This document shows, piece after piece, positions 1 through 47,099 of a stretch of DNA of 47,099 nt. Position 1 is the first letter of the stretch. The number at the start of each line of letters is the position of its first letter. The stretch is taken from NCBI GenBank assembly GCA_021775005.1, contig JAJFIK010000023.1:1-47099 (forward strand), read 5' to 3'. A program made the translations under genes and the position numbers. The notes beneath the pieces were generated by a model, which saw only the letters and a list, made by a program, of their open reading frames with translations, had not been told where the DNA came from and did not search any database. Source of the DNA: Rhodospirillales bacterium (GTDB lineage: Bacteria > Pseudomonadota > Alphaproteobacteria > JAJFIK01).

Positions 1-705
1 CGGCACCCGCACGTCATCGAAGAATATTTGCGCTGTGTCGCTCGCCCACCAGCCTTGTTTTTTGAGGCGCGTGCGCGATACGCCGCCCAAATCCATCGGG
101 ATGAGCAGAAGCGAAATACCGCCGGTGCCATCTCCCCCCGTGCGCACCGCGGTGGTGACGTAGTCCGCGCGCATGCCGCCGGTGATATAAAGCTTTGAGC
201 CATTGACGATGTAATGATCGCCCTCGCGCCGGGCGGTGGTTTTGATGCGCGCCACATCGCTGCCTGCATCGGGTTCAGTTATGCCGAGGGCAATGCGCGT
301 TTTGCCCGCAATCACATCCGGCGCAATGCGCGCTTTGAGCTCGTCCGAGCCAATATTGATAATGGGCGGTAGGCCGATGCCGTGAACCATCAGGGATGCG
401 GTGATGCCGCCGGCGCCAACACGCGCCATTTCCTCTGACGTGACGATGCCGTGGAAACGGTCGAGCCCTTCCGTATTGCCGCCGTATTCTTCGGGGTAGC
501 CGTTACGGGAAAGCCCCATGGCGGCTGCTTTCTCGTAAAGCTCAAGGGGAAACTCCCCCGCTTCATCCCAGTCATGGGCGAAGGGCATGATTTCTGCTTC
601 CACCCAGCGGCGCAGCTGCGCGCGCCATGCGTGGTGGCTTTCATTGAAGAACGGCGATGGGGCGCGCGTGGCGTCGAAATCAAGTGCTCTTGTTTGCCGC
701 GTCAT
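1..705 (-). CDS. Acyl-CoA dehydrogenase, partial (C-terminus off the left edge)
   Basis: Flavin-dependent dehydrogenase expected to introduce the alpha,beta double bond into an acyl-CoA. Only the first 235 codons are present; the gene runs off the left edge. The visible part reads as the N-terminal helical domain followed by the start of the middle beta domain, with family motifs such as GITEPDAGSD and NGSKLYITGG, which line the flavin and substrate site. The catalytic base lies in the missing C-terminal part. The start is ATG at 705 (reverse strand), preceded by a GAGGGG-type ribosome site. Only 15 bases separate it from the upstream VWA gene, so the two are probably co-transcribed. Substrate chain length cannot be read from this fragment. 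The family call is secure. Confidence 0.93.
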   Translation of the reverse strand, partial: MTRQTRALDFDATRAPSPFFNESHHAWRAQLRRWVEAEIMPFAHDWDEAGEFPLELYEKAAAMGLSRNGYPEEYGGNTEGLDRFHGIVTSEEMARVGAGGITASLMVHGIGLPPIINIGSDELKARIAPDVIAGKTRIALGITEPDAGSDVARIKTTARREGDHYIVNGSKLYITGGMRADYVTTAVRTGGDGTGGISLLLIPMDLGGVSRTRLKKQGWWASDTAQIFFDDVRVP

Positions 706-720
706 CGCGCCCCTCTATTC

Positions 721-2490
721 TCACTCGGTGGCGTGCGACCCCTCAATAGCCTCGACAAGATTTGCCAGTTGCACGAACTCGGCGCGCAAACCCCGGGGGT
801 CATCGCCCCGTGCTGATTGCGCCAGGTCCCGAATGTCCTGAATACTATAGTCAGGCAAATACGGGTCGTTGCGCAAGTACTGTCCCATTGCCGCTACGGC
901 AGCCGCGAAGCGCACATCGTCCGATGCGTCGTCAAGGTCAGCGATGGCTTCGCGAGCATATATTGGCCGCTCCATCAAATTGCTTTCGTCTTCGCCAGGC
1001 AATTTATAACGCATGCGCAGAAAGGCGATTTCCTGCGGGTTCGCCTCTGCCGGGGTCACGTCGCCATAGCGCAAGGGGTCATAGTGCGTTGCCTCTGAGC
1101 CCACAGACACGATCTCATAAAGCGCTGTCACCGTGTGGCCATTGCCAATGTCGCCCGCATCTACTTCGTCATTGTTGAAGTCTTCCCGGTTGAGCGCTCG
1201 CGTCTCATACCCGATGAGGCGATATTCAGCGACCACGGCAGGGTTGAATTCCACCTGAAACTTCACATCGTTGGCGATGGGGAACAGAGTGGCGCGCATT
1301 TCGTCCACCAACACTTTTTGTGCTTCTGAGATACTGTCGATATAGGCCGCATTGCCGTTGCCCGCTTGGGCCAGGCGTTGCGCCATCACGTCATTATAGT
1401 TGCCGGTGCCATAGCCGAGATAGGTGAAATAGATGCCGGTCTCGCGCTTGTGGGCAATGAAGTCCCGCATGGCGTCGGGGTCAGACATGCCCACGTTGAA
1501 GTCCCCATCGCTGGCCAGAATGATGCGATTGACGCGGGTGTCATCAAAATTTTGCTCAGCCAGGGCATAGGCTGTGCGCAGGCCTTCGGCCCCTGCGGTT
1601 GATCCGCCTGCGCTTAACCCATCAATGGCGCGCAGTATTTGTCCGCGATGGCGCGCTTGGGTGGGTTGCAGCAAAACGCCGGAATGGCCCGCATAGGTGA
1701 CAATGCTGATGCGGTCCTGCGGGCGCATCTCATTCACCAAGAGCCGTAGGGACGCCTGCACCAATGGCAGTTTGTCCTGGCTGCGCATGGAACCGGAGAC
1801 ATCGATAAGAAAGACCAAATTGAGCAATGGCTGTTCAGCCTTTACCTCATCAAAGCCGCGAATGCCCACGTGCAGCAGTTGCGTGGCGCTATTCCACGGG
1901 GTTGGCGTCAACCAAACAGATGGGGCAAAAGGCTCGGACCGGTCTTCGGGGGCGGCATAGTCATAGGAGAAATAATTGATCAGTTCCTCAGTGCGGAGCG
2001 CGCCACGTTGCGGCAATTGGCAGTTCCGCAATATGCGGCGCATGTTGGAATAACTCGCGGTATCCACATCAGCGCTGAAGGTGCTGACAGGCGCTTCGCC
2101 AACCAGCAAGAAGCGCCCGGCGTCCACGTCTTCATAGTTTTCCCGATTCGGCCCGGGGTCATAATAGGGGTGCGGCGCGGGCGGGGCATAGGCCGGGGAT
2201 TCATGTGCGCGGGCGCGCGCGGTTGGCGCGACAGATTGGTCCCGCGTTTCGGCTTGTTCTGTTCGGGGGGCTCCAACGATGCCGTTTTGCACGCCGCCGC
2301 CAAGTGCATAATATGCATCGTCTTCACCGTAATGGGCCTGTGGCCCAGCAGCGCAACGGGCGATGATGGACGAGTATTCTGAGCCGTTTGCGGTTTGTCC
2401 CTGCGCAGCATCGACGGTGGCAATGGCGAGCACGCTCAAAAGCGCGGTGCCTACCAGGATGGATGAAATGGAAATGCGGTCTTGAAACAC
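721..2490 (-). CDS. Exported von Willebrand factor type A protein, YfbK-like
   Basis: A 589-residue protein with the architecture of the YfbK family: a hydrophobic N-terminal signal (about residues 8-29), a low-complexity proline/alanine linker (about 80-115), a VWA N-terminal domain (about 120-215), a VWA domain with an intact MIDAS metal motif DVSGSM at 230-235, and a C-terminal DUF3520-type region (about 400-585). Such proteins bind divalent metal and are thought to mediate protein contacts in the periplasm or at the envelope; no enzymatic role is established. The start is GTG at 2490, supported by GAGGGA seven bases upstream. The acyl-CoA dehydrogenase follows 15 bases downstream. A functional link between the two is not obvious; co-transcription is inferred from spacing only. 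Confidence 0.88.
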   Translation of the reverse strand: MFQDRISISSILVGTALLSVLAIATVDAAQGQTANGSEYSSIIARCAAGPQAHYGEDDAYYALGGGVQNGIVGAPRTEQAETRDQSVAPTARARAHESPAYAPPAPHPYYDPGPNRENYEDVDAGRFLLVGEAPVSTFSADVDTASYSNMRRILRNCQLPQRGALRTEELINYFSYDYAAPEDRSEPFAPSVWLTPTPWNSATQLLHVGIRGFDEVKAEQPLLNLVFLIDVSGSMRSQDKLPLVQASLRLLVNEMRPQDRISIVTYAGHSGVLLQPTQARHRGQILRAIDGLSAGGSTAGAEGLRTAYALAEQNFDDTRVNRIILASDGDFNVGMSDPDAMRDFIAHKRETGIYFTYLGYGTGNYNDVMAQRLAQAGNGNAAYIDSISEAQKVLVDEMRATLFPIANDVKFQVEFNPAVVAEYRLIGYETRALNREDFNNDEVDAGDIGNGHTVTALYEIVSVGSEATHYDPLRYGDVTPAEANPQEIAFLRMRYKLPGEDESNLMERPIYAREAIADLDDASDDVRFAAAVAAMGQYLRNDPYLPDYSIQDIRDLAQSARGDDPRGLRAEFVQLANLVEAIEGSHATE

Positions 2491-2622
2491 GGCAGTGTCC
2501 CTCTCTTGGAAATATGCGAGGAGGGTACGTTCTTCTCAGAGCCGGGCAATAGCATGCTGATTCAAAGGCCGAACCGGATCTTCTTAGTGGCGGGAATGGG
2601 GCGGGGCGCGGTACTTTACTGC

Positions 2623-3741
2623 TTAACTTTGAAGGAATAATGTCTCCAGGTCTTGTGTATCAAGAAGATCAGCAAACGATTTTCCCTCTTGGACACGCCC
2701 GAAAGAGTCGTCTACCAATTGCCATGTTTCCAATCCTGGCCATAGTATTTCATCGGAGTACTGGGTCCATGGGTTCTGAAAGAACTTTGGCTTTATGGAG
2801 AAAAAGTTCGTGGCGCGCACCCGCTGCGTTACCAACACACCAACAACATTCTGGTGCTCTGGTATTTCGGGCGTCCCAAACAGTCCGTCCCACCTCCACA
2901 ATGTTTCCCCTGAATTTACGTGGTACGCGCTGGAGCCAAATAGAACTTCTATCGATGCCTCTACATCATGCATGTAGTCTCGGTTGTTTACTGCGACAAT
3001 CAATCCGCAGTCCAATGTTGGGTACTTTCTGGCCTTTCTTTTCACGGCATTTCGAAATGGCACCGAAGATTGAAAATGAGCGGATTCTGGCATGAACGCT
3101 CCAAGAACAGGACCATTTTTATTGTTGGGGCGCTTGCCGATCACTTCAAATTTGTAGTGACCATCATTTGCATTTATTGAGAATGATGCCCCAACAGGAT
3201 CACCTATTTGCTCCAAGTCTTTTAGCTGGTCACGGAATTGCTGAGCAATCTTTGCACTACTTGGCTGCTTGGTGGGTTCTGAAATTACATTCATGCCCAG
3301 GACAAGCGGGCTGCAGTTGATGCTTGTTAACTCGTGAATTACGGAATCAGTTTCAGGTGTGAAAGCCGCAGCTGCGTCTTTCCCAAAACAAGTGGCTTCT
3401 ACCGCCAATTTTATACCATGATTGCTACAGACAAAGTCTGGCCACGGCGTTCGTTCTTCACCCGGTGGCGTCATTTCAGGTGCCAGCCCTATCTTTAGAA
3501 GATATTCGTGAAGTATGAGTTCAAAGAATGAGTCGTGATGTTGGCGGGACCGAAAACTCCTTATCCACTCATTGTATGTATACTCTGGAATGTTTAGCGC
3601 CCAGTCGCAGATGTACTGTCGCAAGCGATTTGCGAATAGAGAATTCGTTCGTCCCACCCACTCATAAGAATTCATGCCCGGTTGAATTCGCCCGTGCAAG
3701 TCTGCCTCAAATTCGTCAAATGGAAGTACTCGATTGGCCAT
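2623..3741 (-). CDS. Orphan protein with PD-(D/E)XK-nuclease-like motif
   Basis: A 372-residue soluble protein with no signal peptide or membrane segment. I do not recognise a named gene. Residues 72-82 (FFELILHEYLL) are followed by PDF at 101-103 and VEAT at 114-117. This spacing matches a group of uncharacterised bacterial proteins with a PD-(D/E)XK-like fold, in which the usual final lysine position is threonine (here D102, E115, T117). Whether it cuts nucleic acid is unknown. The start is ATG at 3741 with AAGGA upstream. It stands alone between unrelated transcription units, with 36 bases to the next gene downstream. Its base composition is visibly more AT-rich than the flanking genes, which suggests horizontal acquisition. 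Confidence 0.75.
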   Translation of the reverse strand: MANRVLPFDEFEADLHGRIQPGMNSYEWVGRTNSLFANRLRQYICDWALNIPEYTYNEWIRSFRSRQHHDSFFELILHEYLLKIGLAPEMTPPGEERTPWPDFVCSNHGIKLAVEATCFGKDAAAAFTPETDSVIHELTSINCSPLVLGMNVISEPTKQPSSAKIAQQFRDQLKDLEQIGDPVGASFSINANDGHYKFEVIGKRPNNKNGPVLGAFMPESAHFQSSVPFRNAVKRKARKYPTLDCGLIVAVNNRDYMHDVEASIEVLFGSSAYHVNSGETLWRWDGLFGTPEIPEHQNVVGVLVTQRVRATNFFSIKPKFFQNPWTQYSDEILWPGLETWQLVDDSFGRVQEGKSFADLLDTQDLETLFLQS

Positions 3742-3777
3742 CTTATCCTTAGGAGTGTCGAAGAAGCGACCCGAGAG

Positions 3778-4356
3778 CTAAGTAAGTTGATCCTCTGCCA
3801 ACTCCGGCGGGATGAGGTAGTCCACTGCCTGGCGGCCTGCCTTTAATATGCGCACCGAAAGCATCGGGTCCGGCACCGCGCGGGCGAGCTGCAAGGTGCC
3901 GACCATCTGCGCCACAATGGCGAGGGCGTCTTCGCTTAACTCTCCACTGTCATTGCCCATATAGGCATCCACGGTCTCGATCATGTATTTCAAGAACTCA
4001 TTGAACGCCGCGCGCACTTCGGGGCCTTCGCGGGCGATCTCTTGGGTCAAGGCTGAAGCCAAACAGCCTTTTGATGGATCATCGCGGTGGTCTGCGGACA
4101 AGTACTCGCCCGCAAAGTCGCGCAAACCGCTGGCGCTCGCCGCGTCTGGTCGTGCGGTGGTGCGCGGCATCAAGGAATAGGCGATCAAGTCATCTTTGTT
4201 TTTGAAGTGGGCGTAGAACCCCCCGCGCGTAAGCCCCGCATCGCCCATCACCTCATCAATGGTGACGCCCTCAAAGCCGCGCGCTTTGAACAATGCCAGT
4301 GCGGCATCAAGGATCTTCTGGCGGCTTTCGGCTTTTTTGCCGGGCGGGTGGGGCAT
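3778..4356 (-). CDS. TetR/AcrR-family transcriptional repressor
   Basis: A 192-residue regulator. The N-terminal helix-turn-helix (about residues 10-57) is plain: ESRQKILDAALALFKARGF, then the recognition-helix region GLTRGGFYAHFKNKDDL typical of TetR proteins. The C-terminal ligand-binding half is family-divergent, as usual, so the inducer is unknown. It is divergent from the glutathione S-transferase gene, and a 41-bp two-layer dyad sits between them, consistent with repression of both its own gene and the transferase. The ATG at 4356 is chosen because the helix-turn-helix begins a normal distance after it. The family call is secure; the target set is inferred from position. Confidence 0.93.
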   Translation of the reverse strand: MPHPPGKKAESRQKILDAALALFKARGFEGVTIDEVMGDAGLTRGGFYAHFKNKDDLIAYSLMPRTTARPDAASASGLRDFAGEYLSADHRDDPSKGCLASALTQEIAREGPEVRAAFNEFLKYMIETVDAYMGNDSGELSEDALAIVAQMVGTLQLARAVPDPMLSVRILKAGRQAVDYLIPPELAEDQLT

Positions 4357-4383
4357 GGCTCTCGAATCGTCATTGACTTCGGA

Positions 4384-4424
4384 ATATGTTTTGTATCATA
4401 TTCATAATATGATCGCTAACATAT
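4384..4424. promoter_or_regulatory. Operator-like nested dyad between tetR and GST genes
   Basis: A perfect two-layer inverted repeat centred on 4404. Inner arms are ATCATATT (4395-4402) and AATATGAT (4406-4413) around a 3-base spacer. Outer arms are ATATGTT (4384-4390) and AACATAT (4418-4424), separated from the inner arms by 4 unpaired bases on each side. It lies between divergent genes and touches the ribosome site of the transferase gene. A -35-like TTGACT is at 4373-4378. Symmetry, size and position fit a TetR-family operator, possibly binding two dimers. Protein binding is inferred. Confidence 0.75.
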
Positions 4425-4434
4425 GGAGGAAAAC

Positions 4435-5070
4435 ATGAGCGACGTCAAGATTTTCGGTGTGGCCAGAAGCAGTTACGTGCGGTCGGCCCGCTGGGCCTTT
4501 GAGGAAAAAGGCGTGCCCTACACCCTGGTGCCGCCCGATGGGGGCAGCCTGACCTCGGCGGAATATCTCACCCGGCATCCATTTGGAAAAATCCCGGCGC
4601 TGAGCCATGGTGATGTCAATCTCTATGAGGTCGCGGCTATCGCTCAGTACGCAGATGAAGCGTTTGACGGCCCGGCATTGCAGCCCGCCGATCCGGCGGG
4701 GCGGGCACTCATGCGGCAATGGATTGGGGTGTCGGCGTCCTATCTCGATCCAGATTTGCTGCGCGGCTATATCTTCACCTATGCGTTCGCAGAGGGGGAA
4801 GTTGATGATGCGAAAATCAAAGCTGCCGTTCCCCATATTGAGCATCACACCCAAGTGCTCGACGACGCGCTCAAAGGCCGCGATTTCCTTGCTGGCGATG
4901 CGCTCTCCATTGCCGACATCATCATCGCCCCCATCATCAATGCGACAGGGGCGTTCAAAGAAGGCAAAGAGATTTTGGCGGAGCGACCAAACCTTACCCG
5001 CGCCCTTGAAGCGTGGATCTCGCGCCCGGCCTATGCGGCTGCAAGCCTTGACTCCGCGAAGGCGGCTTAG
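4435..5070 (+). CDS. Glutathione S-transferase family protein
   Basis: A 211-residue cytosolic protein with the two-domain GST layout: a thioredoxin-like N-terminal domain containing HPFGKIPAL (the cis-proline loop region that contacts glutathione) and an all-helical C-terminal domain with GDALSIADIIIAP, matching the conserved N-capping/aspartate motif of GSTs. It probably conjugates or reduces electrophilic compounds with glutathione. I start it at ATG 4435, five bases after GGAGG; an ATG at 4423 would place the start inside the operator dyad and ahead of the ribosome site. It is divergent from a TetR gene, so induction by a toxic or aromatic ligand is plausible. It ends in a stop-codon overlap with the convergent DUF427 gene. 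Confidence 0.9.
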   Translation: MSDVKIFGVARSSYVRSARWAFEEKGVPYTLVPPDGGSLTSAEYLTRHPFGKIPALSHGDVNLYEVAAIAQYADEAFDGPALQPADPAGRALMRQWIGVSASYLDPDLLRGYIFTYAFAEGEVDDAKIKAAVPHIEHHTQVLDDALKGRDFLAGDALSIADIIIAPIINATGAFKEGKEILAERPNLTRALEAWISRPAYAAASLDSAKAA

Positions 5071-5351
5071 GCTGTGACCTCAACCCCTTTCCAAAACGCC
5101 ACGTACCCGCGAAAGGGATCGGCCTTGGGAAGGGTTTCAGGATAATACCAGGCGGCGTTGGGGTTTTCAGCGCCGCCGACCTTGAGTGAGTAGTAGCTTG
5201 CGGTGCCTTTCCAGGGGCAAAAACTTGTGTGATCCGATGGCAATAAGAATTCTTGGCGCACTGCATCACGCGGGAAGTAGTGGTTACCTTCGGTGATGAT
5301 TGTATTGTCACTCTCGGCGATCGTCGCGCCATTCCAAACTGCCTTGGCCAA
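5067..5351 (-). CDS. DUF427 domain protein
   Basis: A 94-residue protein that is essentially one DUF427 domain: AVWNGATIAESDNTIITEG, a YFP segment, then CPWKGTASYYSL and a C-terminal AFWKGVEV. DUF427 proteins are small beta-rich soluble proteins of unknown biochemical role, common in actinobacteria and proteobacteria. The start is TTG at 5351; AGAGGAG lies just upstream, so this rare start is well supported. The gene follows the DJ-1/PfpI gene by 12 bases and is the last gene of a three-gene operon headed by a GlxA-type regulator. Its stop overlaps the stop of the convergent GST gene (shared bases TTAG). Family is confident; function is unknown. Confidence 0.88.
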   Translation of the reverse strand: MAKAVWNGATIAESDNTIITEGNHYFPRDAVRQEFLLPSDHTSFCPWKGTASYYSLKVGGAENPNAAWYYPETLPKADPFRGYVAFWKGVEVTA

Positions 5352-5363
5352 GTTGCTCTCCTC

Positions 5364-5987
5364 TTAGACCTCCGCCGCATAGGGCGGGGCGGGGTCATAT
5401 TCCATGCCGCGCTGGGTGTTCCGCGCGTGGCTTTCGCCAAACATCTGACCCACAAGCCAGAGCGCCATATCAATGCCCGCTGAGACGCCGGCCGAGGTCA
5501 CTAGGTTACCGTCGCGCACATAGCGAATGTTTTCCAGCACCTCGGCAACATCGCCGCGCTCGCGCAAGCCCTCAATAAAGCTCCAGTGCGTCGTAACGCG
5601 CTTGCTCTTGGCGGGCCCCGCTGCGCCGAGCACCAATGAGCCGGTGCAGACGCTAGTGATCCATTCGCAAGGCTTGGTTGCCTCGGCGATCCAGTCCAGC
5701 ACCTGGGGTTTGTCGACTTCTGTGCGGGTGCCCTTGCCGCCGGGGATTAAAAACACATCCAAGGGCGGTGCGGTTTCAAAGGAGGCGTCTGCCATGATCC
5801 GCATGCCTTTGGCCGCGGTGACAGGTTTGCCGGTTTCAGAAATCAGCACGACCTTAGTGCGCCCGTCAGATTTGGTGGCGCGTGCGACCTCATCACTCAT
5901 GGTGAAAACTTCAAAGGGCCCAACGAAGTCGAGCTCCTCTGCACCATCGAAAATGTAAATGCCAATGGTCTTTGCGGCGTTGGTCAT
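5364..5987 (-). CDS. DJ-1/PfpI-family protein, isonitrile-hydratase-like
   Basis: A 207-residue protein of the DJ-1/PfpI superfamily. The nucleophile elbow is VCTGSLVLGAAG with Cys114 and an adjacent Thr115; an N-terminal acidic segment GAEELDFVGPFEV carries the usual active-site acid (near Asp20). The Cys-Thr pair followed by the TTHW motif resembles bacterial isonitrile hydratases and the sensor domain of GlxA regulators. It may act on a small electrophile such as an isonitrile or aldehyde, but the substrate cannot be fixed from sequence. Its ATG overlaps the TGA of the upstream GlxA-type regulator (ATGA), so the two are translationally coupled. No signal peptide. Confidence 0.88.
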   Translation of the reverse strand: MTNAAKTIGIYIFDGAEELDFVGPFEVFTMSDEVARATKSDGRTKVVLISETGKPVTAAKGMRIMADASFETAPPLDVFLIPGGKGTRTEVDKPQVLDWIAEATKPCEWITSVCTGSLVLGAAGPAKSKRVTTHWSFIEGLRERGDVAEVLENIRYVRDGNLVTSAGVSAGIDMALWLVGQMFGESHARNTQRGMEYDPAPPYAAEV

Positions 5988-7003
5988 GCGCGGTCCTCCA
6001 GATGTTGCGGCCGTGTGGGGGCGGCGAAACGGTTGCGATAGGCGGCGGGCCCCAGGCCCAAGCGGCGATGGAAGGCGCGGCGTAGGCGTTCCGCATCACC
6101 AAAGCCGGACTCATAGGCAACGGTTTCAATGGTGCGGCCGCCTTCTTCAAGCATGCGGCGGGCGGCGTCGAGGCGGGCGGTTTCGACATATTTTGCCGGT
6201 GTCATGCCCATTTCCTTGGCAAAGACGCGGCTGAAGGTGCGCTCGCTCATATGTGCTTCCGCCGCCATCACCGGCAGGCGCCAATCACGGGCGGGATCAT
6301 CAGCGATAGATGCGGCGAGTTTTGATGTGCGTCCGGTCGCGGCGGTCTGCGCCAAGAGGGCTGCGGAAAATTGGCTCTGCCCGCCCGCGCGCACCATATA
6401 CATGACTTTCATGCGTGCGATGGAAAGCGCCACGTCGCGCCCGTGATCTTCGGTGACGATAGCGAGGCTGAGGTCCATGCCCGCTGTTACGCCTGCAGAT
6501 GTGTAAACGTGGCCGTCTTTCACCCAGATGGCGTCGACATCCATCTCAACGTCGGGGTAGCGGCGGTCCATCATTTTGCAGATCGCCCAGTGCGATGTAG
6601 CCCGGCGACCGTTTAGCAAGCCGCCTTCCGCAAGCAACATGGCACCGGAACAAATACTTATAATGCGCGAGGCGCGCCCGGCAAGACTGACAATTGAGTC
6701 AATGAGGTCGCGATTCTTCGTAACGTCAAAAACGCCATCTCCGCCAGACACCAGCAGTGTATCAATGGCCTCGCGATAATTCTTGTACGACGCGTCCGCG
6801 GTGATCGACATACCGCAGGTGGACATGACCTCCCCTGGCTCGTCGGCGAGAAACGTAATGTCATAAGCTTCAGGGCCGCCGGGGTCCTTTGCCGCGTAAT
6901 AGTTGTCGACGCTTTTGAAAATCTCTACAGGCCCGGCCACGTCCAATATCTGGACGCCGGGATAAAGAATGACAGCGATGTGGTGGGTATGGCTGTTGGG
7001 CAT
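5984..7003 (-). CDS. GlxA-family AraC-type transcriptional regulator
   Basis: A 339-residue regulator with a DJ-1/PfpI-like sensor domain in the first ~190 residues (elbow ISICSGAMLLAEGG) and an AraC-type double helix-turn-helix at about 225-330 (SERTFSRVFAKEMGMTPAKY, then ETVAYESGFGDAERLRRAFH). Such proteins usually activate neighbouring catabolic or detoxification genes in response to a small molecule. I start it at ATG 7003, eight bases after GGAGG; a GTG at 7012 would overlap that site. It heads an operon with a stand-alone DJ-1 protein (4-base overlap) and DUF427. The sensor and the adjacent enzyme are relatives, which hints at a shared ligand. That link is inference. Confidence 0.92.
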   Translation of the reverse strand: MPNSHTHHIAVILYPGVQILDVAGPVEIFKSVDNYYAAKDPGGPEAYDITFLADEPGEVMSTCGMSITADASYKNYREAIDTLLVSGGDGVFDVTKNRDLIDSIVSLAGRASRIISICSGAMLLAEGGLLNGRRATSHWAICKMMDRRYPDVEMDVDAIWVKDGHVYTSAGVTAGMDLSLAIVTEDHGRDVALSIARMKVMYMVRAGGQSQFSAALLAQTAATGRTSKLAASIADDPARDWRLPVMAAEAHMSERTFSRVFAKEMGMTPAKYVETARLDAARRMLEEGGRTIETVAYESGFGDAERLRRAFHRRLGLGPAAYRNRFAAPTRPQHLEDRA

Positions 7004-7105
7004 GGCGGGCACCTCCGGCTGGAATTACCCTTAGTCTACATTTCTCGCCATTTGGCGGAAAGGTCAAAGACCCCTCAAATACAGCCAGCCCTCAAACCCC
7101 GCCGA

Positions 7106-7960
7106 TTAGCCCAGAATGCAGCGCCCGTTCTTGATTACCGTGGCGTCGCGTTCCTTCAAGCGGCACTGGAAAGAGAGTACATCATCGTCTTTCCACATGT
7201 CGGTAATGATGGTTTCGCCAGGAAACACCGGCGCTGAAAAGCGCACATCGAACGCCTTGATCTTGGTGTGATCATAATCAACGGCGGTTTTCAACACCGC
7301 CCGGCAAGCGGTGCCATAGGTGGCGAGGCCATGCAGGATGGGGCGCGGAAACCCCGCCGCAGCGGCAAAAGCAGGGTCGGCATGAAGTGGATTGCGATCC
7401 CCTGAGAGGCGATAGAGCAGCGCCTGGTCGGCCCGCGTTTCCAGCTCGCATGACATATCAGGCGCGCGGGTGGGAACCTCATGAGGAACTGGCGCGCCTG
7501 CGGTGGGGCCGCCAAAGCCGCCGTCACCGCGGGCGAAAATTGTCGAGCCCAATGTGCAAAGCTTGTCGCCGCTGGCTTTGTCGAAAATTTCCGTCTCAGA
7601 AACGATCAGCGCGCCTTTGTCCGCACCTTTATCAAAGGCCCCGGTGACTTTGCCATTGGCAACGATGGTTGCGGCAGCAGGTAGCGGTTTGTGAAGCGTC
7701 AGCCGCTGCTCCCCGTGCACGATCATGATCCAGTTGAGATCTGCGCCCTCAAGGGTGCGCTGGCCCCATGAAATGACCGTGGCCATGGTGGGCACGGTGC
7801 GCATGTCCGGCGTTTCATAAACGTACTTGAGCTCGGCCTCATTCATGGGGTCGCGGCCCATGCCGACGCCCAGGGCGTAGAGCATGGTCTCACGATCAGA
7901 ATAGGTGAACTCGTCCCCTTCGGACTTGAGGCTCATGAGTTTGTCATAGTCGAGGGGCAT
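7106..7960 (-). CDS. MaoC-like (R)-specific enoyl-CoA hydratase, type 2
   Basis: A 284-residue double-hotdog hydratase. The N-terminal half is a degenerate hotdog repeat; the C-terminal half carries the hydratase-2 signature SGDRNPLHADP (Asp188, His193) followed by GFPRPILHG. This matches eukaryotic MFE-2 hydratase and bacterial trihydroxycholestenoyl-CoA hydratase-like proteins, which hydrate 2-enoyl-CoA to (R)-3-hydroxyacyl-CoA. A role in fatty-acyl, branched-chain or sterol side-chain oxidation fits the neighbouring dehydrogenases, crotonase and thiolase. The ATG at 7960 has GAAGGAG upstream. The small membrane-protein gene ends 26 bases upstream on the same strand, so the two may be co-transcribed. 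Family is certain; chain specificity is unknown. Confidence 0.92.
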   Translation of the reverse strand: MPLDYDKLMSLKSEGDEFTYSDRETMLYALGVGMGRDPMNEAELKYVYETPDMRTVPTMATVISWGQRTLEGADLNWIMIVHGEQRLTLHKPLPAAATIVANGKVTGAFDKGADKGALIVSETEIFDKASGDKLCTLGSTIFARGDGGFGGPTAGAPVPHEVPTRAPDMSCELETRADQALLYRLSGDRNPLHADPAFAAAAGFPRPILHGLATYGTACRAVLKTAVDYDHTKIKAFDVRFSAPVFPGETIITDMWKDDDVLSFQCRLKERDATVIKNGRCILG

Positions 7961-7986
7961 GGGGGCTCTCCTTCAAGGGCGGCGCG

Positions 7987-8409
7987 TCAGGTCAACGTAT
8001 CCGTGCGGCGCGCGATCATCATGAGCACAACAATGACCGCCAGCGCCACGAACAGCAAGGCATCCATCGTTTGCTCAGCGGGCGTGAATATTTCGCCATA
8101 CATCGTTGCGGTCCGTGCCCAAAGCCAGCCCAAGAGATCAATCACCACGGCGACCACAAGAAGCTGGGTGGTCCACTGCCGTCCAAAGACCAAAAGCGCC
8201 AGTGACGCGACGTAAATGCAATTGGCTATCCATGCTGCAATAATCGCGAGCCATGGCATGGCGAGGAAATAGGCAGCGTGCTCTGCCGGCATGGATGCAG
8301 GGACAGAGCCAGATATGCGGATGGCGGTGGTGGATACGGCTTCCAGTGTCGCCATTATCACATAGACGCCGATCAAGACAGCAGCGATCCATCTGGTTTT
8401 TTGGTCCAT
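7987..8409 (-). CDS. Small integral membrane protein, four predicted helices
   Basis: I do not recognise a named family. From ATG 8409 the product is 140 residues with four hydrophobic stretches: WIAAVLIGVYVIMATLEAV near the N-terminus, YFLAMPWLAIIAAWIANCIY, ALLVFGRQWTTQLLVVAVVIDL, and LLFVALAVIVVLMMIA near the C-terminus, ending in a short basic tail (RRTDTLT). I prefer 8409 over longer in-frame starts because GAGGG lies seven bases upstream and the first helix then begins at once. It sits upstream of the MaoC hydratase gene and is divergent from the crotonase gene; an imperfect hairpin with arms CTTGGCCCC and GGGGCCGAG (8447-8481) lies between the divergent starts. Confidence 0.7.
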   Translation of the reverse strand: MDQKTRWIAAVLIGVYVIMATLEAVSTTAIRISGSVPASMPAEHAAYFLAMPWLAIIAAWIANCIYVASLALLVFGRQWTTQLLVVAVVIDLLGWLWARTATMYGEIFTPAEQTMDALLFVALAVIVVLMMIARRTDTLT

Positions 8410-8525
8410 CAAGCAGCCCTCGGTTTTCTGCATCCTAACACAAAGCCTTGGCCCCGGAAGATGTTGCTGGGAGGGGCCGAGAGTGAGATACTTTTGGCCA
8501 TATTTGCGCAACCCGAGAGGCTTTC

Positions 8526-9368
8526 ATGACTTACACCTGTTTCGATGTGGATATTGCAGATCACGTGGCGCATATCCAGCTCAAGCGGCCAGAGAAATAC
8601 AATTCCATGATCCGCGAGTTTTGGAATGAATTGCCGGAGATTGTGAATGACATCAATGAAAACGCCAAAGCGCGCGCCATTGTCATCTCTTCCACGGGTA
8701 AACATTTCTCGTCCGGAATGGATCTGTCGGTCTTTACAGACCCGAACGCCGGGGTGGCGGAAACCGAAGTGGAACGAGGGCGACAGCGCCACGCCTTTCG
8801 TGATTGGGTCAAAAGGCTTCAAGGCACCTTCAACTGCCTCGATGATGCGCGCATGCCAACCCTTGTCGCCATTCAGGGGGGCTGCATTGGCGGCGCGGTG
8901 GATATGACATCGGCTTGCGACATGCGCTATGCCACCGAGGATGCGTTTTTCTGCATTCAAGAGATCAATATTGGCATGACGGCAGATGTGGGCACCTTCC
9001 CGCGTCTGTGTCATTTGATCCCCCAAGGGGCCTTACGTGAATTGTCTTACACCGGGCGCCGTTTGCCGGCCGCCCAAGCCAAAGAAATTGGCTTGGTGAA
9101 TGAAGTTTATGACAGCCATGAGGAAATGCTCACCGCGGTCATGGAAACCGCGAAAGAAATTGCCGCGAACTCGCCACTGGCGGTGGCAGGGTCCAAAGTG
9201 ATGATCAATTACGCGCGCGACCATTCCATCGCCGATGCCCTTGATTACATCGCCACCTGGCAGACGGGCATGTTCACCCCTGCGGACATGATGGAAGCTT
9301 TTACCGCCAAGGGCGAAAAGCGCGCGGCGGACTATGATGACATCCAGCCGCTCAGGCAGAAAATGTAA
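8526..9368 (+). CDS. Crotonase-family protein, delta3,5-delta2,4-dienoyl-CoA isomerase-like
   Basis: A 280-residue enoyl-CoA hydratase/isomerase-fold enzyme. Oxyanion-hole segments are KHFSSGMDL (about 59-67) and GGCIGGAVDM (about 118-127). Acidic residues Asp126, Glu146 and Asp154 fall in the contexts GAVDM, IQEINIG and TADVGT. Their 20- and 8-residue spacing is the same as the catalytic Asp/Glu/Asp set of mammalian ECH1 dienoyl-CoA isomerase. The enzyme would then reposition double bonds of odd-numbered unsaturated acyl-CoAs for beta-oxidation rather than hydrate them. The start is ATG 8526 with GAGAGG upstream. The gene is divergent from the small membrane-protein gene and followed 20 bases later by a Coa1-like gene. 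Family is certain; the isomerase subtype is likely. Confidence 0.9.
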   Translation: MTYTCFDVDIADHVAHIQLKRPEKYNSMIREFWNELPEIVNDINENAKARAIVISSTGKHFSSGMDLSVFTDPNAGVAETEVERGRQRHAFRDWVKRLQGTFNCLDDARMPTLVAIQGGCIGGAVDMTSACDMRYATEDAFFCIQEINIGMTADVGTFPRLCHLIPQGALRELSYTGRRLPAAQAKEIGLVNEVYDSHEEMLTAVMETAKEIAANSPLAVAGSKVMINYARDHSIADALDYIATWQTGMFTPADMMEAFTAKGEKRAADYDDIQPLRQKM

Positions 9369-9388
9369 TTTGCAGAGGTTCGCCAACA

Positions 9389-9997
9389 ATGTACGACGAC
9401 CACGAACACGATCTGGATCAACCCGCTGAGGGCTCCATCTTCACGCCGATATTTCTGGGTTGCGGTGCCATGGGGCTGGGCTGTTTATTTTCCGGCGGGC
9501 TTATTGCCGTGGCGCTGGCCATCTTTGCGCCGGGGCTGATTGACGCCATTCGCAACATTGAAGATCCCGCGGCCACGGAAGTTTTGGCGTTGATTGAGGC
9601 CCATCCGGATGTTGTTGCCGCGCTCGGCTCGCCCATAACCCTTGAGATCGACGACGCCGACATTGATGACACAAACATTGATGATGCGGACATTACCGTA
9701 CAGCTTGGCGATGAGGTTTTGGTCACTTTGACCTATAACCTTGAGGGGCCGATCGCTTCAGGGCGCGCCGATGTGGAGCGGCTTCAAGCAATGGATCTGA
9801 GCGGCGACTATGAGCTGCGTTCCGTTGTTGTCACCTTACCTGACTTTCGCGAGATACGGGTCTACCCCTCTCAAAACGAAACACCGCCCACGCCGCAACA
9901 ATTAGCCCCACCGAGCGAACTGGCGCCTGATGTCGTTCCAAACGACGAGGACGATGCGGCCAACACTCCCCAAACAAAAGGGTCACCCGCGCCATGA
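9389..9997 (+). CDS. Membrane-anchored protein resembling the Coa1/Tim21 family
   Basis: A 202-residue protein with an acidic N-terminus, one long hydrophobic segment (about 19-50, rich in Gly and Cys), a small domain, and a disordered Pro/Asp-rich tail (about 160-202). The domain segments EAHPDVVAALGSPI, then GPIASGRADVE and RSVVVTL, resemble proteins of the Coa1/Tim21 group, known in cytochrome oxidase assembly and in many uncharacterised bacterial proteins. It carries three Asp-rich pentapeptides at 87-101 (IDDAD, IDDTN, IDDAD). Its TGA overlaps the ATG of the next gene (ATGA), so it is coupled to the exported metallohydrolase. The Coa1 link was made by eye and is moderate; the function is unknown. 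Confidence 0.62.
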   Translation: MYDDHEHDLDQPAEGSIFTPIFLGCGAMGLGCLFSGGLIAVALAIFAPGLIDAIRNIEDPAATEVLALIEAHPDVVAALGSPITLEIDDADIDDTNIDDADITVQLGDEVLVTLTYNLEGPIASGRADVERLQAMDLSGDYELRSVVVTLPDFREIRVYPSQNETPPTPQQLAPPSELAPDVVPNDEDDAANTPQTKGSPAP

Positions 9998-11724
9998 TGC
10001 GATTTATCGTTTTTGTCTTCAGTGTTTTCACAATCGCCAGCGCGGCGGCGCAAGAGGCGGCGCCTGATACGGTCGCCCCATCCCTTTGGGCCCACACGGC
10101 AGAGTTTGAACGCGATCTTATCGAGGTGACCGAGGGCGTATGGGTAGCCACAGGATATGGCCTTGCCAATTCCATCCTGGTGGAAGGCGATGACGGTGTC
10201 ATTATCATCGACGCCATGGAAAGCCGTGAAGAGGCCGCACGCGTGTGGGCGGACTTCAGTCAGCTGACCGACAAGCCCATCGTAGCGCTGATCTACACCC
10301 ACAATCACGCCGATCATACTTTTGGCGGGCGCGGCTTTGTGCCGGAGGGCGACATCCCCGTCTATGCCCACGTCAGCACAAACACTTATCTCGACCGCGT
10401 TATCAACATCGTGCGCCCCATCATCAGTCAGCGCTCAACAAGAATGTTTGGTACCCGTCTGCCGGTCGGCCCGGAGGGTTTTGTGAATGACGGTATCGGC
10501 CCCTTTCTTGGTGTTGGTGGCGACAATGAAAGTACCATCGGCATCATCCGCCCCAATATTGTGTTTCAGGATCGCTTAGAAGTGGAAATTGCCGGCGTGC
10601 AATTTGTCATGGAACATGCGCCGGGGGAAACCAACGATCAGATTCTCATCTGGCTGCCGGAGCGCGGCGTGTTGTTCCCTGGCGATAATGTCTATCGCGC
10701 CTTCCCAAATCTATACACCATTCGCGGCACCCCTTATCGGGATGTCATCCGCTGGACGCAGAGCATTGATCGCATGCGGGAGTTGCGTCCTGAGTTCATG
10801 GTGCCGAGCCATACACGCCCATTGACCGGCGCTGATGAAATCCATGAAACACTCACGTCCTATCGTGACGCCATTCAATATGTCCATGACCAGACCATCC
10901 GGCACATGAATCTTGGTGCCACCCCAGATGAAATCGTCGAGCGTGTGCATCTTCCAGAACACCTTGCCACGCATCCGTTTCTATTGGAGCACTACGGCAC
11001 AGTGGAATGGTCCGTGCGCAGCATCTTTACCGGGTACTTAGGCTGGTTCGGTGGTGATGCTGCATTTCTCTCCCCCACACCCCCATTGGAACGCGCGCAG
11101 GGCATTATCGATCTGGCTGGCGGAGTTGGCCCCGCAACGGCCGCCGCTGAAACGGCGCTTGCGGCGACACGCCTGGAATGGGCAGCAGAACTCAGCACCT
11201 ATATTTTAGCCATCGATTCTGAAAACGCCCGCGCTATTGCGGTGAAGGCCATGGCGCTTCGGCAAATGGGCTATCGCTCCACAAGTCCCGCCGGGCGAAA
11301 CTACTACCTCACCCAAGCCTTGGAACTTGAGGGCGCGGTCAGCGTTGTTGAAGACGAAGCCGCATCGGCAAATTCAACAAATGTGGTGGAAGCTTTCCCC
11401 ATCCGCAGCATCTTGGTCTCGCTACCTGTACGGCTGAACCCGGCGCGTGCTTTGGGCAAGGACATCGTTGTTGGATTTCGGTTTTCCGACACGGGCGAGA
11501 CCTTCACCATGCACGTGCGCAACGGTATCGCTGATCTTCAGGACGGCTTCCCCGAAGACCCTGATGTGGCCATTGAAACTTCCACGGCGCACTGGTTTGA
11601 GATTATGACCCGGCAACGCTCACTTCCGCTGGCCATCGCAACCTTTGATTTGCGCGTAACCACAGGTGTATTGACGGTACCGTTGTTGATTGAATTTCTG
11701 ACGTTATTCGGCGGTAATGACTAA
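9994..11724 (+). CDS. Exported metallo-beta-lactamase-fold hydrolase, alkylsulfatase-like
   Basis: A 576-residue protein with a Sec signal (about residues 1-20, ending AAAQ). The zinc-binding motif HNHADH at 103-108 marks the metallo-beta-lactamase fold; later metal or active-site segments include EHAPGETNDQ and FPGDN. The combination with NLYTIRG and a C-terminal SCP2-like region (after about 450) resembles the SdsA1/YjcS/BDS1 alkyl-sulfatase group, which hydrolyses alkyl sulfate esters in the periplasm. That group is typically somewhat longer (about 650 residues). The gene overlaps the preceding Coa1-like gene by four bases. Its stop overlaps that of the convergent patatin gene. The fold is certain; sulfatase activity is likely but not proven. 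Confidence 0.85.
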   Translation: MMRFIVFVFSVFTIASAAAQEAAPDTVAPSLWAHTAEFERDLIEVTEGVWVATGYGLANSILVEGDDGVIIIDAMESREEAARVWADFSQLTDKPIVALIYTHNHADHTFGGRGFVPEGDIPVYAHVSTNTYLDRVINIVRPIISQRSTRMFGTRLPVGPEGFVNDGIGPFLGVGGDNESTIGIIRPNIVFQDRLEVEIAGVQFVMEHAPGETNDQILIWLPERGVLFPGDNVYRAFPNLYTIRGTPYRDVIRWTQSIDRMRELRPEFMVPSHTRPLTGADEIHETLTSYRDAIQYVHDQTIRHMNLGATPDEIVERVHLPEHLATHPFLLEHYGTVEWSVRSIFTGYLGWFGGDAAFLSPTPPLERAQGIIDLAGGVGPATAAAETALAATRLEWAAELSTYILAIDSENARAIAVKAMALRQMGYRSTSPAGRNYYLTQALELEGAVSVVEDEAASANSTNVVEAFPIRSILVSLPVRLNPARALGKDIVVGFRFSDTGETFTMHVRNGIADLQDGFPEDPDVAIETSTAHWFEIMTRQRSLPLAIATFDLRVTTGVLTVPLLIEFLTLFGGND

Positions 11725-13559
11725 AGCCCAAAGACGCTCAAGTCGGCTTGTTCAAGCACCTCGGCGGCATGAATGTAGCCAGCGTCGATGGCGGTCTGAA
11801 ATTCACTCCAGTCCCGGATGGCGATGTCATCGACGGGCGGTTCAAACAGCAGGTCCGTGTGCAGGCGGCTGGCATTGGTTTGGGCCTCGCTGTTCACGGT
11901 TCCCGCCCGCATCAAAATTGAAATGATGTTGGGGCCGCCGCGAATACCTTCGCCCAGCACGCCCCAGTCAGGATTGTCATCCCAGCCCTTGGTTAGATCA
12001 GAAAATGCGCGATGGGTTTCTACATCAATACCGATGATCGGTCCGCGGCGCATTTCCGCCATGATGTCGGCGGGAAAATTATTGATCACTGCTCCATCCA
12101 CCAGCACATCGCCGTCACAAACCACCGGCGGGACAATCCCGGGAATGGCAACACTGGCGCGCAAGGCTTTCCAAAGCAGGCCGCGCCGCTGAATAATTTC
12201 ACGGCCCGCGGTGAGGTTTGAGGAGATGCAAAAGTAAGGGAGCCACATTTCCTCGATGCAAATATCACCGAAATTGTCCTCCAGCAGCGCCTGCATGCGC
12301 CTGCCGCCGAAGAGCGAAATGGCCGGGAAGGTCAACATCCCCAGTGGGTTTTGCTTCACAAATGACTTGTGCATCCGTTCTTTTAGCTCATCAAGAGGCC
12401 ATCCCAGTGCTGCCCCCGCACCCACAATGCCGCCCATGCTGGTACCGCCAATATGATCAATGGCAATGCCCGCCTCTTCCAACGCGCGCAATACGCCGAG
12501 ATGCGCAAAGCCCCGCGCGCCGCCGCCGGCTAGCACAAGCCCCACAGCGCGCCCGGAAAGATGCCGGGCCAGACGGGCCACATCGGCGCGGTTGTTTTCA
12601 TGGATATTGTAGTGGTGGTCGGGATTGATGGCCGCCACCCAATCCACCGCGCCTTTTCCACGGCGCGCATCGGCGGGGTGAACCAGCGCCAGCTCCACAA
12701 ACCGTCGTGCGCCTTTTCGCTCTAACAGCTCCCGCGAATAGTCAGGCGGAGGGGCGCTATCGCTGCGCCCGACAACCAAAATACGGTCGGCCTGACGCAA
12801 TGTGAGCTGCGCCCAATTGGAGTTCAGATCGTCAGCCAAATAGAGGATGTGATCATTCTGGGCTTCGACATTGTAGAACCACTCGCTGTCTTTATCCTGA
12901 CACTCGCTACCAAGCTGCAGCACGTTGCGGCCAGATTCCGACAAGGCAATTTTGAGCTGTTGGCAAATCTGGTGACAAGGAGAGCGTTCACCCAAGGGAA
13001 GCACCGCAATCGTTTTTGGAACCGAACGCCATTCGTCGAAATTGCGCCGGCCTTGCATGAGATCATGAGTGCGGTAGCCAAGTATCCTGGCCAGGTTTTC
13101 CATGATAACGGGGTAGGCACCGGCCAGCTCAAGAAACGCTTCGCCGGAAATACGTAACAGCTCCGTGTCGCGGAGCGCGATTAATGTACCAAGGCGTTTT
13201 TCCCCCGACAGAACGCCGAACTCACCTACCGTTTGCCCGGGCGTAAACTGGTTCGCCATATAGCGCTCACCAGCGGCGTTGTTCAGCATCATACCAATGC
13301 TGCCGGCGGTAATGATGTAGAGATTGTGCGCGACTTCGCCGTGATGCATCAGTGTCCAACCACCGGGTAGGCTCAGCCACTCGAAATGACGAATAATATT
13401 AGGGATGTCTTTGTCGTCGATGCCCTGGAACAGGGTCAGCTTAGGCACCAACTCCAACAAACGCTCGGGATAAACCTCAAACACTTGTGCCAGGGCTTTG
13501 CCTTTGACCCGTTTGGTCAGCGCGCCTCGTTGTGAGCCGCTTGGGGGGCCGAGTGCCAT
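11721..13559 (-). CDS. Patatin-like phospholipase with cyclic-nucleotide-binding domain
   Basis: A 612-residue protein related to neuropathy-target-esterase-type hydrolases. It has an N-terminal cNMP-binding domain (about 40-160, with GEFGVLSGEKR), a linker of Rossmann-like character (about 180-300), and a C-terminal patatin domain. The patatin catalytic dyad is complete: glycine-rich oxyanion loop GGGARG at 345-350, nucleophile Ser374 in GTSMG, and Asp488 in DGA. It should hydrolyse phospholipid or lysophospholipid acyl esters, possibly controlled by a cyclic nucleotide. No signal peptide is seen; membrane association is likely peripheral. The start is ATG 13559. Its last four bases overlap the convergent metallohydrolase gene. 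Family assignment is strong. Confidence 0.93.
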   Translation of the reverse strand: MALGPPSGSQRGALTKRVKGKALAQVFEVYPERLLELVPKLTLFQGIDDKDIPNIIRHFEWLSLPGGWTLMHHGEVAHNLYIITAGSIGMMLNNAAGERYMANQFTPGQTVGEFGVLSGEKRLGTLIALRDTELLRISGEAFLELAGAYPVIMENLARILGYRTHDLMQGRRNFDEWRSVPKTIAVLPLGERSPCHQICQQLKIALSESGRNVLQLGSECQDKDSEWFYNVEAQNDHILYLADDLNSNWAQLTLRQADRILVVGRSDSAPPPDYSRELLERKGARRFVELALVHPADARRGKGAVDWVAAINPDHHYNIHENNRADVARLARHLSGRAVGLVLAGGGARGFAHLGVLRALEEAGIAIDHIGGTSMGGIVGAGAALGWPLDELKERMHKSFVKQNPLGMLTFPAISLFGGRRMQALLEDNFGDICIEEMWLPYFCISSNLTAGREIIQRRGLLWKALRASVAIPGIVPPVVCDGDVLVDGAVINNFPADIMAEMRRGPIIGIDVETHRAFSDLTKGWDDNPDWGVLGEGIRGGPNIISILMRAGTVNSEAQTNASRLHTDLLFEPPVDDIAIRDWSEFQTAIDAGYIHAAEVLEQADLSVFGL

Positions 13560-13604
13560 CTAAATTCGTCCTTCGCGTCCAACCCCTCAGAACAAGAGTG
13601 GCTG

Positions 13605-14327
13605 CTATGGCCAAAGACTAGGGTTTAGAAGAAGCGCGGGCAATCGTGGAAGAATATCCTCCACAGCGGCGCACTCAGCGGGCGTGAGCGGTGCCTTGGT
13701 GGAAAGGCGGGTGATGGTCTCCCACTCTTCTTCGCTGGCAGGGTCAATGAGCACGCCATCGACCCAAGCCAGCCCCCGAACATAGGCAAGGCAGAGATCC
13801 GCGCGCGATTGGCGGCGAAACTCTCTCGTCAAAAGATCCAGGGTTTCTGTTACGAATTTAGGCTTCACGCCATCGATGAGTGGCCATTGCGCTTCTGATT
13901 TGCTGGTGAGGAGCCCCTTGAGAAAGATATCATAGGCATGAATTTGGATCGCGCCTTTAGCTGCAAGGGCGTTGCGCACCTCCGCGCTACGCCAGCGCCA
14001 ATCAATAATTGAAAGCGGCACTTCAAGGCGCTCAAGGCCCGGTATTTCAAGGGCTTTGAGTAACCCAACCGGCGACGAAATTCTTTGCACTGATGCAGCG
14101 TTCGTTTTCGCTTCGGCTTGGCTGGGCTCTAAGTACCGGGCGGCAATAATCGAAAGTTTTGCGGCAGACCCATGCAGCGCGCGCGTAAGGGCAGGGTCGG
14201 AAAATCCCGCTGCTTTGGCGTTCTGAAACGCCATGACGCCCATCCGCGTCGCCCCGCCGATCAATCGCTCAGTGGGTCTTGCGCGGGCGGTGTGTTCCTC
14301 AGAAATATCGAATCGTGGGGCCTTCAT
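13605..14327 (-). CDS. Hypothetical protein, last gene of the dehalogenase/thioesterase operon
   Basis: A 240-residue protein I do not recognise. It has no signal peptide, membrane segment or clear catalytic motif. It is rich in Ala, Leu and Arg and predicted mostly helical, with a tryptophan-bearing segment around SIIDWRWRSAEVRNAL. I start at ATG 14327; an in-frame GTG at 14342 would add five residues, and neither has a good ribosome site. It lies 65 bases downstream of a PaaI-type thioesterase on the same strand and ends before the patatin gene. Position alone suggests it belongs to the dehalogenase-like/thioesterase operon. Strand and codon pattern make it a convincing gene, but its function is unknown. 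Confidence 0.68.
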   Translation of the reverse strand: MKAPRFDISEEHTARARPTERLIGGATRMGVMAFQNAKAAGFSDPALTRALHGSAAKLSIIAARYLEPSQAEAKTNAASVQRISSPVGLLKALEIPGLERLEVPLSIIDWRWRSAEVRNALAAKGAIQIHAYDIFLKGLLTSKSEAQWPLIDGVKPKFVTETLDLLTREFRRQSRADLCLAYVRGLAWVDGVLIDPASEEEWETITRLSTKAPLTPAECAAVEDILPRLPALLLNPSLWP

Positions 14328-14392
14328 GGGCCAAGCGTGCACGGGGAAGCGTTAACGAATTGTTTGGATTTGGCAGTGAGCCGGCGAATGCC

Positions 14393-14869
14393 TCAGCGTC
14401 CCAGGACTTTCCAGACCGACTGAGCGGTCATAATCAGCTTGCCATCGACGAAAAACTCGCCACCGACGAAGAGCACCGACCTGGTTTCGCGGCGCATCTG
14501 GGCGCGGGCCTCCACTAAATCGCCGAGGCGCGCGGGGGCCATAAAATTGGTCTGCATACTCACGGTGACGCAAGGAGCGCGGTTATTGGCGTTCCAAGCC
14601 ACCGAGCCAAGGCAGGCATCGGCAAAGGTCATCAACATGCCGCCGTGGACAACGCCGCCTGCATTGATGTGGCGGGCGTCCGCACGAAATGCCATCCAAA
14701 GCTCCGTTGCGCCCTCTTTACTTGGAGTTTGTTTGTCAAAAATCGGTCCCAGGAAAGCTTCAAAGGGATCCCACAGGGGTGTTTCCACATAGCCATCGGG
14801 CACAACGATGTCTTGCACCGGGGAGGGAAGCGGCGTTGCGTCGGGGTTTTGATTGATGCTTTCGGTCAT
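14393..14869 (-). CDS. PaaI-type hotdog thioesterase (first of a tandem pair, downstream copy)
   Basis: A 158-residue single-hotdog acyl-CoA thioesterase. The active-site helix region NAGGVVHGGMLMTFADACLG carries the conserved HGG and acidic residue of the PaaI family; a C-terminal beta-strand block ends in SVWKVLGR. It probably releases CoA from an aromatic or medium-chain acyl thioester. Its ATG overlaps the TGA of the upstream, related thioesterase gene by four bases, so the two are coupled. The N-terminus (about 40 residues, Pro-rich) is longer than in its neighbour. Family is certain; substrate is not readable. Confidence 0.92.
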   Translation of the reverse strand: MTESINQNPDATPLPSPVQDIVVPDGYVETPLWDPFEAFLGPIFDKQTPSKEGATELWMAFRADARHINAGGVVHGGMLMTFADACLGSVAWNANNRAPCVTVSMQTNFMAPARLGDLVEARAQMRRETRSVLFVGGEFFVDGKLIMTAQSVWKVLGR

Positions 14870-15276
14870 TTGCCTGCGCCAAGGATTTTCCAGATACCCG
14901 TGGCGGTGAGAAGTATTTTGTCCTCTTGGAACACCTTGCCGGTCACAAACACCATGGAGCGGGTGCGCCGGGTGATCTCGGCGGTGGCTTCCAACGGCGC
15001 ATCGCCTTTTCCCGCTGCAAGAAAATCTGTGTTGAGGGTCATGGTTGAACAGGCCGCCCCATCGGCGGCTTCATTCACCGCCTTACCCAACATAACATCT
15101 GCAACTGTCATGAGCAGGCCGCCGTGTACCATGCCGCCGCCGTTCATGTGCTCTTCGCGCAACTCCAGCACCAGGTGGCCAGAGCCATCGGCGCGGGTGC
15201 CATAAAGGAACGGCCCCACATAAGCGTTAAAGCCTTGGTCCCAAATCGGCGTGTAGCCAGAAAGATCAAGCGCCAT
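14866..15276 (-). CDS. PaaI-type hotdog thioesterase (upstream copy)
   Basis: A 136-residue hotdog thioesterase, paralogous to the next gene downstream. The shared motif NGGGMVHGGLLMTVADVMLG marks the PaaI active site. The protein has almost no N-terminal extension, so the whole chain is the hotdog domain, ending TGIWKILGAGK. The start is ATG 15276, whose first base is the last base of the upstream dehalogenase-like stop codon (TGATG), so translation is tightly coupled. Side-by-side thioesterase paralogs could form a heteromeric enzyme or have distinct acyl-chain preferences. That is inference. Confidence 0.92.
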   Translation of the reverse strand: MALDLSGYTPIWDQGFNAYVGPFLYGTRADGSGHLVLELREEHMNGGGMVHGGLLMTVADVMLGKAVNEAADGAACSTMTLNTDFLAAGKGDAPLEATAEITRRTRSMVFVTGKVFQEDKILLTATGIWKILGAGK

Positions 15277-16196
15277 CAAAGTTTGAAATACTTAAGCGCG
15301 GCAGTAGCGAGATCATCGCCCCATTCCTGCACAAAGTGTCCGGCATCAGGCATCTCATAAAGCTCTGAGCTCCCTTTGATCACCTTGTTCATGATCGCCA
15401 TGGTTTTTGGGCCGAGCACCGGGTCTTGTACGCCTACGGCCATAAAGCACTCGCCGCTCCAACCGCCCTGATAGAAGTTGATGGCTTTTTCTGATTGATC
15501 AATACCGTCCATACCCGGGGCGATCATCACCAGCGTTGGAAAGCGCCGCACGCCGCCCATGTAACTTGGATCCGGGAAAGGCGCGCCATAGGCGGCCGCT
15601 TCGTCATCGGAGAGCACGTCTGTCGCGCGGCCCATCAACTCTGCCACATCAAACTCAGGGTTGGTGGCAACAAAATCGCGCCAGGCGATAAAGCCCTCGC
15701 CGGGGCTTTGCCCTATGGGCAGCCCGGTGTTGGCCACAATTAGCCGGGTGATGAGATCGGGAAACTCGTGGCTCATGGTCAGGCCCAAAATACCGCCCCA
15801 ATCCTGGTTGATAGTGCAAACGTTTTTCATTCCCAGATTGTCGCGCGCATATTCAATAAACCGCACCAGCGAGTCGCGATGGAAATGGTAGGTGTACGTC
15901 GCGTCGTCTTTGGGTTTGTCTGAGCGGCCAAAGCCAAAAAAATCCGGCGCGATGCAGCGATAACCAGCTTTTACGAAGACCGGGATCATCTTGCGATAGA
16001 GATAGGCCCAGCTCGGTTCCCCATGAAAGCAAAGGAACGTCACCTCTGCGTCCGTTGGCCCTTCGTCAAGGTAGTGCATGCGCAAGCCCTCATAGCCGCG
16101 CAAGTCATCCACATAGTTGGGCATGAAGTCGTAACCGGGAAGGTTCTCAAAGCGCGCATCTGGTGTGCGCAATGCATCGGGGCGGGGGTCAGCCAT
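15276..16196 (-). CDS. Alpha/beta hydrolase, haloalkane-dehalogenase-like (subfamily I type)
   Basis: A 306-residue soluble alpha/beta hydrolase. Features match subfamily I haloalkane dehalogenases: HGEPSWAYLYRKMIP (58-72, oxyanion and halide region), nucleophile Asp132 with the halide-binding Trp133 in NQDWGG, a later acid in GVQDPVLG and a catalytic His in DAGHFVQEW. The predicted reaction is hydrolytic removal of halide from a haloalkane, though relatives with epoxide- or ester-hydrolase activity exist. The start is ATG 16196 with AGGAG upstream; a TTG 33 bases upstream is less likely. It leads an operon with two thioesterases and an unknown gene, and is divergent from an NAD-dependent epimerase. 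Family is strong; dehalogenase activity is likely. Confidence 0.88.
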   Translation of the reverse strand: MADPRPDALRTPDARFENLPGYDFMPNYVDDLRGYEGLRMHYLDEGPTDAEVTFLCFHGEPSWAYLYRKMIPVFVKAGYRCIAPDFFGFGRSDKPKDDATYTYHFHRDSLVRFIEYARDNLGMKNVCTINQDWGGILGLTMSHEFPDLITRLIVANTGLPIGQSPGEGFIAWRDFVATNPEFDVAELMGRATDVLSDDEAAAYGAPFPDPSYMGGVRRFPTLVMIAPGMDGIDQSEKAINFYQGGWSGECFMAVGVQDPVLGPKTMAIMNKVIKGSSELYEMPDAGHFVQEWGDDLATAALKYFKL

Positions 16197-16292
16197 GAGA
16201 AAAAAGCTCCTGCTTGTTAGGATGGGCAATTGACGACTAAACTTTGCCCAGAGGATAGGCGCGGGCCTGCGCGCACTACAAGAGGAGCTCCC

Positions 16293-17252
16293 ATGAAGAT
16301 TTTTCTGACCGGTGGATCGGGGTTCGTTGGCGGCGCGGTTATTTCACAGCTTGGCGGCGTACATGAGTTTCTCTGTATGTCGCGCTCCGAAGCAAGTGAC
16401 GCAAAGATCAAAGCCTTTGGCGGCACGCCGGTGCGCTCAGCCCTCGGTGACGTAGGGGAAAAGCTGTTGGAAGGCATCGATGCCATCGTCCACTCTGCGG
16501 CCTATGTGGAATCCTGGGGACCGTGGAAGACCTATTGGGATCTGAATGTTGCCGGTACCAGACAATTGCTCACCGCCGCCCGCGCGGCAGGGGTGAAGCG
16601 CTTTGTCCACATTGGAACTGAGGCGTGCCTCTTCAAAGGCCAAGATATGCGCGGCATTGATGAGACTTATCCCTATGCGCTCAATTCGCCCTATCCCTAT
16701 TCACGTACAAAGGCCTATGCAGAATTGGCCGTGCTTGAAGCCAATGAGCCCGGCACCTTTGAGACGATTTCCATTCGCCCGCGATTTATTTGGGGGCCCG
16801 GCGACCAAACCATGCTGCCAGAGCTACGCAAAATGGTGGAAAGCGGCGGCTTTATGTGGATAGACGGCGGCCGGGCCAAAACCTCCACTGTCTACATCGA
16901 CAATGTGGTCGAAGGCGTCCGCTTGGCGCTTGAGAAGGGCCGCGGCGGGGAAGCTTATTTTATTACCGATGATGAAGTGACCACCATGCGCAAAATCATC
17001 TCAGGCTTGGCAGCAACAGACGGGCTTGCGCTACCTGACAAGAACGTGCCTGCGTGGGTGGCGGGAGCGCTCGCCTTTAGCTTGGAAAAATTGGCGCGCC
17101 TTACCGGTACGGCCAAGGCACCCATGATTACGCGATTTGCCGCAGATATAATGTCGCGCGAATGCACCATCGATATATCCAAGGCCAAGTCAGAGCTTGG
17201 CTATGTGCCGCTGGTGTCCATTGAAGAAGGCCTTGCCCGCATGACAGCGTGA
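16293..17252 (+). CDS. NAD(P)-dependent epimerase/dehydratase family protein, 3-beta-HSD-like
   Basis: A 320-residue extended short-chain dehydrogenase. The N-terminal Rossmann motif is FLTGGSGFVGG, and the catalytic YxxxK is in PYSRTKAYAE, with the preceding RFVHIGTEA strand. Sequence style (IRPRFIWGPGDQTMLPEL, then a C-terminal variable substrate domain) resembles 3-beta-hydroxysteroid dehydrogenase or nucleoside-sugar epimerase relatives. The start is ATG 16293 with AGAGGAG upstream, which removes an unsupported 21-residue N-terminal extension. It is divergent from the dehalogenase-like operon and followed 48 bases later by an acyl-CoA dehydrogenase, so they may be co-transcribed. The exact substrate is not readable; a sterol or lipid role is a guess from context. 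Confidence 0.87.
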   Translation: MKIFLTGGSGFVGGAVISQLGGVHEFLCMSRSEASDAKIKAFGGTPVRSALGDVGEKLLEGIDAIVHSAAYVESWGPWKTYWDLNVAGTRQLLTAARAAGVKRFVHIGTEACLFKGQDMRGIDETYPYALNSPYPYSRTKAYAELAVLEANEPGTFETISIRPRFIWGPGDQTMLPELRKMVESGGFMWIDGGRAKTSTVYIDNVVEGVRLALEKGRGGEAYFITDDEVTTMRKIISGLAATDGLALPDKNVPAWVAGALAFSLEKLARLTGTAKAPMITRFAADIMSRECTIDISKAKSELGYVPLVSIEEGLARMTA

Positions 17253-17300
17253 GCCCGCGCCCGCACCAAATGAACAAGATCAACGCCCCGGAGAGAATTC

Positions 17301-18572
17301 ATGGACTTCCGTATTCCCGAAGCGCTTACGACAAAGATCGAAGAAATTGATGCCTTCATTGCGCGTGAGATCAAACCGCTAGAGCTAGAGAATGACAACA
17401 TCCGCTTCTTTGATCACCGCCGCGAACATGCGCGCACAGATTGGGACAACCAGGGCCTGCCGCGCGTGGACTGGGAAGACTTACTGCGGGAGATGCGCCG
17501 CCGCGCGGACAAGGCAGGCATTCTGCGCCTTCCCCTGCCGAAGGAATATGGCGGCAAAGACATTGGCAATTTGTGGATGGCGGTGATCCGCGAGCATCTT
17601 GCAGCGAAGGGGCTCGGGCTCCACAACGATCTGCAAAACGAAAGCTCCGTGGTGGGTAATTTCCCGCAAATTCTCATGCTGCGGGATTTCGGCACCGATG
17701 CGCAGAAGTCTGAGTTCATTGAAGGCATGTTGGCGGGCACCCACCGCATTGCCTTTGGGCTCACCGAGCCCGACCACGGCTCGGACGCCACCTGGATGGA
17801 AACCCGCGCAGAACCGCATGTGCGCAACGGCGTGAATGGCTGGCTCCTCAATGGCGAGAAGATGTGGAACACCGGCATGCATGTGGCGAACTACGACATG
17901 GTTTTCGCCCGCACCAGCGGGGAAGACGGCGCGGCCCGCGGCATTACCTGTTTCTTGGTCCCCACGGCAACCGAGGGTTTCAAGGTTGAGGAATATTATT
18001 GGACCTTCAATATGCCCACAGACCACCCGCGCATTTCCATGACCAATGTGTGGGTGCCGGACAGCGCCATCTTTGGGCCGCCGGATATGGGGCTCGCCCT
18101 GGCGCAGCATTTTGTCCACGAGAACCGTATTCGCCAAGCGGCGAGCTCATTGGGCGCGGCGCAGTTCTGCATCAATGAGGCGGTGGCCTATGCGCGTAAA
18201 CGCAAACCCTTTGGCAAGCCTCTTGCGGCCAATCAGGCAATTCAGTTTCCGCTGGCAGAGCTACACACCGAAGCTGCCATGCTGCGCGCGCTGATCCGCC
18301 AGACCGCGTGGGAGATGGATCAGATGACCCACAAAGAAGTGGCGGTCAAAATCTCAGACAAAGTGGCTATGTGTAATTACCGCGCCAACCGGCTTTGCTG
18401 TAACGCCGCCGATCAAGCTATGCAGACCTGCGGGGGCATGGGCTATTCCCGGCACATGCCCTTTGAACACATCTATCGCCATCACCGGCGCTATCGCATC
18501 ACCGAAGGGGCAGAAGAGATTCAAATCCGCAAAGTGGCGGGGCATCTGTTTGGATTTTTGGGGCGCGATTGA
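17301..18572 (+). CDS. Acyl-CoA dehydrogenase (full length)
   Basis: A 423-residue flavin dehydrogenase. All domains are present: N-terminal helical region with LPKEYGG, the middle domain with FGLTEPDHGSDATWMETRA and NGEKMWNTG, and the C-terminal helical domain with QTCGGMGYSRHMPFEH and RITEGAEEIQ. The acid at about residue 402 is in the position of the catalytic glutamate of medium-chain acyl-CoA dehydrogenases (motif EG near the C-terminus). The start ATG 17301 follows GGAGAGAATTC. It follows the epimerase gene closely and ends 19 bases before the convergent OmpA-like gene. A beta-oxidation role is secure; acyl-chain preference is unknown. Confidence 0.94.
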   Translation: MDFRIPEALTTKIEEIDAFIAREIKPLELENDNIRFFDHRREHARTDWDNQGLPRVDWEDLLREMRRRADKAGILRLPLPKEYGGKDIGNLWMAVIREHLAAKGLGLHNDLQNESSVVGNFPQILMLRDFGTDAQKSEFIEGMLAGTHRIAFGLTEPDHGSDATWMETRAEPHVRNGVNGWLLNGEKMWNTGMHVANYDMVFARTSGEDGAARGITCFLVPTATEGFKVEEYYWTFNMPTDHPRISMTNVWVPDSAIFGPPDMGLALAQHFVHENRIRQAASSLGAAQFCINEAVAYARKRKPFGKPLAANQAIQFPLAELHTEAAMLRALIRQTAWEMDQMTHKEVAVKISDKVAMCNYRANRLCCNAADQAMQTCGGMGYSRHMPFEHIYRHHRRYRITEGAEEIQIRKVAGHLFGFLGRD

Positions 18573-18591
18573 ACTGGTTCAGACGTGCGAG

Positions 18592-19128
18592 TTAGAGGTC
18601 TTGGCCGTCCGCGAGAAACGCGGGGCGTTCCAAAATGGCTTCCAGGCTGCCGTCATCCATGCGTATCCAGTTTCCCGGAATGCCGCTTTGCAAAAGCACA
18701 TCGTGGATCTGATCACTGCGGGCAAAGCCGAGCTCTGTCGTAAGGGATGGGCCGGGGCTGATCCAGATGTCTGCCTCGCCGTAAATCAGGACCGCTTCTG
18801 CCGCCATGGCGACCATGTCCTCGCCAGCTAGCGTCAACGCGGAACTGCCGCGCGCGAAATAAATCGTGAAGTGATCTTGGTAGCCGGGGCTATCGACACC
18901 GATGACGACCAAGGCCTCGGCCCCCTCACCAAAGCCGAGGAACGGCAGTCCGGTTTCTTCAAGCTCAAAGATGGCGGGGGTGGCAGCGGCCTCATTCAGG
19001 GGCTCTGCCATCGTGGCCGGGGCCACCAATATCTCGTTTGCGGGGCCCGCCATGCTGGTCCCTGCGCCAAATATTGTGAGGCCCATAAGCACCAGGCCGA
19101 TGTTTTGAAATGCGCGTCCCCACCGCAT
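18592..19128 (-). CDS. Exported small protein with OmpA-like character
   Basis: A 178-residue protein with an N-terminal signal (about 1-28, hydrophobic core IGLVLMGLTIFGAG). The segment HFTIYFARGSSALTLAGEDM resembles the beta-strand-turn-helix at the start of OmpA-C domains, which bind peptidoglycan, but the usual NxxLSxxRA helix is not clear and the domain looks short or divergent. It could be a degenerate OmpA-like domain or a different periplasmic protein. The start ATG 19128 has GGGAGTAGAAAT upstream. It is monocistronic, convergent with the acyl-CoA dehydrogenase and divergent from the thiolase across 266 bases. Confidence 0.6.
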   Translation of the reverse strand: MRWGRAFQNIGLVLMGLTIFGAGTSMAGPANEILVAPATMAEPLNEAAATPAIFELEETGLPFLGFGEGAEALVVIGVDSPGYQDHFTIYFARGSSALTLAGEDMVAMAAEAVLIYGEADIWISPGPSLTTELGFARSDQIHDVLLQSGIPGNWIRMDDGSLEAILERPAFLADGQDL

Positions 19129-19394
19129 ATTTCTACTCCCGCTTTCCTATTGCCGTTGAGTATCCCTGAAACCCATTGATAAGCCGTGAAAGGGCCTCTC
19201 AGAGGGCGTAAACTGTCCCATCCCGGGGCGTTTTCGCGGCAGGATTGGGGCAATGAGGCTTGTCGCGGGTGCCGCCTCTGGAGCTTGGAAGGGAAGGAAT
19301 CGCCAAATGGCACTCATGCCGTTAAGGTTCCCGACGAATTGTCAGATTAACCAAGGGCGAGGCCCTCGGATCCCATCATTTGGAGGATGAAATC

Positions 19395-20597
19395 ATGCGT
19401 GAAGCCGTAATCGTATCGACCGCCCGTACCGGGCTCGCCAAATCAGGCCGGGGCGGATTTAACATCACCCACGGCTCCATTATGGCCGGGCACACCCTGA
19501 AACACGCAGCTGAGCGCGCCAAAGTTGAGGGTGCCGAAATTGAAGACGTGATCATGGGCTGCGGCAATCCAGAGGGCGCCACGGGCATGAACACAGCGCG
19601 GATTTCTGCCATGCAGGCGGGCTTCCCCGTTTCAGTGGCAGGAACCACCGTCAATCGGTTTTGCTCTTCCGGGCTTCAGACCATTGCCATGGCAGCGGGG
19701 CGCATTGTTGCCGAAGGTGTTCCCATCATGGCCGCAGGCGGTGTGGAAAGCATCTCCCTCGTCACCATGGCCGGTGCGAATTACAACAACATCGTTGAAG
19801 AAGGGCTTTTTGCCCGCATGCCCGCACTTTGGATGGCGATGATCGAAACCGCAGAGATTGTCGCTGAGCGCTACAATATTTCTCGCGAGGCGCAAGATGA
19901 ATACTCTCTGCGCAGCCAACAACTGGTGGCCGCCGGTCAGGAAGCCGGTAAATTCGCCGACGAAATCGTACCGCTGCCTACCAAGATGAAAGTGGTCAAC
20001 CGCGAAACCAAAGAAGAAAGCATTGTCGATTACGTGGTCGACAAAGACGAATGCAATCGCCCCTCAACAACATTGGAAGGGCTCGCAGGGCTAAAGCCGG
20101 TGCTCGCCAATGGGCAACAGATCAAAGAAGGCAAATACGTCACGGCGGGCAATGCCTCACAGCTTTCCGATGGCGCCTCGTCCTGCATATTGATGGAAGC
20201 CAAGGAAGCGGAACGCCGCGGGCTTGAGCCGCTGGGTGCCTTCCGCGGCTTTGCCGTTGCAGGTTGTGAGCCCGATGAAATGGGCATTGGTCCGGTCTAT
20301 GCGGTGCCGCGCCTGTTGGAGCGGGCCGGTCTTAAAGTCGATGACATCGATATTTGGGAGTTGAATGAAGCCTTCGCCTCGCAATGTCTTTATAGCCGCG
20401 ATAAGCTCGGCATTGATCCCGATAAATACAACGTCAATGGCGGCTCCATTTCTATTGGGCATCCTTTTGGCATGACCGGCGCTCGTTGCACCGGGCACTT
20501 GCTTATTGAAGGCAAACGCCGCGGCGCGAAATACGGCGTTGTCACCATGTGTATTGGCGGCGGTCAGGGCGCAGCAGGATTGTTTGAAATCTTCTAG
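19395..20597 (+). CDS. Acetyl-CoA acetyltransferase / 3-ketoacyl-CoA thiolase
   Basis: A 400-residue thiolase. The acyl-accepting Cys90 is in [11 protein letters not shown], the active-site His in [12 protein letters not shown], and the second Cys in [10 protein letters not shown] near the C-terminus, so all three family signatures are intact. It catalyses thiolytic cleavage of 3-ketoacyl-CoA (or condensation of two acetyl-CoA). I start at ATG 19395 with GGAGG nine bases upstream. The gene ends 10 bases before a strong hairpin terminator, so it is probably monocistronic. It supplies the last step for the acyl-CoA enzymes spread through the first 20 kb. Whether it prefers long chains or acetoacetyl-CoA is not fixed by sequence. 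Confidence 0.95.
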
Positions 20598-20607
20598 GCC
20601 GATCAAA

Positions 20608-20650
20608 TTGCAGACATCGAAAGCGCCGGGCAGCGATGCTCGGCGTTTTT
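20608..20650. repeat. 43-bp direct repeat, left copy (contains a terminator)
   Basis: These 43 bases are identical, base for base, to 22008-22050, exactly 1400 bases away. The repeat holds 16 bases of leader (beginning TTGCAGACATCG) as well as the hairpin and the first T's, so it is more than two similar terminators. The base before each copy differs (A versus C), and the right copy continues with A rather than more T. Confidence 0.95.
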
Positions 20651-20652
20651 TT
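20624..20652 (+). terminator. Rho-independent terminator after the thiolase
   Basis: Hairpin arms CGCCGGGCA (20624-20632) and TGCTCGGCG (20637-20645) form a 9-bp stem with one G-U pair, closed by a GCGA (GNRA-type) tetraloop and followed by seven T's. It starts 27 bases after the thiolase stop. This is the strongest terminator in the window. Confidence 0.92.
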
Positions 20653-20968
20653 GGGCAAGAGCCGGGTTCGCAGAAATAGCGCCAGTATTTTGCAATGCGG
20701 CATCACTCAGAAATGTGTGCATATTCAGGGCGTTGGCATGCCAGTGGTTGTTGTGCAACAGACATTCTAGTATTCCGCTACCTTTCCCCCAATCAGACAG
20801 TCGTTTTCCGTGATCAGAGGTGCTGCGTTCTATATACTCGCGGTCGCTAGTAGTTGTGACGATAACGAGCCGAGGTGACGCGGCGTAGAGCGTCCCTACC
20901 CAACCAGTCGAATTTTCATGTGCGTGATTTGAGCGATGAGAATTACGCAGTAGAGGTGGAGGCGGACA
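20651..20968. other. Non-coding stretch upstream of the cysteine-rich protein gene
   Basis: About 318 bases without a convincing gene. Composition is more AT-rich than neighbours. I see a short palindrome (TGTTG-TG-CAACA) near 20750 and a good ribosome site (GGTGGAGG, about 20956-20963) for the following gene; no certain promoter. It may hold the promoter of that gene. Confidence 0.5.
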
Positions 20969-21952
20969 ATGCGTTACTTACTTTTCTTTGCAATTGTGAG
21001 TTGGATTGGCGTTGCGCATGCGCAACAAGTGATTGACTTCGAAACGATACAAGATTCTACAACAAATACTATTGTGACACCGCAAGAGGGTGACCCGGTT
21101 TGGGATCAGTACTTTATTGATCCGTGGAATATCGTTTTCACGATGAAGGATAGCAATTTCAACTTCGATGGCTATCCGCAGATAGCGCAGGTTGGTCCCC
21201 AACTACCGACGCCGTTTTTTGCATTTGATGGTCCAGTCACCACATATCCAACAAATTGCGGGCAGACCAATGGTGACGAAGAAGACATTCCTGCCGCTAA
21301 TGAGTCCGTTGGTTGTTACTTTTTGACCGATGGCGCATCTGGTGTAACTACTGCAAATCAAATGTTGTTCATCCAGTATGGCGTGGGCGTTCAGGCAGCG
21401 AGCGCCGCAATACTGGATATCGATGGTAATGAGGCATGGACCGTAGCCGCGTTTGATACGACCTTTGTGACGGCATTAACTGTACCCATTGCAACCTATC
21501 GTGTTTGTTCAAGTTTGAACAATGGAGGCATTCCTGCAACGGGCCTTTACGGCGATCCATGCACCACGTCGTCTGACACGGGCGATGGAATTGCTCATGA
21601 ATTTACGATCGGCACATCGAACCCAAATACTCCGATACGAAGCATTCTAATTGCCTTCGATGGGGCCAATGTTAACGGGACAGTGCCAGCAACGAATGTC
21701 GGGCTAGCGTTCGATAATTTTAGCCCAGACGCGCCGCAACCGCCGCTTCCATGCACTGGCACCGTTACCTGTACGAACAACAATACTGGTGCCGCTGGCA
21801 ATTGTTGTGGTTGTGCATGCAATTCTTGCTGCTCGAATTCGGGTCAAAGTGACGGTTCCGATTCATGGTTCTTGAAATTTGCGGTAATGGTTCTTCTGAG
21901 TTTCGTTTTCATAATGACGCTTGTGGTGCTGACGAGAACAAATCGCGGATAG
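20969..21952 (+). CDS. Orphan exported protein with Cys-rich, membrane-anchored C-terminus
   Basis: A 327-residue protein I cannot place in a named family. It has a Sec signal (1-18, cleavage after AHA), a beta-rich extracytoplasmic body (about 20-255) with VIDFE at the mature N-terminus, a Pro linker, then eight cysteines in 27 residues (262, 268, 279, 280, 282, 284, 287, 288), a Ser/Gly spacer, one transmembrane helix (about 300-321) and a short tail TRTNRG. The order body, linker, short motif, helix, basic tail resembles C-terminal sorting signals (PEP-CTERM or MYXO-CTERM type), though no known signature is exact. ATG 20969 follows GGAGG. It lies inside the 1.4 kb repeat-bounded segment with its own terminator copy downstream. 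Confidence 0.8.
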   Translation: MRYLLFFAIVSWIGVAHAQQVIDFETIQDSTTNTIVTPQEGDPVWDQYFIDPWNIVFTMKDSNFNFDGYPQIAQVGPQLPTPFFAFDGPVTTYPTNCGQTNGDEEDIPAANESVGCYFLTDGASGVTTANQMLFIQYGVGVQAASAAILDIDGNEAWTVAAFDTTFVTALTVPIATYRVCSSLNNGGIPATGLYGDPCTTSSDTGDGIAHEFTIGTSNPNTPIRSILIAFDGANVNGTVPATNVGLAFDNFSPDAPQPPLPCTGTVTCTNNNTGAAGNCCGCACNSCCSNSGQSDGSDSWFLKFAVMVLLSFVFIMTLVVLTRTNRG

Positions 21953-22007
21953 AGATCATGCCTAAGCAAAAGGGATCCTTGGCAAGCGTATGGTTTAGTT
22001 TGTAGCC

Positions 22008-22050
22008 TTGCAGACATCGAAAGCGCCGGGCAGCGATGCTCGGCGTTTTT
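22008..22050. repeat. 43-bp direct repeat, right copy (contains a terminator)
   Basis: Identical to 20608-20650. It begins 55 bases after the stop of the cysteine-rich protein and ends six bases before the stop codon of the convergent TPR-oxygenase gene. Confidence 0.95.
22024..22050 (+). terminator. Rho-independent terminator, second copy
   Basis: The same 9-bp stem and GCGA loop as at 20624, here followed by five T's. It would stop transcription of the cysteine-rich protein gene. On the opposite strand the hairpin could also act for the convergent gene, but the A-run needed for that side is weak. Confidence 0.88.
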
Positions 22051-22056
22051 ATTTGC

Positions 22057-23412
22057 CTAAACCTCGCCTGCCAGGGCGCGCTTGCGATACTCGCTGGCCC
22101 ACTCATGGGGGATCACGTCAAAGGCGCAGCTGATCCGCGTCTCATCGCTATCAAAGGGGATGGTGTGGTGAAACATAAACGAGGGAAACATCACGATCAT
22201 GCCTGGCTCGGGTTTCAAAAACTTGGTTTTCGGCGCGGCCTTGTGCGGAATGTGATAGGCCGGGCGGCCAAATTCAATCCAACCCTCATGAGCCTCGCCT
22301 GAGCTTTCCACGCGCTCAGGAATTTTCGCGTAGTAGCAGCCCGAGAGCCACCCCTCCGGGTGGAAGTGCGGCAGCTGGTGGCCCTGGCGATGCATGATGT
22401 TGGCCCAAAGCTCAATGCCAATGCGCCCCGGCGGGCTGGTAGGGAAGGGGCCATCACTTGCGTTCGCTTCCAAATGCTTTTGCATGCGGCGGATGGCTTG
22501 CTCAATGCGAATACCAAATGCTTTCATGAGGGGCGAAGGGTCGTGCAATAGATAAGATACTTTTTGCCCGTTGCGCGTGGCGCGATGGCTGGGGGCGTCT
22601 TCTATGCGGGCGTGATTGGTAAGCTCTTGGGTGAGCGCGGCATTGAAGTCCTGGATGGAAGCAAACCCTTCAGGAACTTCTAGCTCATAGGCAAAGACAT
22701 AATCGTCCAGGCGGCTAATGGCGTTGGCCTCGTCATCGCGTCCAAGTTCGCGCAAGGCCACTTCGCGATAGGCAAGGGACTTAAGCGCAAAAAGATCATT
22801 GCCCTTTAACGCATCGAAGGCTTTTAGTGCCTGTTCGGGATGGCCATTTGCCAAGCACACCTTGCCAAGGGTGTAGTGGGTGTCAGGAACATCCGGCAGC
22901 TCTTTGGCGGCGCGCATGGCAGGTTCCAGCGCCTCACCATAGTGCTGCGCCTCGTAATGCGCGCTGGCAAGATTGAGATAGACCGCAGGCTGGTTTGGCG
23001 CTAGTCGCGCAAGGGCCTCAAACGCCGCAATGGCATCGTCAAATTTGCCTCTTTGGATAAGCAGCCCGCCAAGCGCAAAGAATGCCTGCGGCTGATCGGG
23101 GTGGTGTCCGACAAGGGTTTGAAATGTCTCAATGGCGTCATCCGCGCGCCCGGCGTGAAGGTAGACCGTTGCAAGGGTACCGAGGTAATTGGCATTATCT
23201 GGCACAACTTTGAGCGCCCGCTTGGCAAAGTCGATGGCCTCATCACGTTTGCCTTGCATGTTGCTGGCAACAGCTTTCATGGCGAACGCATCGGGCACCG
23301 CGTCTGTTATGGCAATGATGGGGTCCAGCGCCGCGTCCATATCCTGCGGTTTGTTTTGCTGCAGGGCCTGCATGGCCGATGTCAGGGCTGATTGAATAGC
23401 GGCATTATCCAA
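22057..23412 (-). CDS. TPR protein with C-terminal 2OG-Fe(II) oxygenase domain
   Basis: A 451-residue protein. Residues about 1-230 are tetratricopeptide repeats, for example the AVYLNLASAHYEAQHYGEAL and DTHYTLGKVCLANGHPEQAL units. The C-terminal part (about 270-450) resembles the putative 2OG-Fe(II) oxygenase family: HFHPEGWLSGCYYAKIP supplies the N-terminal iron ligands, MFPSFMFHHTIPF the distal His, and DETRISCAFDV the 2-oxoglutarate-binding Arg. It probably hydroxylates a protein or small molecule. The start is TTG at 23412, seven bases after GGAG; longer readings would run deep into the upstream gene. It overlaps the preceding hydrolase gene by eight bases, so it is coupled to it. Confidence 0.83.
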   Translation of the reverse strand: MDNAAIQSALTSAMQALQQNKPQDMDAALDPIIAITDAVPDAFAMKAVASNMQGKRDEAIDFAKRALKVVPDNANYLGTLATVYLHAGRADDAIETFQTLVGHHPDQPQAFFALGGLLIQRGKFDDAIAAFEALARLAPNQPAVYLNLASAHYEAQHYGEALEPAMRAAKELPDVPDTHYTLGKVCLANGHPEQALKAFDALKGNDLFALKSLAYREVALRELGRDDEANAISRLDDYVFAYELEVPEGFASIQDFNAALTQELTNHARIEDAPSHRATRNGQKVSYLLHDPSPLMKAFGIRIEQAIRRMQKHLEANASDGPFPTSPPGRIGIELWANIMHRQGHQLPHFHPEGWLSGCYYAKIPERVESSGEAHEGWIEFGRPAYHIPHKAAPKTKFLKPEPGMIVMFPSFMFHHTIPFDSDETRISCAFDVIPHEWASEYRKRALAGEV

Positions 23413-24193
23413 AAGCCTTCTCCTGCGGTTGAGCGATCTGAAGGTTACCTGTTTCAACATCACGGATAAACGCAATTGTGTCTCGCAATACTGGCGCCGT
23501 GAATCGCAATGGTGCGGCAATGGATGCAATAATCGCCTTGTGACCCAAAACCGGATAAACGATGTGTCGCACGGTTTGGCCGCGCTCGGTCAGGGCGTCA
23601 TGGAGATGTACAGAATTATGCGGCGGCACGGTTTTGTCGCCTTTTGAATGAAGCAGCAACATGGGCGGCGGCGCGCTGCTCAAGTGTTTGATCGGCCGCG
23701 CCACGTCAATGTCGGTCAGGTGTTCAAACACCGGGCGAACATTATCAGACTCAAGAGGGTTGAAGCTGTAGGGTCCCGCGACGCCGGTAAAACTGGATAT
23801 GGGATTTTGCGAAAATCCGGCCTGACTCAAATATTGCCCATCAAGCATCAACAAGGCGCCGGTGTGGGCTCCAGCGGAATGGCCCATCAAGTGTACCCGT
23901 GAGGGGTCGCCGCCAAAGCGCGCAATGTTCTCTGTGACCCATTTTGCGGCCAAGGCCGCATCATGGACGAAGTCAGGAAACCGCACTTCGGGGTAGAGGC
24001 GATAGTCTGGCACCGCAACGGTGAAGCCGCGCCGCGCAAACGCCTTACCTAAAAAGCCGTAGAGCGTGCGTTCTCCATTTTGCCAACTGCCGCCGTAGAG
24101 ATATAGAAGCACGGGCGCGGGGCCTGCGGTCTGGGCCGGATAGATGTCGATCTTTTGCCGCGGCTCAGGGCCATAAGCTTGCGTATGGGACAT
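23405..24193 (-). CDS. Alpha/beta hydrolase, kynurenine-formamidase/BD-FAE-like
   Basis: A 262-residue soluble alpha/beta hydrolase. The oxyanion segment is YLYGGSWQNGE (a HGGxW-type motif with Tyr in place of His), the nucleophile is in GHSAG, and the distal acid and His are in HSKGDKTVPPHNS and LGHKAI. The layout matches esterases of the bacterial feruloyl-esterase/formamidase-like group. I start at ATG 24193 with AGGAG ten bases upstream; a GTG at 24202 would leave only one base of spacing. Its end overlaps the TTG start of the TPR-oxygenase gene. It is divergent from the ScsB-type gene. Substrate is unknown. Confidence 0.87.
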   Translation of the reverse strand: MSHTQAYGPEPRQKIDIYPAQTAGPAPVLLYLYGGSWQNGERTLYGFLGKAFARRGFTVAVPDYRLYPEVRFPDFVHDAALAAKWVTENIARFGGDPSRVHLMGHSAGAHTGALLMLDGQYLSQAGFSQNPISSFTGVAGPYSFNPLESDNVRPVFEHLTDIDVARPIKHLSSAPPPMLLLHSKGDKTVPPHNSVHLHDALTERGQTVRHIVYPVLGHKAIIASIAAPLRFTAPVLRDTIAFIRDVETGNLQIAQPQEKAFG

Positions 24194-24376
24194 TTCGGTC
24201 ACGCTCCTGTGATAGGGGGTTTGGCTGGCCCCCCAAGACCGTTACAACATGGCGCCCTTGGGCATCTAGTTTTTGGCTCATTTTATGCTCGTGCTGGGAA
24301 ACTATAGGAATTGATGGGCGCGCGTCCATCCAAGCGGAAGATATTGAGTGTGAGTATCTTGTATCGGCAAGGACGT

Positions 24377-26488
24377 ATGATCTGGGGCGTCATCCTGGCA
24401 CTGCTAATCTCTGTGTCGGCGGTGGCTAGTCCGGAATTTTCAACCGAGCGCGTCAGTATCGAACTTGTGGCGGAAGGCGATGGGTTGCCTGCTGATGGCG
24501 GCACTGTGTGGCTCGCCCTGCGGCAGCAGATTATCCCCCATTGGCATACCTACTGGCGCAATCCCGGCGATTCAGGAGAGCCGACTGATATTGAATGGGC
24601 GCTTCCCAATGGATTTAGCGCCGGGGAAATCCATTGGCCGCCGCCAGAGCGGTTACCTTATGGGCCGCTGGTCAATTTTGGATTTTCAGATGAATCCGTT
24701 TTGCTCATCCCATTGACGGTTCCCGCCGGTTTGGAGCCGGGCACAAGGGTTACTCTAACCGCTGCTGTCTATTGGCTGGTGTGCGCAGATGTATGCATTC
24801 CGGAAGATGGCCGGGTTGATCTCACCCTGCCCGTCGTCTCGGGCGTACCAGGGGTCAATTTCGCAGCCGTGGATGTATTTGCTCGCGCGCGCGAAAACCT
24901 GCCGCAACCATCCCCTTGGGCCGCGCAATTCACAGAATCTGATGGCCGGTTTGAAATCGCGCTTTTGGGCGGTGAATTTTTTACTCCGCTGGAAGATGGG
25001 CAAATTCGCGAGGTCAGTTTCTTTCCTTACGTCTCTGGTTTGATCGACAACGCCGCCCCGCAGACGCTTCGCTATGGTCGCGGCGGGATCTCTCTCTCAA
25101 CGGCCTCAAGCCATCGTTTTCAACGAGATGCAGTGCCTAGCACCATTGAGGGGCTGATCGTCATTCATGAACTCATCGGCGAAACCTTCCGCGTGCGCAG
25201 TTTTACCATTGATGCGCCGCCGGGGGTCACTCCAGCAGATACGCGCAGTCGTGCTGCGGCAAGCGGCGCACTCCTTGATGTCACGATTGGGCAGGCGCTG
25301 TTGTTTGCGCTTCTAGGCGGTTTGATTTTGAACCTGATGCCTTGCGTCTTTCCTGTGGTGTTCTTGAAAGCGCTGACCTTTGTCTCTGTAGCGCATGAGC
25401 GGCCATGGGCGGTTCGGTTTCACGGCTTGGCGTATACCGGCGGCATTCTTGTGACATTTTCCGCCATCGCCCTCTTGCTCATTGGGCTTAAGGCTGCCGG
25501 CGCGGAAATCGGTTGGGGGTTTCAGTTGCAATCGCCCCCCGTTGTTGCGGGGTTGGCACTGCTTTTGTTCGCGGTCGGGCTTAATCTTTCCGGCGTCTAT
25601 ACAGTCGGTGCGTCGATCATGGGTCTTGGGGGCAGCCTCGCAGAACGCAACGGGCTAGTGGGCTCGTTCTTTACCGGTGTGTTGGCGGTGCTGGTGGCAA
25701 GCCCGTGTACGGCTCCGTTCATGGCCGCTGCACTTGGGTTTGCGCTGGTGCAGCCAAGCTATGTGGCGCTGGGGGTATTCCTGGCGTTAGGGCTTGGTCT
25801 CGCGTTGCCGTATTTGGCGCTCAGTTTTATGCCGCCGTTGCTGCGATTATTGCCAAAGCCGGGTGCCTGGATGGAGCGCTTCAAACAATTTCTTGCGCTG
25901 CCCATGTATGGCGCGGTGGCGTGGCTCGTGTGGGTCCTGGCACAACAAGTGGACATGGGTGCTTTTGCTCTTATGGTCGCCGCGCTCGCTGTTATGGCCT
26001 TAGGGGCTTGGATTTTTGACGCTAGCTATAGCCACAGAAATTTGTCCGTTCGTGGTGGTGTCTTGCTGATAGCATTGGTCATGGCGGTCTCCACATTGGG
26101 CGTGTTGACCCCGCGCACCAACAGCGAGATAGCAGAAAGTGGCGAGTTGGTGGCGTCTGTGCCCTATACTCGCGATGCCCTTGAAGCCTATCGCGATGAA
26201 GACCGCCAGGTATTTGTCAATTTCACCGCAGCATGGTGCATCACGTGCCTGGTGAACGAGCGCGTGGTGTTTTCTGATCCGGATATCGCGGCGTTGTTTG
26301 AGCAAACGGACACGATCTACATGAAGGGCGACTGGACCAATCGAAACGCCGAGATTGCCCATGCCCTGGAGCAATTTGGTCGCTCGGGCGTGCCGCTCTA
26401 TGTGATATATCGTCCGGGGGAGCCGCCAAGAGTTTTGCCCCAAGTGCTGACAAGGGATATAGTGCGGGCAGCGCTTGCTGGCGAATGA
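24377..26488 (+). CDS. ScsB/DsbD-type membrane thiol:disulfide reductase
   Basis: About 703 residues with the three-domain layout of ScsB/DsbD: a signal peptide (IWGVILALLISVSAVAS), a periplasmic N-terminal domain with a cysteine pair in VCADVCIPEDG, an eight-helix membrane domain with conserved cysteines in LMPCVFPVVF and ASPCTAPFM, and a C-terminal thioredoxin domain with WCITC. It moves electrons from cytoplasmic thioredoxin across the inner membrane to periplasmic partners. I start at ATG 24377, directly ahead of the signal; an ATG at 24314 preceded by AGGAA would add 21 basic residues and cannot be excluded. A redoxin and a cytochrome b561 follow, all on one strand with short gaps. Confidence 0.92.
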   Translation: MIWGVILALLISVSAVASPEFSTERVSIELVAEGDGLPADGGTVWLALRQQIIPHWHTYWRNPGDSGEPTDIEWALPNGFSAGEIHWPPPERLPYGPLVNFGFSDESVLLIPLTVPAGLEPGTRVTLTAAVYWLVCADVCIPEDGRVDLTLPVVSGVPGVNFAAVDVFARARENLPQPSPWAAQFTESDGRFEIALLGGEFFTPLEDGQIREVSFFPYVSGLIDNAAPQTLRYGRGGISLSTASSHRFQRDAVPSTIEGLIVIHELIGETFRVRSFTIDAPPGVTPADTRSRAAASGALLDVTIGQALLFALLGGLILNLMPCVFPVVFLKALTFVSVAHERPWAVRFHGLAYTGGILVTFSAIALLLIGLKAAGAEIGWGFQLQSPPVVAGLALLLFAVGLNLSGVYTVGASIMGLGGSLAERNGLVGSFFTGVLAVLVASPCTAPFMAAALGFALVQPSYVALGVFLALGLGLALPYLALSFMPPLLRLLPKPGAWMERFKQFLALPMYGAVAWLVWVLAQQVDMGAFALMVAALAVMALGAWIFDASYSHRNLSVRGGVLLIALVMAVSTLGVLTPRTNSEIAESGELVASVPYTRDALEAYRDEDRQVFVNFTAAWCITCLVNERVVFSDPDIAALFEQTDTIYMKGDWTNRNAEIAHALEQFGRSGVPLYVIYRPGEPPRVLPQVLTRDIVRAALAGE

Positions 26489-26508
26489 TTTGATTTGGAG
26501 AGCTTGAG

Positions 26509-27111
26509 ATGATTGCGCGCATGATTGCTTTGGTAGTGGTGAGCGCCAGTTTGGCCTTACCGGCGCTCGCAACACCGGTTGTTGGTGAGATGTCGCCGGG
26601 CTTCACGGCGGTCGATTCTAACGGCCAAGAACGCTCCCTTTCAGATTATCTCGGCCAGCGCGTCATACTTGAATGGACAAATCATGATTGCCCTTATGTG
26701 CGCAAACATTACGGTACCGGCAATATGCAATCCTTGCAGCGCGACGCGACAGCGGCCGGCGTAGTTTGGCTTTCTATCATTTCCTCCGCGCCGGGCCGTC
26801 AGGGATATGTCAGCGGTGATGAAGCGAATCAACTCACAGCTTCGCGCGGAGCGTTCCCCTCAGCGGTGTTGCTCGACCCGTCTGGGGATGTGGGGCAGCT
26901 TTACGACGCACGTACCACACCGCATATGTATTTGATCGATGAGCTCGGCATTCTTCGCTACATGGGGGCCATTGATGACCAGCCCACCACACGAAGGTCA
27001 TCGGTTGAGATTTCCAACAATTATGTGCGCGCAGCACTCACAAGTCTGGATGCTGGCGAGGCTATCGAAATTTCGTCCTCAACTGCGTATGGTTGCAGCA
27101 TAAAATACTAG
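26509..27111 (+). CDS. Exported thioredoxin-fold redoxin protein
   Basis: A 200-residue protein with a signal peptide (about 1-21, ending ALA) and an AhpC/TSA-type redoxin domain. A single catalytic-type Cys lies in NHDCPYVRKHYG, in place of a CxxC motif; a second Cys is near the C-terminus (YGCSIKY). FPSAVLLDPSG and TTPHMYLID are typical of thioredoxin-fold peroxidase-like proteins. It is probably a periplasmic peroxidase or a thiol protein reduced by the ScsB-type protein encoded 20 bases upstream. GGAG precedes ATG 26509. Family is secure; redox partner and substrate are inferred from neighbours. Confidence 0.87.
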   Translation: MIARMIALVVVSASLALPALATPVVGEMSPGFTAVDSNGQERSLSDYLGQRVILEWTNHDCPYVRKHYGTGNMQSLQRDATAAGVVWLSIISSAPGRQGYVSGDEANQLTASRGAFPSAVLLDPSGDVGQLYDARTTPHMYLIDELGILRYMGAIDDQPTTRRSSVEISNNYVRAALTSLDAGEAIEISSSTAYGCSIKY

Positions 27112-27135
27112 ACGCCGCTGCCAGAAGGATCGCTG

Positions 27136-27744
27136 ATGGAATTGCCCAAAAGTGAAAACACCACGGCCCATTGGGGCTGGGTGGCTAAGTCCTTTCATTG
27201 GGTCATCGCCATATTGGTTTTGGCGCAAATCCCGTTGGGGTTTTATGGCCACAACCTGTTTGAACATTTGCAGGAAACCGGCGATCGATCCCAGCTTGAT
27301 CTCATGCGCACGATCTTTGCGCTTCACAAGTCCACGGGGTTAGTGCTGGGCGCACTCATTATTGCTCGTTGTTATTGGCGGCTCAATAATGAGATACCGC
27401 CCCTCTCGCAAGAGCTGCCCCATGTGCTCCGCCTTGGTGCCCTTATTGTGCATTGGGCGTTTTATGTTCTGATACTCACCATGGCGGTAACAGGGTTTAT
27501 ATTCAGCGAGCACTCCACGTCGCGGATCAATTTCTATTTGCTGGTTGAAATTCCGCAATTGTTCGATCCGGGGGAACAAATCGCGCAGGTAATGAAAGCC
27601 ATCCACAAAGTGGCCGCCTATACGCTTACGGCCCTTGTGTTGATCCACACCGTTGCCGCGTTCGTGCATCATTTTGTCATGAAGGACGACACCTTGGTGC
27701 GCATGTTACCAGGGTTCCTTGGGGGGCGCAGGTCGAAGGACTAG
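27136..27744 (+). CDS. Cytochrome b561
   Basis: A 202-residue inner-membrane protein with four helices and the b-type heme ligands expected of the cytochrome b561 family: HW in the first helix (SFHWVIAILVLAQIPLGF), a His in FALHKSTGLVLG, and HKVAAYTL and HTVAAFVHH in the last helices. It would pass electrons from quinol or another donor across the membrane. AAGGATCGCTG precedes ATG 27136, 24 bases after the redoxin gene, making a scsB-redoxin-b561 run. The combination suggests periplasmic redox or oxidative-stress defence. It ends eight bases before the convergent mnmC gene. Confidence 0.92.
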   Translation: MELPKSENTTAHWGWVAKSFHWVIAILVLAQIPLGFYGHNLFEHLQETGDRSQLDLMRTIFALHKSTGLVLGALIIARCYWRLNNEIPPLSQELPHVLRLGALIVHWAFYVLILTMAVTGFIFSEHSTSRINFYLLVEIPQLFDPGEQIAQVMKAIHKVAAYTLTALVLIHTVAAFVHHFVMKDDTLVRMLPGFLGGRRSKD

Positions 27745-27752
27745 CGCGCGGC

Positions 27753-29654
27753 TTAAACTACCCGTCCCTTGATGAGGTTGCGGACCCAGAAGCGGGCAGG
27801 ATGGAGCGCGTCAGCGACGTCACGCTCAACAGGCCAGGGTTCTCCACAAACCTGCGTCGCAATAAATTCCCCCAGCAAGGGCGCGGTAACCAGGCCGCGC
27901 GAGCCAAGTCCAGTAATTGTATAAAGACCGGCGCGATATGGCATGGGCGGGGCATTATAGATCGCGCCATGGCGTAGTTGCGCAAAGTCCTGAAGAAACT
28001 TCCGCTTGTCTGGAACGGGACCGGCAATGGGCAGCCGATCCGGCGTGGTCGCACGCACCCCGCGCCAGGTTTCGCGGACGGTCCAATCTTTTGTGGCATT
28101 GGGTAGAAGTCGTCCGAGGGAGCTGAGGATTTCTGTTTCCGCTTCATGTGCCGTGAGTAACTGATCAGCGGCTTCATGAGTGGTTCCCAACCATGCGCCA
28201 TCGGGCGTCGGGCTTGCATAATCGCCGAAAGTGACAGGAAGCGCGGGCCCCGAACCACTGACCCGGATGACATGACCGGCGCTGGATGTGAGAGGCCCGG
28301 CAAGGTCTGGCAGCAGCCGGGTGGCGTCCATTCCCGTGGTCACGATAATAGTATCAAACGACCCAATGATTTCACTTGCACCGCGGAGCTGCCATGCGCC
28401 GTCATCAGATGTCAGCGCCTCAATGGGGCAGCTCCATCGCTGGTCGACATTTGCAAGATCAAAGGCACTCACCGGCGATCCAAGTAGCGCGCCCCCTCTC
28501 GCAATGTGCATCCCGGCATGATCAAAGCGTTCACCCAGATATTCTGACACGCGCGCGGGGCTCAGGACGCTTAGATCATCACCAGCAAAAAACCCGGAGG
28601 CAGCAACGGTCTTAAAGCGTTTTTCTTCCGCCGGCATTGTCGCCAGATAGAGCCCCCCAACTTCGCCCAAGAGCCCCGCCGCCTTGTAGCGCGTGGCCGC
28701 ATAGCGAAAAGCCGCGGCTGAAAATCGTGCGGAGGGGTCGGTATCCGCCACCAGTCGCGGCATCACAAGGCCGGACGGGGTGCCAGACGCGCCCATGCCC
28801 GGAGCGGCACTTTGGTCAAAGAGCGTGACATTGGCACCTCGCGTAGCAAGGGCGGTGCTGACGCTCAGCCCGGCGACGCCCGCACCGATGACGGCTACCC
28901 GCCCGGCAGGTCGCGGCGGCGCTGGCGCACACCAGGGCGCTTGCTCCTTATCGCGGGGCCGAACACAGCGCCCCGTTACCATGTGCTTTTTATTGCCAAA
29001 TCCTTTTGTACGCTCGACCTCAAATCCTGATTGTTCAAGCCTATGCCGAACATCCCCGGCCGCTGTGAAGGTCGCAAGGGTGCTGCCCACGTGGGAGCAT
29101 CGGGAAACCTCATCCATCAAGGATTGCGACCACATAGCCTCATTGAGTGCAGGGGAAAAGCCGTCCAGAAACCACGCATCCACTTGCGCCTCAAGTTGCG
29201 GCAAGACCGCGTCCGCTGCCCCGAAAAGCAGCAATAACGTCACGTTAGGGGCGAGGGGAATACGGTGCGTGCCGCGCACTGCGCCGGGCCAATGATGCCG
29301 CAAACGCTTTGACAGAGGGGCGAACTCAGGAAAGGCATTATGACAGGCGCTTAGATGGTCCAGCGTCATGGGCGCGCCTTCGACGCTTATATAATGGAGG
29401 TGCGCATCCTGGTGCGACGTTTGCTGCCAAAGCTCCCAAGTGGCGAGAAAATTAAGCCCGGTCCCAAAGCCAAGCTCGCCAATGGTAAAGCGGCGCGATG
29501 CTGCCCATGCCTGGGGCAACGCATTGCCGTCCAGAAAAACATGGCGTGTCTCGGCGAGACCTTCAGCGGGATTGAAATAAATGTCCCCAAAATTGGGATC
29601 AAACGGCGCGCCATTCCGCCACTCAAGGGGTGGGGTTTTTAAGGGTCCGGTCAA
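27753..29654 (-). CDS. mnmC: Bifunctional tRNA (mnm5s2U34) modification enzyme MnmC
   Basis: A 633-residue fusion with both MnmC halves. The N-terminal methyltransferase domain (about 1-235) begins LEWRNGAPFDPNFGDIYFN and includes IGELGFGTGLNFLATWEL (SAM binding). The C-terminal FAD-dependent oxidoreductase (about 250-633) starts VAVIGAGVAGLS. It completes 5-methylaminomethyl-2-thiouridine at the wobble base of certain tRNAs. The start is TTG at 29654; no upstream ATG or GTG exists before the in-frame stop of the preceding gene 18 bases away, and no clear ribosome site is visible. It is probably translated by coupling to the outer-membrane protein gene upstream. Family assignment is certain. 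Confidence 0.95.
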   Translation of the reverse strand: MTGPLKTPPLEWRNGAPFDPNFGDIYFNPAEGLAETRHVFLDGNALPQAWAASRRFTIGELGFGTGLNFLATWELWQQTSHQDAHLHYISVEGAPMTLDHLSACHNAFPEFAPLSKRLRHHWPGAVRGTHRIPLAPNVTLLLLFGAADAVLPQLEAQVDAWFLDGFSPALNEAMWSQSLMDEVSRCSHVGSTLATFTAAGDVRHRLEQSGFEVERTKGFGNKKHMVTGRCVRPRDKEQAPWCAPAPPRPAGRVAVIGAGVAGLSVSTALATRGANVTLFDQSAAPGMGASGTPSGLVMPRLVADTDPSARFSAAAFRYAATRYKAAGLLGEVGGLYLATMPAEEKRFKTVAASGFFAGDDLSVLSPARVSEYLGERFDHAGMHIARGGALLGSPVSAFDLANVDQRWSCPIEALTSDDGAWQLRGASEIIGSFDTIIVTTGMDATRLLPDLAGPLTSSAGHVIRVSGSGPALPVTFGDYASPTPDGAWLGTTHEAADQLLTAHEAETEILSSLGRLLPNATKDWTVRETWRGVRATTPDRLPIAGPVPDKRKFLQDFAQLRHGAIYNAPPMPYRAGLYTITGLGSRGLVTAPLLGEFIATQVCGEPWPVERDVADALHPARFWVRNLIKGRVV

Positions 29655-29672
29655 GATGGGATCAGACGTGGG

Positions 29673-31040
29673 TTAGTCCCGCACGCGTTGACGACCAAGG
29701 GGGAAGCTAACGCCAATGAGTACATCGTTGGATTCAATACTTGCGTCGGCGCCAAACCCAAAGCTGGCGTTGCCCGTTGCGAAGTAACGATATTCTGCGG
29801 TGAGTCGAAGCCCATTGCGGAACTCATAGCCAAGCCCGGCACCGAATTGATAGGCCAGCACGGCTTCGTCTTCTTTAATGTCGGTGCTGAAGGCACGCGT
29901 AACATTGGTCGTGCCAGGGGCGATATACCCCAGATCTTGCAGAATTTGCTTGGTATACGTAGGGGTCGGGCCGGGTTGATTGTATGTCTTCGATGTCACG
30001 ACAGTTGAGTCGGTCTTGTGGAACAGGAATTCGTTGTATTTGCCGCCCGGTAAAACGCTGGAGCCCGTTCCAAACACGAGTTCCGCGCCGCGCATGCGGT
30101 AATTGAGCGTCAAATTGGCAACGCCAACGCCGCCACCAATAAACGGCACCAGACCAGTGTTTCCAAGCGGCAAGTCATACCAAAGATTGACCATGAAGGA
30201 GAAGGCCGACAGCTCCCCATCCACGCTAACCGGAACATTTGTCGCATCCATTTGGGTATTGTAATTAAATCGATTGAATTGCGTTATGGGCGACTTCAAC
30301 TCCGACCGCGTGACGGTACCAAGCACCTTGGTAACCACTGAATATGCCAACTCACCGGGGTTAGATTTCGTGCCGGTCGTTGCTGTGGAATAGGGAGGGC
30401 CCGAAAGATCCGTCGGCAGATTCACAAAGGGTGAGGTTGATGGAAGATTGTAACCGGTCGGCGTGTTGGCATGATATCGGTAATTGTAGATTGCATCCCG
30501 CCGTAAATAGGTCCGATTGATATTGACGGTGTTCAACGTGCCAGCTTGTTCCAGGTCATAGCGACGGAACGCAGCTTCCACTTCGGCGCGCAGGCCAACC
30601 ATGAGCTCAATGCCCAGGGCCGCGCCGACGACCCAGCCGTCTTCGCTAACATCGCCGCTGAAGTTGCGCGTGTATTTATAATCTTGAAAGCGGCTGTAGC
30701 TGAATACGGCGTTTCGACCGTAAAACGCGCCTCTATATATTGTTTTAGTCGTACTTCCGACCTTGGTGGGCACTACGGTCGTCTTGGAAAAAACGACTGT
30801 TGAGCGCACACCGTCGAGCGAAAAATTTGCCACAGTGTTTTGACCAACAAGCCCCAAATATTGGGGGCCAGCGGGCCGCGTATAACCGGCCGTTTCCATG
30901 CGGTGGTGGTAGATGTCTTCTTCAGCAGCGCTGGACCAACCGCCGAAAAGGCTGACGTAGGCATCGCCAGCTGCACCAAAAGCAGGGGATGTAAGTGCTA
31001 AAGCCGCAGTACTGGCTAGCAACGCATACTTGATTGACAT
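29673..31040 (-). CDS. Outer-membrane beta-barrel protein
   Basis: A 455-residue protein with a signal peptide (YALLASTAALALTSPAFG, cleavage near residue 23) and a body of alternating aromatic/small strands typical of porin-like or opacity-type barrels. Tyr- and Phe-rich strands include TAEYRYFATGNASFGFG and DVLIGVSFPLG; the chain ends after a strand and a short basic tail (RQRVRD) rather than in the usual terminal Phe. A long central region (about 150-260) rich in Asn, Thr and Tyr could be an external loop. I start at ATG 31040 after GGGGAAAAG; a GTG at 31052 is less likely. It is followed in the same frame, 18 bases on, by mnmC. Exact family unknown. Confidence 0.78.
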   Translation of the reverse strand: MSIKYALLASTAALALTSPAFGAAGDAYVSLFGGWSSAAEEDIYHHRMETAGYTRPAGPQYLGLVGQNTVANFSLDGVRSTVVFSKTTVVPTKVGSTTKTIYRGAFYGRNAVFSYSRFQDYKYTRNFSGDVSEDGWVVGAALGIELMVGLRAEVEAAFRRYDLEQAGTLNTVNINRTYLRRDAIYNYRYHANTPTGYNLPSTSPFVNLPTDLSGPPYSTATTGTKSNPGELAYSVVTKVLGTVTRSELKSPITQFNRFNYNTQMDATNVPVSVDGELSAFSFMVNLWYDLPLGNTGLVPFIGGGVGVANLTLNYRMRGAELVFGTGSSVLPGGKYNEFLFHKTDSTVVTSKTYNQPGPTPTYTKQILQDLGYIAPGTTNVTRAFSTDIKEDEAVLAYQFGAGLGYEFRNGLRLTAEYRYFATGNASFGFGADASIESNDVLIGVSFPLGRQRVRD

Positions 31041-31219
31041 TCTTTTCCCCACCAGAGGTGTGTGACAAACGAAAGCGGCGGGGCGTCAAGCACCCCGCTC
31101 ATTAGGGCAGAAGCGTACCGGCTTGCGGCGGGCCAATCAATACGGTCTAGGGTTCAATTCAGCGATTTTTTGGCAATTTTCTGCCGCTCAGGCACTGAAG
31201 CGCCGTCCGGCAGGTTTGC

Positions 31220-32128
31220 CTAGGACGTGCCAGAACCAGAGATCGAAGCGACAAGATGTTCTGCGATTTTGCCGACTGCGGCCGGTGATGGATGAAATTC
31301 ATCAATGAACTCAATGGTATCGGCTTCTGGATAGTCTATCAGCAAAAGCCCTTCATCGCGTAAGGGGGCGATTACTTCATCAAGATACCGTCCGGCATAT
31401 GCCTTATGCCGCTCGAATCGCGCTTCTTGCGATTTGTTGGCAGGGGTGCCCAATTCGGCCTTAAGCTCGTAGGCGGTCGGCGTTTGCTTTTCAAAGAAAG
31501 TGCGCTCGCTAACAATCACTAGCTCAATGTCTTGATTTTTAGCGAAAGTAGCGAAGCGACGGATACCTTTAAGCTGATACCGCACAAAATTATCGAACAT
31601 CTGTCCGGGATCCACTTTGAGGACCCGTTGCTCAAATTCTTCGGGGCTATAGGCAAATGTGGTGGGGGGGCCATCCATTGGGCTTGAAAGACCTAACAGG
31701 CAAAAGCGAGAAAATGTCCCACCGGGAAAGAGGTAGATTTTATTGAGCCGGCGCGGATCAAGAACCTGGCTGGCGGCCATAACCAGATCAGTTGTAGTTG
31801 CCTCGGGAAGGTTCAGTGAGACCACACGTCGATTTGTCACTTCGCCCAGGCGGCTTGCCATTGTGTCGGCGTCGCTTTTTGCGCCCATGCCGAACACATG
31901 GGACGAGCCGAGCACCGCATCAACATCATCATAGGCGCTAATGCGTGACACCAAAATAGTCTCACCAGCAATGATAGAGCGCCGGAACCCGCGGCTATCG
32001 GTGGTCAGTTGTTTTGTTTGAACGTTGGCGCGATAAGTCATAACCGCCCCGCGCCGCATATTGAGCTGGGGGTTCATATAGGGCCGCATTTCAGGATAAT
32101 GCTCAAATACGGTTTTGTAGTTGGCCAT
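31220..32128 (-). CDS. SGNH-hydrolase-like protein
   Basis: A 302-residue protein resembling SGNH/GDSL hydrolases. Block I reads AVLGSSHVFGMG with a candidate nucleophile at Ser75-76; block V reads FIDEFHPSPAAVG with Asp276 and His279 in the expected DxxH arrangement. A TTDSRGFRR segment near residue 43 resembles the NSxGFRG motif of polysaccharide-modifying members. It could be an esterase or acyltransferase acting on a glycan or lipid. No signal peptide or helix is visible, so it appears cytosolic, unusual for the glycan-modifying group. The start is ATG 32128. It lies 38 bases downstream of the tRNA-Thr gene on the same strand. Confidence 0.7.
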   Translation of the reverse strand: MANYKTVFEHYPEMRPYMNPQLNMRRGAVMTYRANVQTKQLTTDSRGFRRSIIAGETILVSRISAYDDVDAVLGSSHVFGMGAKSDADTMASRLGEVTNRRVVSLNLPEATTTDLVMAASQVLDPRRLNKIYLFPGGTFSRFCLLGLSSPMDGPPTTFAYSPEEFEQRVLKVDPGQMFDNFVRYQLKGIRRFATFAKNQDIELVIVSERTFFEKQTPTAYELKAELGTPANKSQEARFERHKAYAGRYLDEVIAPLRDEGLLLIDYPEADTIEFIDEFHPSPAAVGKIAEHLVASISGSGTS

Positions 32129-32166
32129 AATCTTTGGACCCTATGTGGTGGCAGCGGGAGAAAAGC

Positions 32167-32241
32167 TGGTGCCGTCGGTGAGAATTGAACTCACGACCTC
32201 ACCATTACCAATGGTGTGCTCTACCCCTGAGCTACGACGGC
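32167..32241 (-). tRNA. tRNA-Thr (GGT anticodon)
   Basis: The reverse strand folds as a full cloverleaf: acceptor GCCGTCG paired with CGACGGC, D-arm GCTCAGGGGTAGAGC, anticodon stem CACCA/TGGTG around loop TTGGTAA (anticodon GGT), and T-arm GTGAGTTCAATTCTCAC. CCA is encoded. Length is 75 bases. Confidence 0.97.
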
Positions 32242-32274
32242 CTGGATCACCCCATACAGGTGAACAAGGGCGCC

Positions 32275-32302
32275 GATATACATGATGCGATTGCCCATGC
32301 AA
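32275..32302 (-). promoter_or_regulatory. Candidate sigma-70-type promoter for tRNA-Thr
   Basis: On the reverse strand, TTGCAT (32302-32297) and TATATC (32280-32275) are separated by 16 bases, and the -10 ends about 34 bases before the tRNA. The -35 is a partial match to TTGACA. Position supports it; strength is uncertain. Confidence 0.4.
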
Positions 32303-32384
32303 AGGCTAATACGCAGGGTAGTTGACTTGTCAGTGTGATCGATTGGCCGTATGGCCTCGGACGGCGCAAATGGAGGCTCGCCCA

Positions 32385-32555
32385 ATGGCAAAGACTGGGT
32401 CCAAATCGGAAAGCCGCGAGGCGCGCCTCGCCAAGGCCCTGCGGGCCAATTTGCGCCGCCGTAAGGCCCAAAGCCGCGGCCGCGACGAAGATCGGCCTGA
32501 TGATGAAAAAGGTGAATTGGCCGATGGCGCGGACAAAGATGAGACCTCGTCATAG
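32385..32555 (+). CDS. Small basic protein upstream of murA
   Basis: A 56-residue protein with a basic helical core EARLAKALRANLRRRKAQSRG and an acidic tail. Short proteins of this kind, with the RKAQxRxR pattern, recur upstream of murA in Alphaproteobacteria; their function is unknown. I start at ATG 32385, ten bases after GGAGG. It lies 87 bases before murA on the same strand. Nucleic-acid binding is a possibility suggested only by charge. Confidence 0.75.
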   Translation: MAKTGSKSESREARLAKALRANLRRRKAQSRGRDEDRPDDEKGELADGADKDETSS

Positions 32556-32642
32556 CCTTGCCGGATTTGCCGCTTAGCCTCAGCGGGGTACGGTAAAGCA
32601 CCACAACCGGCAGCAAGGCCGAACAAAGGAAATCCACAGTCA

Positions 32643-33923
32643 ATGGATCGTATTCGCGTTATAGGCGGCAATCGGCTGCAGGGTCGCATAAATATTAGTG
32701 GTGCCAAGAATGCGGCCTTGCCTTTGATGGTGGCCAGTCTGCTGACGGATGAGCCCTTGGAACTCGCCAATGTGCCGCATTTGGCGGACATTGCCTCGCT
32801 CACCCAGATTCTGCGCCAGCAGGGCACGACCTGCAGCATGAGCGGTCATGGCTCCGGCGCGGATGGGCGCGTGCTGCAACTTCACACTAAGAAAGTCACC
32901 AGCACGCTGGCACCATACGATTTGGTGCGGAAGATGCGAGCGAGCTTTCTTGTGGCCGGCCCCCTTTTGGCCCGTTGCGGGGAAGCCACCGTGTCGCTGC
33001 CTGGGGGCTGCGCCATTGGCACGCGACCTGTCGATCTGCATATCAAGGGTCTTGAGGCCATGGGTGCGGCGATTGAGCTTGAAGATGGCTATGTCCACGC
33101 CAAAACCAAGACCGGCCTTAAGGGCGCGCGCTATGTCTTTCCTGTGGTTTCTGTGGGGGCGACAGAAAATTTGATCATGGCGGCGGCTTTGGCGAAGGGC
33201 ACAACAGTGCTGGAAAACGCCGCGCGCGAGCCGGAAATTGTCGATCTTGGCCATTGCCTTCAGGCCATGGGCGCGCAGATCGATGGGCTTGGCACCTCGA
33301 CAATCACCATCGAAGGGGTGACGTCCCTTTCGGGGGCCCGTCACACGGTGCTGCCTGATCGGATTGAAACCGGGACGTTTTTGTTGGCGGCAGCCATTAC
33401 CGGCGGCGCGGTTGATTTGGTCGATACCCGCGCAGACCTTGTGGGCGCGCTGCTTCCCGTGTTGGCGGCAGCGGGGATCAATGTGGCCGAAACGCCGCAT
33501 GGCCTAAGCGTTGAGCGCAACGGTGCGCGTCATTTGGCTGTTGATGTGGAAACCGAGCCCTACCCGGGGTTCCCAACAGACCTGCAGGCACAACTCATGG
33601 CCTTTTTGGCTACCGCTGAGGGCACCTCGCGCATTAAGGAAACAATCTTTGAGAACCGTTTCATGCATGTGCCAGAAATGATGCGCATGGGCGCGGATAT
33701 CGAAACCGACGGCCAGCTCGCCACTATTCATGGGGTACAGCGTCTAAAGGGCGCGCCGGTGATGGCAACCGACCTGCGGGCCTCGGTATCGCTCATACTT
33801 GCGGGGCTTGGGGCGGAAGGGGAGACTTTGGTCTCTCGCGTCTACCACCTTGACCGCGGGTTTGAACGGATTGAGGAAAAGCTCAGTGCGGTTGGGGCCC
33901 AGATCGAGCGGTTGAAGGACTAG
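32643..33923 (+). CDS. murA: UDP-N-acetylglucosamine 1-carboxyvinyltransferase
   Basis: MurA, the first committed step of peptidoglycan synthesis, transferring enolpyruvate from PEP to UDP-GlcNAc in the cytosol. The 426-residue length is typical. The PEP-binding Cys123 is in [15 protein letters not shown] (the fosfomycin target), and the early Lys22 in GAKNAALP is conserved. Later segments [16 protein letters not shown] and [17 protein letters not shown] are diagnostic. ATG 32643 follows a weak AAAGGA. It opens the core block of genes described in the summary. Function is certain. Confidence 0.98.
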
Positions 33924-33988
33924 CCCGCTCCCCCTAGCCTATGGGCTGACGGTTCATTGAGTCCTGCCCCGGAGATCGCAGCCCCCTT

Positions 33989-34438
33989 ATGAAGCTTGCT
34001 CTAATGGCCCATGACGAGGAAGACCTCGCCGTTATCTCCGCTCATCTGCAAGATGCAGTGGGGGTGATGGGTGATATGGCCTATTTGCCCCAGCAACGAC
34101 GCTTCGCGCTTTTGCTCAATCGCTTCTTATGGGAAGAACAGCGCGGTAAATTTTTACGCCCGGCGCGCCCCATGCGGACGCGTACTGGCATTCACTTTGA
34201 ACATGTGTTGAAGGCCGAGTTGCTCAATTTGCCGCAACGAGAGTCCGATTTTGCCTTTGAACTTCTGGCTACGCGATTTACTCCGGGGTCCAGCGAAGAT
34301 AATCCCGGCGGTGTCATAGAACTGGATTTCGCCGGCGGGGGCTCAGTGCGTCTCACGGTGGAATGCATCGAGTGCTGGCTTACTGATATTTCCGAACCCT
34401 GGATCGCCAAATCGAAACCCAGGCATCAGCCGGAATAA
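33989..34438 (+). CDS. DUF2948 family protein
   Basis: A 149-residue soluble protein matching the DUF2948 family: DLAVISAHLQDAVGVMGDMA near the N-terminus, then YLPQQRRFALLLNRFLWE and a C-terminal VECIECWLTDISEPW. Its usual position in Alphaproteobacteria is directly after murA, as here (65 bases apart). Biochemical function is unknown. ATG 33989 is preceded at some distance by GGAG. In many relatives hisD follows; here the next gene is the UPF0262 protein after 122 bases. Confidence 0.88.
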   Translation: MKLALMAHDEEDLAVISAHLQDAVGVMGDMAYLPQQRRFALLLNRFLWEEQRGKFLRPARPMRTRTGIHFEHVLKAELLNLPQRESDFAFELLATRFTPGSSEDNPGGVIELDFAGGGSVRLTVECIECWLTDISEPWIAKSKPRHQPE

Positions 34439-34560
34439 ACGGCGGTGCCGCCGCGACAAGGCGATGGCTATGATATCGGGCCTCCGCCCCCTTGGCCGCT
34501 GGCCAGATCAAGTCCACATCATTAATGTGCCAAGAGTATTGAGAACGGAGCTTTTGGGGC

Positions 34561-35061
34561 ATGAATGCCGATCCCGCCCACCGCATTGTTGAGATTGAAC
34601 TTGACGAAAAAAGTGTCGTTCGGCGTACGCCGGAAATCGAGCACGAGCGGTCCATTGCTATCTTTGATCTGCTCGAAGAAAACACCTTCCGCCCGGCGGG
34701 GTCCGAAGGCGGGCCCTATGCCTTGCGCCTCTCTATCCAAGAAGGCCGCTTGGTGATCGACATTCGGCTGATCGATGGTGAGGCCCAAAGTCGCCACGTG
34801 CTCTCGCTGCGTCCGTTCAGCAAAGTGGTGAGGGATTATTTTGAAATCTGCGAAAGTTACTTCAGCGCCATCAAATCTTCCGCCCCCCAGCGCATTGAGG
34901 CCCTCGATATGGCGCGGCGCGGCGTGCACAACGAGGCTGCTGACCTGCTCCTGGACCGCCTAGAGGGCAAGATCGAGACCGATTCGGACACCGCGCGACG
35001 GCTCTTTACCCTTATCGCCGTCCTTCACCTGCGCCCCGAAGGTTTGACCCGCGGATCGTAA
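34561..35061 (+). CDS. UPF0262 family protein
   Basis: A 166-residue protein of the UPF0262 family, recognised by HERSIAIFDLLEENTF, YALRLSIQEGRLVIDIR and the C-terminal VHNEAADLLLDRLEGKIE. Function is unknown; it is confined largely to Alphaproteobacteria and usually found between hisD and infA. Here hisD is absent before it and no phosphatase gene follows. ATG 34561 has a GGAG about 15 bases upstream, which is long; the start is set mainly by family resemblance (RIVEIELDE at the N-terminus). Confidence 0.88.
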   Translation: MNADPAHRIVEIELDEKSVVRRTPEIEHERSIAIFDLLEENTFRPAGSEGGPYALRLSIQEGRLVIDIRLIDGEAQSRHVLSLRPFSKVVRDYFEICESYFSAIKSSAPQRIEALDMARRGVHNEAADLLLDRLEGKIETDSDTARRLFTLIAVLHLRPEGLTRGS

Positions 35062-35123
35062 AGGCCTTGATTTTCGCCGCTTAAGGTGCAATCTCCGCCC
35101 AACTGAGCCCCAACGAGGTCCGC

Positions 35124-35342
35124 ATGGCGAAAGAAGAGCTTATCGAGTTTGAAGGTGTGGTGATTGAATTGCTGCCCAACGCAACGTTTCGCGTGAAACT
35201 CGAAAACGATCATGAGATCATTGCCCATACAGCAGGCAAGATGCGGAAGAACCGTATTCGCGTGCTCGCCGGTGACAAGGTCCTCGTGGAAATGACGCCC
35301 TATGATCTGAGCAAGGGCCGCATCACCTACCGCTTCAAGTAA
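35124..35342 (+). CDS. infA: Translation initiation factor IF-1
   Basis: A 72-residue S1/OB-fold protein, essentially full length: [19 protein letters not shown], then [20 protein letters not shown] and a C-terminal [15 protein letters not shown]. It binds the ribosomal A site during initiation. It sits 62 bases after the UPF0262 gene and 21 bases before maf. The assignment is certain. Confidence 0.99.
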
Positions 35343-35363
35343 GCGAATATTACGCCAACACAG

Positions 35364-35963
35364 ATGGCGTCCCCCATGACAAATCCAAAACTCATCCTCG
35401 CCAGTGCCAGCCCACGCCGATTGGCATTGTTGGGCCAAATTGGTGTGAGCCCCGCCAGCGTTGTTACAGCCGACGTTGATGAAAGTGCCTGGAGGGATGA
35501 AGAGCCGCGTGTCTATGTCGAGCGCATTGCGCGCGCCAAAGCCGAACACATTGCGCAAGCCACACCTCACGCGTTTGTTCTGGCGGGAGACACTGTTGTG
35601 GCCTGCGGGCGACGTATATTGCCAAAAGCCGAAACCGAATCAGAGGCGCGGGCATGCCTTACACTTTTATCAGGCCGACGCCATCGCGTGATGACGTGTG
35701 TCGCCTTGGCCCATTCGGGGGGTGACTTGCAAACCCGTACCGTGATGAGCACTGTTGCTTTCAAACGCTTGTCGGACAGGGAATTGAATGCGTATCTTGT
35801 GAGTAACGAGTGGCGGGGCAAAGCGGGCGGCTATGCCATCCAGGGTCTTGCCGCAGTGTTCGTGCGTAGTTTGCGTGGCTCATATTCGAATGTTGTAGGC
35901 TTGCCGCTGCATGAAACAGCGCAATTGCTTCGCGGGGCAGGGTACAGCGTTCTTGGTGAATAG
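35364..35963 (+). CDS. maf: Maf-family nucleotide pyrophosphatase
   Basis: A 199-residue protein of the Maf/Ham1 superfamily, a house-cleaning enzyme that hydrolyses non-canonical nucleoside triphosphates. Motifs are LILASASPRR at the N-terminus, VLAGDTVVACG (catalytic acid region) and EWRGKAGGYAIQG. The start could be ATG 35364 or ATG 35376; neither has a visible ribosome site, and the shorter form begins in the usual family style. I keep the longer one. It lies between infA and the RNase gene. Family is certain; which nucleotide it prefers is not. Confidence 0.93.
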   Translation: MASPMTNPKLILASASPRRLALLGQIGVSPASVVTADVDESAWRDEEPRVYVERIARAKAEHIAQATPHAFVLAGDTVVACGRRILPKAETESEARACLTLLSGRRHRVMTCVALAHSGGDLQTRTVMSTVAFKRLSDRELNAYLVSNEWRGKAGGYAIQGLAAVFVRSLRGSYSNVVGLPLHETAQLLRGAGYSVLGE

Positions 35964-36004
35964 GTCAGCCGAAGGATTTGGTCGAAGCAATAAGGGTAGC
36001 TTGA

Positions 36005-37462
36005 ATGTCGAGGGAAGTATTGATTAGCGTCTCCCCGGGGGAAACGCGCATTGCCAAAATTGAAAATGGGCGCCTGGCGGCCTTGGCTTATGAACGTGAT
36101 CGCGGCGATGACGAAGTTGGCGTTGGCGATGTCGTGCTGGGCCGCGTTACCAGTGTTGAGCCAACCATCAATCTTGCCTTTGTAGATGTCGGCACCGAAC
36201 GCAATGCGGTTCTGCTTGCTAATGATGCCGAACCATTTGGCCCTCAGGATACTGAGCGCCAAGGCCGCGCGCGCATTGAGCGCCTGGTCACCGAAGGTCA
36301 AATGCTGGTGCTTTCTGTTGTTGCCGAAGCATCCGGCGACAAGGGGGCCAAGCTTTCGGGGAAAATCACTATCCCCGGGCAGAATCTCGTTTTTATTTCT
36401 TATCGCAACGAAGTTATTTTCTCCCGTCAGATCACCGACGAAGCAGAACGCGCGCGGCTCTCCAGCGCCGTCGCTGATGCAACCCCCAGCGTGGGTGGGC
36501 TGATTTTGCGCACCAGCGCTTTGGGTGTTGAGGCAGACGCTCTGAAAGCCGAGGCCGCGGACCTTGGTGATACATGGGCGGATATTCAGGCCAAAGCGAA
36601 AGCCGCTGAAGTGCCGGGCATTATTTTGAAAGAGGAAGAAGGCCCCATTAGAGCGCTACGCGATCATCTGGCGGGTGAGATTGACAAAGTTCTGATTGAC
36701 GATGGCGAAACCGTGGCGCTGGCCAAGGAATACGCAGGTGAGCATCTGCCGGACCTGGTTGATCGCATTGAGCATTACATCGGTGAAGAGCCGTTGTTTG
36801 AACTGCACTTCGTTGAACAAGATATCGAGCGACTAAAATCCTCTCGTGTACCGCTGAAAGGCGGCGGATGGATCTCCATTGAGGAAACCGAAGCCCTGGT
36901 GGCCATCGACGTGAACTCCGGTCGGCGGCGGGTCACCGGCGGTAAAGAAGAAATGGCGCTGGACACGAACCTCGCTGCTGTGCGCGAAGTGGCCAAACAA
37001 GTGCGCTTGCGCGGGTTAGGTGGCGCGTTTGTTATTGACCTTATCCAAATGCGTGAAGAGCCCAATATGGTGAAGGTGGAAGACGCGCTGGAAGCGGCCA
37101 TGAAGCCAGATCCCATGCCCCATCGCCTGGGGGAGATATCAGATTTCGGGCTGCTTGAATTTACCCGTAAGCGCGCCAACAAACCCCTTAGCCGGCAACT
37201 CTCAGAGCGCTGCGTGCCCTGCAATGGGCGCGGCACCCAGGCGACAGCGGAAACCATTGGACTTGAGTTATTGCGGCGCGCCCATCGCGCCAACGGCAAC
37301 GGTGTCTTGACCCTCAGCGCGCATCCAGATGTTGCAGATTGGCTGCTGGCCAAAGGCGCAGACTATGTTGCGGCTGTGAAGGCCAAGCTTGGTGTTGAAG
37401 TGAAGATCAAGGGCGACAGCGCTTTTGGTCGTGATCAAGTTGATCTTTTGTTTGGAGCGTGA
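36005..37462 (+). CDS. rng: Ribonuclease E/G family endoribonuclease
   Basis: A 485-residue protein that corresponds to the catalytic part of RNase E or a full RNase G. It has an S1-like N-terminal region (VVLGRVTSVEPTINLAFVDVG), the DNase-I-like catalytic core with two metal-binding aspartates in ALVAIDVNSG and FVIDLIQM, and a zinc-link CVPCNGRG. Lacking the long C-terminal scaffold of RNase E, it is best called RNase G-like. It processes rRNA and degrades mRNA in the cytosol. ATG 36005 is 42 bases after maf. yacG follows after three bases. Confidence 0.95.
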   Translation: MSREVLISVSPGETRIAKIENGRLAALAYERDRGDDEVGVGDVVLGRVTSVEPTINLAFVDVGTERNAVLLANDAEPFGPQDTERQGRARIERLVTEGQMLVLSVVAEASGDKGAKLSGKITIPGQNLVFISYRNEVIFSRQITDEAERARLSSAVADATPSVGGLILRTSALGVEADALKAEAADLGDTWADIQAKAKAAEVPGIILKEEEGPIRALRDHLAGEIDKVLIDDGETVALAKEYAGEHLPDLVDRIEHYIGEEPLFELHFVEQDIERLKSSRVPLKGGGWISIEETEALVAIDVNSGRRRVTGGKEEMALDTNLAAVREVAKQVRLRGLGGAFVIDLIQMREEPNMVKVEDALEAAMKPDPMPHRLGEISDFGLLEFTRKRANKPLSRQLSERCVPCNGRGTQATAETIGLELLRRAHRANGNGVLTLSAHPDVADWLLAKGADYVAAVKAKLGVEVKIKGDSAFGRDQVDLLFGA

Positions 37463-37465
37463 GGC

Positions 37466-37678
37466 GTGGCTGGAGCGAAAAAAATCTGCCCGATCTGCAA
37501 GAGCAAAGAGCCGGCCCAAGCTTATCGCCCGTTTTGTTCCAAACGCTGCGCTGATGTGGATCTGTCGCGCTGGCTCGGCGGTAAATATTCAATCCCCGCG
37601 GTGGAGCCGCCTGATGAGTATGAGCTCATGGAAGCAATGGAGCGGGCCAATCGTGAACGTCAGCAGGCGGACGAATAG
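37466..37678 (+). CDS. yacG: Zinc-binding DNA gyrase inhibitor YacG
   Basis: A 70-residue protein with all four zinc-ligand cysteines in place: CPIC (8 and 11), then FCSKRC (24 and 28), followed by the DLSRWLGGKYSIP segment. YacG binds gyrase and inhibits its DNA binding. The start is GTG at 37466, three bases after the RNase stop, with GGAG inside the end of that gene, so it is coupled. The following 419 bases hold repeats and no gene. Confidence 0.95.
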   Translation: MAGAKKICPICKSKEPAQAYRPFCSKRCADVDLSRWLGGKYSIPAVEPPDEYELMEAMERANRERQQADE

Positions 37679-37755
37679 ATTTGAGCTTGTCACTTTCAAT
37701 GCGGGTGACAATAATCTTGCTCCGTTCACCCCCACCCGGCTCGCGATGCTCGCCG

Positions 37756-37785
37756 ACCTCCCCCGTCCCAAGGGGGAGGTTTTTT
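37756..37785 (+). terminator. Terminator after yacG, possibly part of a REP-like repeat
   Basis: Arms ACCTCCCCC (37756-37764) and GGGGGAGGT (37772-37780) form a perfect 9-bp stem with a 7-base loop, then five T's. It ends the murA-yacG block. The hairpin and its left flank (GGCTCGCGATGCTCGCC) resemble dispersed intergenic repeats in other proteobacteria. Confidence 0.82.
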
Positions 37786-37805
37786 GGAAAGTCGCCGCGC
37801 ACTCT

Positions 37806-37830
37806 TCCTTCCCCCCTTGAGGGGGAAGGA
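37806..37830. repeat. Second G/C-rich hairpin, REP-like
   Basis: Arms TCCTTCCCCC (37806-37815) and GGGGGAAGGA (37821-37830) form a perfect 10-bp stem with a 5-base loop. No T-run follows on either strand, so it is not an obvious terminator. It resembles the hairpin at 37756 and may belong to the same repeat family. Confidence 0.65.
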
Positions 37831-37950
37831 TAGGATGGGGGGTATGCCGAAGGTACTTGGGAGTTGAAGAAACCTAACCCGGACAGCCGTGCGTCAAGCC
37901 GAGGATGCCGACAATGAGGAATGCCATCAACAGGGGGTTAGGGCAACGGG

Positions 37951-38078
37951 CCTAATACCCCGCCGCCATGCCTTGTGAGCGGTCATTCCGGGGCAGGGCC
38001 AGGCTCCGCGCCCGGAATCTTGGCGCAGTTTCTTGCAGTAAGATCCCAGGCAATTGCTGATGCAATTTCCGGGATGAC
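37951..38078. repeat. Composite palindromic repeat with a copied gene end
   Basis: Left part (37951-37972) is a 19-of-22 match to 38097-38118, the last codons of the gamma-glutamyltransferase. It is followed by a palindromic unit: outer arms GTCATTCCGG (37983-37992) and CCGGGATGAC (38069-38078), with two inner imperfect hairpins (ATTCCGGG/CCCGGAAT, and ATCCC.. / ..GGGAT around TGA). This resembles small REP/MITE-like elements. Confidence 0.65.
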
Positions 38079-38097
38079 TGATTGGGGCTGGTTGCGC

Positions 38098-39879
38098 TTA
38101 ATACCCCGCAGCCATACCGTCCTTGCGCATTTCAGAGGCACCAAAATAAACCCCCGTATCGGGGTCGCGCCAGATCGCCTGATAACCGCCAAAGCCGCCA
38201 TTGCCGTCTACCGGCACATGGCCGCGCTCTTCCATTACCGCGCGCACGTCCTCGCCATAGCCGCTTTCAAGCTCAACTTCGCCAACGCCAGTTGCAACCC
38301 CGCCCGTAGCGGTGGAGGACCCTGCGTGGCGGAACCGTGCCGCGTCACCGGCTTCCTGCAAGTTCATGCCAAAGTCGATAATGTTCACAAGCACTTGCAC
38401 ATGGCCTTGGGGCTGCATGTCCCCGCCCATGAGACCAAAGCTCATGAGCGGCGCCCCATCGCGCATAACGAACGCGGGAATGATGGTATGGAACGGGCGC
38501 TTGCCCGGCGCGTAAACATTGGCGTGGCCGTCTTCGAGGCTAAAGAGCTGCCCGCGATCTTGAAACATGAAGCCCAAGCCATCGGCCACAAGCCCAGACC
38601 CCATGCCGCGATAATTCGACTGGATTAATGAGACCATCATGCCGTTTTCATCGGCAACGGTGAGATAAGTTGTATCGCCATCTTGTAGAGCCGCTTCGCC
38701 CGGCTGCACATCAGTCATGGCGCGATCCATGGAGATGAGCGCGCGGCGCTGGGCGGCGTATTCGTCTGAGATCAGCCACTCAAGGGGAATGTCAGCGAAG
38801 GCTGGATCGGCGTAGTAGCGCGCCACATCTTCAAAGGCCAAGCGCTTTGCCTCCACCATCAGATGGAGCGCATCGGCGCCGGGCCCCATACTGGCAAGAT
38901 CAAATCCTTCAAGGATTTGCAGCATTTGCAGCGCCGCCACCCCTTGGGTGTTGGGCGGAAGCTCATAAACGTCATAGCCGCGGTAGTTTACCGAAACGGG
39001 TTCGACCCATTCGCTGTCATGGGCAGCAAAGTCTGCCATGGTCAAATCACCGCCAATGCGCGCAAAGTAATCTGCCATGGTCTGTGCAAGGGGCCCGCGA
39101 TAAAACGCATCGCGCCCGCCCTGGGCCAGCATGTCATAGGTATTGGCGAGATCAGGATTGCGGAAGAGCTGCCCTTCCGCCGGGGCCGCGCCATCAATCA
39201 GATAGGTTGCCCGCGCGTTGTCGAATTCTTCCAGCCATGGACCATCCTCAAAGCGCCGCTCAAAGATCGCCATATTGCGCTCCCAATAATACGCGATCAG
39301 CTGCGTCATGGGGAAACCCTCGCGAGCATATCGTGTCGCGGGAGCCAGCACCTCTGCCATGGGCAGGCGGCCAAATCGGCCATGCAATTCAAACCAGCCA
39401 TCCACCGCGCCAGGCACAGTGACGGGCAAGGTGCCCACGGCGGGAATGCCGCCGGCATCACCCAGGCGCGCGCGCAGATCTTCAAGACTGCGCCCCTGGG
39501 GCGAGCGTCCACTGGCATTGAGGCCATAAAGCTGCGCTGTTTCTGGATCCCAGACGATGGCAAACAAATCACCCCCAACGCCGTTGCCGACGGGCTCCAT
39601 CAGCCCTAGTGCGGCATTGGCAGCGATGGCGGCGTCCACGGCGCTGCCGCCGGCTTTCAGGATATCAAGCGCCACCAGGGTGGCGAGGGGGTGCGCTGTT
39701 GCGGCCATGCCATGAACGCCCACCGCTGGCGCACGTGTGGCGAAGGGCGCACCGATGATGCGATCACCGCCGCCCACATCTCCAAAGGCTGTTGAGACCA
39801 TGGTGCCAAAGGCCGCGGCCCCCGCGAACAATGTTGCTCTCAGCGCGTTGCCGGATTTCTTGCTGCTGCTAGATGACAT
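38098..39879 (-). CDS. ggt: Gamma-glutamyltransferase, exported
   Basis: A 593-residue N-terminal-nucleophile hydrolase that cleaves or transfers the gamma-glutamyl group of glutathione. The signal region (about 10-33, LRATLFAGAAAFGTMVSTAFG) suggests periplasmic export. The autoprocessing site is before Thr403 in DGDTTYLTVAD, giving large and small subunits; the small subunit carries GMGSGLVADGLGFMFQDRG. The start is ATG 39879 after AAGGGG; a GTG 27 bases upstream is less likely. It lies between the yacG-downstream repeats and tRNA-Phe, opposite in direction to both, so it interrupts an otherwise common yacG-tRNA-Phe order. Confidence 0.95.
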   Translation of the reverse strand: MSSSSSKKSGNALRATLFAGAAAFGTMVSTAFGDVGGGDRIIGAPFATRAPAVGVHGMAATAHPLATLVALDILKAGGSAVDAAIAANAALGLMEPVGNGVGGDLFAIVWDPETAQLYGLNASGRSPQGRSLEDLRARLGDAGGIPAVGTLPVTVPGAVDGWFELHGRFGRLPMAEVLAPATRYAREGFPMTQLIAYYWERNMAIFERRFEDGPWLEEFDNARATYLIDGAAPAEGQLFRNPDLANTYDMLAQGGRDAFYRGPLAQTMADYFARIGGDLTMADFAAHDSEWVEPVSVNYRGYDVYELPPNTQGVAALQMLQILEGFDLASMGPGADALHLMVEAKRLAFEDVARYYADPAFADIPLEWLISDEYAAQRRALISMDRAMTDVQPGEAALQDGDTTYLTVADENGMMVSLIQSNYRGMGSGLVADGLGFMFQDRGQLFSLEDGHANVYAPGKRPFHTIIPAFVMRDGAPLMSFGLMGGDMQPQGHVQVLVNIIDFGMNLQEAGDAARFRHAGSSTATGGVATGVGEVELESGYGEDVRAVMEERGHVPVDGNGGFGGYQAIWRDPDTGVYFGASEMRKDGMAAGY

Positions 39880-40072
39880 GGGGTGCCCCTTAATTGAGAT
39901 GATCACCTGGATGGTGGTGTTCTATGGCCTCTTGGATGCATCAGATTGGCATGAGGTACCCGGCGTCAAGGGGGTTTAATCTTGGGGCCGCCTGGCCCTT
40001 GCGCGGGGGTGGGCCATCTCTTATAACGCGCCTTCCTTTTCGCCGCCCACCCCTTGGGTATTGTGCGCCAAG

Positions 40073-40148
40073 GCCCGGGTAGCTCAGTTGGTAGAGCAAC
40101 GGATTGAAAATCCGTGTGTCGGTGGTTCGATTCCGCCCCCGGGCACCA
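40073..40148 (+). tRNA. tRNA-Phe (GAA anticodon)
   Basis: Full cloverleaf: acceptor GCCCGGG paired with CCCGGGC, D-arm GCTCAGTTGGTAGAGC, anticodon stem ACGGA/TCCGT around TTGAAAA (anticodon GAA), T-arm beginning CGGTGGTTCGATTCC, encoded CCA. Length is 76 bases. Confidence 0.98.
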
Positions 40149-40204
40149 TTTTTTCGCTCACGCTCAACTCGCTTCGCTCGTCCGCTCCGCGGGGGCGGGC
40201 GAAA

Positions 40205-40230
40205 GCCCGGCCGCAGTCGCGGCCTTGGGC
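40205..40230. repeat. G/C-rich hairpin downstream of tRNA-Phe
   Basis: Arms GCCCGGCCGC and GCGGCC-TT-GGGC pair around an AGTC loop with a 2-base bulge. No T-run follows. It may help end transcription of the tRNA or be a REP-like unit. The rest of 40149-40338 holds no gene that I can support. Confidence 0.5.
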
Positions 40231-40338
40231 GCGTTGAAAGTTTCTCCTTCGAGGTGCGCCGTTTTACATCAAAATTAATCGCCCCCACGGCAGCCCGCGT
40301 CGGCTCAGCTGCAGGTCAAAAGGGAGGTGATGAAAAAA

Positions 40339-40932
40339 TTATTTTTGCGAGAGACCGGAAAAGAAGATCCGCATAAAGCCACTGAGTCTTTTGTCGAAGG
40401 TTGCAACGTCTGGCGCGCCTTGCTTGAGACCCGCAGCGCCTTGCTGGATAAGCTCGGCAACAGCGCCTGCGGAAAGACCGCTGGCTTTGAGATTGATTTC
40501 GCCGGCTCGGTCTCCCGCACGTATGGCCTTGGTGAGCAGCTCATGCAGCCGTGTCGCTGAGTCAAGAACAAGCGCGCCGCAGAGCCGATTATTCTCATCA
40601 TAAATTTCGCTGCCATGGGGTGAGTGGGCTATTTCCAAAAAGCGGCCATAGTGAACCCGTAAGGCATCCTCAATCCGGGCTGCAATGGTCGATGATCCGC
40701 CCACCCCTTTAAGCACCTGCTCAACTTCGCGCAAGGATTGCTCGTTAATGTCGAAACACGCGCTGCGGAAAATCTCTTCCTTGTTCTCAAAGCGTGTGTA
40801 GAGCGAGGCGCGGGAAATCCCTGTTGCCTTGGCGATGTCCTCCATTGATGTTCGGCGAAAGCCGTACTGGCTGAACTGGGCAAAGGCCGCCGTCAGGATG
40901 GCTTCGCGCTTGAGGTCAGGTTCTTGGCTCAT
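40339..40932 (-). CDS. TetR/AcrR-family transcriptional repressor
   Basis: A 197-residue TetR-type regulator. The helix-turn-helix is at about residues 8-52: KREAILTAAFAQFSQYGF, then GISRASLYTRFENKEEIF. The C-terminal ligand-binding half ends FMRIFFSGLSQK. ATG 40932 is the only sensible start, yet the bases before it (the operator arm) carry no ribosome site, so the mRNA may be leaderless or poorly translated. It is divergent from a short-chain dehydrogenase, with a dyad that starts three bases upstream of the regulator start. Autoregulation is likely by position. Confidence 0.92.
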   Translation of the reverse strand: MSQEPDLKREAILTAAFAQFSQYGFRRTSMEDIAKATGISRASLYTRFENKEEIFRSACFDINEQSLREVEQVLKGVGGSSTIAARIEDALRVHYGRFLEIAHSPHGSEIYDENNRLCGALVLDSATRLHELLTKAIRAGDRAGEINLKASGLSAGAVAELIQQGAAGLKQGAPDVATFDKRLSGFMRIFFSGLSQK

Positions 40933-40934
40933 AT

Positions 40935-40968
40935 TTGACAATTTGACAAAATACCCATAAATTGTCAA
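40935..40968. promoter_or_regulatory. Promoter and overlapping operator for the SDR/tetR pair
   Basis: Inverted arms TTGACAATTT (40935-40944) and AAATTGTCAA (40959-40968) with a 14-base spacer. On the + strand, TTGACA (40935-40940) and TAAATT (40958-40963) are 17 bases apart, an excellent sigma-70-type promoter for the dehydrogenase, and the dyad arms cover both elements. A repressor bound there would block the promoter directly. Confidence 0.78.
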
Positions 40969-40989
40969 TTCGTATTGCAATGGAGACTG

Positions 40990-41811
40990 ATGGATCAAAT
41001 GGCACAAACAATTCTAATCACAGGTGCGTCCACCGGCATTGGCCAGGAAACCGCAAAATACTTCCTCAAAAAAGGTTGGAATGTCGCGGCGACTATGCGC
41101 AACCCTGACGCTGCGACGGGCTTTGACGCCCACGACCGGCTTAAGCTTCTCCACCTTGATGTGCTGGACACGGGCAGCATCGATGCCGCCATCACTGCGA
41201 CCATTGCGGAATTTGGCTCCATCAATGTGCTTTTGAACAATGCAGGCTATGGTACCCAAGGGCCCATAGAAGCGGCGTCCAGCGAGCAAATTGCGAGACA
41301 ATTCGATACCAACGTCACAGGGCTTATTGCAGTAATGCAGGCCATCATCCCGCATTTCAGAGGTAATAAATCCGGCACCATCATCAATGTCTCATCCATT
41401 GGCGGGCGCATCACGCTGCCGTTCTACAGTCTTTATCACGGCACCAAATGGGCTGTGGAAGGGATCACGGAAAGCCTGACCTTTGAGCTTGGACAGTTTG
41501 GCATCCGCATGAAATTGATTGAGCCCGGCGCCATTGCCACCGATTTTGGTGGGCGCTCCATGGACTATCTCGAAAAAGAAGGTCTCGACGCCTACGATGA
41601 CATGCTGGCGCGCTTCAACAAGGCGCGCGACGAGGCGGTAAAATCTTCCGCCGCGCCCATTGATGTTGCCAAGGTGATCTACAAAGCCGCAACAGATAAC
41701 TCTTCGCGGTTGCGCTATTTGGTTGGCAAGGATGCCAAGCTATTTTGGCGTCTCAGAAGAGTTTTCGGTGATAGCTTTATCTTGAACGCGGTGAAGCGCC
41801 GCCTTGGTTAG
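40990..41811 (+). CDS. Short-chain dehydrogenase/reductase
   Basis: A 273-residue classical SDR. The NAD(P)-binding glycine motif is TGASTGIG, the NNAGYG segment follows, and the catalytic Ser and YxxxK lie in INVSSIGG and SLYHGTKWA. It oxidises or reduces an alcohol/ketone in the cytosol. I start at ATG 40990, four bases after GGAG; ATG 40999 is possible but too far from that site. It is divergent from a TetR gene and expressed from the promoter whose elements lie inside the shared dyad. The substrate is unknown. Confidence 0.9.
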   Translation: MDQMAQTILITGASTGIGQETAKYFLKKGWNVAATMRNPDAATGFDAHDRLKLLHLDVLDTGSIDAAITATIAEFGSINVLLNNAGYGTQGPIEAASSEQIARQFDTNVTGLIAVMQAIIPHFRGNKSGTIINVSSIGGRITLPFYSLYHGTKWAVEGITESLTFELGQFGIRMKLIEPGAIATDFGGRSMDYLEKEGLDAYDDMLARFNKARDEAVKSSAAPIDVAKVIYKAATDNSSRLRYLVGKDAKLFWRLRRVFGDSFILNAVKRRLG

Positions 41812-41890
41812 GCGAGTTTCACCCGCAAGGCATTTATCATTTTTAAGCCTGCGGCTATGATCCCACCTCATGGATTGACGAGGTGATCTG

Positions 41891-42304
41891 ATGCATACCA
41901 CCGGTGCGTGCTTTTGCGGCGAACTTGAATACGAAGCGAAGATCGATCCCAATTTTGTTAGCATATGCCATTGTCGCGACTGCCAAATTATGAGCGGATC
42001 GGCATTCCGCATATCGACGGGTCTTGCGCCGGAAGACTTCAAGATTACCAAAGGCACCGCCAATATTTTTGCAAAAACTGCAGACAGCGGCAATGTCCGG
42101 CGCCTCGCATTTTGCGGCACCTGCGGTACGCACATCGCGGCCCTGCCGCCGGAGGGGACCGAAGGCGGGATAGTGTTCATTCGCGTGGCGTCATCGAATG
42201 ATTTCGAGCAACTCAAACCCATTGGTGAGATTTGGTGCCAATCCAAAGTGAACTGGATGCCGGATATCAAGGGCGCGACGAAATTTGCTCGAACTCCGAA
42301 ATAG
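41891..42304 (+). CDS. GFA/CENP-V-family zinc protein
   Basis: A 137-residue protein of the glutathione-dependent formaldehyde-activating (GFA) fold. Zinc-ligand cysteines are present: GACFCGELEYEA at the N-terminus, CHCRDCQIMSGSAF, and CGTCGTHIAALPP. True GFA activity has been shown for few members, so formaldehyde chemistry is only a possibility. ATG 41891 follows GAGGTGATCTG. It stands alone, 79 bases after the dehydrogenase and 89 before the propeller protein. Confidence 0.87.
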   Translation: MHTTGACFCGELEYEAKIDPNFVSICHCRDCQIMSGSAFRISTGLAPEDFKITKGTANIFAKTADSGNVRRLAFCGTCGTHIAALPPEGTEGGIVFIRVASSNDFEQLKPIGEIWCQSKVNWMPDIKGATKFARTPK

Positions 42305-42393
42305 CGCCGTGCGCGGCGTATCACGCGCATTTGTGGCACACTACGCCGCCAGTTCGCTATAAAGGCATAGTTGGAATTTTATTGGGGTTATTC

Positions 42394-43668
42394 ATGAGAT
42401 TGGTTGCTCTCGCACTACTATTGGCGTTGCCACTAAGCGCTTACGCACAAGACCAACGCACGTTGCGGGACGCCTGGAATGAGGGCATTGCGGCCTACCA
42501 GGCTGAAGATTGGGAAGGCTTTCGTGATGCGATGCTGGAGGTCGAACTCCACCGCCCGTCACAATTTTCCATCATGCAAAATGTTGCCATAAGTCACGCC
42601 CTGGTGGGTGATGGCTATGCTGCGTTGTCGCAACTATCGCGAATTGCGACGCAGGGCCTTTACATTCCTATTGAGGGCAATGATGAGTTTGTATCTCTCG
42701 AAGGCAATGGCGTTTTTGAGATTTTGAAATCCCAAATCGCTGCCAATGGAACGCCGCTTGGGGCCAGCAGCCTGGTGCTGGAAATCGACGCAAGGGGGGT
42801 GTTGGCCGAAGGGGTCGCTGTTGATGCGCGATCTGGTGATATCTACGTAAGTGCCGTGCGCACCGGCGCCATTTATCGTGTAACCTCAGACGGCGCGATC
42901 AATGAGTTTGTCACCTCGGAGACCGACCATGGCCTTGCAGGGGTCTTGGGCATCGCTCTTGATCAAGAGCGTAATATGCTGTGGGCGGTAAGCGCCCCCG
43001 CAGATCCCTACAATGGGATTAATTGGGGCGCGGGCGTGCAGTCCGCGTTGTTTGGGTTTGACCTAGATACCGGCGCGGTGCGCTTGCGCGCGCCGGTGCC
43101 CGGTCGCCAGGATTCATTTTTGGGTGAAGTGGTAATCGCGCCCAATGGCACGATCTATGTGAGTGATAGTTTGGACCCGGTGATTTATCGCCTCGATGAT
43201 GCAAGCGGGGAGCTCCGCCCGGTTGTTCGCGACGAAGCGCTGGCCAATTTGCAAGGCTTTGCGTTTGCGCCGGATGGCCGCATCTATATTGCTGACTATG
43301 CCTTGGGTCTGTTCATTCACGATCCCCTTACCCGCGAGACATCGCTCCTTGATGTTCCCTTCACGATGAATACCACCGGCATTGATGGTCTGTTTTTCTA
43401 CGACGGCAATTTGATTGCCATTCAAAATGGCCTGCGCCCCTATCGCATCCTGAGGATCAATCTGTCAGCGCGAGGGGATAGCATCGATTCAATCGGTATC
43501 CTTGCGCGCAATTTGCCGGAGTGGGATGAGCCGACATTGGGGCAAATTGTTGGGCATCAATTGGTATATAATGCTGCAAGTGGGTGGCCGAAATTCGGTG
43601 CCAACGGTCAGCCCCTTGAAGATGCCGAACTACCCCCCATTCGCATCATGTCCATCGATCTGGATTAA
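42394..43668 (+). CDS. Exported SMP-30/gluconolactonase-like beta-propeller protein
   Basis: A 424-residue protein with a clear signal peptide (LVALALLLALPLSAYA, cleavage after AYA). The first ~110 residues are helical and look like TPR-type pairs (DAWNEGIAAYQAEDWEGFRD). The rest is a repeat-built beta-propeller with blades such as GVAVDARSGDIYVSAVRTG, EVVIAPNGTIYVSDS and GFAFAPDGRIYIADYALG, like SMP-30/NHL domains. It may bind or hydrolyse a ligand in the periplasm. I start at ATG 42394 because the signal peptide begins there. Its stop overlaps the convergent sulfotransferase gene. Exact family is uncertain. Confidence 0.8.
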   Translation: MRLVALALLLALPLSAYAQDQRTLRDAWNEGIAAYQAEDWEGFRDAMLEVELHRPSQFSIMQNVAISHALVGDGYAALSQLSRIATQGLYIPIEGNDEFVSLEGNGVFEILKSQIAANGTPLGASSLVLEIDARGVLAEGVAVDARSGDIYVSAVRTGAIYRVTSDGAINEFVTSETDHGLAGVLGIALDQERNMLWAVSAPADPYNGINWGAGVQSALFGFDLDTGAVRLRAPVPGRQDSFLGEVVIAPNGTIYVSDSLDPVIYRLDDASGELRPVVRDEALANLQGFAFAPDGRIYIADYALGLFIHDPLTRETSLLDVPFTMNTTGIDGLFFYDGNLIAIQNGLRPYRILRINLSARGDSIDSIGILARNLPEWDEPTLGQIVGHQLVYNAASGWPKFGANGQPLEDAELPPIRIMSIDLD

Positions 43669-45146
43669 GACTTGTACCAATCAGGGTTTGCGGATTTCCC
43701 AAGTGTTGCTTTGAGCGGCGCGAGGTACTTCTCAAACCGCTCTGCACGACCCACTGAGGTTTTGTAGATCGGTTGCCGCGCCTGAACCACACTGGCGGTG
43801 TGGATTGGTCGTTGGATGCCGGTGGTATCCAGAACCGCATCCTCCCACGGCAGATCGCAAAAATTGAGCAGCGCGCGCGCTTGCGCTTCTGGCTCGTTGA
43901 CCATGTCTTCATAGACCTGCGTATGAATGGGGTGGGGCAATTGTGCCTGCCAATGTAATATTAGTTTTTGGTGGCGGCGAAAAAACCGCCCGATATTGCG
44001 CAGGTCATAGCTCCAAGGCATCCCCGGCCCAAATAATGTGACATAGCAGGAAACCGCCACATCCATCGGATCACGCACACAATTGATGAAGCGCGCGTTC
44101 GGGAAGACGTAGTGCAAAAAACCAAGGTAGCGATGGCTGCTGAGCGATTTGTCCACAAAGCGGGGTCCGTCACCGGTGCCATATTGCGCAGTGCGCGCGA
44201 GATACATCTCTGCTGCGTCCGCCAATGCTTCTGAACTGAACGGATTTGGGGGCTCGCCGTCACGCGCAACGGACCACTTTGCCAACCATTCTTTATAAAC
44301 GGCCGACAGAACCTCCGTCTCCCCAACAGCGTTGGTTTGTGAGTGACGCGCCAGGATTTGTTCTGTCAATGTGGTGCCGGACCGGGGGAGGCCAAAAATA
44401 AAAATAGGTGAGGCGGTGTTCGGCCCCGGAACGACATCACTCTCAAAAAAACCCTTTTGGTAAATTCGCATCATGTTTGTGGTTTGCGATGTCCAACCTG
44501 CTTCGTCATAAACTTCGACGGTTTCGTGGGCGGCGTTAAATCTATCGATGGCCGCAAACGCCTTGTCGTATTCACCAATATCCTCATAGGCTTTGCCAAG
44601 GGCGGCCAGGATCATCACCTTTTCGCTGGGCACCAGAAAATCAGCCCGTTCACTCGCCGCCAAGAGTTTTTGAAAGTCAGGCGATGACGCTTGGTATTTT
44701 ATAATAGTGGATAACTGGAAATGTGCCGATGGCAAATTGGGGTTCAGGCGCAACGCTTCTCTAAGCGATGCCACGGCCTCCTCGATCCGCCCAAGATCGC
44801 GCAATGCCACACCTCGGACGCTATGAAAGTCGACATTCGATGGGAAGCGCAAGATGAGGTCGTCGCAGACTTCAACCGCCGTGGCAGCGTCTTTGGCAAC
44901 TAAAATCATTTCGACGCGCAAGCGGTGCAACTCCTCACTATCTTGGTTTGAAGCAAGGGCGGCGTTGACGATGGGTTTTACCAAAGCGTGATGGCGTAGC
45001 CCGAGCAGGCTGCGACAAAACTCGGCAATCGTCTTTATGTCCTCGCCGTGGTTTTGCGCGTAGGCCAAGCCAACTTCTGCGGCGCGTTTAAAGTCACCGG
45101 ATTGGGCAAGGAACGCGACCTGTTTAGTAAACTCGTCACGGGTCAT
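43665..45146 (-). CDS. TPR-repeat sulfotransferase (downstream gene)
   Basis: A 493-residue protein with N-terminal TPR repeats (about 1-205) and a C-terminal sulfotransferase domain. The PAPS 5'-phosphosulfate loop is FIFGLPRSGTTLTEQI (GLPRSGTT at 252-259), and the 3'-phosphate segment is FINCVRDPMDVAVSCY. Such proteins transfer sulfate to a carbohydrate, lipid or protein; the substrate is not readable. The ATG 45146 overlaps the TGA of its upstream paralog by four bases, and its stop overlaps that of the convergent propeller gene. The C-terminal RQPIYKTSVGRAERFEKYL matches the corresponding region of the paralog. Confidence 0.9.
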   Translation of the reverse strand: MTRDEFTKQVAFLAQSGDFKRAAEVGLAYAQNHGEDIKTIAEFCRSLLGLRHHALVKPIVNAALASNQDSEELHRLRVEMILVAKDAATAVEVCDDLILRFPSNVDFHSVRGVALRDLGRIEEAVASLREALRLNPNLPSAHFQLSTIIKYQASSPDFQKLLAASERADFLVPSEKVMILAALGKAYEDIGEYDKAFAAIDRFNAAHETVEVYDEAGWTSQTTNMMRIYQKGFFESDVVPGPNTASPIFIFGLPRSGTTLTEQILARHSQTNAVGETEVLSAVYKEWLAKWSVARDGEPPNPFSSEALADAAEMYLARTAQYGTGDGPRFVDKSLSSHRYLGFLHYVFPNARFINCVRDPMDVAVSCYVTLFGPGMPWSYDLRNIGRFFRRHQKLILHWQAQLPHPIHTQVYEDMVNEPEAQARALLNFCDLPWEDAVLDTTGIQRPIHTASVVQARQPIYKTSVGRAERFEKYLAPLKATLGKSANPDWYKS

Positions 45147-46543
45147 TGGGCATCCCCCGCCCGGATCGTACGCTCGAGCGGCGCGAGATATTTTCGGAAC
45201 GGGTCCGCCCGACCGACGGAACCGGTATAGATAGGACGGCGCGCTTGTACGACGCTTGCCGTGTACACGGGAGCGCTTGATGCGTGATGGGCGAGGCAGG
45301 CCTCATCCCAAGGCGCGCCAATGGCGGCTATGATTTCGGGAACAACAATCTTGGGATCAGCCACCAGTGCCTCATAAGAAACTTCGATCGGGACTTGCGG
45401 CAAAACACGTTTCCAATGCGTCATTAAGCTATCGTAGCGGTTCATGACGAAAGCGATTTGCTCCAAGTCATAGGTCCAACCCGCGCCATGTCCAAACAAG
45501 GTCGCAAAACACGAAAAACCAGCGTCGAGCGGTTGGCGTTTGATATGGATGACGGACGAGGAGGGAAACAACAGAGCCATGAACCCCAGGTACATATAGT
45601 TTGTCAGCGTTTTGTCGATGATTTGCGTTTCGCCTTCAACCATACCATTGAGTTCAAAATATCGCGCGCCAAGTCTGTCGAAGGTCGCAGGGTGGAAGTT
45701 TTTTGGCGGCGCAACAGCGCGCCATTCTTCAAACAATTTTGCCACAACACTTGTTTCGCCAACACCGGTCATGGCCGGATGAGCATCGAGAATACGTTCC
45801 ACTAGCGTTGAGCCAGATCGCGGCAGACCAACTATGAAGATGGGGTCATTTTCTGATGATTGGCGTTTTGGTGCCTGCTGCAACGCTGCAGGGGCAAAGG
45901 CTGCCCGCATGCCATCCTCACGGCGGGCAAGGGCTTGCAGGTTTGGGTTTTGGCTTGCCCGCATTTTGGCTGCGCCTTCCTGATAGGCGGCAAACGATTT
46001 CTCAATCTCGCCTCGGACCTCGAAAAGTCGCCCCGCGGCATAACAAGCAGCGGGTGCGCGAGCTTCAGGACGGGGGTGATCCGCATAGGCCCGCTCAATG
46101 GCAGCCGCGCGATCCGGTGCTTTATCCAACTCACCGAGCACCGCAAGCTGGTAGGCAGCATCACCGTAGAGCGGCTCAATTTTCAACGCCGCTTCGAACG
46201 CAAATGCGGCATCATCAAGCGCCCCAAGGGCGCGTTGGATCGTTCCCAAATTGAACAAAAACCCAGGGTCGGTGCGGGCTTCTTTTACAAATGGGTTGAG
46301 GGCAGCAAGCGCGGCTTTGGGGTTGCGCGCCAGCATGTGAGCGCGCGCTTCAATCTGTGCCTTTGCGCAATCATTCCCTTCAGCAAGGCTCAACACCCCC
46401 AGCGCCTGAGGACCTTTGCCTTGGGCAATGAGATCAATAGCAAGGCGCCGCACCAATTGATCTGAAATGCCGCCGAGGGCGCTGAGCGCATCGGCCCAAC
46501 GTTCTTCTGCCAGCGCTCGTTGTGCATTCAGGGGCAATTCCAT
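45143..46543 (-). CDS. TPR-repeat sulfotransferase (upstream paralog)
   Basis: A 466-residue paralog of the next gene downstream. TPR-type repeats fill about residues 1-200; the sulfotransferase core has FIVGLPRSGSTLVERI (GLPRSGST at 239-246), VIHIKRQPLDAGFSC for the 3'-phosphate site, and a C-terminal RRPIYTGSVGRADPFRKYL. I start at ATG 46543; a GTG at 46552 is possible. It overlaps its paralog by four bases and lies 53 bases from the upstream short-chain dehydrogenase, so all three may be one operon. The pair probably arose by tandem duplication. Confidence 0.9.
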   Translation of the reverse strand: MELPLNAQRALAEERWADALSALGGISDQLVRRLAIDLIAQGKGPQALGVLSLAEGNDCAKAQIEARAHMLARNPKAALAALNPFVKEARTDPGFLFNLGTIQRALGALDDAAFAFEAALKIEPLYGDAAYQLAVLGELDKAPDRAAAIERAYADHPRPEARAPAACYAAGRLFEVRGEIEKSFAAYQEGAAKMRASQNPNLQALARREDGMRAAFAPAALQQAPKRQSSENDPIFIVGLPRSGSTLVERILDAHPAMTGVGETSVVAKLFEEWRAVAPPKNFHPATFDRLGARYFELNGMVEGETQIIDKTLTNYMYLGFMALLFPSSSVIHIKRQPLDAGFSCFATLFGHGAGWTYDLEQIAFVMNRYDSLMTHWKRVLPQVPIEVSYEALVADPKIVVPEIIAAIGAPWDEACLAHHASSAPVYTASVVQARRPIYTGSVGRADPFRKYLAPLERTIRAGDAQ

Positions 46544-46596
46544 AGGTCTCACGCGAGGCTACTCCTTAAACTTGCAGGTAGTGAGGCGGCTTTGTC

Positions 46597-47099
46597 CTAA
46601 CGCACATAGCTCGCGCCGTTGATATCAAATGTTGCACCAGTTGCGGAGGGGCAAGCCTCGCTGAGAAGAAAGGCCGCCAGCGATCCAACTTCATCTGCGT
46701 CGGCCATACGCCGCAATGGGATTTCAGACAGGGCCTGTTTAATCGCCTCTGGGGCGGTCGGGGCCATGTCAGTTTCAACCCAACCGGGCGCGATTGCGAA
46801 AACCTTGATGTTGTCAGGTCCAAGGCCCCGCGCAAGGGTTTTGGTCAGCGCCAGGAGCCCGCCCTTGGACGCTGCATAGGCAGCAAGTTCGAGATCATCA
46901 CCGCGCTGCCCGGCGCGGCTCGCAATATTGAGGATCGTGCCGGCCCCGTGCTCGCGAAAATGAGCCAGCGCGCATTTTGACAAAAGCGCCGGGGCCGCCA
47001 AATTGACCCGCAGAGTTTGGTCCCAACTTGTGAGCCAGGGGTCATCTGCCAGATCCAGCGGTGCTTCTATGAACATGGCCGCATTGTTGACCAGTCCGT
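46597..47099 (-). CDS. Short-chain dehydrogenase/reductase, partial (N-terminus off the right edge)
   Basis: The C-terminal 166 residues of an SDR; the start is beyond the right edge. It reads through the window end as GLVNNAAMF, so the glycine-rich cofactor loop lies outside. The catalytic Ser is in ILNIASRAG and the YxxxK in YAASKGG; PGWVETDM and GATFDINGASYVR are typical of 3-ketoacyl-reductase-like members. It is likely the first or second gene of an operon with the two sulfotransferases. Substrate unknown. Confidence 0.92.
   Translation of the reverse strand, partial: GLVNNAAMFIEAPLDLADDPWLTSWDQTLRVNLAAPALLSKCALAHFREHGAGTILNIASRAGQRGDDLELAAYAASKGGLLALTKTLARGLGPDNIKVFAIAPGWVETDMAPTAPEAIKQALSEIPLRRMADADEVGSLAAFLLSEACPSATGATFDINGASYVR

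Follow-up and report, generated by a model that had tools for sequence, protein, structure and literature searches.

In the Neisseria minimal mobile element as defined in PMC3898611, one pair of conserved genes encloses different cassettes in different related genomes, and incorporation is by homologous recombination at the flanks alone. The locus described here, a junction between a thiolase gene and a convergent TPR/2OG-Fe(II) oxygenase gene in Rhodospirillales, is alike in that the same junction holds an orphan gene in the genome under study (G000), an oxidoreductase and a lipoprotein gene in one congener (G001), and nothing in another (G002), although at the level of species and not of strains. 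It departs from the Neisseria arrangement in that the cassettes are bracketed by identical copies of a predicted host terminator, and in that the empty site of G002 has one such copy. As in the target-site duplications of transposons, apparently foreign DNA lies between direct repeats of the target, with one copy at the empty site. In contrast to transposons, insertion sequences, and MITEs, the duplication is much longer (29-43 bp) and variable, there are no terminal inverted repeats and no transposase, the inserts are unrelated to each other, and neither they nor the repeats have further genomic copies.

The integrase islands of tRNA genes, delimited by attL and attR, are comparable in having direct repeats from a hairpin-forming gene end, with the function of the flanking gene preserved, but the present inserts have no integrase, span 1.4-2.0 kb only, and are flanked by a host-specific repeat with no second site. 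Integron cassettes are likewise small gene cassettes between direct-repeat hairpin sites (attC), whereas the repeat here appears to be a simple intrinsic terminator, each site has one insert, and none of the scanned recombinases is an integron integrase above the cut-off. The uptake-sequence terminators of Neisseria and Pasteurellaceae also tie terminators to the gain of foreign genes, but are dispersed repeats, unlike the single-locus sequence found here. A literature search of titles and abstracts recovered no description of such an arrangement.

A predicted terminator repeated on either side of an orphan gene

The window analyzed here is the whole 47,099-nucleotide stretch of contig JAJFIK010000023.1. 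A repeat search across it recovered a 43-bp sequence, TTGCAGACATCGAAAGCGCCGGGCAGCGATGCTCGGCGTTTTT, at 20608-20650 and again at 22008-22050, the copies being identical at 43/43 positions and spaced 1400 bp start to start; about 1e-17 such pairs are expected in the window by chance, which excludes a chance origin. Each copy comprises a 16-nt leader, a hairpin with 8-bp arms (including one G-T pair) and a 6-nt loop, and a T5 run, with the cores at 20624-20645 and 22024-22045. The left copy together with its downstream flank folds at -25.9 kcal/mol (z -4.3), far better than shuffled sequences. The combination of a GC-rich hairpin and a T-run following a stop codon is that of an intrinsic terminator, and we accordingly predict the left copy (+ strand) to be the native thiolase terminator, a position homologous to that of the single terminator of G002. 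A consensus terminator scan did not list this hairpin, probably because the stem reaches into the T-run. The right copy (+ strand) is followed by the native right flank, TTTGCCTAAACCTCG, which is similar to CTTTAAACCTCG of G002.

Between the copies lies a segment of 1357 bp (20651-22007), which is missing from G001 and G002 as judged by a DNA search of the genus and by the empty site of G002. Its GC content is 0.489 versus 0.567 in the remaining window, and its single clear ORF (20969-21952, + strand, 327 aa) has a GC3 of 0.46 versus 0.62 and 0.64 for the neighboring genes. The encoded protein displays an N-terminal signal-like helix and a C-terminal region with a Cys-rich stretch, a transmembrane helix, and a basic tail, features suggesting that it is probably secreted and membrane-anchored. 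This C-terminal organization is similar to that of sorting signals of the MYXO-CTERM and PEP-CTERM kind; none of the NCBIfam sorting models matched the protein (20969-21952). Its structure, folded without an alignment, is uninformative (mean pLDDT 37.9), with confidence for the two terminal helices only. The protein has zero matches in Pfam, phages, plasmids, viral contigs, solved structures, and 40 genomes of the class, and no credible match in NCBIfam, PHROGs, or PADLOC. We rejected phage or plasmid cargo as the identity of the gene on account of the lack of matches in phages, plasmids, and viral contigs.

A preliminary description of this DNA had pointed to two identical 43-bp repeats 1400 bases apart that include a leader and the terminator hairpin, and to an AT-richer segment with a single orphan gene between them. 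The former is exact to the base and folds strongly, and the latter agrees with the composition, the third-position bias, and the lack of family matches. That description had also named a search for further copies as a check: the inner 36 nt of the repeat occur at these two sites only in the 2.85-Mb genome, with up to three mismatches allowed, and the 1.4-kb segment occurs once in the three genomes of the genus at the DNA level, in G000, and is absent from G001 and G002 at the protein level too.

Empty and differently filled sites in congeneric genomes

The comparison set comprises three genomes of the order, all of one genus, namely that of the window and the two congeners. The left neighbor of the segment is a thiolase of the acetyl-CoA acetyltransferase type (19395-20597, + strand; Pfam Thiolase_N/C), whose orthologs at the same junction are 94% identical in G001 and 84% in G002. 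The convergent right neighbor (22057-23430, - strand) combines TPR and 2OG-Fe(II) oxygenase domains (Pfam TPR_16 and 2OG-FeII_Oxy_5). Its orthologs at the junction are 59% and 54% identical, i.e., it diverges much faster than the adjoining thiolase, and one contig scan with the oxygenase as query returned distant TPR proteins only. The gene order acyl-CoA dehydrogenase, thiolase, TPR/2OG-oxygenase (opposite strand), hydrolase, and DsbD-like is common to all three genomes, the names of the first and the last two resting on the sequence itself and not on family matches.

In G002, the thiolase and oxygenase genes are separated by 77 bp with one terminator, AACGCCGGGGCCTTGCGCTCCGGCGTTTT. The corresponding gap in G001 is about 2 kb and contains a curcumin-reductase-like oxidoreductase gene and a small lipoprotein-like ORF, both unrelated to the insert of the window; this insert is flanked by two identical 29-bp copies of that genome's own terminator, CGCCGGGGCAGAAATGCTCCGGCGTTTTT, which lie 2000 bp apart and have no further site in G001 within three mismatches. 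In both filled sites the duplication ends at T5, its length being 43 bp in G000 versus 29 bp in G001. Both outer flanks are native, with the left copy following the thiolase and the right copy running into a right flank like that of G002. Such an empty junction with a single homologous terminator had been set beforehand as the test of the earlier reading of the segment as an insertion, and G002 supplies it; together with the unrelated filled site of G001, this gives good support to insertion with duplication of the terminator. The earlier statement that the segment lacks a recombinase holds too, as no ORF of the insert in either G000 or G001 has a recombinase domain.

The small lipoprotein of the G001 insert (L037:4667-5143) matches phrog_6823, a family of unknown function (E 8e-18), and weakly a PEGA domain. 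This insert starts with a palindromic element (L037:3231-3318) built on CCCGGCTTGACC/GGTCAAGCCGGG, which recurs in G001 at about 22 copies per Mb of the sampled sequence and less often in G000 and G002. A translocated native gene was considered as the source of the G001 insert and rejected: the paralogs of the oxidoreductase within the genus are only 41-43% identical, and the lipoprotein has no paralog in G000 or G002. The start-to-start spacings of exactly 1400 (20608-22008) and 2000 bp (L037:3173-5173), for which we found no reason, are taken as coincidence.

The last gene of each insert reads toward the right copy, which lies 27-72 bp away. This orientation would fit inserts that each carried a similar terminator of their own, with one later conversion making it the same as that of the thiolase. 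However, two unrelated donors would then have to supply a similar terminator by chance, and in G000 the 16-nt leader is identical as well, making such an origin very improbable. Both filled genomes are fragmented assemblies, the listed contamination of G001 being 8%; the evidence base as a whole is two filled sites and one empty one. The fragmentation might favor an assembly artifact, or an extrachromosomal one-terminator circle that the assembler merged into the chromosome. We give this even less credence, as the arrangement occurs independently in two genomes, inside contigs and with conserved genes on both sides, and the joins between insert and terminator must still exist in the DNA.

Age of the duplications and possible exchange of cassettes

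Within each species the terminator copies are identical, and what separates those of one species from those of the other is an extra stem pair and two bases of the loop. The four-fold degenerate sites of the thiolase differ at 54% between G000 and G001, i.e., they are saturated. Given hairpin cores that differ between species and such saturation, the identity within species points to recent duplication or conversion. By arithmetic from the 54% rate, the probability of an unconstrained 16-nt leader surviving unchanged is about 4e-6. An ancestral duplicate kept by descent alone was thus rejected on account of the saturation, and the sequence comparison indicates that the duplications are either recent and independent or homogenized.

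The latter option forms the core of the chief rival to the explanation that we favor below. Here, the terminator pair would have arisen once, in an ancestor shared by G000 and G001, with the cassettes being swapped by homologous recombination, or excised and re-entering as one-terminator circles, and with conversion keeping the copies identical. It accounts for the restriction to one locus better than template switching does: the filled locus is found in the two genomes whose thiolases are closer to each other (94%), and nothing alike was seen elsewhere in the surveyed sample. It also resembles the Neisseria minimal mobile elements (PMC3898611), and ComEC, which is encoded in all three genomes, makes DNA uptake conceivable. 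Against this, it requires repeated conversion over 29-43 bp, a length that is short for homologous recombination; the blocks of identity are sharp-edged; and the leader is common to both copies in G000 but not in G001. On balance, we consider exchange of cassettes between an inherited pair of terminators doubtful.

Rarity of the arrangement and the search for machinery

We surveyed 2.07 Mb by stretches, comprising 1.07 Mb of G000, 0.27 Mb of G001, 0.34 Mb of G002, and 0.40 Mb of the more distant G010. Among the 323 terminator-like hairpins in this sample, which covers about 37% of G000 and 7% of G001 such that rare further cases are possible, no other terminator is duplicated around a segment. 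Genome-wide terminator duplication was rejected as not seen in these 2.07 Mb, the candidates in stretch L116 being a repetitive region and the others short chance matches. The L116 region (L116:5102-5975, G000:C40) is an array of 15-bp repeats resembling the coding sequence of a repetitive protein rich in Lys and Ala. Elsewhere in the window, the hairpin ACCTCCCCCGTCCCAAGGGGGAGGT with a T-run at 37755-37780 belongs to a dispersed palindrome family, which is present in G001 and G002 as well and not in the G010 sample. Pairs of the parS-like sequence TGTTTCACGTGAAACA were also observed at L059:1104 and 3104 and at L146:2113 and 4093, i.e., 2000 and 1980 bp apart, in G001 and G002.

Tyrosine recombinases are encoded in all three genomes, but none lies within the insert or in its near flanks. 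Integration at the terminator as the core site of a tyrosine recombinase acting in trans, or inserts that are remnants of elements without their integrase, would draw on the several such enzymes other than XerC/D found elsewhere in G000 and G001. The filled-site terminators have arms of 8-9 bp and a 6-nt loop, a geometry similar to that of the att cores at tRNA anticodon loops. Yet neither insert carries a recombinase, the genomes have no further copy of the site, the inserts of G000 and G001 share no ends, and the ten recombinase ORFs scanned from G000 and G001, a subset of the total, all fall below the cut-off for an integron integrase. Moreover, the core of each element would have to match the form of the terminator found in its particular host, and such a match is not expected of an imported att core. 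A trans-acting recombinase is at most possible, and we hold site-specific integration overall to be unlikely.

No terminal inverted repeats were found at the insert ends of either filled site, and the difference in duplicated length (43 versus 29 bp) is not expected of a transposase with a fixed stagger. A classical element is made less likely by these differing lengths and by the lack of shared ends, of a recombinase, and of other copies. We rejected the repair of a staggered break through Ku-dependent end joining: no Ku gene was found in the three genomes (91-98% complete), and a control search found Ku in Bacillus subtilis.

A tentative model of insertion at the terminator

Taken at face value, the sequences make it seem that foreign DNA was taken in at this junction and that the terminator was copied each time. 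We tentatively propose, at somewhat less than even confidence, that the thiolase/TPR-oxygenase junction is an acceptor site at which cassettes enter at the terminator and the terminator is duplicated, likely by template switching. In G000, a 1357-bp segment with one foreign gene for a putative secreted protein would have entered just after the thiolase terminator, and the host's own 43-bp terminator would have been duplicated, probably at the time of insertion, leaving the segment between identical copies and both flanking genes with a terminator. In G001, a separate event would have introduced two different genes, which now lie between identical 29-bp copies of that species' own terminator. 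Replication or repair may stall at the hairpin, whereupon the 3' end would switch to foreign DNA and copy it, and then return upstream of the hairpin such that the terminator is copied a second time. Template switching of this kind would give duplications of variable length without an element-borne recombinase. Selection might then favor insertions after which both members of the convergent pair still have a terminator, and the survivors would probably be of this type. Two rare independent events at one locus, with none elsewhere in the sample, are awkward for a general repair mechanism and suggest that something is special about the site.

We also put forward, as possible and not as probable, the more general notion of terminator-acceptor sites, wherein single-locus terminators would repeatedly take in unrelated foreign genes and be copied at each insertion, by an undescribed mechanism that is either recombinase-free or driven by a recombinase in trans. 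The case bears on the manner in which single foreign genes may become established in chromosomes without a recombinase: at one terminator, the three related genomes show an empty site and two sites filled by unrelated inserts, with the terminator in two copies at each of the filled ones. If such acceptor sites exist, every cassette would gain a host terminator and its neighbors would stay insulated. Should further strains bear this out, the junction would serve as a directly testable model for the entry of small gene cassettes between convergent genes, with the transcription of the latter left undisturbed.
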